From Lampris incognitus (lineage: Eukaryota > Chordata > Actinopteri > Lampriformes > Lampridae), in NCBI RefSeq assembly GCF_029633865.1, contig NC_079215.1, forward strand, positions 49,955,843 to 50,019,842: 64,000 nt of DNA, given 5' to 3'. Below are positions 1-64,000 of this stretch, one piece after another (the first letter of the stretch is position 1; the number at the start of each line of letters is the position of its first letter). A model generated the notes under the pieces. The model saw nothing but the letters and a program-made list of their open reading frames with translations, ran no database searches and was not told the origin of the DNA. The position numbers and the translations under genes were made by a program.

Positions 1-3000
1 AGGAGTTGCAGGAAAAACATGCCCAGGAGATAAGGGAGCTGGAGAGTGAGAAGGACAGGCTGCTAAAGGAAGAAAGCCAGGCAGCAGCTGAAGGTAAGGA
101 GGACAGTGCTTCGGGTCCCTGCACAGCTCAGTGAGTAGGGCATGAATTGGATTTACTAAGAATGGCAACATCCCTGGGGATAAAAAAAATGTCTGCATAG
201 GTAGGCAACTGCTTTTTAAAGTCCACCGAGAGACAGTCTAGGGCAAGCATTTTCAACAAACATATTTATAGAAACAGAAGACTGGCTTCTGTCCAATCAC
301 TTGAACACAGCTTAAATAATGTCATAACCTCACAGTGTCAAATCTCATCTCTAGCTATCTACACAGCGCACTGTTTTTATGTGATGAACATTTCTGTCCA
401 TTTTAGCCATGGAAGCACTGACAGCAGCTCACCGTAAGGAGATGGAGAGTGAGGTTGAAAAGGCCAGAAGGCTGGCTGGAGGGGGTGCACATAGCGACAC
501 TATGTACAGAGAACAGATGTAAGTTTATAATAGACATATCATTGTCATAGGTACACAAGACCGCGACCCCTTGCAAGATAGGGCATTAATGACTCGCTCT
601 ACAATATGTGCATGTGTGTGTCAGGCCCCCGGCTGACCCCTTATGCAGTGAGTTGGATGCGCTGTCAGCACGCTTGTCTCAGAAGTGCTTGGAGGTGAGC
701 ATGTCTGAGCAGAATGTCAAAGGCAGAGAGACAGAGCTTGGCCGCATGGAGAGAGAGATGGCGCAGCTCCGCAGAGAGAACAAGGTTTGGGAAGAAAGGG
801 GGTACAGTTTATAAGGAGTACCTTGTGTAATTCTGTTTAAACACAGTGTTACATACAACGTTTAGTAGAGTTATGGCTAAACCTCTATGCCTTTTTTCTT
901 TATTATCTACTTTCATTAACAAGAACAACAAAGGTCTGGTATCATTATGCCTACTAGCTCACGGTGTATATTCGTTCTGCGAATTTAATTTAAAAATTCC
1001 TGTTTTTTTTTTTTTTTTAATTTTAGGATCTTAAGGCTAAGCTGGCTGAGGAGATTAGTCGCATGCGTTATTTCATCACAGGGCAGAGGTCAGAGATGAA
1101 ATCCCTCAGGAACACCAGCCGTAGCCCCTCGGAGTTGGAGGTATCGATGATAAAAAATGACGTTTACATCACTGTATTTGAATTGGAGCCTACACCCTAT
1201 CAATTTACATTAAAAATTGCTCATAGGCCAATAATACCTTTTTGTTCAGTTTGAAGGACAGCAGAATCTATGAAGCAGGGGTTTGCATGCTCTGTTCACA
1301 ATGTGACCTCAGTGTCTTCTGCAACACCAACCTTAGTTTGTCTTAAGGGACCCTTGGTTGTGCGGGTATTGTGAGATATTGCTTCATGTGTGTCACAGCC
1401 AAGGGGAGAACAGCTGGCAGTGTTTTCATGGGGGAGCTAAGCGTTTAGTTGGGACACGTGTGCACCAGAGTGTTGAACCCGCTAACTACTGAATCAACAG
1501 ACGGATTCGTTCACTTTTAACTTTGTGTGTCCTCTCCTCGTTTCCAGCTCCCCGTGGCAACACTCCCATTTCTAGTTTGCCACAGTTTGCCACCTTCTGG
1601 TTTAGAGTATACTGCCATCTACTGCCCGGTTTACGTATTTCCTTAGCCGATGACGGCTTACGTCACTCGTGTCCCCCAGCGGAAGCTCTCGGGTTCAGCC
1701 TTATTGCCGACTAGCGCTTGCTGGAGCCCGCAAAGGTCCCCGCAGAGATCAGCTTTCCATCGGTGTTGAAAAATCACATGTGTCGCCCCAGTTCCACTAA
1801 TGAGGTCACATTTTGTGTGGGTCAGATGCTGCTGAGAGTAAAGGAAAACGAGGTGGAGTACCTTAAGAAGGAAAACGGCTGTCTGCAGAGCGAAGTGGAG
1901 TTCCTGAAGAAGGTGCACTTTTAAATCCTCCAGCTCACTTCGTTGAACGTCTTATCACGGTTACAAAAAAAAAGATGACTTTCACATATATATACACTAC
2001 CGTTCAAAAGTTTGGGATCACCCAAACAATTTTGTGTTTTCCATGAAAAGTCACACTTATTCACCACCATATGTTGTGAAATGAATAGAAAATAGAGTCA
2101 AGACATTGACAAGGTTAGAAATAATGATTTGTATTTGAAATAAGATTTTTTTTACATCAAACTTTGCTTTCGTCAAAGAATCCTCCATTTGCAGCAATTA
2201 CAGCATTGCAGACCTTTGGCATTCTAGCTGTTAATTTGTTGAGGTAATCTGGAGAAATTGCACCCCACGCTTCCAGAAGCAGCTCCCACAAGTTGGATTG
2301 GTTGGATGGGCACTTCTTTGAGCAGATTGAGTTTCTGGAGCATCACATTTGTGGGGTCAATTAAACGCTCAAAATGGCCAGAAAAAGAGAACTTTCATCT
2401 GAAACTCGACAGTCTATTCTTGTTCTTAGAAATGAAGCTATTCCATGCGAGAAATTGCTAAGAAATTGAAGATTTCCTACACCGGTGTGTACTACTCCCT
2501 TCAGAGGACAGCACAAACAGGCTCTAACAGGTACTATTTAATGAAGATGCCAGTTGGGGACCTGTGAGGCGTCTGTTTCTCAAACTAGAGACTCTAATGT
2601 ACTTATCTTCTTGCTCAGTTGTGCAACGCGGCCTCCCACTTCTTTTTCTACTCTGGTTAGAGCCTGTTTGTGCTGTCCTCTGAAGGGAGTAGTACACACC
2701 GGTGTAGGAAATCTTCAATTTCTTAGCAATTTCTCGCATGGAATAGCTTCATTTCTAAGAACAAGAATAGACTGTCGAGTTTCAGATGAAAGTTCTCTTT
2801 TTCTGGCCATTTTGAGCGTTTAATTGACCCCACAAATGTGATGCTCCAGAAACTCAATCTGCTCAAAGAAGTGCCCATCCAACCAATCCAACTTGTGGGA
2901 GCTGCTTCTGGAAGCGTGGGGTGCAATTTCTCCAGATTACCTCAACAAATTAACAGCTAGAATGCCAAAGGTCTGCAATGCTGTAATTGCTGCAAATGGA

Positions 3001-3427
3001 GGATTCTTTGACGAAAGCAAAGTTTGATGTAAAAAAAATCTTATTTCAAATACAAATCATTATTTCTAACCTTGTCAATGTCTTGACTCTATTTTCTATT
3101 CATTTCACAACATATGGTGGTGAATAAGTGTGACTTTTCATGGAAAACACAAAATTGTTTGGGTGATCCCAAACTTTTGAACGGTAGTGTATAAAGAAAC
3201 GGTGGTACCTTTATTATGAATCTAATGATTATTCGCTGCCTGACTTTGACGAAGCAACCGTCTGCTGTGTCCCACCTTAGGAGAAGGCGGCAGCTTATGA
3301 GCGCTACCAGGAGGCTTATGTAGAGTTCAATGCATGGAAAGGTCGGAGCCAACTGGAGATTGGCTCCCTGAGAGAGCATCTGAAACTGGCCAACGCTGCA
3401 CTAAAGGAAGGGGCAGGAGACACTTGA
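1..3427 (+). CDS. triobp: triobp-like coiled-coil protein, 3' end of gene (partial, six exons)
   Basis: Coding exons read 1-93, 407-518, 625-784, 1027-1140, 1826-1912 and 3281-3427 (TGA), with GT-AG borders and phases that join without a break. The start lies before the window. The product is an almost continuous charged coiled coil. It carries the motif SQKCLE, then an SELEMLLRVKENEVEYLKKE segment, and ends near LREHLKLANAALKE. That is the C-terminal layout of TRIOBP (Tara) and its paralogue MPRIP, which bind and bundle F-actin and link to Rho/Trio signalling. LLRVKENE...YLKKE is closer to my memory of TRIOBP, and the neighbours are human chromosome 22q13 genes, so triobp is preferred. PH domains would be upstream and out of view. 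A poly(A) signal AATAAA lies at 3519-3524. The last intron holds a foldback transposon. The family is sure; the paralogue is less so. Confidence 0.8.
1991..3193. mobile_element. Foldback element made from the 5' part of a Tc1-type transposon
   Basis: Two arms, 1991-2528 and 2656-3193, are inverted copies of each other, 538 bp each, around a 127-bp centre. Both ends start with a TA and the CACTACCGTTCAAAAGTTTG-type terminus common in fish Tc1 elements. The reading frames at 2258-2461 (+) and 2723-2926 (-) translate identically and sit symmetrically about position 2592. Each arm encodes the N-terminal helix-turn-helix of a Tc1 transposase (MARKRELSSETRQ, then KLKISYTGVYYSLQ). On the minus strand the frame runs on into the centre (SGRPRCTTEQEDKYI, LTGPQLASSLNST). 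The catalytic half is absent. It sits inside the last triobp intron. Confidence 0.85.
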
Positions 3428-4217
3428 GTGGTGAGGACACCAATTAAGGGTGTCCTTTATGAACAAATCCAGGAGGCGTTTATTAATGCACATACTACAT
3501 AGTGCAATAAGTACGGACAATAAAATCGTATGACATCTTGCTCTGGCACTGACTGCCTAACTGGGATTTGTCAGATTAAGTGTAAAAATGACCTACTTTT
3601 GGATACCACTGTGCAATTCCGACTGTTATGACTAAACAAAAGTGTACAAGACTACCAACGAATAAATGATGACACATTTCTTTGTTTGTTTTACATGTAG
3701 ACTTAATTTATTGAGTTGTAAAACACAAACATGCAAACAGGAGTGAAGGCCTGACTGATAGACTTGACAGCCCCACATTAATATGATATGAGATCTCTTA
3801 AAAATACACTTGTGGAAATGAGCTGAAAGGGAGATCGACGGAGGCAAAAAAGAGGAATGGATTTGGAAATCACAGTGCTCTTCTTATCCATTCTCCCCAG
3901 TTTTTCCCCATTGGCTGGCATGCTTGCCATTGATGAAAATCACCCTTTGTAAGAAAAGAGAAGGAAATCAGAATCAGAATACTTTATTCATACCCAAGGG
4001 GAAATTGGATTCAAATGTTTTTAAACTGTCATCTACTTTCAATTGTCAACAGCTGTCATTTTGAATTCTTTTTTAAATGTAACATCGACCACACAAGTGC
4101 ATTTTCCACACCCTCTCTAATAGCCACACACACGTGATGGTGTATTGTTTGTTTAAACATTAACAGAGGTGTGGCTAACATACACTTGGAATTAGCCATT
4201 AATTTACCATAATCAGC
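3428..4217. other. Convergent 3' UTRs of triobp (+) and smdt1 (-)
   Basis: No further coding exon is seen here. AATAAA on the plus strand at 3519-3524 can end triobp. TTTATT (AATAAA on the minus strand) at 3707-3712 and 3983-3988 can end smdt1. The transcripts therefore end within about 200 bp of each other. About 3967-4015 carries a short fish repeat tail (repeated CAGAAT, then ACTTTATT and GGGGAAATT), which may supply the proximal smdt1 poly(A) signal. Confidence 0.55.
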
Positions 4218-5834
4218 TCAGTCGTCGTCATCATCATCCTCTGGGACGAAGATGTCATGTTCCTCTAACAGAGCGGCAAAGTTCTTGCTGATGAGAGTTC
4301 CAACATAAAGGAAAGGCACCACCACTGCTGTCATACGGATAAGACCAAATGATGTCTGAAACCATAAGTGGGGAAAAAATTATCATTAATGTTAAACAAT
4401 TGTCAGACATTGAAATTTGTATATAAAAAGATGTTGTTGGTTACCTATTTACTCTTGTGTGCTCAATTTGTTTTAAAGGTTTCAGGATTTTTCTTTGATT
4501 CTGAACAGTTTTGACTACGATTATTGAAGATGTACACAATATGGAACCAGATTTGTTTCAAAATCAATACAGGAAACGATAAAGGAACAGTGAACATGAT
4601 TTTTAAATATCCACTATGTCTTATAAACATGTAACAGGTGAAGTGTGCATTAACTCATTTGTTTTTTCGAGACAAACTGAGAAGTGAGCTTCACAAATAC
4701 AATTTTAAGGAGTGATAATTATTAGAGCCAATCACATCATAATTTGCCCAGCATCATCAATCATCACCCTGTTCACCCAAGTGGAGGAGGGGCAAAAAAG
4801 AAGACTGACAAATAGTGTCATAACACATCCCTTAACATTTACAATAAAAAATAACTTAAACCCTGAGGAATCAAAAGGAAAATATCATGACGAGTTCCAA
4901 TGATTATGAACTACAGTGTATAACCATTATAATCCCACTGTATTGTCACAGCTCTTAAATGAACAGGCCCATTGAATTATTCCCACAAAAAACTATGATC
5001 CGAATAGATGCCAGCAACAATGCACTCGTCAGTATACTTTAAAACAGTGGATGTGGCCGTGCATAGATAAATACATCTTCAGATAGGAATTGATAACCAT
5101 TTGCTAGTTTCTGGAAAAAGACTGTTTTGGTGTACCATACTTGTTCATAAAACATGGTGGGTTTAAATCATGTTCCCTGGTTTAATTTGATTTTGAAACA
5201 AACGTGGTCCCATATTCACGTTACTCCACAACAAGAAACAAGAGCCTAATCTGACGGAAAACAACCAGCCTGGAGGTGCCCAACTACACTACACGACACT
5301 GGGTTGCCATGTTCCCGTTTTGGTTTTTTGTTGTTATTTTGGCTAGTCATATGCTGCTCGTTTTTCTCACTTAAACATTACATATCAAAATCGATGGTGG
5401 CAAATTGTGTTGGGAGCTGAATTAACCCAATTCAACCCAATATGTCAACCCACTGCGCTTCCATTTTAACAGGGCAGCTCTAGATCTTTATCAAATGACT
5501 TTACTTCCTCAAATGGCCTTTGCGTAAAATAAACACGGGTTTCCATTGGCCAACATCAAACGTCGCAGCACACCTCTGGCTTTCCTATTCGTCATAGCTG
5601 GTGTCAAACATGAACCGAGTCCCGCCTGCCTTACCTCCCAAACATTTAGCCTGTCCAAATATGAATACTTACCTTATCCGGCTTCGGTAGGATTCCGCCA
5701 GAAGCTGTTGATACCGCAGTACGAAGCTGAGTTACCCTACATACGTTTGACGTTTTCGGGCCAGTGCTGCCGCTCGCTATCCCAATTATTCTATCGGTGC
5801 ACTTTCGCGTGAGCCGAAACATCCCTGTCGCCAT
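4218..5834 (-). CDS. smdt1: Essential MCU regulator EMRE (SMDT1), 99 aa
   Basis: Two coding exons, 5673-5834 (54 codons) and 4218-4355 (45 codons and TGA), joined in phase 0. The product is a single-pass inner mitochondrial membrane protein that binds the pore MCU and couples it to MICU1/2, allowing calcium uptake. An Arg/Lys-containing N-terminus fits a matrix-targeting peptide. Then come the conserved ILPKP motif (about residues 49-53), a membrane helix (about 57-81, VVVPFLYVGTLISKNFAALL) and the tail EEHDIFVPEDDDDDD. The last 30 residues are almost as in mammals. The ATG at 5834 was chosen because an in-frame upstream ATG at 5864 would add ten residues (MSRPPLRAEK) unlike the family. The gene is head to head with luc7l and tail to tail with triobp. 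About 1.3 kb of intron 1 (4356-5672) shows no clear feature. Confidence 0.95.
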
Positions 5835-6728
5835 TTTTTCAGCGCGTAAGGGGGGGCGGGACACGGGCCAGCGTCCGGATATGATGGCGTGCCTTAACCC
5901 GGGGCGAAAAAAGTCTTAAAAACACAAAATAGAAACGCTCGACTTGCGCAGTTTTCCATGTATTACTACTGCCGTGAAGCATAGACAACACGGCCTTTCC
6001 ATCATGTCCCATACACCCCTTACATGTCTAACGCGCTGCAAAATAAACAATGCAAGTTTAATCACCCCATTTTATATACAGTGTACTTATGTTTGTATAA
6101 TAATGATAATGATGATAATAATAACAACATATGATAACAATCATCATCATCATGATCATATTGTGGCGTATGACGCTGGTACGCCAATCATCGTATCACC
6201 CAGCGGATGGGGACTGCAGCACTTCCTCTAGTCAACGTGAATTACGCGCTACGAAAGATAGGAAGTCGACGACAGAGAAGAAAGGACACGGACTTTACTT
6301 AGCAACTCCTGGCCGTCTGGCTGGAGATTTCGCTACACATTGTCGATTCCCTAAAGCGACGGCAGAGCCGACGGTTTCTTTCACTTCCACCCCGGTTAAA
6401 CCGACAAACGCCCCTCCGCATCCAGCACGCCGCTCTCTTCAACTCGCGCGCGACGAGCTCCAGTTCCAGGCGAAAAGGGAAAGGGGAGTCCATGAGTTCG
6501 TGTAAATAGCGTTGCATCTCGTTCATCCAGCCCTCCACCCGCGTTGCACTAGTGTCGCGCAGCCGTCGATGCGGTGTAATAGGCAGACATACGGTATTGT
6601 GTACAGGTAGATAGTCTGTTCGCGGGGAACTTTTGAGAAAGTTGCCCGCGGTGGTTTGCCCAGGCCTTGCGGCGGAGGCTGCATGTGAGAAGACTATCCC
6701 GGCGTGATTGACTGACGCGCCGAGAGAA
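5835..6728. promoter_or_regulatory. Shared upstream region of smdt1 (-) and luc7l (+)
   Basis: The two start codons are about 0.9 kb apart on opposite strands. The DNA is CpG-rich near both genes: a GC-box-like GGGGGCGGG lies near 5850, and CpG is dense at 6400-6720. A short TCATCATCAT/ATAATG-rich simple repeat lies at about 6100-6165. No TATA box is obvious. This is consistent with two divergent housekeeping promoters. Transcription starts cannot be placed from sequence alone. Confidence 0.5.
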
Positions 6729-9700
6729 ATGTCGGCCCAGGCGCAGATGCGGGCGATGCTCGACCAGCTAATGGGGACGGGGAGAGACGGTGAGTTTGGC
6801 TGCCGACGAACGCGGAAAAGCGCATCGGTTTTCCCTCGTTGTTTTCGTCGCCGTGTACAGTGCCGTCCCTTTAGCTATAGCGAGCCTCGCTGTTGCTGCC
6901 GATGAAACATGCTATGCTAACTTAGCTTGTTAGCTAGGAGGCTAGCCAACCGCCTAGCTACCTGTTGTATCTAGGGAGCTAGTTTGCCGCTTAAGTTGGC
7001 TAACTTGCGTCATTTATGACCGATATCTTTGTTTCCCTTGTTACAACACTGCTTTTCGCCTTTTTCGGGGTTTTCGGTAGTCGTAGTTTTCGGGGTGTTT
7101 GTTACCCTGGCCCTTGTCCTGGATGACTGGTTAACCCCCTGATGTTGTTAATCTGTCACTTCTCCAAGGCTTTCTGTGGTCGGGATTCACGAAACCTTAA
7201 AGGAAAAAATAAAATCCTCCTTCAGAAACGTCTTGACATTTTCGTGGGATATTTCTTGAAACTTTCCAAAAATATCTTGGAACGTTATTATAAGAACTTC
7301 TTAAAATACCATACTGAGGATATATTTATGGGCGATATAGTAATGAGACTTGTGTATATGCAAAGTCGGCATGTGGACAAATTGAGACAAAGAATACAAG
7401 CCACATGTCTATCTGAAAAACAACAGCAATTCTCTTAATAGCCTACCGTTGAAACTGATTAATATATTCACTAAGCGTGTACCGCTTAGTGTTAACACTA
7501 TATCATTTATTACATTGCCAAACATATGTGCTGCATTCACAGAAGTGACAACGTTAAATATTAGCTAGTCCAGTAGAATACTATATATCTTTACAAATAA
7601 AGAAATGTAGTTGTCATTCTACAAATGGTTTTCGTTTTGGCCTTTCCATACATTAGCCCATATTTATTCAGAGTAGCTAGCCTAGTAACAGTGGTCTGTC
7701 TGTCTGCTGTTATGATAAAATGATATTACATTTTTATAGACAGTACATGCTAAATAGTTCTGATAGCCAAAAATAGTTTTATAACATCCTGTAGCCTATG
7801 TGTTTGTCCTTTGGTTATCAGCACTAGCCAATAAATTGATCTGCCATACATTTAAAACGAAATTTCATTTCTTTTAGATGTCATTTCTTTTAAATGTCAT
7901 TTCTATCATGTACACAAGTACATGATAGAAATGACAATACATTCTTCCTGGTTAGGCTACGGTATATATAAATCTAAAGTTTCCCGGCTCTGTGACATGT
8001 CTAAGACACCTGCCAAGGCGGCATATAGCACTGTTGCCTCGCAGCAAGAAGGTCCTGGGTTCTAACCCCAGGTTGTCCCAGGTCCTTTCTGTGTGGCGTT
8101 TGCATGTTCTCCCCGTGTCTATGTGGGTTTCCTCTGGGTGCTCCCGTTTCCTCCCACTATCAAAAAGACATGCATGTTAGTGTTAATACTCTTGCCTGTG
8201 CCCCTGGCAGAGGCAATTGAAAGAAGAACTGGAGTTGGCCCCTGGGCGCTGCAGATGCCCACTGCTCCTAAACAATATGATGGGTTGAATGCAGAGAACA
8301 AATTCGTTTTAAGAACACAATTCCTTGTAAGAATACAATGACAAAATAAAGTGGCTTAAATAAAGTAGCTCAAATTATTCTAGAGTTAAGATATTTAGGA
8401 TATTTATTAGGCTATATATTTAAGATACTTACAATAATTCCCTCTCTTAAAATCACCCTTGAGTGAAGTTTGAGAAAATTCTTGCAAGATTCTTCATTTG
8501 TGGACGCAAACTTTAATTTCTTCTTAAATTTCAATTTAACGCAAAAGTAGATTTGTAGGATGAATTTTCTAAGAACAATTTCTGAATCCAACTCTTTGAA
8601 CTAACTTATCTGTGTTTATCTCATATTTGCCTTTTCCACATATCGCTACCAAAAGGAGACACCATGCGGCAAAGAATTAAATTCACAGATGAGCGGGTCT
8701 GCAAGAGTCACCTATTGGATTCGTGTCCTCATGACATTCTGTCAGGAACAGTGAGTATTCTGTCTCTGAACCATGCATTGTAGTTGGTGTATGTGTAAAT
8801 TAGATACTTATTTGCTTGTTTTAGTGTGTGTCAGTGCACATGCCTTCAAATGATGAAGATGTAGCAAGATATTTTTCAGGTCTCGGTGTAATGATGCTGA
8901 AAATTGATAGGAGAGGTTTTTATTTTAGGTTAGAGAAATAACGGGTTTGATCTGAGAAATGTGTTAATTTTACCAAAGTAAGAAATGAATTTATACCCTT
9001 TAGGCTTCTGGACCACATTTGTACACCCTTTTGTATTCAAGGACTGTTGGGAAAGAAGATAGCAGATGACTAGATTCTAAAGTTTGCAGTTCTCAAGGTT
9101 GGGTTGGTAATTGGTCTGTTAGCATGTACATTTTAAGGCATTGTTTCGGAAAAAATGGAGATGTTAGCATCTTTATTCTTTCATTGATGCATATGCGTAT
9201 AAAAAAAACAAAAACAACGGCGTCCGGGTAGTGTAGCGGTCTGTTCTGTTGCCTACCAACACGGGATCGCCGGGTCGAATCCCCGTGTTACCTCCAGCTA
9301 GGTCGGGCGTCCCTACAGACACAATTGGCCGTGTCTGCGGGTGGGAAGTCGGATGTGGGTATTTGTCTTGGTCGCTGCACTAGCACCTCCTCTGGTCAGT
9401 CAGGGTGCCCCCTGGCTCGCCAGAGAGGGGGTGGAGCAGCGACTGCGACGGCTCAAAAAAAGAGTGGGATAATTGGCCAGATACAATTGGGGAGAAATTG
9501 AAAGAAAGAAAAAACCCTGCATAAAGCAGTTGTTTTTTTTAATTTTTTTTTTTATCAACATCTTTTTTTTATCAATTAGAATCTGTATCTCTCCACCGTA
9601 CATTATGATACTTTTTCTCTGCTTATGAAAATATGAATTCAATAACACCACACATAAAGCTATGTAAATGAATTAACTTAATTACAATAACACAATGTAC

Positions 9701-12700
9701 AAAACTGTGTAGATGAATTAACTCCAAGTACCTTAGCATCTAGCTTATGGCTTTCAATACAACACAGCAACATTAGTTACTATATTTTAAAGCATAAATC
9801 ATGAACTCAAAACATTAAATCCAACACACACATTCAGTCTGTCTCTGATTGGTTTTGAGAGTCTCTAACATATTTAACAAAGATGTATAATGTTGCATAG
9901 CCACAAAATAAATATTCCATGGAGTGAAATTAGCTAGCATAATAAGCTAAACTACACTATTATCAACGTAACTCAATGTTAAACTCACAAGAGCTTTGCT
10001 CTGTAAAATACAAAGAGATGACGCTCGCCGGTCAAACTTTGGTTCTCAAGAGTAGGAGTCTTCTTAGTGTAAAATCCAAAATATAGTACTTGTTCATGAA
10101 CTTTAGAGAAAGTTATAAGCCCCCCTGAATGTGCTTGTAACCCTGCATGTGCAACTTTTGTACAGGTTTAAGTTGACTAATGTCAGGGGTAGGAGTAAAA
10201 TCAAGTGCTTGTATAAAAACTTGGTCAAGACTGTTCAGAATTGAGCGCAAAACTAAGATTGCCAAGTGATTTTGTTGTTAGTTTGTCAGACTGCTCTTTG
10301 TCTTGTTGACCTTCAGACCTCTGAAACTTCTGTTTCTTCCTGAACAGGATTGTCTCCACCAGCTTTAGGCTCAATTTCACCTTGTTCCTCCATCCCAGAT
10401 TCCTCTGCCATCATCATGTCCTCTTTGTCGTCATCTTTTTACTCTTCTACATTTCCTTCACTTGCTTCAACTGTGTTTTCTCTCTCAGATTCATCATGGA
10501 CTATTTCATCTTCGACTTCCGCATCATCATCAACAGGTATGTCTACCTCAACCGGTAAGTTTTCTTTCCACAGGTATATCTCCTTCCTTTTCCTCAGGAT
10601 TATTCCCTTTCAGGTCTCCCAAGGGCTAGATTGCATCAGCCTCTGGATTCAGGTTTGGCTTTTGAGTGCTCATTGCATCTTGGTCATCTTGCCTAGTTGG
10701 GTTGACTCGTGCTTGAGGGATTCATGGACAATGGTTGTCGGAAATGTGATATTCTCCTGAGTGGTCTATGGGCAGTAGTATTCCACTTCCTCTTCACTTT
10801 CCAACTGTTTCTGTGGTACACCTTCCTCTTGAGGTACTTCGCTTCCCTGATGAGTTTGAGCTTTTCCTCTCTTTTCTGTTACCTGGTCCACTTCATCTAG
10901 CATGGATGGAGCTAGAAAACCACAGGGTAACAGCAAGTCTTGGTGCAGTGTCCTCTCTGGACCGTCAGAGGTTACCGGAGCTACTACATAGACTGGGGAA
11001 TTGTCAGTCTGCCTCACAACTTTGTACACAGTACTGCTCCATCTGTCTGCTGTCTTATGTTTACCCCGTATTTAGGCATTCTTGACAAGGACAAGGTCTC
11101 CTTCTTCAAGGATAAACTCTGACTTTGAGGTCGTATTTCTCCTTGTTGCACTGAGCAGTCTTTTCACTGTGTTCAATGGCAAGCTTGTAGTTTTCTTGCA
11201 GACTTTCTCTCAGTTTTTTCACATAGTCCATGTGAGTGACTTTCTCCAGTCCGTTTTGGTGCAGTTGTACAAGTGAACCAAAGGCTGCACAAAATCACGC
11301 CACTTGACTTTTTCCTCTTCCTGGAGAGTTCCCAGCTTCTCCAGAAGTGTTCAGTTGAACCTCTCAATGAGATTACCTCGGGGGGTGGTAAGGGGTTGTC
11401 TTTGTCTTCGTTATCCCCAAAAGCTAGCAAAGATCTTTGATGAAAGCGAACTCAAAGTCGTGACCCTGATCACTGTGAAGTCGTTCGAGCATGCCGTAGT
11501 GGATAAAGAAACTGGTCCACAGGATCTTGGCTACTGTCTTTGCCTTCTCATCAGCAGTAGGAATAGGAATGGCAACAGCATACTTGATGAAATGGTTGGT
11601 TATGACCAAGATGTTCTTCGTTCCACGTCCATCAGGTTCCAAGGACAAGTAGTCCATGCAGACTGACTCGAGTGGTCGAGTTGTCTGGGTATTCACAAGA
11701 CAGGCAATTTTCTCAGCTCTGGCCTTACGACGGATACATCTTTTACAGTTTCTGACTTTCCTTTCAACATCCGCGGACATCCTTGGCCAATAGAAACGCG
11801 TACGAATGAGATCCATCTGTCCATTCCCAAGTGACCGACTGAGTCTTGGAGACCTTCAAGTGCCACTTCTCTGTATTTCGAGGGGAGAACTGGCTGGTAG
11901 AAGGGCTCACCTCTGTTCATGCGTTTCTTGTACAGAATGCCATTGTTTACTACAAGTTGATCCATCATTCTAAGCATGAGTTGAACTTCTCGGTCTTCCT
12001 GTTGGCGAACATGATAAGTGAGACGTCTTCCTGTGTTGACAGTGTCTATGACTCTGCTGATCGGGGGATCATTTTGTTGTTCTACAGCCCAGTCTTGCTG
12101 TGACATCCTAGGTAGGGTGCTAGATCCATGCAGTAGGTCAGCTCGAGAACTCTGCTGGGATAGCACTCGCATCAATGGTGAGACACTCTACTATGACAGA
12201 TGAGTGGCTGCCCTCTTCAGTGTCTGGAGCTTTGTCTAGCTCATGTTTTTGGCAAATGGCTTTGACAGGATCTTTGGGGAAGATGGGTTCACTCCTTTCA
12301 TTCATGAACCTTGAAATTAACCATTCCACCCTGTCGTCTTCGTCTTGAGCGCTTAGGTCAGTTTCCACCGCATCATATGGACGTCTGGATAACCCATCGG
12401 CATCAATATTTCTCTTGCCAGCTCTGTGCTGTATGTTGAAATTGAAGTTAGACAGGGCAGCGAGCCACCGGTGTCCCACAGCGTTGAGCTTGGCAGACGT
12501 CAAGAAGTAGGTCAATGGATTGTTGTCAGTGATGATGATGAACTCAGATCCATAGAGGTAGTCAAAGACTCTCCGTGACAGCCCACTTGAGCGCTAAAAG
12601 CTCAAGTTTTTGGGTAGGGTAACGCTGCTCACAGTTGGACAGGCCTCTACTTGCATAAGTGATGACTCTCATCTCACGGGCTTGTTCTTGATAGAGAGCT

Positions 12701-15700
12701 GAACGGAGTCCATGCAGGCTGGCATCAGTATGCAGGACATACAGTTTCCTGGGGTTGGCAAAGCCGAGGACTGGAGCAGTTGTCAACTTCTCTATAAGTG
12801 CTTTGAATGTGTTTTCGCATTCTGAGGTCCATTTTCCATCAAATTATCATTTTAGGTCCGAGTTTGAGAAGACCTTGGAACTTTTGGACTTCTTCCGGGG
12901 TGTAAGGTAAGGTAACCAGCAGTCAAGAGTTTTTAGAGGTTTGGCAATTTTTGCGTAGTCATTGCCGAATCTCCTATAATACCCGGTGAATACTAGGAAG
13001 GATTTCAGCTCACTGATGTTGTTTGGCCTGGGCCAGGTTGTTAGTGAGCTGATTTTTTCCAGGGTCAATTTCCACTCCGTTTTCCGAGACTACATGGCCC
13101 AAGTACTTGACTGACTTCTTGAAAAAGTGTCACTTTTTGGGTGATAACTTGAGGCCACACTCATTAAGCCTGTTGAGGACATGCATAAGGCACCGTTCAT
13201 GTTCTTCAAGTGTGTCTGTAAACACCATGAGGTCATTGAGGAACACCAGGACTTCTTTGAGGTTGAGAGAGCCCATGCATTTCTCCATGACTCGCTGGAA
13301 GGTTGACGGAGCATTTGTGACTCCCTGGGGCATCCTTTTGAATTCCCAGAAACCCACGGGTGGGACAAAAGCTGTTTTTGTGCTTGTCCTCTTCAGCCAT
13401 TTCCACCTGATAGTAGCCAGACTTTAAGTCCATGAAAGAGAACCACTTTGATCCTGTGAGATTAGCAAAGGTTTCCTTGATGCTCGGTAAGGTATTTATG
13501 GTCTGGTTGTTCAACTTCCTGTGATCGATGCATAGGTGGATGGTGCCATTCCTCTTCTTGACGACTACTATTGGTGAAGCGAAGGGGCGTTCAGATTCTC
13601 TGATGATGTTGGCATCCAACAGCTCTTTCAGGTGGAGTCTTACAGCTTCATAGTCTGAGGGGTGAATGGGCCTTGCCCTCTGCTTGAAGGGTGTTGGGTC
13701 AGAGAGGTGGAACTTGTGCTTGACTGCCGTTGTGTGACCATAGTCGAGGTTGCCTATTGCAACAACTTCAGAGATGGGAGTCAGCTTTGTTATGATCTGC
13801 TCTTTCCATACCTCTGGAAAAGGGGAATCACTGAAGTTGAAATTGATTGTGTTTTCATGGCTTGTTGAGCTTGTGGCCGTACATTTAGCAGCAGTGCCGG
13901 GTGGTTGTGACACATTGTGCTCTCCGGCTTTGTTCGAGGTTGACAGTAGAGAGAGAGAAGGATGGAAAGCTCTGCTATGCTGCGGTTCGCTGGCACTGTT
14001 ATGTTATGTGCTGTCTCATTCTTGACAGGGATAGGGAATTTGAAGGATGTCTGATGATTGCTTGATATCCTGTAGGTACAGAAGGACAGACCACTGGGTA
14101 GACTTGATTGAGTGGAAGGCTCCACTAAGAGAGGGACTCCAACACTCGTGGGCACCTTTCTGGTGTATCCATTCAACACCATCTTCTCACCAGCTGGGAT
14201 TACGATGGCTTTCTTGCATTTCAGTTTGACTGTCCCCACCATGCCATTGTCTTGTTCGGTTTTGTATGTGCTTCGAACCAGGGGTATATTGGTGCCTAAA
14301 AGGGCAGGAAACTCTGTTGGGCCTTCAGTCTGGAATGATGAGAGCTAACGTGCTGACAAGCTCAGCTTTTCCTGCAATGCTTTCCGGAAGCAGTGTGATG
14401 ACCTTAACATAGCCTAGGTAAGGCACATCTTGACCTCCAGCGCCCTCCACTTCAAGGATTTTTCTGAGGGCCAGAATCGGCAGAGAAGGCAGGTAAGTAT
14501 CATGAAAAGACTTGGAAATGGTAGTCACCTGTCAGCCTTAGTCAAGAATTGAATTACACTAGATTCATGTCTGTGAATGTTCTCATTCATCCAGGTCATG
14601 GTTATCCAAAGGAATTGAATCAAGTGCAACTGGACTTGGTATATACACTAGATTCCTTCAATAGTGGCGACAGCAATGGATCTTGGGCCAACTAACCTAC
14701 TGAGAAGCCCATCTTCACTGGACTCTATCTGTTCACATTTGGCTTTTTGGTTTCCATTTCATCTTGGGACTTTGATCTCTGCTGTGGCTTCATTATGTCC
14801 CTGTACTGGAAGCCGGTCCAGTTTAAAAGCAGTCCTGCTTTTGCTCTCCATTCATTTTGCTTGGCTTTCAATTCTTTGTACTTGCGATCAACAGCAGCTT
14901 TGTTGATAGCGTTCTCACATACCTTGGCTATGTGGCCATCTTCACCACATCTGAATTAGAACCAGGCTCTAGACTGAGGTTTGGATGTCACGTGGTGAGC
15001 TGGTGCCTCGACTCAACCCATGGGCAGGTCTGAGCTTTCTGCTGTCTGTCTCACGGTTTCTGTTTGTTAGGCTTCTTGGTGCTGAGCTGCAGTTTCATTT
15101 CAGCAAGCTGCTTCTTCAGCTCTGTCTCTAAGATAAACACCTGTAACACACTTGCATTTGGATCTGTGTATGGGGACATGTCAGGCACAGAATGCACATT
15201 CACAGTGGCTTTTGGCTTGGAGGTTCCAAAATGGCAGTGCATTCGATCCAGTTGAGTTGCCCTCCTATTCTCTTCTTTCCGCAGCTCTAACAGCAGCTCT
15301 GCAAAATCGAAAGATTTTTCATATTTCAGCTCCAATTGCATAATGAGTGTGTGGTCCCAACAGTTGCATTTGAACTGTTTCAATAGCTGATGGCTTGCAG
15401 CAGACTGGCTCACTCCATTTCGCTTCACAGCAGTGCTCAGCAGCACATGGAGCCTCTGTAGATACTCTGCTGCCTTCTCACCTGGGTTTTGATAGGTCTT
15501 CAAGAACCCTGCAAAGATTTCATCACCGTCCTTAATGAGACCATAAGCGGAGTCCAGCAGTTTCACATATGCTCTGGGTTGAGTGGAGGAGCCTAGCTGC
15601 TTCACATCATCTGAGGCTGGGGGAAGCAGACTTCCCAGTATATTCCTACACTGAACATCGACTGGGGCGCCGTCTTGGAACATCAAGTCTACGTGGAGGC

Positions 15701-18700
15701 ACCATGTGTCAAAGTCAGCCTCTCCAGGAGGCTTCGGCACCTTGCCGGAGAAGGAGCATAGCCACCTGGATTGACTCTGAGATGTGGAAGTGTCGTTTCT
15801 GATTACATGCTCAACCACAATGCGTTGCACATCAGGTGGGTTTAGCTGATCATCTTTGTTTCACAGTTTTAACTTTTATTGTTTTCTTCCATACTGCTGG
15901 TTGAACCTTCTTCTTATCTGTTTCGGGACATAGCTGAAGAGGGATGAGCTTCGCCAGGTCAGGCTGCTTGTTCTTGGATTTGCATATGAGAGGTGTAATG
16001 CTATGTTCAGAGTGAGCACTCTCATCAGAAGAGTCACTGCTATTGCTTGAGTCAGAAGAAATATCTGGAAAGGGCTACTGTCTGGCTAGTATGTGTAAGT
16101 AACACAACACATAGAGCTATGTAAATTAATTAACCCATTTACAATAACACAATGTACAAAACTGTAGATGAATTAACTTAAGAGTACCTTAGCATCTAGC
16201 TTATGGCTTTCAATACAACACAGCAACATTAGTTACTATATTTTAAAGCATAAATAATGAAATCAAACATTAAATCCAACACACATTCAGTCTGTCTCCG
16301 ATTGGTTTTGAGTCTCTAACATACTTAACAAAGCTGCATAATGTTGCACATAGCCACAAAATAAATATACCACGGAGTAAAATTAGCTAGCATAATAAGC
16401 TAAACTATTATCAACGTGATTCAGTGTTAAACTCATCAGGAGTCTTCTCGGTGTAAAATCCAAAATATAGTACTTCTTCGTGAACTTTAGAGAAAGTTAC
16501 AAGCGTAATAAAGATTTCACTACGGGGTTCTCTCTGCTCTGGTCGTCTGCATACATCAAAAGAAGAAGAAAAAAAGCGATCTGCAGTGAGTATGCGTACT
16601 CTACTGGTGAGAACGGGGAACTACGTTGGAGTTAACGCCGTGTAGTTACAGACTCAGTCCTGTGCAAATCACGGGGTTACACACAGCTACTTGTGTAAAA
16701 ATAAAATTGCATTATAGATATTCTGGTCAATTTCTCAAGCAATTATACTCTTACAGCAAACTGACTTCAAAAACTTTAATTGATCTGGTAATTTTAACTC
16801 GTTTACAATACATCAGAATCTTTTTAAGATGACATTTGAACTCTTTGTCAAATAAATTAATGCAATTCTTTTCACTGCAGTGATGTAACTTTAGATTTCA
16901 GTCAGTCAACATTGATATCATTCTGAATCCCAACAGAGAATGGACCTGGGAGAGTGTGTGAAAGTCCATGACTTGGCTCTCCGAGCGGACTATGAGATTG
17001 CCTCCAAGCAGCAGGAGTACTTTTTTGAGCTCGATGTGAGTAGTGTCTATCTCTCTCTGTTTCTCTTGTCTCTTTCTGTTTCACTTTCTCGTTCTCTTTT
17101 CTCCACCCAACCCTGCCCTCACTGGACCTATGTATAGGCGAATTTGTTCCTCTTTTCTGATGTAATTATGCTAATTCATTCAGTCACCAATGTCAAAATA
17201 TTGAAATACAGTACAAATCAAAAGTTAGGAAACACCAGATTGAATTTAGGTTTTTCAGAATCTTGGAAGTCATTGCCTATTTCCAAACTTCATTCGAAAA
17301 ATATACATTTTGAAATGTCCCCCCCCCCCCCCCCCAAAAAAAAGTGTTTCATGAGAAGGTGTGCTCAAACTTTTGACTGGTACTGTATCTTGATAAGGGA
17401 AACCTGAGTGTGCACAGTTGCAAGCACATGCATAAGATCAATGTTTTTCCAACTTGTATTCTTGTAGGCTGCAGAACATCTTCAGTCTTTTATTGCTGAC
17501 TGCGATCGCAGAACTGAACTGGCAAAGAAGAGACTAGCTGAGACGCAGGATGAGATCAGTGCGGAAGTGGCCGCCAAGGTGACTGATTCACTGTCTATGT
17601 TAGCTAGTGGGATAGCTATTGTTTTTTTAACTTCTGTATCGTGACTAATGCCACAAAGACACTTAAAATCACAAGCGCTCAATGTCCAGATTCTGACACA
17701 TATACAAAAGCATCAAGCAATACACAGGATTTGATGTCTTGTTACTCTTTTTTTTAAAACTAAGTTGTATTTTTTTGCTTTTGTTTTGTGGTCAGGCTGA
17801 GCGTGTCCATGAGCTGAACGAGGAGATTGGGAAGCTGCTGGCGCGGGCAGAGCAGCTAGGGGGAGAGGGTAATGTGGACGAAGCACAGCAAGTGCTGGAG
17901 AAGGTGGAGAAGACTCGTGCCATGAAGAAAGAGGCAGAAGTCAGCATTGATTGTTTTACATTTTTTCAGAAGTTTTAAAGCATTATAACAGAGTTTTGAT
18001 ATGCTTTAATATATTACTCACCAGAACGACATTGTTTGTTAATTGAACTAGTTAGCTGGAACTTGAACTATTATCTTTCCTGTAAACACACATTATAAGT
18101 TAGCAGTCGATTTCAACAATTTCTTTGATTCAAGATTTTGTGTAATGTTCATTGATTAAGCTGCAAGTATACCAGTGCATCATTTTGACATGCCAAAAAG
18201 TGTCAGGGTAAGCCATTTTTGTATTTGTGTTAGGCAGAATGTTTCAATCCTGTTACATAAGGTTAGAGCAACAGGCTCTGAAGGAGACGTCTTAGGTCTC
18301 TACTTTGGAGATTTCTTCTTTGTTCATTTATACCTCTTAGGTCAGCCATGCTCTCACAAATTCCCACTGGAGATGAATTGGATCTTTTTATCTCAATTAT
18401 AAAATTGGAATGTGAGTCTTTATATCTTTCGTTGTGTTTTTTCCCCCAATTATTTTCACATCTTCTTTATTGGTCTTACATTCTCTCTTCTTGTAGGATG
18501 TCTACCGAAACTCGATGCCAGCCTCTAGCTTCCAGCAGCAGAAGTTGCGGGTGTGTGAAGTATGTTCCGCCTACCTGGGTCTTCATGACAATGACCGTCG
18601 CCTAGCTGACCACTTTGGGGGTAAACTGCACTTGGGATTCATTGAAATTCGGGAGAAACTCGAGAAGCTAAGGGTAAGCAATACCTTTGTCAAAATGGCA

Positions 18701-21700
18701 GGAAAAGCGTGGAAGGTGAAATATGATTTGTATAAATACACCACAGTTATGCTTGTACAAAAGTACTGCCAGTATTGGCAGTTTTACTAAGGGTTGATGG
18801 TTAGTATTTTTGTTTTTTTCACAACCATCTAATGTTTTTCTCTCCAGAAAGCAGTTGTCGAGAAACAGGAAAGAATGCGTATGAGAAGACGGGAGGAACG
18901 CGACCGAGAGGAGGAACGGGAGAGAGAGTGGGAGATGGAGCGGGAACGGGAGAGGGAACGAGAGCGTGAAAGACAGCGGGAATGGGAAAGGGAACGAGAA
19001 AGGGAGAGGGACCGAAGGAGGTATGTTTTACCCCAGTGCCACACTTCTGTGCGCCACACAGATTTTTTTGTTTTTCTCCCCTGCCTCCCATCTTAATATG
19101 TATTTTATAACTTTCTGGTTTTTCTCCCCCTTCAGGTCAAGGTCTAGAAGTGGAGATCGATACAGGTATGCCTAACTTGTTTAGAGTCACTTTACACACT
19201 AGCACATAAAGAAAGTTTTTCTTGGTGGCACTGGTCCAGAGTGATATCAACATTGTGAAGATTCGCATATTGTACTCGCACATGGTACAGCACAACCTCA
19301 CAAAGAGCTAGTACAAGATGTACTCTATGATAGAAGATGGGCTATATGGTTCGTGCCTTTTATTTGTTTTCTGGATGACAGGATCAGTGGCACATAAATC
19401 ATCTTAATAGTTGTATTACAGGAATACTCTCTGTGATGGCATTCTCAACTGTGGTAACGGGTTTAAAAATGTAGTGAATACAAGACGGTCGAAGCTGCAG
19501 CCATCAAGTATCCATTTTCACAGTGAATGAGCAATTCCAGGATATCATCAGAAGGTTGAGCAGAGGGCACTCTGAAAGACTTTCAAAATTATATTAACTA
19601 TTTAAAAACATAGTGTCACAAACACAAGAATTACAGAGAAGTTTTGTCACTCTTGTAAATGGGTTTAACCTAGTATTGTACACTTTATGATATAGCTGAA
19701 ATTATAGGACTAATTCCTTACAGGCACCCGATTTGAAGACCTGTAGTCTAACAGGAACTTGAGCAACTCATTATGATACACATAAAAAATAAAGTTATTA
19801 CAGGTATTAAACTAGTCCTGGCGTGTGAGGATCAGCAAATAATTCCATAATGTAAACAGATGTTACACTGAGGTGTAGAAGAATGTGAGCAGGAAAACTT
19901 GTCAAACATGTTGTAAAAATGTTTGACAATAAAGGTGCCATTTGGATCAGTCTGTCATTAATTTGGACTGATAAGAATTTAATCTGTAAATGCTTTGCAC
20001 TTCCAGATAGTATCCCCAAACAGTCTATTCCAATAAAGCTGCCGATTGGGAAATTAAGGGGAAGGCCTAATCATCCTCTAGTATTTCCCAGCCTTACTAG
20101 AACCTGCGCTAACTGAAAAAACTTCTTTGATGTGTACCAACATAAAAGCTTCCTTGAAACTTGTATATATACATATACTATATGCCCAAAATTATGTGGA
20201 CAACCCTTCTAATGAGTGCTATTTCAGCCACATCCATTGCTGGCAGATGCATAAAATCAAGCACACAGCCATGTAGTCTCTATACAGATATTGGAAGTAG
20301 ACTAGGTCGTACTGAAGAGCTCAGTGACTTTCAGTGTGGCACTGTCATAGGATGCCACCTTCCCAACAAGTCAGTTGGTCTAATTCCTGCCCTCCTAGAT
20401 CTGTCCCGGTTGACTGTAAGTCTGTTATTGTGAAGCGGAAACGTCTCGGAGCAACAACAGCACAGCCACACAAGCAGTAGGCCACACAAGACTAATAAAT
20501 GGGACTGCCGAGTGCTTAAGCATGTAAAAATTATGTGTACTCGGTTTTAGCACTCACTACAGAGTTCCAAATTAGCTCTGGAAGCAACATCGCCACAAGA
20601 ACTGTTCATCTGGAGCTTCATGAAATGGTTTTCCATGGCTGAGCAGCAGCACACAAGCCCAAGATTACCATGCTCAATGCCAAGCATCCGCTGGAATGGA
20701 GTGAAGTGGAAATGTTCTCTTAAGTTATAATTACGTTCCACTATCTGGCAGTCTGATGGACCAGCCTGGGTTTGGCGGATGCCAAGAGATAGCTACCTGC
20801 CCAAATGTCTAGTGCCAACTGTGAAGTTTGGTGGAGGAGGAATAATGGTCTGGGTCAGTTTTTCATGGTTTGGGCTAAGCCCCTTGGTTCCAGTGAAGGG
20901 AAATCTTGATGCTATAGCACACAATTACATTCTAGAGAATTGTGTGCTTCAAACTTTGTGGCAGCAGTTTGGGGAAGGTCCTTTTCTGTTTCAGCCTGAC
21001 AATGCCCCCATTCACAAAGCAAGGTCCATAAAGACATGGTTAGCAGAGTTAGGTGTGGAAGAACTTGACTGGCCTGCACAGAGCTCTAACCTCAACCCCA
21101 TCCAACACTTTTGGGGTGAATTGGAATGCCAACTGTGAGCCAGAATGTTTTCCCAACATCAGTGCCTGACCTCACTAATGCTGTTGTGGCTGAATGGGAA
21201 CGAGTCCCCACAGCCATGTTCTAAAATCTAGTGGAAAGCCTTCCCAGAGGAGCAGAGGCTGTTATAGCAGCAAATGGTGGACCAACTCCATATTAATGCC
21301 CATGGTTTTGGAATGACATGTTCAACACCCACATATAGGCGTGATGTTACTTTTGTTACTTTTGGCCATGCAGTTTACATAGGAGCCATCTCCGGGTAGG
21401 ATAATGTTAACAATGAGTTGAAAGTGAAGGCAAAGCCTATCTCTGGTTAAGGAAAACTCGAGACTGTGGTGTTGATTCTCAGTACAATCAGCATTCTAAT
21501 ATAGGGAGTCATTTGAGTCACTGTTATTGAAAATGCAAGTGCAGCATCTCATCTTGGGCTGTTGGAGTAAATTTTTTCAGCGTATTTTGTTGGGCAAAAA
21601 TCACTTTTATGTGACATTACCCTTGTGACATTATCTCTCTTTAATTGGAGTTCACAAATTGGAATGTCCTTACTCCACACCTTTTTTGATATCATTTCAT

Positions 21701-24549
21701 TGTTTGAGTAATTGTAGTGCATGGCAACCAAGCCAAACTCCTAGACTTTTGCAAAGTAGATGAGCAAACTCAGTGTTTTGCCAATTTCTGCCGATTTGAT
21801 CTGTGCACTTTTTTTGTTAATTGTTTATTCCAGGGATGGAGGCAGTTCATCTTCTCATCGTTCAAGACGTGGGCACCGCTCCTCTCATTCTAGAGAAGAG
21901 GGAGGAGAAAGGGACCGGGACAGGGAGAGGAAACATCGACACAAGGACAGGCACCGCTCACGCTCCCACTCCCACAGGACTAAGAGGAAGAGGTGAGGAT
22001 ATTATAAGAGGGTACCCACACCTTTCCTTTTTTGGAGTCTTGTACTATATAAGCCCCAAGGTCTATTTGCATGATCGGAAAATTGGAGCACTAGTCAAGC
22101 AGTTTATGATGCCAGTTTTGCTAGCTCAGTGGTGCCCAATTATGTGGCACGGAGGGCCGTTTTCATTACAACCAACACTACACCTGTTGCTTTCACTAGT
22201 TAACAGAACTTCAACCAGACAGGGTAAGACTAATCATTGAATTCAGCTGGTGTAATGTTGGGTTGGGAATGAAAACCAGCATACACATGTACGTCCATGG
22301 CACATGGTTGGACACTACTAACATATTGGCATTATTTGACCACTGACGATCTTATTCATGTTGTGGTAGAAAATGGGGATGGGTACCGAAACCCCGTATT
22401 AAACGGGCACCGGTGCTAAATTAAGCCCTGTGATAGCCTGGCGGCCTGTCCAGGGTGTCTCCCTGCCTGCCGCCCAATGACTGCTGGGATAGGCTCCAGC
22501 ATCCCCGCAACCCTGAGTGCAGGATAAGCAATTAGGATAATGGATGGATGGACGGTGCTAAATTATTAAAGACCGTAGTATTGATAAGTTCTGATGGTAA
22601 TGGTGCTACTATTGATACTGGAGAAACTGAAAATAAATGTCCTATTTATTTAGGCTACATAAACATAATTTTGCACCTTTTATCTCACCAGCTCTGTTTC
22701 TAATTTACAGTAATATTAAGATGTTCGTCTATGATGCATTTTTACTATTCCCAATCCAGAAGAGCGATTTCTCTCTCGGAGCCTGTCGTGTGTGTGAGCC
22801 AAGGGGCGGGGCCAGCTCTCTGCCTCTCTCTCTCTCTCTCACACACACACATACACACACACACACAGCCTGCCCTTAGGGACAGTGGCGGAGACAACTA
22901 AATGGTCACAAGTCTGGTTATACTTCACTGGGGTCGACGCTGACACTTCTCGTTGCCACAACTGCAACAAGTCTTTTGCATGTAAGAGCGGAAACCCAAG
23001 CAATCTTTCGAAACATGGTGAAAATGCATCAAATACAGGCAGAGAAATGCACAGTTTTTGACTGCCTAGCTCATAGTTCATCTCTCGTTGCCCCATCCAC
23101 CTCAGTTATGTTATGTATGCTAACAACCTAGAGCTCACACTGAGTTAACTAAATTATACAAACATGGGTTAATGATGAAAAGTAACGCTCTGCCCAGACA
23201 TGAGAGAATAAAACGGTGTTACTTCTCTTCTTAATTTGTTTCTTTTTTTTCTCTTAAAAAATAACAAAAAGAACCGATAAGCGTAACCGGTCGATAAGCA
23301 GTATCGATAAGAGTAGTAGTACCGTTAAAATCTTAACGATACTCATCCTTAGTAGAAAAAGATTATATCGCAGTCCAAAATGGAGTTTTTGCCACTGTTG
23401 ACTGAAAGAAGAGTGCCCAGTATCGTCAAGTTTATTTGTCTCGCCCTAAATCACAGTTGCTACCTCAAAAGGCTTTTTACATCAACACAGTGAAAAATGG
23501 GTAACTACGGTAAATGACAGTGGATGACACAATCTGTCCTTGGACCCTTGATTCAGAAGAGGAACAACTCCACTCCTATTATTATTAGACACCTGTTATT
23601 ACAGTTAACTAAAAGCTTCTAGTGCTTAGCCAAGTCATTGTTGTATCAGAAGTTGGGATAATAAATGTCATGCTTTGTCTAGTGTAGAAGTTAAGATGTT
23701 GGATATCTTTATATAAAGCAGTATTTTGTCAATAAGTAATTAGCCTTTTTTCCAAACAGGTGTGTGCAGAAAACATAGGAACCTAGAATCACATACACAC
23801 AACACAGGAAACGCACAAAAACAAGAGGGAAACCTTCTCATGGAGAGACAGGCAACAATCAAGAAATGTCCTGAATAAATAACATTCAAAAATGTCGGTA
23901 GCTGTTATTATGACCAGCACAGTTTAACGCTTTAGCTGAGTAAATTCAACAGGGGTGAATGAATGACATGGTTGATGGGCAGCCATGTCTAGATATCCCA
24001 GTCTGAGAACACAGATGACTAGAAAATATTAAGTATTTTGAATTGGCTTAAATTAAAACTACATCGATACCCCAGTCTGTCCCATCACCCACCTAATTAG
24101 CACTGAATTAACCAAGTCAATGGATTGACTTGGTTAATTTGTTATGTGATTTTTAAAAAAAAATTTCCTGGGCAATATTGTCAGTTACGTAAGGGAAAAA
24201 CATTAAGCAAGGCCTCATGGGGACTGAAACTCAAAGCCCACTGGTGCTGCACTAGGAGAACCAGTAATGTGAAATGGCTCTTAATGGTCTTCCTGTACAT
24301 TTGTTGTTTTTTCTCTCCAGGTCCTCGAGAGACAGATCATCAAACACCCGCGACAGAGATGGCTCCCTCTCTCAGGAGGGATGGAGAGAGTATGGTGGAG
24401 AGGGACGGCGGGAGGAGAGGGCTGAGTTAGAGGACAAGGAGAGATCCATCTCCCCCGAGATGGTCAGGGGTAACGAGCGAGAGCGATCCTTGTCGTACGA
24501 GAGGGATAGACGCTCCAGCTCCGAAGAGAGGGAGTCAGGGGAGATATGA
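6729..24549 (+). CDS. luc7l: LUC7-like U1 snRNP splicing factor, 425 aa, ten coding exons
   Basis: Exons 6729-6789, 8656-8750, 16937-17035, 17468-17578, 17796-17939, 18497-18673, 18848-19020, 19136-19165, 21834-21992 and 24321-24549 (TGA). They total 1278 nt, exactly 426 codons. LUC7 proteins are U1 snRNP-associated and help select 5' splice sites. The N-terminus [16 protein letters not shown] is diagnostic. A CCCH-type zinc finger uses C36, C44, C59 and H63. A coiled-coil region follows (about 80-170). The second finger uses C190, C193, H209 and H215. From about 230 on the protein is rich in RE, RD and RS repeats and ends SGEI, as LUC7L does. Intron 2 is 8 kb and holds a Gypsy fossil. The exon 5 donor reads GTCAGC, a weak site, but the frame demands it. 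Confidence 0.96.
7895..7936. repeat. Perfect 19-bp inverted repeat (hairpin) in luc7l intron 1
   Basis: Arms 7895-7913 and 7918-7936 are exact reverse complements around a 4-base loop (ACAA). No flanking duplication or transposon terminus was recognised. It may be the core of a tiny decayed palindromic element. Confidence 0.7.
8018..8335 (+). mobile_element. tRNA-headed fish SINE, family A (tail type 1)
   Basis: The head reads GGCGGCATATAGCACTG, then CAGCAAGAAGGTCCTGGGTT and a B-box-like GGTTCTAACCCC. This resembles a tRNA-derived pol III promoter. It is followed by the widespread GCATGTTCTCCCCGTG and GGTTTCCTC segments. The tail with CTTGCCTGTGCCCCTGGCAG also occurs in the copy at 48047-48418. 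Confidence 0.65.
8336..9218. other. luc7l introns 1-2 unique sequence around exon 2
   Basis: Apart from exon 2 (8656-8750) I see no coding sequence, repeat or structural signal here. Confidence 0.5.
9219..9520 (+). mobile_element. tRNA-headed fish SINE, family B
   Basis: It begins GCGTCCGGGTAGTGTAGCGG, has a B-box-like GGGTCGAATCCCC, then CAATTGGCCGTGTCTGCGGG and a 3' segment with AATTGGCC...ATTGGGGAG and an A-rich end. The same order occurs in the longer copy at 55956-56401, so this copy lacks part of the middle. Confidence 0.65.
9630..16505 (-). mobile_element. Ty3/Gypsy LTR retrotransposon fossil (broken), minus strand
   Basis: Long terminal repeats lie at about 9630-10117 and 16089-16505, and differ by roughly 6-8 percent by eye, so it is old but not ancient. 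Between them, on the minus strand, are a gag-like region (about 15051-15830), reverse transcriptase with the [13 protein letters not shown] motif (about 13230-13910), an RNase H region (about 12140-12790) and an integrase region (about 11420-12175) including [19 protein letters not shown]. The gag part ([36 protein letters not shown]) resembles the Gypsy lineage from which vertebrate PNMA genes were domesticated. It is broken in several places. It lies in luc7l intron 2, antisense to the gene, and carries a 77-bp Penelope tail insertion. Confidence 0.85.
14567..14643 (-). mobile_element. 77-bp Penelope-like 3' tail inserted in the Gypsy fossil
   Basis: The 77 bp match, in reverse complement and by eye without a mismatch, the end of the unit at 62250-62414 (GACCTGGATGAATGAGAACA, then CAGACAT). 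It is flanked by a 12-bp target duplication TACACTAGATTC at 14555-14566 and 14644-14655, so it arrived as a 5'-truncated retroposon. Confidence 0.8.
16506..16936. other. Remainder of luc7l intron 2
   Basis: No recognisable element was seen between the Gypsy fossil and luc7l exon 3, apart from a normal pyrimidine-containing acceptor (CAACAG). Confidence 0.4.
17207..17387. mobile_element. Tc1-derived MITE, 181 bp
   Basis: Imperfect terminal inverted repeats of about 30 bp: TACAGTAC..TCAAAAGTT at the left, and its complement AACTTTTGACTGGTACTGTA at the right. Both end in TA. The core is non-coding with a C homopolymer and A run at about 17320-17342. It lies in luc7l intron 3. Confidence 0.75.
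17940..18496. other. luc7l intron 5
   Basis: No repeat or coding sequence was recognised. The acceptor is TTCTTGTAG. The donor is the weak GTCAGC. Confidence 0.4.
19166..20176. other. First part of luc7l intron 8, no feature recognised
   Basis: AT-rich intronic DNA with no open frame of note, no transposon ends and no conserved exon seen. Confidence 0.4.
20177..21373 (+). mobile_element. Decayed Tc1 transposon in luc7l intron 8
   Basis: The left end ACTATATGCCCAAAATTATG matches the complement of the right end (TTACTTTTGGCCATGCAGT) imperfectly. The C-terminal transposase is readable at 20779-21138: [26 protein letters not shown] with the second catalytic Asp, then [12 protein letters not shown], where the third catalytic Glu is replaced by Gln. 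The upstream half is interrupted by stops and shifts, so the copy is inactive. Confidence 0.8.
21374..21833. other. End of luc7l intron 8
   Basis: Nothing recognised apart from the exon 9 acceptor TTTATTCCAG. Confidence 0.4.
22374..23352 (+). mobile_element. hAT transposon relic with a BED zinc-finger fragment
   Basis: The left end GGGGATGGGTACCGAAAC pairs with the right end ...GATACTCATCCTT. A translated piece at about 22893-23035 reads [20 protein letters not shown], then [10 protein letters not shown]...NLSKHGE. This is the CxxC...H BED-type finger at the N-terminus of hAT transposases. The catalytic core is missing. CTCTCT and ACACAC tracts lie at about 22825-22866. A 129-bp repeat insertion sits at 22424-22552. 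Confidence 0.65.
22424..22552 (+). mobile_element. 5'-truncated family A SINE tail (tail type 2) inside the hAT relic
   Basis: It matches the tail of the SINE at 61050-61426 (GGCGGCCTGTCCAGGGTGTC, CCCAATGACTGCTGG, GGATAAGC) and ends in ATGG repeats. It is flanked by a 13-bp duplication CGGTGCTAAATTA at 22411-22423 and 22553-22565. Confidence 0.8.
23353..24320. other. End of luc7l intron 9
   Basis: No repeat or coding feature recognised. The acceptor is TTCTCTCCAG. Confidence 0.4.
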
Positions 24550-25560
24550 GCGAGGGGAGGGCATCTCAAAATGTGGATTTGAATATATTGTTCAGTTAAA
24601 GGAGTTGGTGTGGATGCGTGTGTGTCAGAACTGTGCATGTGTTTATGTTTGGGGGGGGGGGGCTTTTAACTGGGGGCAGTGGGTTGATCACTTGTAACTA
24701 AACATTGAGAGGTATTGAGAGGGACCTCAAATGAGGCGCCCAAGGTCACATGTAAAGAAAGTCTGAATGACTTCGTATTGCTGGAAATAAAAAGAACTAG
24801 AAACGCTCAAGTGACCAGGAAACTGTACTTTTATCTTCATGCGATCTCAGTACAATTGATTTAAACGATGGCGGGGGGGGGTTGAAGAAATGGTTGATCT
24901 TTGTTTTTATTTTACTTTGGGGGAATAGCTTTTCTTTTTTACTATTAGGATGACCTTCAATACTAAGGTTTTTTTTTTCCCTTGCATTCCATCGGAAATC
25001 TGATGTCACTCATGAAACTTGTCCGCTGTGGACTTATTTACACACATGAAAGGTAGACTCATTGACGTTACATAACACCTTGAATCCAGGGTCATTTCTG
25101 AATCGAGTTGTTTGTGAATAACTGAAGGCACTTTTGATGTTTCTGTTTTATTGTCTTGCCTTCTGCTCTTATTCTGATCTTGAAGGAGAGGTCTGACCTG
25201 TTTATAGAAATCTGCCAAACATCCTTGAGTCTGTCCTTTCATTGAAGACACAGTGATGTACGTGTCCTGTGGGAGCAATCCCCCAAGTCTTTTGTCTCAA
25301 TACCTGACCCGACAGCAAATGCATATTGCTGTCTGGTATTGCACTTGCATATTTGGTACTGGTGCTTTAACTGAGGCCCATTGAACGCTTGTCTTTTTTT
25401 TCTTCTTTTTTTCTTTCTTTTTCTTTTTCTTTTCTTTTTTTTTTTTTTGCTGTGATACACGTTGGGTGTATTGGCAGATCTGTATTTGCTGTGCCATCTG
25501 TACAATAAAATGAATAAATCCCTGCTTCCCCCCAACATTGTGGGTTCATTATCCACATTT
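24550..25560 (+). other. luc7l 3' UTR and downstream
   Basis: AATAAA at 24785-24790 is the first likely poly(A) signal. A second AATAAA occurs near 25504, after a T-rich CTTT tract (about 25395-25449). A G homopolymer lies at about 24651-24661. No other gene is seen. Confidence 0.5.
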
Positions 25561-25689
25561 GACTCGACGGGTTTTTTTTTTTAAAATCGATTTAATTCAT
25601 TCAGTGGATTCATTAGCCACATTTGACTCTTTAGTGTATGGTTTTTTTCCTAAATGACTTTGTGGCAATCCCGTTTGCACGAAACGTGT

Positions 25690-25927
25690 GCATTGAATTT
25701 GAGGAGCCACAAACGTGCTGCAAGTTGCGTCGCAGACGCTTGGCGGCGGAATTTCACCGCAAGTAAACGGAAGGCGTAACGCCGTCGTGACGTCAGACGC
25801 AATTTTTTTGTACGTCAGACGCAAGTTTGGGGGAAAAGGCGCGCGCACGAAGTGTCAACCGTATGGAGCAGTTTGTTTCTGTTAACGTCTCTAAAATCAT
25901 TCCGTCTGCGTCCATGTCCACCGCAAC
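25690..25927 (+). promoter_or_regulatory. cenpm: Putative cenpm promoter and 5' leader
   Basis: CpG-rich, TATA-less stretch. A 13-bp direct repeat ACGTCAGACGCAA occurs at 25790-25802 and 25812-25824. The first copy overlaps TGACGTCA, a perfect CRE/ATF palindrome. A GGCGCGCGC block (E2F-like setting) follows near 25838. An upstream ATG at 25863 opens a 25-codon frame ending at 25940, overlapping the cenpm start out of frame. Confidence 0.45.
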
Positions 25928-28900
25928 ATGTCTACTCTGAAGCCATTCAATAAACTGCCCGCTTTAAATGAGGCAAACATCCTGGTAAGTTTATTTTCGA
26001 GCTTTAGTGAACGTTGCGTAGAAAGCGGCGGCACTGCCTGAACGCTAGCTTAGTGACGAAAACAGCCGCTGGTTGTGTTGAATGGATTGTCTTTTTCCTT
26101 TCTTCTGCGGTGGGCTCTGTTCCGTTTTTCCTCGCAGCTGGTGGAAAATGAAGAGCGATTCCAGCAGAGTTTAGCTGACGTGATGGTGGAAGAGAAGAAG
26201 TTCGTCATTAAAGTGTGAGTTAAAACTGTTGTGTTTGCAAACCGTTCAGGTAGAAGTAACACGACGTTGTGACGCACTCAACAGTTGTGTTCATGTTAGA
26301 CCAATTTATCATGGACTGTATGTAGTTAAGCCAGTTCTCCCGTAGTTTGTGAACTTAGAATAAGTTCCAAGAGGGTTTATCATTAGACATAGTTGTATAA
26401 TCATTGTACCGTGGTCTCTCTGGACTACTTTATTAATCAAAGTCTGATAAGTTATTTAACATCGGAGCTGTGATTGTGTGTGTGTGTGTCTATACCAACG
26501 AAGAATGCTTGCTAGGCCTATTACTACTACTACTGCTGCTGCTTTAGGCTGCTCCCGTTGGAGGTCGCCACAGCGGATCATCCGTTTCCATTTCTTGCTG
26601 TCTTCTGCATCTTCCTTTGTCACACCAGCCACCTACATGTCCTCCCTCATCACATCTATAAACTTCCTCTTTGGCCTTCCTCTTTTCCTCTTCCCTGGCA
26701 GCTCCATATTCAACATCCTTCTCCCAATATGCCCAGCATCTCTCCTCCACACATGTCCAAGCCATCTCAATCTTGCCTATCTTGCTTTGTCTCCAAACCG
26801 TCCAACTTGAGCGGTCCCTCTAATATAGTCATTCCTAATCCTGTCCTTCTTCGTCACTCCCAGTGAAAATCTTAGCGTCAGAATGTTTACTAGGCCTGTT
26901 TGTTGTAATTTGGATGGGTAAGATAGCTGGATATTTCCCATATCCTCCATGCCACTGCCGATCCTTCGCAATATGGATTATACATTATGTGTTGTTTGCT
27001 GTGTCAAACAGGAGACTGGCTAAGAATCTGCCACTGCCCGTGAAGAATGAAGAGTCCCGTCCCAGAATAGACCTGGTGGTGTTCATCATCAACCTGACTT
27101 CAGAACTTAGGTAATTTAATATATCCTGTGATATTGGGCTATACAAATAAAATTGACATATGAAGGGTTGTCTTTATGCATGCTCAATAATCCAGGTAAG
27201 AAAATCAAAGAAGGTTGAATCAGTTCATTTGGCTACAACGTTTATTGACAGATACGCTTCATCACTCATCTAAGTGACCTCTTCAGTCTAAACTGACTGC
27301 AGGTATCCCCACCCTTATAAACAATACAGTGGCATAACGACCGAAACCATCGACCAGTTTCATATGCAAATATGGGCGTGACCATTAACTACAGTTTCAA
27401 TGGCCATGTGTAGTGTTCACAGAGGATTTGGGAATGCTTGCAATCACAGCATTATAAGATTGTAAGGTGGCGGCAGATGTACTCTTGGCCCCCTCACCCC
27501 TTGGTTCAGGGATGGTCATTCCCTCTCAACATACTAGATGGTCTCTTTGACTCCCCATTCAAACTAGCGTTCCTCCCCATCAAGGATGTGCACATCTTCC
27601 TCCTTGAAAGAGTGGCCACTGGCCTGTAGACGGGTGTAGACTGCGGAGTTCTGGTCTGACACGTTAGCTCTCCTGTGTTGTGCCATTCTCTTGGCCAGTG
27701 TCTGTTTGGTTTCCCCAATGTACAAACACCAATTCCAATGAAGTTGGGATGTTGTGTAAAACGTGAATAAAAACAGAATACAATGATTTGCAAATCCTTT
27801 TCGACCTATATTCAATTGAATACACTACAAAGACAAGATATTTAATGTTCAAACTGATAAACTTTATTGTTTTTGCAAATTTTCACTCATTTTGAATTTG
27901 ATGCCTGTAACATGCTCCAAAGAAGCTGGGACAGGGGTAACAAAAGACTGGGAAAGTTGAGGATTGCTCAAAAAACACAAGTTTGGAACATTCCATAGAT
28001 TAATTGGAAACAGGTGAGTGTCATGATTGGGTATAAAAGGAGCATCCCTGAAAGGCTCAGTCGTTCACAAGCAAGGATGGGGCGAGGTTTACCACTTTGT
28101 GAACAACTGCGTGAGCAACTAGTCCAACAGTTTAAGAACAACGTTTCTCAATGTACAATTGCAAGGAATTTAGGGATTTCATCATCTACAGTCCATAATA
28201 TCATCAAAAGATTCAGAGAATCCGGACAAATCTCTGCACGTAAGCGGCAAGGCCGAAAACCAACATTGAATGCCCGTGACCTTCGATCCCTCAGGCGGCA
28301 CTACATTAAAAATCGACATCATTCTGTAAAGGATATTACCACATAGGCTCAGGAATACTTCGGAAAACCATTGTCAGTTAACACAGTTCGTTGCTACATC
28401 TACAAGTGCAAGTTAAAACTCTACCATGCAAAGCGAAAGCTATATATAAACAACACCCAGAAACGCCGCTGGCTTCTCTGGGCCCAAGCTCATCTGAGAT
28501 GGACTGACGCAAAGTGGAAAAGTGTGCTGTGGTCTGACGAGTACACATTTCAGATTGTTTTTGGAAATCATGGATGTCGTGTCCTCCGGGCTAAAGAGGA
28601 AAAGGACCATCCAGATTGTTATCAGCGCAAAGTTCAAAAGCCAGCATCTGTGATGGTATGGGGGTGTGTTAGTGCCCATGGCATGGGTAACTTGCACATC
28701 TGTGAAGGCACCATAAATGCTGAAAGGTACATACAGGTTTTGGAGCAACATATGCTGCCATCCAAGCGACGTCTTTTTCAGGGACGTCCCTGCTTATTTC
28801 AGCAAGACAATACCAAGCCACATTCTGCACGTATTACAACAGCGTGACTTCGTAGTAAGAGTGCAGGTACTAGACTGGCCTACCTGCAGTCCAGACCTGT

Positions 28901-31900
28901 CTCCCTTTGAAAATGTGTGGCGCATTATGAAGTGCAAAATACGACAACGGAGACCCCGGACTGTTGAGCAACTGAAGTCGTACATCAAGCAATAATGGGA
29001 AAGAATTCCACTTGCAAAGCTTCAACAATTAGTGTCCTCAGTTCCCAAATGCTTATTGAGTGTTGTTAAAAGGAAAGGTGATGTAACACAGTGGTAAACA
29101 TGCCCCTGTCCCAGCTTTTTGGAACGTGCTGCAGGCATCAAATTCAAAATGCGTGAATATTTGCAAAAAAACAATAATGTTTATCAGTTTGAACATTAAA
29201 TATCTTGTCTTTGTAGTGTATTCAATTGAATATAGGTCAAAAAGGATTTGCAAATCATAGTATTCTGTTTTTGGTTTTTTTTTTCTAAATTTATTTCTGT
29301 TTCCCCCCCCCCCCCAATTTTAGTGGCCAATCGCTCCCTATTTTAAGTCAAACACCCACCCTCGTACTGTATGCGTTCACCAACTGCATCTCTCCGGCCG
29401 GCAGTCTCGAAGGAGATGCCTCACCACTTTCGTGACAAGGCGAATCCAGGCCGAACCACTGCTGCTTTTATTTAAGTTTTACACAACGTCCCAACTTCAT
29501 TGGAATTGGGGTTTGTACAAGTCACAGCAATCTTCTTGGCGTTTAACAGCATACACTATAGTGTTCTGTTTGAGCAACTGAGACGCGTTGTTTGGAAAAT
29601 AAGCGCCTCAACATCTTTTTCAAACACCGTGTCTCAGTTGCTTTCAAACCCCAAAACACGCTGCACCAGAAGTTGGTCCACCCCAAGGATTGGGTCCCCT
29701 GGCACAAACGGCAATATACACTCACTGGCCACTTTATTAGGTACACCTTGCTAGTACCGGGTTGGACCCCCTTTTGCCTTCAGAACTGCCTTAATCCTTC
29801 GTGGCATAGATTCAACAAGGTACTGGAAACATTCCTCAGAGAGTTTGGTCCATATTGACATGATAGCATCACGCAGTTGCTGCAGATTTGTCGGCTGCAC
29901 ATCCATGATGCGAATCTCCCAGTCCACCACATCCCAAAGGTGCTCTATTGGATTGCTTTGCTTTCATGTTGTTAACGCCAAATTCTGACCCTACCATCCG
30001 AATGTTGCAGCAGAAATCGAGACTCATCAGACCAGGCGACGTTTTTCCAATCTTCTATTGTCCAATTTTGGTGAGCCTGTGCGAATTGTAGCCTCAGTTT
30101 CCTGTTCTTAGCTGACAGGAGTGGCACCCGGTGTGGTCTTCTGCTGCTGTAGCCCATCTGCCTCAAGGTTCGACGTATTGTGCGTTCAGAGATGCTCTTC
30201 TGCATACCTCGGTTGTAATGCGTGGTTATTTGAGTTACTGTTGCCTTTCTATCAGCTCGAACCAGTCTGGCCATTCTCCTCTGACCTCTGGCATCAACAA
30301 GGCATTTTCACCCACAGAACTGCCGCTCACTGGATATTTTCTCTTTTTCAGACCATTCTCTGTAAACCCTAGAGATGGTTGTGCGTGAAAATCCCAGTAG
30401 ATCAGCAGTTTCTGAAATGCTCAGACCAGCCCATCTGGCACCAACAACCATGCCACGTTCAAAGTCACTTAAATCACCTTTCTTCCCCATTCTGATGCTG
30501 GGTTTGAACTGCAGCAGATCGTCTTGACCATGTCTACATGCCTAAATGCATTGAGTTGCTGCCATGTGATTGGCTGATAAGAAATTTGCGTTAACGAGCA
30601 GTTGGACAGGTGTGCCTAATAAAGTGGCCGGTGAGTGTAGTGTACGCTGTTAAGTACCAGGAGGATTGCCATGACTTGTACATTGGGGAAACTAAACAGA
30701 TGCTGGTCAAGAGGATGGCCCAGCACAGGAGAGTAAACCCATCAGGCCAGGACTCCGCAGTCTACATCCATCTACAGTCTAGTGGCCACTCTTTCAAGGA
30801 TGAGGATGTGCACATCCTTGATAGAGAGGGATGCTGGTTTGACGATGGAGTCAAAGAGGCCATCTATGTGAAGAAGGAATGACCATCCAGCTTACAATCT
30901 TACAATGCTGTAATTTCAGATGTTCCTAAATCCTCTGAATAGTACATATGGCCAATGAAACTGTAGTTAATGGTCACGCCCATACCTGCATATGAAACTG
31001 GCTGTGGGTTTCGGTCATTATGCCACTGTATTCTTTATAAGGGTGGGGATACCTGCAGTCGGTTTAGACTGAAGAGGTCACTTAGATGAGTGATGAAACG
31101 TATCTGTCAATAAACGTATCCAGATGAAATGACCATCATCTACTACTACTACTGCTGCTGCTTCTTTCGGCTGCTCCCGTTGGAGGTCGCCACAGCAGAT
31201 CATCCCTTTCCATTTCTTCCTGTCCTCTGCATCTTCCTCTGTCACACCAGCCACCTACATGTCCTCCCTCACCACATCCATAAACCTCCTCTTTGGCCTT
31301 CCTCTTTTCCTCTTACGTGGCAGTGCCATATTCATCATCCTTCTCCCAATATACCCAGTATCTCTCCTCTACACATGTCCAAGCCATCTCAATCTTGCCT
31401 CTCTTGCTTTGTCTCCAAACCGTCCAACTTGAGCGGTCCCTCTAATATAGTCATTCCTAATCCTGTCCTTCTTCGTCACTCCCAGTGAAAATCTTAGCAT
31501 CTTCAACTCTGCCACCTCCAGCTCCGCCTCCTGTCTTTTTGTCAGTGCCCCTGTCTCCAAACCATATAACATAACTGGTCTCACAACCGTCTTGTAAACC
31601 TTCCCTTTAACTCTTGCTGGTACCCTTCTGTCGCAAGTCACTCCTGACACTCTTCTCCACCCTACCTGCACTCTCTTCTTCACCTCTCTTCTGCACTCTC
31701 CGTTACTTTGGACAGTTGACCCCAAGTATTTAAACTCATACGCCTTCATCACCTCTACTCCATGCATCCTCACTATTCCGCTGTCCTCCCTCTCATTCAC
31801 GCATAGGTATTCCGTCTTGCTCCTACTGACTTTCATTCCACTTCATTTCATTTCATTCCATATGTCAAACCACCTAAAGAGACCTAAAAGGTAAGATAGA

Positions 31901-34900
31901 GATAGAATGTATCAACTATGTTTTTATCTTTTGTTCAAAGGAGGTTTATATACACACCCCTCACACCCCTTCACTTTCCCCACATTTTGTTATGTAACAG
32001 CCTTATTCCAAAATGGATTAAATTCCTTTTTTTTCTCATCAATCTACATACAATACCCCATAATGACAAAGTGAAAAAGGTTTTGTAGAAATTTTTTGCA
32101 AATTTATTAAAAATAAAAAACTGAAATATTGCATGTACATACGTATTCACACCCTTTGCTATGACACTCAAAATTGATCTCAGGTTCATCCTGTTTCCAC
32201 TGATCATCCTTGAGATGTTTCTACATCTTGATTGGAGTCCACCTGTAGTAAATTCAATTGATCGGACATGATTTGGAAAGGCACACACCTGTCTATATAA
32301 GGTCCCACTGTTGACAGTGCATGTCAGAGCAGAAACCAAGCCATGAAGTCAAAGGAATTGTCTGTGGACCTCCGAGACAGGATTGTATCGAGGCACAGAT
32401 CTGGGGAAGGGTACAAAGAAATTTCTACAGCTTTGAAGGTCCCGAAGAGCACAGTGGTCTCCATCATTCGTAAATCGAAGAAGTTTGGATCCACCAGGAC
32501 TCTTCCTAGAGCTGGCCGCCCAGCCAAACTGAGCAATCGGGGGAGAAGGGCCTTGGTCAGGGAGGTGACCAAGAACCCAATGGTCTCTGTGACAGCTCCA
32601 GCGTTCCTCTGTGGAGATGGGAGAACCTTCCAGAAGGACAACCATCTCTGCAGCACTCCACCAATCAGGCCTTTATGGTAGAGTGGCCAGACGGAAGCCT
32701 CTGCTCAGTAAAAGGCACATAACAGCCCGCTTGGAGTTTGCTAGAAAGCACCTAAAGGACTCTCAGACCATGAGAAACAAGATTCTCTGGTCTGTTGAAA
32801 CCAAGATTGAACTCTTTGGCCTGAATGCCAAACGGCACGTCTGGAGGTAACCAGGCACCTCTCATCACCTTGCAAATACCATTCCTACAGTGAAGCATGG
32901 TGATGGCAGCATCATGCTGTGGGGATGTTTTTCAGCGACAGGAACTGGGAGACTAGTCAGGATCAAGGGAAAGATGAATGGAGCAAAGTACAGAGAGATC
33001 CTTGATGAAAACCTGCTCCAGAGCGCTCAGGACCTCAGACTGGGGCGAAGGTTTACCTTTCAACACGACAACGACCCTAAGCACACAGCCAAGACAACGA
33101 AGGAGTGGCTTCGGGACAAGTCTGTGAATGTCCTTGAGTGGCCCAGCCAGAGCCCAGACTTGAACCCCATTGAACATCTCTGGAAAGACCTGAAAATAGC
33201 TGTGCAGCGATGCTCCCCATCTAACCTTACAGAGCTCGAGAGGATCTGCAGAGAAGAATGGGAGAAATACCCCAAATATAGGTGTGCCAAGCTTGTAGCT
33301 TCATACCCAAGAAGACTTGAGGCTGTAATTGCTGCCAATGGTGCCTCAACCAAGTACTGAGTAAAGGGTGTGAATACTTATGTACATGCAATATTTCAGT
33401 TTTTTATTTTTAATAAATTTGCAAAAATTTCTACAAAACCTTTTCGCTTTGTCATTATGGGGTATTGTATGTAGGTTGATGAGAAAAAAAAGGAATTTAA
33501 TCCATTTTGGAATAAGGCTGTATCATAACAAAACGTGGGAAAGTGAAGGGGTGTGAATACTTTCCGGATGCACTGTATGAGCTATACTTGTTACCCCATG
33601 GGTCCAGTACCCTTATGTTTGTCCCTTAAGCAGTTATGACTTACCTGATTTTATCACCTAAGCCAAAACCCTGAAGCCAGTAGCCTTGTAGTAATTTCTT
33701 TGTTGACAGTTTGTGTCTTTAAACAACTGGTCGATAATATATCAAATGTTTCATATAATCTAATAACTTTTAATATTTTGTTTTAACAGTGTTGGACAGA
33801 ATGCACAATTTCCTAATGTTATTTTGATGGTAGCACATACTGTTTTTGTTTTGTTTTTTTTTGTTTTTTTCTGCAGTTTACAATCGGCAGAAGCTTCCCT
33901 GAAACACTTGGACCCTGGATATTTCCATGGAAAAGTTTGTTTCATGGTCACTAATGGTACGGAGATACATGCAATTCCAAAAGTACCTGCTTAGTTTAGA
34001 GTTCTCTATCCCGGTCTGGTTGCAAGGCGGGGTGTAGGACAAAAATAGTAAAGGATGTAATGAAACGAGGGGGGAAAAAACATTCTTCTTAATGGTATAA
34101 TTTTTAACAATTTATATGTCCAACTTCTTACAGTGTTGGAGACCATCCCTCAGATCAGTTTTTGTTTGTGTCTCTGGCTGGCTGCCTTCAACTGTTTCTC
34201 TTATCCTCTAGCTCGTAATGTGTCAGTTCCACCTGAGCGCCTGGACACTGTCAGAAAGCTGGCTGCATCACTCCACTGCCCCCTTCTGTGTGCAGAGGAT
34301 CAGGTTGGTGTCAAAAGAATTTGTGAACATTTTCATCTGATGTACCGCAAAGCAGAAAAAGGAGGAGTCGACAAAGTTCTATGTGTTTCCTAGCCTTGAC
34401 CTTGTCAGAATCATGCCTTACCCACAAAGTTAGCGGTGCCTCTGCCACAGGTAGTGCCTTGCATGAAATGATTAATAGATAAGCCATATGAATGAATTTT
34501 TGCAGATGTATATAGATAAAGAGAGTCTATGTTTTGTCTACATTTCAGTCTATAACAATACTTTGCTCCCCTACATATTCAATTGTTGTACATGGTAACT
34601 GTCCTAGCCCCCAGTCATTTCACTGTCATGGTTACAAAGCTGAAAATACAGCAGTCAGTCAAAGTCCATCAACAGCGAGCCACCATGACCTTATGAGTTT
34701 CTATTTGGGGTCCACTTGTTTATGTACCAACTTTATGGACAATTTAACATTAAGACATCTGACATTATGTTTACAATATATTTTATTGTATTTTGTTGTT
34801 TTATCTTTACTGTGTGCATTATTTTATCCAGTTGTATAAGACACCTTATAACATCGTTTAGAAAGGTGCAATATGAATAAAGTTTATTATTTATCAAGCA

Positions 34901-35097
34901 TTAAATAATAATTAAAAAGAGCCCTCTCTAATTATCTTCTTTTCCAGTCACCAGATGGTGTGACCAATGCAGCAGAGAGACTTTTGGTCATTCTGAAGGT
35001 AGCCGCCGGCCTCGTTCCCATGGCCACTGCCCTCTACCTGTCCAACCTCACCCGCTGCACCATGCCCATGGACATGGAGCAGCAGAATTTGGATTAA
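25928..35097 (+). CDS. cenpm: Centromere protein M (CENP-M), 184 aa, six exons
   Basis: Exons 25928-25984, 26138-26214, 27012-27110, 33877-33956, 34212-34303 and 34948-35097 (TAA). They total 555 nt with phases that close. CENP-M is a small-GTPase-like protein that no longer binds nucleotide. It is part of the CENP-H/I/K/M complex of the constitutive centromere-associated network and stabilises CENP-I. The diagnostic stretches are [20 protein letters not shown], then [36 protein letters not shown] and [13 protein letters not shown]. These follow human CENPM segment by segment, and the length (184 against 180) agrees. Intron 3 (6.8 kb) is filled with retroelements and Tc1 copies. Poly(A) signal at 35875-35880. 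Confidence 0.95.
26515..26880 (-). mobile_element. RTE-clade LINE, 5'-truncated 3' fragment
   Basis: It is the 3' end of the same LINE found at 31138-31855 and 51140-55700. The minus strand codes the tail of the reverse transcriptase ORF ([31 protein letters not shown]). The 3' end on this strand is a run of CAG and TAG triplets. Cut short at about 26880, as is usual for incomplete reverse transcription. Confidence 0.75.
27721..29516 (+). mobile_element. Tc1 transposon (DD34E) inserted in the PLE, inactive
   Basis: Terminal inverted repeats (CAAACACCAATTCCAATGAA at the left, complement TTCATTGGAATTGGGGTTTG at the right) are flanked by TA duplications. The PLE coding sequence resumes exactly on the other side. 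Transposase pieces lie at 28014-28346 (helix-turn-helix, [20 protein letters not shown]) and 28371-28847 ([20 protein letters not shown]). A third segment ([11 protein letters not shown]) lies near 28890. Two in-frame stops (about 28344 and 28845) and a frame shift after the second break the gene. A SINE-like insertion sits in its right arm. Confidence 0.85.
29268..29472 (-). mobile_element. SINE-like insertion in the right arm of the Tc1
   Basis: The Tc1 arm reads ...ATTCTGTTTTT, is interrupted for about 200 bp, and resumes at ATTTAAGTTTTACACAACG, judged against the left arm. On the minus strand the insert has GGAGCGATTGGCCACTAAAA, then ATTGGGG and an A-rich end. This is similar to the family B SINE 3' end at 9219 and 55956. 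The poly-C/poly-T tract at 29270-29317 is its tail. Confidence 0.55.
29585..31137 (+). mobile_element. Penelope-like element 3' part, plus strand, split by a Tc1
   Basis: Frame pieces on the plus strand read [33 protein letters not shown] (about 29628-29712), then after a Tc1 insertion [20 protein letters not shown] and [20 protein letters not shown] (30646-30882). Together these are the PLE linker and GIY-YIG endonuclease, ending in a stop after KEAIYVKKE. The 3' UTR has a hammerhead-like motif at 31069-31104. It abuts the minus-strand PLE head to head and an RTE fragment at its 3' end. Confidence 0.8.
29713..30642 (-). mobile_element. Internally deleted DD36E-type Tc1 inserted in the plus-strand PLE
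   Basis: Ends CACTCACTGGCCACTTTATT and its complement at 30615-30640 match the element at 52966-54185. The minus strand encodes [20 protein letters not shown] (30308-30490) and [20 protein letters not shown] up to [19 protein letters not shown] (29972-30274). The segment with the second Asp and the Glu of the catalytic triad is absent, so this is a non-autonomous deletion derivative (about 0.93 kb against 1.22 kb). Confidence 0.85.
31138..31855 (-). mobile_element. RTE-clade LINE, 5'-truncated 3' fragment
   Basis: The minus-strand frame at 31369-31836 reads [18 protein letters not shown], then [20 protein letters not shown] and [14 protein letters not shown]. This is the C-terminal part of an RTE/BovB-type reverse transcriptase ORF. 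The 3' end is the same CAG/TAG triplet run as in the copy at 26515. Confidence 0.85.
31945..33577 (+). mobile_element. Tc1 transposon (DD34E) with a broken transposase
   Basis: The right end reads GGTGTGAATACTTTCCGGAT, then GCACTGTA. The left arm (CCCCTTCACTTTCCCCACAT) pairs with it but has lost its outermost bases. Transposase pieces are 32343-32681 ([20 protein letters not shown], first helix-turn-helix), about 32611-32850 ([20 protein letters not shown]) and 32890-33360 ([43 protein letters not shown]; ending ANGASTKY). One frame shift (between the first two) and one in-frame TAA (32848-32850) break it. Confidence 0.9.
33957..34947. other. cenpm introns 4-5
   Basis: Apart from exon 5 (34212-34303) no repeat, coding sequence or structured signal was recognised. 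Confidence 0.4.
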
Positions 35098-35720
35098 TCC
35101 TTAAACCCTTTGTAGGTAGAGGGGATTCCTGCTTGTACATCCACCACAGTTTACCGCAGTATCAGACATGCCAAACTAAAAACACAACACATTTTGTATT
35201 ATAAATGAGCATCGGTCCTTTCTGAGACTCTTAATCTATGCTGTTCCCGCAACAAAAACACTCAAGGGGCAAAAGTGCCCCTGCTGGGGATGTATGAGAC
35301 GTGGAATGTCGAGACAGCAAGTGCCATTCAGAGTAATATCTTCTGATATAAATACCAAATTGGGTGATACTATATAGTAGGACTTTGTATAGTGTATGTG
35401 ATGTCTATTGTACATTTCCATTCATATTCCCAACATAGTCTGTGTCGAATGTGTTAGTGTTTTGTGAATAATAATTTACAGTGCAAACAGATACTTTAGT
35501 CATTGATAGAGGGGATCTAACATATATATTAATGTAGCTGTATAGGGTGGCATGGCTCAGAAGGTAGAGCGAGTCGTCTACTAATCGGAAGTTTGTGGGT
35601 TCAGTCCCCGGCTCCTGCGGACAGCGTGTCAAAGTGTCCTTGACCAAGACACTGAGCCCTTAACTGCTCCTGATGACCAGGTTGGCACCTTACATGGCAG
35701 CCCCCGCCATTAGTGTATGA

Positions 35721-35783
<63 letters not shown>

Positions 35784-35885
35784 AGAATGTGAGGCATGCA
35801 TTGTAAAGCGCTTTTGAGTGGTCAGTAGACTAAAAAAGCACAATATAAAATGCATTCCATTTACCATGTATATAAATAAAGAGCT
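35098..35885 (+). other. cenpm: cenpm 3' UTR
   Basis: It runs to AATAAA at 35875-35880. It contains a tRNA-headed SINE and a GT microsatellite, so the mature transcript probably carries SINE sequence in its tail. Confidence 0.5.
35545..35866 (+). mobile_element. tRNA-derived SINE with internal GT microsatellite
   Basis: The head has a pol III A-box-like TGGCTCAGAAGGTAGAGCG and a B-box-like GGGTTCAGTCCCC. The body has GTCCTTGACCAAGACACTGA and the tail GTAAAGCGCTTTTGAGTGG. This is the common teleost SINE layout. A (GT)n tract of about 58 bp lies at 35724-35781. It is a SINE, not a tRNA gene: the head has no intact cloverleaf 3' half. Confidence 0.75.
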
Positions 35886-36224
35886 TTTGATTGAAAATAC
35901 ATGAATAAGTAGTCATTTCTTTCTTCTTTTGATGAATAGAATATTTTTCATTTCTAGGGTGTTTCAGTGAATAGGCTATTTTGTTAAGTCTGTTTTTGAT
36001 AGATCAGGGTCTCTAAATTACAGATCATCTAGTATGTAGTAGCCTACTGTTTTTCAACCAACACTAGAGGCAGTCTAAACGCAATTAGAATTTGGCTTCT
36101 CAGTGTTACCCAGTGATCCAAGTATTATAGGCGTTAATGTCAAAGACCCAAATGGATACACTGTTGTTGTGGGAAAGGCTCTATCTGGCATACCCCATCA
36201 CCTGAAACCCAATAGGGTATTATA

Positions 36225-37804
36225 CACTGCTCAAAAAAATAAAGGGAACACATAAGCAATGCAATGTAGCTCCAAGTCAATCACACTTTTGAGATATCAA
36301 CCTGTCCAGTTAGGAAGCAACACTGATTTGTGAATCAATTTCACCTGTTGGTAAATTGTCTAATTTCCACCTGGTGGAAATTAGACAATTTGCAAGACAA
36401 CCCCTATAAAAGGAATGGATTTGCAGGTGGTGGCCACAGACCATTTGCCTGTCCTCATCTTTTCTGGCCGATCTTTGGTTAGTTTTTCATTTTGCTAGTG
36501 CCCTCACCACTAGAGGTGGCATGAGGCGGTATCTGCAACCTACAGAAGTTGCTCAGGTAGTGCAGCTCATCCAGGATGGCACATCAATGCGTGCTGTGGC
36601 AAGAAGATTTGATGTGTCTCCCAGCACAGTGTCCAGAGCATGGAGGAGGTACCAGGAGACAGGCCAGTACACCAGAAGACGTGGAGGGGGCCGCAGGAGG
36701 ACAACAACCCCGCAGCAGGACCGCTATCTGGTCCTTTGTGCAAGGAGGAACAGGAGGAGCACTGCCGGAGCCCTACAAAACGACCTTCAACAGGCCACTA
36801 ATGTGCAGGTTTCTGCTCAAACAGTGAGAAACAGAATGCATGAGGATGGTATGAGGGCCCGACGTCCACAATTGGGGCCTGTGCTCACAGCCCAACACCG
36901 TGCAGCCCGATTGACCTTTGCCAGAGAACATCTTGGTTGGCAGATTCACCATTGGCGCCCTGTGCTCTTCACAGATGAGAGCAGGTTCACACTGAACACA
37001 TGTGACAGACATGAGAGAGTCTGGAGACGCTGTGGAGAACGTTCTGCTGCCTGCAACATCCTCCAGCATGACCGGTTTGGCGGTGGGTCAGTGATGGTCT
37101 GGGGAGGCATATCCTTGGACGGCCGCACAGACCTCTACGTGCTAGCCAGAGGTACCATGACTGCCATTAGGTACCGGGATGAGATCCTCAGACCCATTGT
37201 CAGACCATATGCTGGTGCAATGGGCCCTGGGTTCCTGCTCATACATGACAATGCTCGTCCTCATGTGGCCAGAGTGTGTCAGCAGTTCCTGTATGTCGAG
37301 GGCATTGATGCTATGGACTGGCCTGCACGTTTCCCAGACCTGAATCCAATTGAGCACCTCTGGGACATCATGTCTCGTACCATCCGCCAACGCGATGTCG
37401 CACCACAGACTGTCCAGGAGTTGACCGATACCCTGATCCAGGTCTGGGAGGAGATCCCTCAGGAGACCATCCGTCGTCTCATCAGGAGCATGCCCAGACA
37501 TTGTAGGGAGTGCATACAGGCACGTGGAGGCCACACACACTACTGAGCCTCATTTTGAATCGTCTTGAAGAATTTCCACAGAAGTTGGATCAGCCTATGT
37601 TCTCATTTTCCACTTTGATTTTCAGTATGATTCTGAATCCAGACCTTAATGGGCTAATGATTTTGATTTCCATTGATCATTCTTAGGTTATTTTGCTCTA
37701 AACACATTCCTCTGTCTAATGAATAAAGATTTTCAGCTGAAATATTTCATTCATCTAGGTCTATATTGTGTTTTTAGGTATTCCCTTTATTTTTTTGAGC
37801 AGTG
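36225..37804 (+). mobile_element. Tc1-type transposon, apparently complete
   Basis: Terminal inverted repeats CACTGCTCAAAAAAATAAAG (left) and its complement at 37784-37804 are flanked by TA duplications at 36223-36224 and 37805-37806. A short inner palindrome (TAATTTCCACCTGGTGGAAATTA) spans 36361-36383. It encloses one uninterrupted transposase. It is intergenic between cenpm and mb. Confidence 0.92.
36521..37546 (+). CDS. Tc1 transposase, DD34E, 341 aa, open reading frame intact
   Basis: Transposase that cuts and pastes its element at TA sites. An N-terminal paired-like helix-turn-helix (about residues 1-50, [20 protein letters not shown]) is followed by a basic linker ([11 protein letters not shown]) and a second helix-turn-helix. 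The RNase H-like core has catalytic residues in [17 protein letters not shown] and LNPIEHLWD. Exactly 34 residues separate the second Asp from the Glu, so all three are present. The start [14 protein letters not shown] is the first ATG after the left arm, and the length is normal for Tc1. No stop or shift is seen. Whether it is active cannot be told from sequence. Confidence 0.93.
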
Positions 37805-37989
37805 TACTAACGAATATGGTTGCATTTATTTGATTATTAAAAATTTTGATAATTGCATTTATGCACATTCCCTATATGAAAAGGAATTTTGAATGAATGA
37901 ATGCCTTTATTTGTTATTGCACATCTGTATGACGAAATTAAGTGCAACTCACCAGTGGTACAAACAAGATGGAAAAAAATAATTAAATA

Positions 37990-38050
37990 TATGTATGTAT
38001 CTATATATATATCTGTATATATATGTGTGTGTGTGTATATATGTATAGAC
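37990..38050. repeat. AT/GT-rich microsatellite
   Basis: Mixed TATG, TATA and GTGT repeats. The rest of 37805-39454 is AT-rich intergenic DNA with no supported gene. Confidence 0.7.
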
Positions 38051-39454
38051 AAAATACAAATAGACACATTTGCAGCACAATCGATAATGTATGCATAAGT
38101 GTAAAAACAAGTGTAATATCTATTACACTAGGTAAATAGTCTGTGTATTGCACTAACTTGAGTCAGCATATTTTATTGCACATGCCCAAATGTACAGGTG
38201 TCATTGCACAGTTTCGGGGTATTGCATTTTCATATGGGAAGCTGCTATTACAAAAGCTGACTCGGACAAGAAAGACGTTATTTAAAAAATGTTTTTTTTG
38301 AAAGGAAATGTCATGTGTGTACAAACTTCTCAGCTGAGAGGAGCGATAGAAGAGAACAACAGAGAGGCAGAAGCAAATATCAGTAAGTCTTGGCACATCA
38401 GACCAAGCGGGTGACGTTAGGCACAATGCTAAATGTCACGTATGCAACAGGCAGATAAAAAGAAACACCCTAATAATAGAAACATTATCTGCGTGGCAAA
38501 TATCCACCATCATGTTTTCAGTCAAAACCAACTGGTGATGCCAAATCACTTGGAGCAGGGCAGTTGCCAGCTTTCCAAAACATCTTCACCACCCCCAACC
38601 CAAATAGAGATCAGGCGATGAAAGTGATACTAGTACCGATGCGAGTACTGCCAAGCATCACGTCTTGCTTTGATATGTATTAATTTCAAACTCCCTCTTA
38701 AAATATCAAAACAACTTGCTCTCTGTTCAGGATGCGTAGACCCACAGCCCAACTGCCCACGGTGTAGTAGTAAGGTAATTTGTGACCTTTGCAGTAACTT
38801 ATATGCAGGTAAATGACATCAGTACTGTTTGTTGGTTTGCACTGCTCAGTAGTGGGAGAGCTTTTTTTGCCACTTGCCTCAACCCCCAATATTATATCTT
38901 TAGAAATTTCTCAGAAATGGGAATTTTTTTTTACAAAAAGCGGTGATCAGATTGTCTCTGATCATCGGGGGGCGGTAATATTAATACTATTATTTTGCAT
39001 GCGTGACATTTCTTAAAGCATTGACAGTTCTTATGCATTCAGGACTGCATGTCTATGACAAAGTTCAATCAACAGGGTCAGTGTTCACCTATTTATTACA
39101 GGAAATGCAGATATATTTACAAAGAAATACTGAGATTTTACACAGAACTGATGCCCTTCGTTGAAATTCAGTCATATGGTTCAGTTTTTCACTAAAAAGA
39201 AGTATGTCTATGTACACTTCTGCTCTTGCTGACTGACAAGATTGTTCAATTTAGACTTGTAATCTACCAATACTTGAAGTAGAATGATTCATATTAAGCT
39301 TTTTCAGCATAAAAATTGTATGATGCATGTTTCAAAGGGTGTTTAGATTAATGTTATTGATCAAGACTGCAGAAAACTTAGACCTCCAAGCAATGATGTA
39401 ACATTTTATGGTTGTGTCAAGCAACCTTTATCCTTCTCTTCTCTCCCATTTTAG

Positions 39455-39494
39455 TGAACTTGGTTCTTCGTCCTCTGGAAGGAAGAGTGAGTAG

Positions 39495-39556
<62 letters not shown>

Positions 39557-40462
39557 GCAACCGCACACTCAAACAAAACTGAGCATAAGGCCAACCATGA
39601 TCCAGTAAGTTATGAAAACATACAACAGGATCTGCTGCACAGGACCCATCCACAAGCCTGTGGCGGCATTAATCCATGTATTTATAGACAACCGAAGACT
39701 ATGTTGGCCAATTTCATCTGGCTTCAGAGATAAGTCAGTCTAACATGTAATCCCGTTGATGTCATTGGCAGAAAATACGGATGCTGTGTCACGTTATTAG
39801 ATATTCCTTTTTACAGTGCATCGGCACTCTTTGAAATTCACATCAAAACTAAACTCTGTGCTCAAATTTTGACCATATTATTCATCAAATCATACTGGGT
39901 TAGCGATCCATGAAGTCACCGGATGTCGCAGCCACCACAGAAATTCCACTCCATGTACAGTAACACTGGACACGTCACTGAAAAGCACTCATCATGCATG
40001 GGTGCAGACAGCGAAGATTGTCGGGAGTTCAAACACAAAACAAAATCCTCGTCAAGTGGTTGTGAGTTGTGAATATTTTGTTCGAAAACCTTCACGTTTC
40101 AGTTTGACCCATAAACATTGTTTTTTGTTTTTTTTTGTTTTTTTTATTTTCAGGTCATCATAGCCACTCTGTGCCATGAAGAGAATATATGGATTTCACT
40201 TCTTGCTCTGGGCAAGGTGAGAGAGGTGAAAGGGAAGGTTACATGATTCAGGGTGCCAAATTGCCTTATTTAGACAAGATCTTATCATCCTTGGCCTATT
40301 TATGGCTTAACAAATGGTTGCAGGGTCACCTTGTATCATGGGACCCAGAATATTTAACAACGCCTCTGCTCTTGAGGTTGTTCATGGATACTACTTTACT
40401 GTGAACTCAGTTTAACCGTTAGCGATCCTGCCCTGCAGAGAGTCACGTCCACATCCACATAG
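39455..40462 (+). other. Possible three-exon 3' end of an unidentified transcript
   Basis: Three exon-like blocks have good splice signals on the plus strand. Block 1 is 39455-39486 (pyrimidine tract then TTTTAG, donor GTGAGT). Block 2 is about 40155-40217 (T-rich tract then TTTCAG, donor GTGAGA). Block 3 begins about 40439 (CCCTGCAG). Joined in the only open frame they read NLVLRPLEGR, then VIIATLCHEENIWISLLALG, then RVTSTST and a stop. I recognise no family and found no upstream exons. A CA microsatellite (39500-39554) follows block 1. Low confidence. Confidence 0.2.
39500..39554. repeat. (CA)n microsatellite
   Basis: About 55 bp of uninterrupted AC repeats. Confidence 0.95.
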
Positions 40463-40733
40463 GCTGATGGGACTAAAATGGAGCAGGCTGAAGATGGAAA
40501 GAGATCGCCAGAAGCAAATGTTAAGTGTCTTTGGTGCTGATGTTCCAGTATTATAACTATTGTAATGTACCGAAACTATGTGCACAACAAAAATCAAACA
40601 AATCCACCTTTAAGTAAAGGGTCTCTGGTGCTGATGGTGGATGTGCAAAGGTGAAGTGGGTAGGTTTTATCAAACACATGCAAATTTATGAAATTAATTT
40701 CACTAATGTAATAGCGAACTTGCACCATAATTA

Positions 40734-40734
<1 letters not shown>

Positions 40735-40811
<77 letters not shown>
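40735..40811. repeat. (GT)n microsatellite
   Basis: About 75 bp of GT repeats, downstream of the mb 3' end. Confidence 0.95.
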
Positions 40812-40813
<2 letters not shown>

Positions 40814-41255
40814 GGGAGAATACATGTTTGCATATTTTTGTCTGCATCAGTGTGAATTATCATTCATCATGATATTCAGGAAATTGTGTGCCCTGGTTGA
40901 TTTGCGGTTACCTGAAAGTTATTTCAGATCACAGAAAACTAAAATAAAGACAGAATCTCTTCAACAGCGAAAAGAGTTTATTGATTGTATGTGAATATAG
41001 AACATATTGGAGTTTATGTCCTATCAGCAAACATTTTTTTAAATTTTATTTGCAATACATAATTTAGAAGCAAAACAAGTACTGCATGTAATTTCCATAG
41101 CTAAAGTAGCAGAGACATTTGTTTCTGAGTTTGGAAATCTATTGATCGCCACCAATACATAAATATACTATTGTGAGGTGAGATGTCCTCCAGCTGACAT
41201 CTTGTTCGACAGCCCTGTGTTGACACATGCTGTTGAGGCCATTTAGCTCCAGAGT

Positions 41256-43890
<2,635 letters not shown>

Positions 43891-43891
43891 C

Positions 43892-43988
43892 CAGTTGAAG
43901 CGGTAGTATATCCTGTGGGGGGGAGAGAAAAAAAAACCAAGCAACAATACTTGATGACTTGACATAGTCCTCAACTTGACCTTTTATA
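43892..43988 (-). promoter_or_regulatory. mb: Putative mb core promoter and first non-coding exon
   Basis: On the minus strand TATAAAAG occupies 43988-43981, placing a start near 43955. The transcript would run to the donor CTG|GTACGT at 43892, then splice over about 1.4 kb to the CTGCAG acceptor at about 42454, just before the ATG. This is inferred from sequence signals only. Confidence 0.5.
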
Positions 43989-44644
43989 TCCCATGTCTCC
44001 CCTGTCATCGCACCCATTTATTTTAATCCACCTATCAGTCTCCTGCCACATCCCTTAAAATGTTAACCACACCTCTAAGATAGCCTATCCTTTCTCTTTC
44101 ATGGTATAAGGAAAAGTTTGGTATAGCATACCGCAACCTTCATCATTGTTATGATTGCATTTGAATCTGTTATGTGTGTTTATGTTTTTTCTGCTTTACC
44201 AAGCTTCTATTGGGTAGCCGGTTATATTCTTGCCCGGAGCGGGATTCGATACGATGTGTACTGCACCACAAGGTGACATCACTAACCGCTCGACTAAAGC
44301 GTCAGACCCACTGATTAGGGACACTTGCTAGATTCCTGTCGAATATGTCATCTCCCCCGGAGAGATTTGCATACTTAATGTGAAACAGTTTTTGATTCTA
44401 CTCTACAGAGGGGAGAGTTATTGGAGAGAGACTAAAATATTTTGCCACACACTCAGCAACTGCTTTTTGAAGAAAGTACAGCATGCATGGGATACGACAT
44501 TTATTTTTTAAGAGCATCTCACCATAAAGTCTAACGATTTGTATGAAACACTCAACTTTAAGGTTTACTATAGGCTGGTCCTGCAGCAATATTGGGCCAA
44601 CGTTTTTGTTTGGGGGTTTTTTTGGGGGGGGGCAAGAGATAGGA

Positions 44645-45090
44645 ATTATTGACTTCTCCTGGATCGCCACCTTGCCGTGGTGGAGAAGCATGCGTGTACC
44701 AATGATCCCCAAGAGCTTTGCTGTTCGGAGCTTGGCTCCTGGTCCTGTCACCCAAGGTGGATAGCCAAGGGGGAGGTTCCAGACGAAGCGTGACCCAACA
44801 AATACCTCAGCGGCGGAACTAGCGGAAGACAATGCCGGTTAAGGCGGATGAAGGCTGCGACAGAGGGGTGGTCTCCAATCGTATTCGTTCTCCATGCCAT
44901 TGGACTCTGGCCACCCCCCCCTGCCAAGGACCGGGTCGTGACTGCAGGCGCATCAGCCACTCCACGTCAAACGCTGTCACGCGCAGGCGTCCTCTCATCG
45001 TGCGTCTCCAGGATCGACCTCTGCGCCCACCTGACGACTCAGAAGTACCCGCCGATGATGATTACCGATTTACTAATGCCCAAACATGAA
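44645..45090 (+). mobile_element. Possible 5' fragment of a LINE
   Basis: The phrase GGATCGCCACCTTGCCGTGG, TGGAGAAGC, then CCAATGATCCCCAAGAGCT resembles the 5' leader of fish non-LTR elements. The GC-rich block differs sharply from its AT-rich surroundings, and its borders are abrupt. No reverse transcriptase is attached. Family not settled. Confidence 0.35.
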
Positions 45091-45694
45091 TGGTGGTAAT
45101 ATGCATGAATATTTTTATAGCACTTTTCATATATGAAATGCATCAAAGTACTCTACATTAGAAAGAATTAAAAAAAATACACAATATAAGGGCAGTTTTA
45201 AAGTGAAACAACAGATAATGAAAGTTAAAAAAAATAAATTAAGAGCATATAAAATAATAAATTATGACAACAGAGACGGGTGTACAGGATAATAAAATAT
45301 TAATCAAATAAAAGGTAGCACGAGAGAATAGAAATTGTAATACGCTAATTTCTTTATCCCACAGATTACGGGGCACAGCTGAGGAAAATTTGAGTTACGC
45401 TTCAAACTCGAGTAACGGTAAAGCCCGCCCCCTTTCATGGCGACGGCATGCCCTGATAGGTCGATCACAACACCGATCTCTATCATCCAATCAAATCTTT
45501 AACATGTGGTACGTGACACACGGAAAACGGCAAGTCGTAACTCTTGGTGACAAAAACAAAAACCTGTGTTACGTTGTTATAAGTCCGCGTTAATAACATT
45601 TTCTTATCTGCCAAGTTCGACCTCGCTATAGACTGACCGCGAGTTTATGCCGATTGACTGTACGATACGTTGTGCTAATTTCCAGCGTTACACA
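45091..45694 (+). promoter_or_regulatory. serhl: serhl upstream region
   Basis: AT-rich to about 45400, then GC-richer with CCCGCCCCC near 45425. No TATA box near the start codon. Start sites unknown. Confidence 0.35.
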
Positions 45695-48600
45695 ATGATG
45701 CAAACTTTGAAAAGCGTCAGACACTTGGTGACACCAGCCACAGTGAAGCCGGCAGGTAGGTCTCTTGTCTGTCTGTCGCTCGGCCAGGAATGAACGGCTA
45801 ACTGTCGCTAACCCGTGACCGGCGATGTAGTTTACGGGGTTTACTTAGTGTGTAAAAGCTGTAGTCGAGTTGGATATACGTATGTAGCCCTCAGCTTTGT
45901 CCCAGGGTGCTTTACTATTACACTGTGTACAATATAAGACACTGTACTGGATGAAGCTGTACTGTACAATGGACTGTGTTGTTTGGCCAATTGCAGAGTT
46001 TGCCATGTCAGTGCCATGGGGAGAGATGAAAGGAAAGGTCTGGGGTCCTGACCATGGTCGCCCTGTGCTTTGCCTGCATGGCTGGGCTGACAACTGTGGC
46101 ACATTCAACACCCTCATCCCCCTACTATCGAAAGGTAATTCATGGCAAGTGTTTTCGGAGAAAGTGCGACAGGTGAACAAAACCAAGACGTGTAAAGATT
46201 ACATCCAGGCTCCCTACCCTTCCAGAAAAGATAGAAAACTAACAAAAATGTATATATTATGTTTCCCTTGCCATGACATGTAGTGGAAGTTGAGGCGGGG
46301 GCCTTGGAGTCAGGAAAGTTAGTTCTTGATTCATCAGGCTTTTTTTTTTAGATCAAATTTTTTACTTCACTTGAATTCATTGATTCAAGAGAAGTTACTT
46401 CACTTGAGTCCTGATCTCTCATTCAGCTGTGTGAATAACAAAAAAAGATAGACAATTTTAAATAGAAAGGTAGCAGAAAACGCATTTTTGTGACATTTAT
46501 GAAGGCGCAGGCCATTGATCTGCTTAATTGATTTATATCATTCATACACAGATTGCAGAAAATATTTTACCCTTACCACTGATAACTATTATCTGTTGTT
46601 CCCCAAAGTTTACCATACTGTGGCAAGCTGGCATGGAAGGAGTTGAGAGTCAGAGATCTATTTTTAATGGCAGCTCCCATGTCCCGTACATCAGAAGACC
46701 CCAGGAGTGCTCTTTTATTTACACACCGGCCAGAACTAACATTACAACGACCCCCCCCCCAGGTCATCACTGGCGTCGTCAGTCCAAGTCACGGTCCTAC
46801 AGTCAGTCAATTAGTAAATAGTCCTCTACCCAGTCCAAGTCATGTTGGGAGGTGTTGTTCCCAAACAACACCTCCCAACATGAACCAAACATTTGAATAC
46901 ATAAATTATGACAATTTCAACCCGAACATTTATAGTCCCATGAGCCCCTGTGCTCGCTCCCCCAGTGCAGAGCCACCGACAGTCAGCGTGACTGCCTCCT
47001 CCGGTCGCTACATAGCCCCCACCTGAGGAATCAGTCATCCTTGATGACGCCATCACCAAATACATAGTCCCTCAAATGTCCAGGGTGTCATTGCTGGTGA
47101 ACAAGCCGCTTGGAGCTCACAGGAAGCGCAAATCGGAGTGAGGCACACTGATTGATGCATGGGGTGCTACTGTCACCCCCGGCCCCAACAACAGGCAGAG
47201 CAAGGGAGCCGTTTGAGGAGAGTCTGTCCTGGTGCAGCACCATGATACACCCCTGGCCAGGCATGCGTACCTGGTACACCACCTCAGACAGCCGGCCCAG
47301 GACCTCGCTGGGCCCTGCCAGTGGCTGCAAAGAATGGGGGAAATCTCCTTCTTGCGAACAGGACAATACAGTCATACCTTGTCCCCTCACATGAAGGCCT
47401 GCCCAAGGTACCGTGTGTCATAGGCCCTCTTCTGCTGCACTCCGGAGCTGGCCCGGTTCCGGCAGTTGCAGCAGTCACAGCAGTGCACGTGCAGCTCCAC
47501 GTCTCATCGACAGCAAGGCCAGTACAATCACGCCCTCAGTTGGTGGAGGGTCTTGGCATTCCCGTAGTGCCCCAACCCCACCGAGCCATGGACCATCTGG
47601 AGAACCTGGGGACGGAGCACACGGGGCACCAATAGCTGCAGGAGGTTATTCCCTCATCTGGGAGCTTGCCTTGGGCCCCAGTCCTGACACCTCTGTTCAC
47701 TCGGGGAGGCCACCTCATCTCCAGCCAGCCCCTCACCAGCGCCAGGGCCACGTCTGCCTCCTGCTGCTGCCTCAGTTGCTGCGTGGTCAACGGGAACAAC
47801 CTCTCCTCGTTTCTGGCAGTCTGGACAGCCGCCACTGTCAGTGTCCTCTGGCCCACTCCTCCCCCGGCCAGACCGGAGCGCCATGGTCTTCATGCTGAGG
47901 GTGATGGTTGCCTCCGACACGTTAACACAGGCTCCCCAGCGGGTCAGCAGGTCCAGGCCGATGATATACGGGTCTTGGATGTTGGCGAGCCAGAACTCGT
48001 GTGCCAGCTCCTGGTCTCCAGCCCAGACTTGCAGTGACGGACCTTTTTTTATTTTTATTTTGAGATACCTTATTGATCCCTGTGGGGAAATTCCTTTCTG
48101 CATTTAACCCATCCTAGCTGTGTAGCTAGGAGCAGTGGGCAGCCGCCGTGCAGCACCCAGGGAACAACTCCAGTTCATCTTGCCATGCCTCGGTCAGGGG
48201 CACAGACAAGAGTATTAACCCTAACATGCATGTCTTTTTGATGGTGGGGGAAACCGGAGCACCCGGAGAAAACCCACCGCAGACACGGGGAGAACATGCA
48301 AACTCCACACAGACGATGACCTGGGATGACCCCCCAAGGTTGGACAACCCTGGGGTTTGAACCCAGGACCTTCTTGCTGTGAGGCAACAGTGCTAACCAC
48401 TGCACCACCATGCCGCCTCTCATGCCAGCCTTTTCTCCTGTCACCGTCATCAGCTGGGTGTTGGTTGGTGACCATGTCATTGAGAGTGAGCTGGTGATGT
48501 CCGGGAGGATGCCAGGTCGCACCAGGGAAATGGTAGACTCTGTGTCTACCAGGGCCTGGCAGGATCGACCGTTGAGTTGGCAGTCCAGATACAGTCCTTT

Positions 48601-51600
48601 GGTGTGACCTAGGCGGCCAACCAGCATCCATCGACCTTGAGTGGGGGCTGGAGACTGGAGTGGCAGTCCCCTCACTAGGCCACTCCGCCGTCGTTTCCCC
48701 ACCAGCCGGGTGACTCTGGCTTTCAGCATCGGTGCTGGGCAGTCGTGGGCTATGTGACAAAGCTAGTCACACCAGTAACAGCGGTCAGTCGGCCGGGGTG
48801 GACATCACCTGAATGTTGGAGGCCAACATGAGCCCCCGCAGGAAAGCGTGGAGGGCCAGCTCCTCTTGGGTGGCTGCATTGAACTGCAGGTAACCATGTG
48901 GGGCATATAGCTGCACATCTGCAGTGAAGGTACCCTAGGCTCTGTCCTTCTTGATAGCGGCAACTGGCTAGCTGCTCCCTGCTCTGGTCAGGTAAGGGTC
49001 GTTGCCCGAATCACCTCACCAGTGCCATGGTCAGGGCTTGGAGGTCCCGCTGCGCCGCTGGTTCTAGGTTGAGGAGCACCTGCAAAACCTTTCCCTCCAA
49101 TGCCAGAGCTAGGTGGATGGCAGCTTCCTTGTTGCCGCTAATTGGACTTGCAAGAGGTATGGCTCTAGCTGTGTCATCCCGTTGTACTTGGCCAGCTTGG
49201 TCAGTGTTCTATGCACAGCATCCCTCCTGCTTGCTAGGGTGCGATTGGTGGCGGCAGGCAGCAGGTGTTCCCCGGTGCTGGTACTCCTGGCCTCTAGGGG
49301 GTAGTCAGTGGCGGCAGCCAGCAGGTGTTCTCCAATGCTGGTCCCCTTGGCCTCTAGGGGGCGGTGGAGCCACCGTGCACTGGAGCCATCAGAGTAGGCG
49401 GGAAAACTTCCATCTCTGGTGGGCTCCATCTTTTGCCACACTAGGTTTTCCAAGCACCAACGGGTCTGCTTGATGTCCTGCTCCAGTCTCTGGCTCTTCC
49501 TCTCCATTCTTCAGCGAAATCCCATTTCTGACACCAATGTGGCGAGCCGGCGTGGAAGAAGGAGTCGCGAGTCAGAGATCTCTTTTTAATGGCAGCTCCC
49601 GTGTCCCATACACCGCACGACCCCGGGAGTGCGTTTTTATTTACACACCACCTAGAACTAACATTACAACAATCCCCCCCTGAGGTCATGACTAGAGTCG
49701 TCAGTCCACATCACAGTCCTATAGTCAGTCAGTCAGTAAACAGTCCTGTACCCAGTCCGAGTCAAACCCCCAAACAACAACATATCCCAACATGAACCAA
49801 ACATTTGAACACATAAATTATGACAATTTCAACTGCTCCCCCAGCGCAGAGCCACCAACAGTTAGAGCGACCACCTCCTCCGGTCACTACAATATGTTGA
49901 ACAGTAATGGTTTGTTTTCATTGGAGGCTTATTTAAATACAGTCGTGGATACTTTATTTGTTAAAGAATTTTATGAACACCAAATTAAAGGATTCCTGTA
50001 CAAGTATTTACATCTACTCTCACCACCTCTGTTTGGTCTTTCTCTTTCGCTGCTCTTTCTTGCTGTTCTTTATCTCTCCACCATATAGAGTGTAAATATG
50101 TGGCAGTGGACTTGCCAGGTCACGGTCTGTCATCCCATCGTCCGCCCGGTGTCTTTTACACCTTCCCGGCCTACGTGGCTGATGTACGGCGAGTCATTGA
50201 TGGTGTGTGAATTCAGGACGGTGCATTCACATCTGTAGACATGGTCCCTTTGTTTTATGCTCCTCTGCAGCAGCTGAACAGTAGCAGTACCGTTATTCTC
50301 CAAATAACCAAAACCAACTGATTTGTTCCAAGATGACAATGTTGCCTCTATGTTTGTGATTTGTGTAATTGCTTCTCACAGCTCTCCAGTGGACAAGATT
50401 CTCCATCATAGGCCACAGTATGGGTGAGTGGTAGACTATCTGGTATCACAGTCACGCTTGAGTGATCAAAAGTATTCCCATATTTCAGTATGTATCTCAT
50501 GTTTTTTGTTTTGCTTCTTAAACAGGTGGCAACATTGCTGGATTGGTAATGTTTCATGTCACAACTGTAACCTGGTTTAACACAATACACAGAGTATTTC
50601 CTTGTTTTCCAGTTATGTATTACAGTACAATCCAGTTTGTCCTGTTGGTTTCCCCACAGTTCAGTGCACTGTATCCTGAGATGGTGGATGCTGTCATACT
50701 GCTGGACTCCTTTGGATTCTTACCAACACACGTGGTACTATATGAGTTCTTACATCCAGCCTTAGGCTACCCAAAAGATACAAAGTGTTTTATCATTAAT
50801 GATGAGGGAAACATGTAATGGTCATTAACATTGGGATAATTTCCTACTGTTGCTGCCAAATCTTATTAAATTTATTCAGATTTCAAGGCTATAAATGTAA
50901 TACTAATGATGTACAAAAAAACAAAACAAAAAACAATGGTTCAAAAAACAGTAAGTGGTTATTTCAGAACTGCAGGACATTCTGAATCATGCAATACTGT
51001 GAAAATTTGAATTGAAGGTTTTGATTACTGAGGTTAGTGAAAATGTTATTGATTTTCAATAATGTTTTGCCATTAGGAATAATTTAATCAGAATCAACTT
51101 TATTGGCCAAGTGTGCTTATGCATATGAGGAATTTGACTCCAGTTTAGAGCAGCTTCTAGTACTTGCTACTACTTTCAGCTGCTCCCATTAGGGGTCGCC
51201 ACAGTGGCTCATCCGTTTCCATCTCTTCCTGTCCTCTGCATCTTCCTCTGTCATGCCAGCCACCTACCTGCATTTCCTCCCTCACCATATCCATAAACCT
51301 CTTCTTTGGTCTTCCTCTTTTCCTCTTGCCTGGCAGCACCATAGTCAGCATCCTTCTCCCAATGTACCCAGCATCTCTCCTCCGCACATGTCCAAACCAT
51401 CTCAATCTCACCTCTCTTGCTTTGTCTCCAAAACTGTCCAACCGGAGCTGTCCTTCTAATATACTCATTCCAAATCATGTCCTTCATCGTCACTCCCAAT
51501 GAAAATCTTAGCATCTTCAAGTCTGCCACCTCCAGCTCTGCCTCCTCTCTTTTTTCAGTGCCACCATCTCCAAACCATACAACATAGCTGGTCTCACTTC

Positions 51601-54600
51601 CATCTTGTAAACCTTCCCTTTAACTCTTGCTGGTACCCTTCTATCACAAATCACTCCTGTCACTCTTCTCCACCCACTTCACCCTGCCTGCACTCTCTTC
51701 TTCACTTCTCTTCTGCACTCCAGTTGACCCCAAGTATTTAAACTCATCCATCTTCGTCACCTCTACTCCTTGCATCCTCACCATTCTGCTGTCATGCTTC
51801 TCATTCACACATATGTATTCTGTCTTGCTCCTACTGACTTTCATTACTCTTCTCTCCAGTGCATACCTCCACCTCTCCAGGCTCTCCTCAACCTGCTCCC
51901 TACTCTCGCTACAGATCACAATGTCATCCGCAAACATCATAGTCCATGGAGACTCCTGCCTGATCTCATCCGTCAACCTGTCCATCAGCGTTGCAAACAA
52001 GAAAGGGTTCAGAGCTGATCCTTGATGTAATCCCACCTCCACTTTGAATCCATCTGTCATTCCAACTGCACACCTCACCACTGTCACACTGCCCTCATAC
52101 ATATCCTGCACCACTCCTACAATCTTCTCTGCCACACCTGACTTCTTCATACAATACCACACCTCCTCTGTCGGCACCCTGTCATATGTTTTCTCTAAAT
52201 TCACAAAGACATAATGTAACTCCTTCTGGCCTTCTCTATACTTCTCTGTCAATATTCTCAAAGCAAACATCGCATCTGTAGTGCTCTTTTGTGGCATGAA
52301 ACCATACTGCTGCTCGCTAATCATCACCTCTCCTCTTAACCTAGATTCCACAGCTCTTGCCAATATCTTCATGCTGTGGCTGATCAAGTTTATACCTCTG
52401 AAGTTACTACAGCTCTGCACATCACCCTTTTTCTTGAAAATTGGTACCAGTATGCTTCTTCTCCACTCTTAAGGCATCCTGTCACTTTGCAAGGTTGTGT
52501 TAAGCAATCTAGTTAAAAACTCCACTGCCATCTCTCCTAAACACCTCCATGCCTCCACAGATATGTCATCTAGACCAGTGTTTCTCAACCGGGGGTCCGC
52601 GGACCCCTAGTGGTCCGTAGTGTAATTGCAAGGGGTCTGTGAAAATAAAATATCTTTAAAAAAAAAGATCCTATGACATTTATAGAAATAGGATTATTTT
52701 ACTCAAATGTGACTGAAAAGTCCTGTTACCCTTTATCTACCTAAACTATAAAGGGTAACAGGACTTTTTTCTCTAATTACATCTGTTTCACAAGTGTAAT
52801 TTATTGTATTTCAATAAGAGATCTCGCTCCCATTTGCATTGTTAAAAGTTACTGCATAAAAATTCTGTTGTTACATATATCTGAAAGTTACTGAATACAT
52901 ATTCTGTTTTGTTACATATATATGAAAGTTACTGCATAAGAATTCTGTTTTGTTAACTATATCTACACTCACCGGCCACTTTATTAGGCATACCTGTCCA
53001 ACTGCTTGTTAACGCAAATTTTTAATCAGCCAATCACATGGCAGCAACTCAATGCATTTAGGCATGTAGACATGGTCAAGACGATCTGCTGCAGTTCAAA
53101 CCGAGCATCAGAATGGGGAAGAAAGGTGATTTAAGTGACTTTGAACGTGGCATGGTTGTTGGTGCCAGACGAGCTGGTCTGAGTATTTCAGAAACTGCTG
53201 ATCTACTGGAATTTTCACGCACAACCATCTCTAGGGTTTACAGAGAATGGTCCGAAAAAGAGAAAATATCCAGTGAGCAGCAGTTCTGTGGGCGAAAATG
53301 CCTTGTTGATGCCAGAGGTCAGGGGAGAATGGCCAGACTGGTTCGAGCTGATAGAAAGGCAACAGTAACTCAAATAACCACTCATTACAACCGAGGTATG
53401 CAGAAGAGCATCTCTGAACGCACAACACGTCGAACCTTGAGGCAGATGGGCTACAGCAGCAGAAGACCACACCGGGTGCCACTCCTGTCAGCTAAGAACA
53501 GGAAACTGAGGCTACAATTTGCACAGGCTCACCAAAATTGGACAATAGAAGATTGGAAAAACGTTGCCTGGTCTGATGAGTCTCGATTTCTGCTGCGACA
53601 TTCGGATGGTAGGGTCAGAATTTGGTGTCAACAACATGAAAGCATGGATCCATCCTGCCTTGTATCAACGGTTCAGGCTGGTGGTGGTGGTGTAATGGTG
53701 TGGGGGATATTTTCTTGGCACACTTTGGGCCCCTTAGTACCAATTGAGCATCGTGTCAACGCCACAGCCTACCTGAGTATTGTTGCTGACCATGTCCATC
53801 CCTTTATGACCACAGTGTTCCCATCTTCTGATGGTTACTTCCAGCAGGATAATGCGCCATGTCATAAAGCTCAAATCATCTCAGACTGGTTTCTTGAACA
53901 TGACAATGAGTTCACTGTACTCAAATGGCCTCCACAGTCACCAGATCTCAATCCAATAGAGCACCTTTGGGATGTGGTGGACCGGGAGATTCGCATCATG
54001 GATGTGCAGCCGACAAATCTGCAGCAACTGCGTGATGCTATCATGTCAATATGGACCAAACTCTCTGAGGAATGTTTCCAGTACCTTGTTGAATCTATGC
54101 CATGAAGGATTAAGGCAGTTCTGAAGGCAAAAGGGGGTCCAACCCGGTACTAGCAAGGTGTACCTAATAAAGTGGCCAGTGAGTGTAAGTTACAACTGAA
54201 AGCTCTTATTTTTGCCCCAAAGAGTGAATAAATGCTATAATGCAATTTAAAATGCAGTTTCTACTGTTTCTATCAAATTGCAACCCCCCTTCCCCAAGAT
54301 CAGGTGGAGGGGTCCTCAGGGTAGATCAAAAATACGCAGGGGGTCCAGGACTCCAAAAAGGTTGAGAACCACTGATCTAGACCAACTGCTTTCATCCTCT
54401 TCATAGCTGCCCTCACTTCCTCCTTGCTAATCCGCTGCACTTCCTGATTCACTATCCCCACCTCATCCAACCTTCTCTCTCTCTCGTTTTCTTCATTCGT
54501 CAGCCCCTCAAAGTACTTCTTACACCTTTTCAACACACTCTCCTTGCTTGTCAGCACATTTTCATCTCAATCCTTCATCGCCCTAACCTACTGCACATCC

Positions 54601-57600
54601 TCCCCAGTTTGGTCCCTCTGTCTAGCCAATTGGTATAAGTCCTCTTCTCCTTCCTTAGTGTCCCACCTCTCATACAACTCGCCATGTGCCTTTTCCTCTT
54701 CTTGATCTCCAAAGCTATCCTACAGACCACCATCCGATGCTGCCTAGCTACGTTCTCCCCTGTCACCACCTTGCAGTCTCCAATCCCTTTCAGATCGCAC
54801 CTCCTGCATAAGATATAGTCCACCCGTGTGCGCTCTCCTCCACTCTTATTCTTATACCCTATATTCCTCCCTCTTCTTGAAATGTGTATTCACCACAGCC
54901 ATTTCCATCCCTTTTTGCAAAATCCACCACCATCTGTCCCTCCACATTCCTCTCCTTGGCATCATACCTGCCCATCACCGCTGTTCCCTTCACCAACATA
55001 CCCATTGAAGTCTGCTCCAATTGCCACTCTCTCCTTCTTGTGTACACTCTCCACCACTTCATCCGACTCACTCCAGAATTCCTCTTTCTCTTCCATCTCA
55101 CACCCAACTTACGGGGCATATGTGCTGATAACATTCATCAAACCTTCGATTTCTAGCTTCATATATATCACTCTGTCCAACACTCTCTTCACCTCCAACA
55201 CACTCTTGACATACTCTTCCCCAGAATTACCCCTACTCCATTTCTCCTCCATTCTGCACCACAGTAAAAGAGTTTGAACCCACCTCCGATCCGCCTGGCC
55301 TTATTTGCACACACAGTATATCTACCTTCCTTCTCTCCATCATATCAGCCAGCTCTCTCCCTTTACCAGTCATAGTGCCAACATTCGAAGTTCCGACTCT
55401 CACCTCCACACTCCTACCCTTCCTCACCTCCACACTCCTACCCTTCTTCCTCTTCCGCTGCCTCAGGACATGCCTTCCCCCTCTCCTTCCCCTTCGCCCA
55501 ACAGTACCATAGTTTCCACCGGCACCCTGCTGGCCAACAGTACTGGTAGCGGTCATTAGTAACCCGGGCCTCAACCGATCTGATATGGAAATCGGATTTG
55601 TGAGCCGCATATTTGATTTGGCAAAAGTTTTACACCGGATGCCCTTCCTGATGCAACCCTCCCCATTTATCCAGGCTCGGGACCAGCACTAAGAATGCAC
55701 TGACTTGTGCATCCTCGGTAGTTGGGTTAGCTTTCTTAAACTTACATATATCACATATACATATGATATATTACATATATCAATCACAAAAAAGTTTTTT
55801 AAGACACTTAAAAATGATAAACCACATGATAAAGTGTTCAGCAGCAAAGAAATACAAAGAATTACAATAATTATATCAAGTTGTACCTGAAATATTCTTA
55901 TAACATTGTATTCTGAGCTTTATCGAAGCTTACCGCACTGAAGTAGACCAAGCTGGGGCATCCGGGTAGCGTAGCAGTCTATTCCGTTGTCTACCAACAT
56001 GGGTCTCGCTGGTTCAAATCCTCATGTTACCTCCAGCTTGGTCAGGCGTCCCTACAGAAACAATTGGCCGTGTCTGTGGGTGAGAAGCTGGATGTGGGTA
56101 TGTGTCCTGGTCGCTGCACTAGCGCCCCCTCTGGTTGGTTGGGGCGTGTGTTCAGGGGCGAGGGGGAACTGGGGGGAATAGCGTGATCCTCCCATGTGCT
56201 ACATCCCCCTGGCAAAACTCCTCACTGTCAGGTGATTAGAAGCGGCTGGTGCCTCCACATGTATCGGAGGAGGCATGTGGTAGTCTGCAGCCCTCCCTGG
56301 ATCGGCAGAGGAGGTGGAGCAGGGACCGGGATGGCTCAGAAGATTGGGGTAATTGGCCAAGTACAGCTGAGGAGAAAAACAGGGAAAAATCCAAAAGAAG
56401 TAGTAGACCAAGCTGTCACTTTGTGCACAAACAACAACCTTCTGCTTAATACAGCCAAAACCCAAGAACTCATTACTGACTTCCGATGCATGCCAAGTCC
56501 CAAAACACCCATACAAATGAATGGAGACCCTATTAACACCATCGACTCTTTTAAATTCCTTGGAACATACATCAGCAATAACCTGAAGTGGAAAATGAAC
56601 ACTGAACACATCATTGCAAAAGCTCAACAACGACTTTACTTTCTTAGGCAGCTTAAAAAATACTGGATCAAACATCAACTGGTCGTTCTGTTTTACTCAG
56701 CCATTATCGAGTCCACCATAACATCTTCCATTACAGTATGGTACGGTGGCATGGACAGTCAAACATGGAAAAAACTGCAGCTGATTGTCAAACAAGGCAT
56801 CCAAAATCATAGGCAACCCACTCCCCCCTTGAATCTGTACATACTCACCGGACTGTAAAGCGAGCAAAGAAGATCATTTCCAACCCCTCACATCCTGCTC
56901 ATCACCTCTTCCAGCTCCTTCCCTCAGGGAGGTGCTACAGGTCACTGTCCACTAAGACTAAACGCTTCACAAACAGTTTTTTTCCCCCTAGCCATCCAAA
57001 CTGAATTCCTTCACTGCAAAAAATGAAATCTTATCAAGTGAAAATATCTTGTATTAGGTACAATAAGTCCAATATTGAGTAGAATTATCTTGAATTATCT
57101 TATTCCACTGGCAGATCATTTTGCTTATTTCAAGTTTTTTTTTCTTGATTTTGGTCAGTTTAATCTTGTTTTAAATGAATGTTAATCTTTTTTTCTTAAA
57201 ACAAGACCAAAATCAGGAAGAAAAAAACTTGAAATAAGCAAAATTATCTGCCCGTGGAATAACATAATTCAAAATAATTCTACTCAATATTGGACTTACT
57301 GTACCAAATACAAGATATTTTCACTTGTTAAGAATTAATTTTTTGCAGTGTCCCTATAGTCCCCTCCTCACGCACCATTGGCATGCATACTACAATTCAC
57401 CTTAATTGTTGTGCATGATATGTTTGTTTCTGCTATTGTGTAACTATTGTTCGTGATAATATGTGGAGTGTCTGCTGTTGTCCATGTATGTATTGTGCTG
57501 CAAAGTTTAACGTATACTGAAAACAAATTCCACCGGCCTTGGTCGTGTGGCTAATAAAACGATCTACTCATCTACAACTCTATCATAAAACCCCACTCCC

Positions 57601-58568
57601 CGGGTTTAGATCTGGTTTGTTCTCTTCACTGATGCTGTTTTACTTGTAGAAAGAAGTGCCCCAAGTGATGAGGCAGGGGATGGAAGGGATGCTCCAGTTT
57701 GAAAAAAAGAAAGAGGAAAGAAAGGAGAGAGTGTACACTTACGAGAAGGCAGTTGAGAGGTAAGGTGGCACTTTAGTCAATGGCCTTTGTGGACTGTTCA
57801 GCATAGTTAACTATTTATTTTGAAGACATGATGAGCTACTGACTGAAGAGTTTTTTTTTCCCCTTCTCCTTTCAGGTTGTTGGCTGCAAACCCCACTCTG
57901 TCTGAACTGTCCGTGCACAACCTCTTAGAACGAGGTCTCGCTCAGGTTGAAGGAGGTACATCTTCATTTGCCTTTCAGTTTTTGCTGATCTCACTTTGTC
58001 TTCTAAAAAAACAAAACAAAAAACTGCAGCGATCATCAAAGTACACTCTGTGTAAGAAATAACTTTATTATTCTATATTTTCCTTCATTTAAAGGGGTTG
58101 TGTTCAGCCGAGACTTTCGAATCAATCTAGTAAGCTATTGCCCCCTTTCCACACACACACACTTACCTCCAATACCCCATCTGTTATGCTGCTATTACTC
58201 AGTAGAAAGTACTCTATGCTCTATTGTCAGTTCTTTGGCTGCATCTTCATTGGTTTATTTGTGTATTACATTCAGAAAAACATTGTCCGCATTAGTATGG
58301 AGCAGAGTCTGGAGTTCCAGTCGAGGATACAAGCCCACGTACTTGTTGTTCTGTAAGGCTCTCCTCTCTTGTTGTGCTAGTCTACACCAGTAAACACAAA
58401 ACTTTGACGTGCTACCTCATACCATACTAAGTGTTTTTCATCATTTCTGTTTTCCAGAGCAGAAGAAGGCTTTGAGAAAATATTTGCCGAACCAGATCAG
58501 AAGAAATTTACCTCAGCACTCCTGCAGGGCTACAGGAATAGAAATGTGAGTGTGTTCCGGAGTCCATA

Positions 58569-58628
<60 letters not shown>

Positions 58629-59271
58629 AGTGAGTTTTAAAATGTATTTGTCCATAGTCACGTGTGCTTCTATCTGACTGTTTGATTTGTTGTTTTTGTT
58701 TCTTTTCATAATCCCCCATCCCTTATACATTTAAATCCCTTCAGCCTAGCCTTTCTGAGTTGCACCTGCTAGACAGACCATTGCATTGATGCCAGCAAAG
58801 CCATCTTTGCTCAAAAGTATAAGCTCGTGATCAAAAGGCAGAAGAAATATTTATAGTTGCGAACCCCAGAATTAACTTAAATACTGGCAGTCGGACAAAC
58901 TCAGTTGATGGTGGAGGAAAGGAGGAACGATGTGTGGAATTTAAAGTTTCTTTTTATGCACTCTGTCCAGCACAGCAGTTATCCATGGATGAAAACACTG
59001 AATGTTATTCGCTAAACAACCAGCGCTTGCTTCAAAGAGACCAAAGATGCCAGAATCCTAAAAATGTGTGACCATCCTGGACTTACTTCCTTTCTTTCCT
59101 TCTGTCTTACTTTCTTTCTTCCAGGGTATTGTGGTTAAAGTACCAGGTGACCATCATGTGCACCTGAACAGGCCGGAAAGGGTCGCTCCCTTTATTTCTG
59201 ACTTCTTACAGACCAGAGTCCTCTCGCAGTCACCGAGCACTGCAGAGGACACACAAACAGCCAAGTTATGA
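45695..59271 (+). CDS. serhl: Serine hydrolase-like protein (SERHL/SERHL2), 328 aa, twelve exons
   Basis: Exons 45695-45755, 45997-46134, 50089-50202, 50382-50423, 50526-50545, 50660-50734, 57650-57759, 57876-57955, 58095-58129, 58276-58352, 58458-58545 and 59125-59271. They total 987 nt with phases that close. It is an alpha/beta-hydrolase: [10 protein letters not shown] contains the HG oxyanion motif, the nucleophile elbow GHSMGG gives Ser117, and PGDHHVHL holds the likely catalytic His (about 290). Human SERHL2 has the same blocks (LCLHGWLDN, ILGHSFGG, VPGNHCVHM) and 314 residues. The substrate is unknown. The last residues are TAKL: AKL is a textbook type 1 peroxisomal targeting signal. 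An alternative start is the adjacent ATG at 45698. Introns 2 and 6 are large and full of mobile DNA. Confidence 0.94.
46619..49891 (-). mobile_element. Ty3/Gypsy LTR retrotransposon fossil (broken), minus strand
   Basis: Long terminal repeats at 46619-47012 and 49538-49891 begin TGTGG and end CTACA. They differ by very roughly 13-15 percent by eye, so this is older than the other Gypsy copy. A primer-binding-site-like TTGGTGTCAGAAATGGG lies just inside the right (5') repeat. Recognisable parts on the minus strand are a gag tail (about 49109-49507), an aspartic protease region ([17 protein letters not shown], about 48500) and a pol tail ([18 protein letters not shown], about 47250). It is broken many times and incomplete. 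A 17-bp perfect palindrome lies in the left repeat (about 46842-46883). A SINE is inserted in it. It lies in serhl intron 2, antisense. Confidence 0.8.
48047..48418 (-). mobile_element. Family A SINE (tail type 1), inside the Gypsy fossil
   Basis: On the minus strand the head GCGGCATGGTGGTGCAGTGG, then TTAGCACTG and GGTTCAAACCCC, mimics a pol III promoter. The body is the same as in 8018-8335. The 3' end reads CCCACAGGGATCAATAAGG, then an A-rich tail. Confidence 0.75.
51080..51140 (+). repeat. Short dispersed-repeat tail
   Basis: AATCAGAATCAACTTTATTG, then GGCCAAGTGTGCTTATGC and AGGAATTTGACTCC, is a very common fish repeat 3' end. Only a fragment is present. Confidence 0.45.
52966..54185 (+). 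mobile_element. DD36E Tc1-type transposon inserted in the hAT element
   Basis: Ends CACTCACCGGCCACTTTATT and the complement ending at 54185 are flanked by TA (52964-52965 and 54186-54187). Length 1220 bp with one long transposase frame. The same family left the deleted copy at 29713-30642. Confidence 0.93.
53113..54105 (+). CDS. Tc1-type transposase (DD36E), 330 aa, ends early
   Basis: [20 protein letters not shown] begins the first helix-turn-helix ([20 protein letters not shown]). The second is at about residues 75-115. The catalytic core has [18 protein letters not shown] and LNPIEHLW. I count 36 residues between the second Asp and the Glu, which places it in the DD36E group rather than classic DD34E Tc1. 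All three catalytic residues are present. The frame stops at MP-TGA (54103-54105). The same frame continues beyond with [15 protein letters not shown] and then TAG, so a single CGA-to-TGA change appears to remove the last 16 residues. These lie outside the catalytic core, and the effect on function is unknown. Confidence 0.9.
55956..56401 (+). mobile_element. Family B SINE, long copy, inside the LINE
   Basis: Head GGGCATCCGGGTAGCGTAGC with a B-box-like GGTTCAAATCC; tail AATTGGCCAAGTACAGCTGA and A-rich. The 14-bp target duplication AGTAGACCAAGCTG lies at 55942-55955 and 56402-56415. The LINE reading frame resumes after it. Confidence 0.88.
57012..57350. mobile_element. Palindromic MITE with CACTGCAAAAA ends
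   Basis: It starts CACTGCAAAAAATGA and ends ATTTTTTGCAGTG. Long imperfect arms of about 150 bp mirror each other (TCAAGTGAAAATATCTTGTA against TACAAGATATTTTCACTTG). The termini suggest a hAT-related MITE. A clear 8-bp duplication is not visible. Confidence 0.7.
58571..58627. repeat. (GT)n microsatellite in serhl intron 11
   Basis: About 56 bp of pure GT, starting 25 bp after the exon 11 donor. Confidence 0.95.
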
Positions 59272-60290
59272 TGAGCGCGCACATCCATCACCTCCATTTT
59301 ACCAGCAAACTCTGCAACACAAATTCAAATGATCCTCGTCATCATCCTGTGGCCTCTGAGTAGACAGCAACAGTGTTTAGTTTATGCTGCCAAAATATTT
59401 ATAGCATTTTATTTATCTAGCATACTAGCAATACTAAAAACAAATGGGACTTTCCTTCAAAGCTGCTTGAATAGAATCCTATCTTATTAGGTAAATATTA
59501 TCTGAGTTCAGTGGGATGATTACATTGTTAATTGCACAAATGGTGATATGAAGTGATGCACTGCTGATTTTGATAACTAAAAGTGTTATGGGCATTTTTT
59601 TAATGAGTTTATTTGTACAGTAATACAGTGTGTATACACTCACCAGAACTGCTGTCTGGCAGCCACTCCTGTCATTAGCCAGGTGTTTAATGTAAATATA
59701 GCTGGAATGTTAAATGATTAAAAATATTTCAGCAGAGTATTGTGTTGGTGCTTTGACTGACAGCGGTGCCGTGGGCAGAATCCACCACACTTCCTAGCAG
59801 GTCACCCTGAATGATACTAGCAGAACTTGAAACTGCCTGCGGGCATCTGGATACTGTGTGAACAAACAAAGGTGGAGGGAGGAGGAAGGAATGAGTGGCT
59901 GTGAGACAGACAAGCAGCAAAATAGGCTGGGGCGGTAGACGAAAAGTAAAAGTAACATGGAGTGGAAGTAAGGTAATTTAAGTATAGTCATTTTTTTATT
60001 CACTGTTAACCTTCTGTGCATGGCGTCAATAGAGGAGAGTAATTCTAAGATAAAACTAAACTCGACTTTTAAAAATGCATTTTGATTGAAGGCAAAAACA
60101 CAAACTGGCACCAAAAAAAAAAGCCTTTTTTTCCTCTTTCTTTCTCATCCATTCATTCCAGCCCATCGATCGGTCTACTGCACCGATATGATGGGTTACA
60201 CCTATTAATGTGCAGCAGCAGACGTGAATGGGACAAAACAAATATAACACAAAAAATGTGATTCTTGAAGGCATTATTAATAAAGGATTA
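59272..60290 (+). other. serhl 3' UTR and downstream
   Basis: A possible poly(A) signal ATTAAA lies at 59717-59722, followed by a GT-rich stretch. No other gene or repeat was recognised to 60290. Confidence 0.4.
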
Positions 60291-61482
60291 CATGTCTTCT
60301 GGTGTGGGGAGATGGCGGCGAAAAGTCAAGTTTGCAGTGGCCTAACCCAGTACCGGTGTGGGAAGATGGCGGCGCGAATTCACATTTGCAGCGGCCTCAC
60401 CCAGTACCGTCCATGCAGTGTCTTTGTCCATGTTTGCGTCTAAGTTTGTCTTCGTTTGATGGCTGGGAGAGCTGGCGCTGGATCAGCTGGGAGAGCCTGG
60501 TCTGCTGTGTCCTGTGGGCCCAGGGACCATGGCCCTGCCTGGAGCTGTGGGTGGTCTGACAGGCTAAGCTAACTGCTAGCCCATGCAGATTGGCAGTTCC
60601 GATAACACTGAGGGCGGTCTGGCGGCGGCCTCGTCTAGCCTTAATTATGTTTTTAGTGTCGTCATGTAGAGTACGGGGAGGTGTTTCGAAGGTGTCTGGC
60701 TGGGAGAGCTAGTGTTGGATTGGCTGAGGGAGCTTGGTCTGCTGCGTCCTGTAGGCCCAAGGACCACAGCCCTGACCGGAACTGCGCCCAAAGAGGAAAC
60801 ACCGAGGGTGGTCCGACAGGACGCATTAGCAGTGCATGCTAAGCTAACTGCTAGCCCATGCAGATCGGCAGTTCCGACAGTCATCCTGGCTGGCATTCGT
60901 TCTCCTGGACAGGGATTTTTTTTTTGTGTTATATGTGTTCTTGTGGTTCTTGTAGTTTTTTGATATGTGTTTTTGTCTTTGTGTTGCAAAGCTGTGGGCT
61001 GGGGGAAATAATGTTTCGTTTCATTTCATGTGCGCAAGTGCATGAAATGGCGGCACGGTGGCGCATTGGTTAGCGCGGTCGCCTCACAGCAAGAAGGTCC
61101 TGGGTTTGAGCCCCGGGGTAGACCCACCAAGTCGTCCTCTGTGTGGAGTTTTCATGTTCTCCCCATGTCTGCGTGGGTTTCCTCCGGGGGCTCCGGTTTC
61201 CTCCCACAGTCCAAAGACATGTAAATTCAGGTGAATCGGCCATACTAAATTGTCCATAGGTATGAATGGGTGTGTGTGTGTGTGTGTCTCGGCCCTGTGA
61301 TGGCCTGGCGGCCTGTTCAGGGTGTCTCCCAGCCTGCCACCCAATGACTGCTGGAATAGGCTCCTGCATCTCCACGACCCTGAGAGCAGGATAAGCGGTT
61401 CAGATAATGGATGGATGGATGGATGGAAGTGCATGAAATGAAATGACAAAGTGTTTCTGATTCTGATTCTGATGTCTGATAT
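60291..61482 (+). repeat. Unclassified interspersed repeat with internal duplications
   Basis: Two copies of a unit of about 50 bp (GATGGCGGCG...TTTGCAG.GGCC...CCCAGTACCG) lie at 60309-60409. They are followed by two diverged copies of a unit of about 200 bp (TGGGAGAGCT...CTGCTAGCCCATGCAGAT) at about 60462-60610 and 60701-60880. The end, after a SINE insertion, is TTCTGATTCTGATTCTGAT, a microsatellite-like tail seen on fish non-LTR elements. No ORF of its own. Confidence 0.5.
61050..61426 (+). mobile_element. Family A SINE (tail type 2), complete with target duplication
   Basis: Head GCGGCACGGTGGCGCATTGG, TTAGCGCGG and a B-box-like GGGTTTGAGCCCC; tail GGATAAGCGG then ATGG repeats. The 14-bp duplication AAGTGCATGAAATG lies at 61036-61049 and 61427-61440. 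Confidence 0.9.
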
Positions 61483-61507
61483 AGAGTTACAAAAATGTCC
61501 TGAGTGC

Positions 61508-62860
61508 AGCTGTGTGCAAACGTGTGGGCACCCCTGTTCAAATTGCATCTTTGGTTGAATTTCTTAAAAATGAAAATAAACGCACATTTTGAAGGGTACT
61601 AACTTAGACATGACATTTTTACATTTTATTGCACAATTACCATTTACCAGATGTAATATTTAGGGGGATAAAAACTAAAAACAGTAAATCAGGCATGTGA
61701 AAAGCTTGGTAACACATCTTTGACAGAAATCCTCTTCAGAATATTTCCTATAGCCGACAAAAAATTCTTTCTAATCTTTTATTGATTTTTTTTTTTCAGT
61801 CTCTTCCCTGCAGAACTCTTCCAGCTCAAAAATATTCCTTGGTCTTATTGCACGCAATACATTTTTTAAATCTCCCCACAGATTTCTAATAATATTTAAC
61901 CAGTCATGAAGTCCATCTCAACACCTCAATATTTGTGTTCCTGTCAGTATTTCATAGATTGACTCTGAAATATGTTATGCATCATAGTCTTGATGTAGTA
62001 TCCAACCTTTTCAACCTCTGCAGCGTCATCTCTAAATTGGGGATATTGCTTGACAAAATTCGTAAATGTCAAGATGAATTAATTTTTATTTCCTCTTTCA
62101 TAATGTTCTCTGTGGCACTGGCTCCTACACAACCACTAATCACAATGTTCAGCGAGATTTTTTTTTCTTCATATGTTCCTACTGTCGTCACCCCCCCCCC
62201 CCAGAAAAAATGTATTAGATGTGTTTTTGGTTAATATCCTTTTGAAATCATCACCAGCCAGTCAGACTAGCTTGGTCTAGTCAGAAAGGCATGAACTGAT
62301 GAAGCCTCTTGGATGAGAGGCGAAACGTCTTCACGGATATATACCAAGTCCAGTTGCACTTGATTCAATTCCTTTGGATAACCATGACCTGGATGAATGA
62401 GAACATTCACAGACATCCTTTTGAAATCTCTTCCACACATGATATTTGTGTTAGCAGCACCATATTGTGTTGGGTGTTGCATTAAGACACCAATGACTGC
62501 AAACCCTTTTCTGCACATCCGTTGCAATAATATACAAGTTGTCTAGTCTACAAGCAGCTGTATCAAAGATTTTTTTTTCCTCTCTTCCAGATCTTGCCTT
62601 GACTAAAATTGTTCCTCTTAACTTGCTTCTCATAATGATGTCTCTGGGAGTGGAATGTCAAAAGCTGGAAGCAACAGATCTTTTTTTAGCGTTCCCCTGC
62701 TTAGTAAGAGTGTATTTACTTTGAAGTCCTTAGTCACCGGTATAAAGGAGCCCATGGTTGTGAGCACAGCATCCCGAGAGGTTACAAGCCTCAGAGTATT
62801 TATTAACCCTTGTAGTTGTGCTTGGCTCAAAGATTCATAGCTGGCTACAGGAAAACTGTT
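61508..62860 (-). mobile_element. Ancient DNA-transposon-like relic
   Basis: The left end GTGTGCAAACGTGTGGGCAC, then CCCTGTTCAAATTGCAT, matches a terminus I know from old fish Tc1/mariner-like repeats. The body (CTTGATGTAGTATCCAACCT, GGCACTGGCTCC) fits that consensus on the minus strand. No usable transposase. The right end is not clearly found. It is interrupted by the 165-bp unit at 62250-62414. Confidence 0.4.
62250..62414 (+). mobile_element. 165-bp Penelope-related unit with a hammerhead-like motif
   Basis: A clean 14-bp duplication ATCCTTTTGAAATC flanks it (62236-62249 and 62415-62428). Inside, in order: a hairpin GACTAG-CTTGGT-CTAGTC (about 62266-62283), a hammerhead-like core CTGATGA (62296-62302), a 6-bp stem GCCTCT/AGAGGC and GAAACGTC (to about 62329). 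Then comes an 80-base tail shared with the insertion at 14567. No protein is encoded, so it must be mobilised in trans, presumably by a Penelope-like element. Confidence 0.7.
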
Positions 62861-62876
62861 GACGTTTTCATCCCCG

Positions 62877-63480
62877 CTATGACAGTGTTACCAAGCACCG
62901 AGTGAGTCGGTCTGAAAATCTGCAATTCTTACAATCATGAAGATTTTTGCATGCAAACAAATGTGCTCTCTGGTACTTTATAACAATTGCAAAATTAAGA
63001 CAATCACTAAACACTTGAGGAACACTGTTGTATCTGTTCATGTTAATAATTACTGTGTGGATAGATTTTGACAGGTCCCTACTCTGAAGATTATCTTTGA
63101 ATTGTGCAAGGACATCAACGTCTTTCTGGTTCCGGAGACATTGCATGGTAGATTTTTTTTTCTTTTTTCTGCAGAACTCATTAAAGGTCTTCACTAGACT
63201 CCTGCACGTCATCTCCCTGTCCTCACTAATACATCCGACTGTCACTGAATCATAGGAGTACTTCTGAAGATGGGATGTTTTTGAAGTCCTAGGTGAAGGG
63301 TGGGCGATAGCACAGTGCCCTGAGGGGTCCCCCACCCCCCTTGTTGCTCACCACCGTGCCAGACAGCAGACTTGAAGCTTAATGAAATGTGGCTTGCCAT
63401 TCGTGTAATCCAAGATCCATGCACCATTTATCCAGAGATGATTTGTTGAGCAGTCAAGCTTTTTGTCATCAAAACCCTGC
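62877..63480 (-). mobile_element. L2/Rex-like LINE reverse transcriptase relic
   Basis: On the minus strand GTPQGTVLSPTLHLGL is followed, in a shifted frame, by SHLQKYSYDSVTVGCISEDR. This corresponds to the GAPQGTVLSP and FSDD (YxDD-type) motifs of jockey-superfamily reverse transcriptases, here with the first catalytic Asp changed (YSYDS). The copy is heavily decayed. Confidence 0.6.
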
Positions 63481-64000
63481 TTCTTAGCTCTCCATATTCA
63501 CAGTGAGCACAGACTCCAGCTGTCGGCCACTAAGGCATTCCACTCAAGCATCTGGGAGCCTTGTTCAGTGGTAGTTTGTCACAGGACAAAACAGCTGTCG
63601 TTTACTTTTCACACTGCGTCTTTCCTGTCACAAGCTTCTCTAACATCCGAGCCACTGCATCCCAAATGTATTTTAATATTTTCTCATTTATTTCATTTAC
63701 CTTTACTAATCATTTGAATAATGATGATGCCATTTATCAGAGATCAATGTAAATGAGACATTCCCACACAGTGAGAAGGACACATGTCTTAGTAACCATC
63801 ATTCTCAGTCACAGGTTCAAAGTAACATTAGAATTCAGATTTACAGTATGATGGCACTGCAGACAGAGAAATTACAGATGTGGCAGGGAACAGTGTTACC
63901 AACTAAAAATACTGTCAGACACAATCATATCTATAAGTAACCATAAACTGTAACCGATAAAATACAAGGACTTTAAATGAGTCCTCTGTCATGTTCATCT
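63481..64000. other. Right edge of the window, nothing recognised
   Basis: No coding exon, repeat end or structural signal that I can support. Confidence 0.4.

Follow-up and report, generated by a model that had tools for sequence, protein, structure and literature searches.

Is the short, ribozyme-bearing unit at 62250-62414 of this stretch of fish DNA a mobile element in its own right, or the end of something longer? The unit is 165 bp long and lies between exact 14-bp direct repeats (ATCCTTTTGAAATC), its left and right target site duplications, at 62236-62249 and 62415-62428; in the window (the whole 64-kb stretch of DNA analysed here), exact 14-mer pairs 100-300 nt apart occur at only three places when simple sequence is excluded. 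Within the unit the hammerhead-like letters are CTGATGA (62296-62302), an extra A (62303), a stem in which GCCTCTT (62304-62310) pairs with GAGAGGC (62315-62321) around a GGAT loop, and then GAAACGTC, with GAAAC at 62322-62326 and GTC at 62327-62329. Sequence and fold also give a 6-bp hairpin (GACTAG/CTAGTC) upstream, at 62265-62282 on the forward strand. The preliminary description had recorded the unit, its flanking duplications, the core letters and the hairpin, and all of these hold; its 6-bp core stem gains one T.G pair, and it had missed a second pairing, of 62292-62295 with 62330-62333, which resembles hammerhead stem I and of which only three of the four pairs are common in the family. 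The hammerhead-like motif as we draw it (62292-62333, forward strand; based on sequence and comparative pairs, Rfam being negative) is made up of stem I, CTGATGA, the extra A, stem II, GAA (62322-62324) and ACGT (62325-62328), and its predicted cut on the same strand falls after C62329. The unit had been described as a minimal retrozyme, a parasite of the Penelope machinery. Our answer, which we hold with little doubt, is that 62250-62414 is one 5'-truncated insertion (forward strand) of an endonuclease-containing Penelope-like element (PLE) in a fish genome. It consists of the 3' end (UTR/pseudo-LTR, which holds the hairpin, and tail) of a family that we call family 1, and as a unit the 165-bp element is ordinary.

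The source genome that we searched is 1.48 Gb in size. There are 6,922 matches in it to the unit's 40-nt 3' end (3290+3632, with at most two mismatches), none to the reversed control, and 2685+2779 to the 40-nt 5' end. Twenty other high-identity copies were fetched, each of which matches the 165 bp over 164-165 bases. Eighteen of them extend upstream past the equivalent of 62250 in sequence common to at least four others; L011 and L027, the remaining two, are inverted twins arranged head to head, and by eye their forward part begins within a few bases of that point. Further upstream, GIY-YIG endonuclease motifs are present in a reading frame in copies L009, L012 and L022. In copy L123 the 165-bp sequence lies behind a 257-amino-acid GIY-YIG frame, and in copy L135 a 5'-truncated frame of 672 amino acids with reverse transcriptase (RT; YVDD) and GIY-YIG motifs is followed by the UTR and then by the 165-bp sequence (motifs by eye in both). 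The single ORF with RT and C-terminal GIY-YIG that is typical of these elements is therefore recognizable by eye in L135 and L123. Pfam scores for these frames are weak (GIY-YIG 22.6 bits in L121, equal to the cut-off, and 21.8 bits in L123, just under it, with no GIY-YIG match in the L122 or L135 frames; RVT_1 13.1 bits in the L135 frame against a cut-off of 29.6), so the assignment of the PLE domains rests partly on motifs read by eye. NCBIfam gave weak matches only, to the L135 frame, and a PDB sequence search with the L123 frame gave no match. A genome search with the same frame produced 23,596 first-look candidates, and 148 were scored and listed as matches. We found no related DNA among viral contigs beyond one exact 22-mer, none among phages, and no paper in a literature search using a peptide of the element. 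The proposed link to the Penelope machinery is right, and the same 3' end is present behind GIY-YIG (L123) or RT/GIY-YIG (L135) frames.

The ends of the copies were examined in a positional sample of 100 family-1 copies among the matches listed (L029-L118 and L124-L133), picked by an exact 40-nt tail and all on one contig (C1); 99 were analysed, L117 being dropped because it had no alignment anchored at its 3' end. Measured from the tail end, the forward starts spread from 45 to at least 400 nt (the alignment limit), with 53 of the 99 copies shorter than 163 nt, 46 longer than 167 and none at 163-167. These starts are alignment-based (those of L038, L080 and L124 look misplaced by eye), and the insertion boundary is not settled in 31 of the 99 copies. 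Thirty-nine copies start below 119 and so are without a complete core. PLE insertions are characterized by inverted or tandem pseudo-LTRs (pLTRs) with a target site duplication, and by an optional tail of 30-40 bp. Here, 52 of the 99 copies have an inverted partial copy (an inverted twin) at their left, 54 are flanked by exact repeats 10-15 bp long, and the final 36 nt of the unit (62379-62414, forward strand), which match the published PLE "tail", form the forward end of insertions in family 1, the forward ends in our sample being tailed by selection. The inverted segments begin at positions 30-37, counted from the end of the tail, in 37 of the 52 twins, so these are without nearly all of the last 36 nt. 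These features are published hallmarks of PLEs: the tail of the Anolis PLE is reported to lie between two RT start sites (PMC11167929), and inverted pLTRs with a 31-bp tail are described in Adineta vaga (PMC3846280). The scattered 5' ends, the inverted twins and the match to the published tail therefore identify the unit as a 5'-truncated PLE insertion. By eye, the near-palindrome GGTATATATCC holds several of the junctions between inverted and forward cDNAs in the sampled copies (L029-L133), which suggests annealing at this sequence as a way of joining the two cDNAs. The window itself has a second copy of the family-1 3' end, at 14567-14645 on the reverse strand, which is truncated to 79 bp, has no hammerhead core, is flanked by a duplication of about 10 bp (GAATCTAGTG, by eye) and sits inside a Ty3/gypsy-like element (named by eye).

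The same observations bear on the retrozyme reading, under which the unit would be a non-autonomous 165-bp element that is propagated as a hammerhead-cut circular RNA and uses PLE proteins. Animal retrozyme RNAs are reported to measure 170-400 nt (PMC7229834), a range close to the size of the unit, and its type I-like core and exact target site duplication also suit that reading; the animal non-LTR retrozymes described there likewise have type I hammerheads, are non-coding and a few hundred nucleotides long, and have a duplication when one is present. They differ in having tandem repeats, canonical hammerheads and circular RNA, where the unit studied here is a single truncated PLE end. Animal retrozymes occur as tandem dimers or multimers of about 150-450 bp, and we saw no adjacent tandem copy at any of the 99 analysed loci (69 of which hold only about 140 bases downstream); at one locus (L029) a further partial match lies on the same strand, at a distance of about 1.1 kb. 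Each unit has one core, and therefore no double cut; stem III has no loop, the 3' end is the PLE tail, and the copies run on into the PLE UTR and ORF. The preliminary description had expected genome copies to share a start point, and among the 99 copies none recurs at 62250. It had reasoned, too, that other copies being longer Penelope elements with random truncation points would speak against a retrozyme, and the other copies are indeed longer PLEs or varied truncations. With 5' ends scattered among the 99 copies, copies continuing into the PLE and no adjacent tandem unit at those loci, we reject a separate minimal retrozyme as very improbable.

The one tandem array that we saw, at L134 (contig C2, about 32.00-32.02 Mb), has a period of about 2,360 bp, with a family-1 PLE 3' end in each of the three units that the 5.1 kb fetched contains. 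We considered it as a series of tandem PLEs and rejected this, as the sequence fetched is a satellite that carries a PLE end.

As a PLE insertion, the unit would have arisen as follows. The RT/GIY-YIG protein would nick the target (as in the published Poseidon mechanism) and would start reverse transcription of the element's RNA from a set internal position, the tail end ...CACAGAC; copying would stop after 165 nt, and repair would leave the 14-bp duplication. The hammerhead-like motif would come along in copies long enough to include it, since its place is upstream of position 85 as counted from the start site. We infer these enzymatic steps, as we would any self-cleavage. Two of the closest known systems are themselves PLEs. 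PAc of Anolis carolinensis, an endonuclease-containing PLE of the Penelope/Poseidon type (PMC11167929), also has RT and GIY-YIG in one ORF, a hammerhead motif in its terminal region, and internal RT start sites with a tail of 30-40 bp between them; it differs in that the start of its ORF is reported to lie at hammerhead stem II, while the frame from the ATG in loop II here closes after 16 codons (by eye). The Pen families of Adineta vaga (PMC3846280) share inverted pLTRs, an optional 31-bp tail, target site duplications of 8-10 bp, palindromes at junctions and a TATATATA tract; they differ in having a rotifer host and few insertions, against thousands of copies here, many of them very short.

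Is the hammerhead-like core a real property of such ends? The pattern CTGANGA, 0-1 base, a 5-7-bp stem and GAAAC occurs twice in the window (at 62296 and 31069) and in none of 200 first-order Markov copies of it, and both occurrences are PLE ends. The occurrence at 31069 belongs to a remnant of a second PLE family (30676-31132, forward strand), in which a GIY-YIG-like fragment (Pfam 15.2 bits, below the cut-off) is followed by CTGAAGA-G-stem-GAAACGTA. Another copy of this family lies at 27169-27725 on the reverse strand and has a tail of its own; by eye, four of 20 family-2 copies have one. We aligned, free of gaps, 91 of 99 distinct 50-nt core regions, 67 from family 1 and 24 from family 2 and its relatives (including a diverged subtype in L050). 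Eight rows (L025, L036:1799, L040, L053:1415, L062:814, L093:311, L102 and L129:299) were left out as shifted or truncated, and the scan left out L001-L008, L119 and L120. More diverged hammerhead-like PLE cores were also seen at L050:1985-2201 (GAGACTGAAGAG...GAAACGTTTCTC), L082:371-420 and L149:491-540, which perhaps form a third subfamily of PLEs whose stem I has 4 bp.

Four other regions of the window deserve mention. A myoglobin-like exon at 41719-42087 (reverse strand) has as its best PDB sequence matches 1myt, 3qm5 and 2nrl (E about 2e-34), which we take to be fish myoglobins; on this basis the source is most likely a bony fish. Long open frames at 36410-37546 (378 amino acids) and 53062-54105 (347 amino acids), both on the forward strand, presumably encode Tc1/mariner-like transposases. 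The segment 52963-53644, which takes in part of the second frame, is 97% similar to an inverted copy at 29959-30640, and 1991-3193 is a 1.2-kb palindrome with a 94% match to its own reverse complement.

In the core alignment the hammerhead structure (stem I of 4 bp, stem II of 7 bp) has 90.9% of its cells paired, versus 42-58% in slid registers, and both the number of paired cells and the covariation score exceed all 500 shuffles and all slid registers. Double changes are found at pairs 6-45 and 7-44 in stem I (23 of 91 cores each) and at 18-33 and 20-31 in stem II (24 of 91 each); they represent essentially one family split, and so stand for about four independent compensations, not for a hundred. 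The outermost (fourth) pair of stem I fails in 59 of the 91 cores. The letters CUGANGA...GAA(A)...UH, with stems I and II, are thus all present in the alignment, and the core letters are common to the two PLE families. Stem III is the exception: in both families it is loop-less, GAA and the cut being separated by just ACGU (or by something very similar), which could pair only between two RNAs. PLE hammerheads are reported to be usually minimal and without helix III (PMC6155905). An extra base follows CTGANGA in both families as well; it is mostly A in family 1 and mostly G in family 2. The extra A that had struck the preliminary description as odd, and as a possible sign of a degenerate or variant form, is therefore a family trait and not the decay of one copy.

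These comparisons also address the view that the core is a decayed relic or a coincidental hairpin with no ribozyme ancestry. Rfam found no hammerhead, either in the 64 kb at the gathering score or in 351 bases at E 10; the monomer fold of the window copy pairs GAUG with CGUC, a competing helix; and two of the five comparative measures are not above shuffles (six pairs with double changes versus 5.9, and the 17 further pair types). Against it stand the core letters common to two families, the double changes (two in stem I, two in stem II), the paired cells and covariation that beat every control, and the lack of conservation of the competing helix, one pair of which is unpaired in 75 of the 91 copies. 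A relic or coincidence thus appears quite unlikely to us, and the hammerhead-like core is, on the Markov controls and pair counts, more than chance and a part of the PLE end. The covariance check that had been suggested comes out favourably as comparative pair counts, though not with the Rfam models.

Such a core might still be a poor ribozyme. The plus-strand hammerhead of the viroid CChMVd has one extra A (A10) between A9 and stem II, as the core here does, although no homology is claimed. In that viroid, A10 is reported to lower trans-cleavage moderately and A10G to be strongly detrimental (PMC3705267); this counts against easy activity of the PLE hammerheads, those of family 2 above all.

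The predicted cut is 85 nt from the tail end, and cleavage in vivo that shaped the insertions would mean that part of the template is cut after 62329 and that many cDNAs end just 3' of it. In the family-1 PLE, cDNAs of both classes often stop in the 25 nt 3' of the predicted scissile bond, and few stop immediately past it: 33 of the 99 forward starts lie at 60-85 nt and three at 86-111, and among the 37 inverted cDNAs with the standard start the numbers are 17 and five. L096, L097 and L125 start at the predicted cut itself. In the whole genome, exact nested patterns reaching to positions 84, 85, 86 and 87 have 4331, 4215, 4018 and 3975 matches, respectively. The drop of 197 copies from 85 to 86 includes up to 100 substitutions in which GAAAYRT is kept, and the drop of 116 from 84 to 85 includes up to 54 substitutions. 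By subtraction, about 97 copies may end exactly at the cut (85), about 62 at 84 and at most 43 at 86 (where substitutions are included). These remainders are rough: the patterns used to count substitutions stop three bases before the nested patterns do and overlook small deletions, and the 62 take in a variant with a single base deleted, such as that in L053. The 197-copy step, taken as a cleavage footprint, is weakened by C-to-T substitutions, and its remainder is only suggestive: among the matches listed, the class that reaches 85 and not 86 has four members, three of which are such substitutions (L156-L158) and one a truncation (L096). Ends are most frequent not at 85 but at 72-78, where a near-palindromic ATATAT tract could allow two cDNAs to be joined; RT could also be stalled by a folded stem with no cut being made; and the Anolis PLE inserts without cleavage in vitro, with no reads ending at its cut (PMC11167929). 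The pile-up of truncations within 25 nt 3' of the predicted cut is suggestive and not proof of cleavage in vivo, which we regard as possible but doubtful.

For the biology of PLEs, these results carry a warning, namely that a short ribozyme-bearing insertion flanked by a target site duplication resembles a retrozyme and can be a truncated PLE end. We suggest, quite tentatively, that thousands of short insertions may be a fossil record of hammerhead action: a hammerhead that has no loop in stem III and one additional purine in its core may cut some of the template RNA in vivo, or block it, possibly as a dimer through the palindrome ACGU. Work in vitro on the Anolis element (PMC11167929) did not show hammerhead cleavage in vivo; the approximately 6,900 copies in this fish genome offer a genomic test of it.
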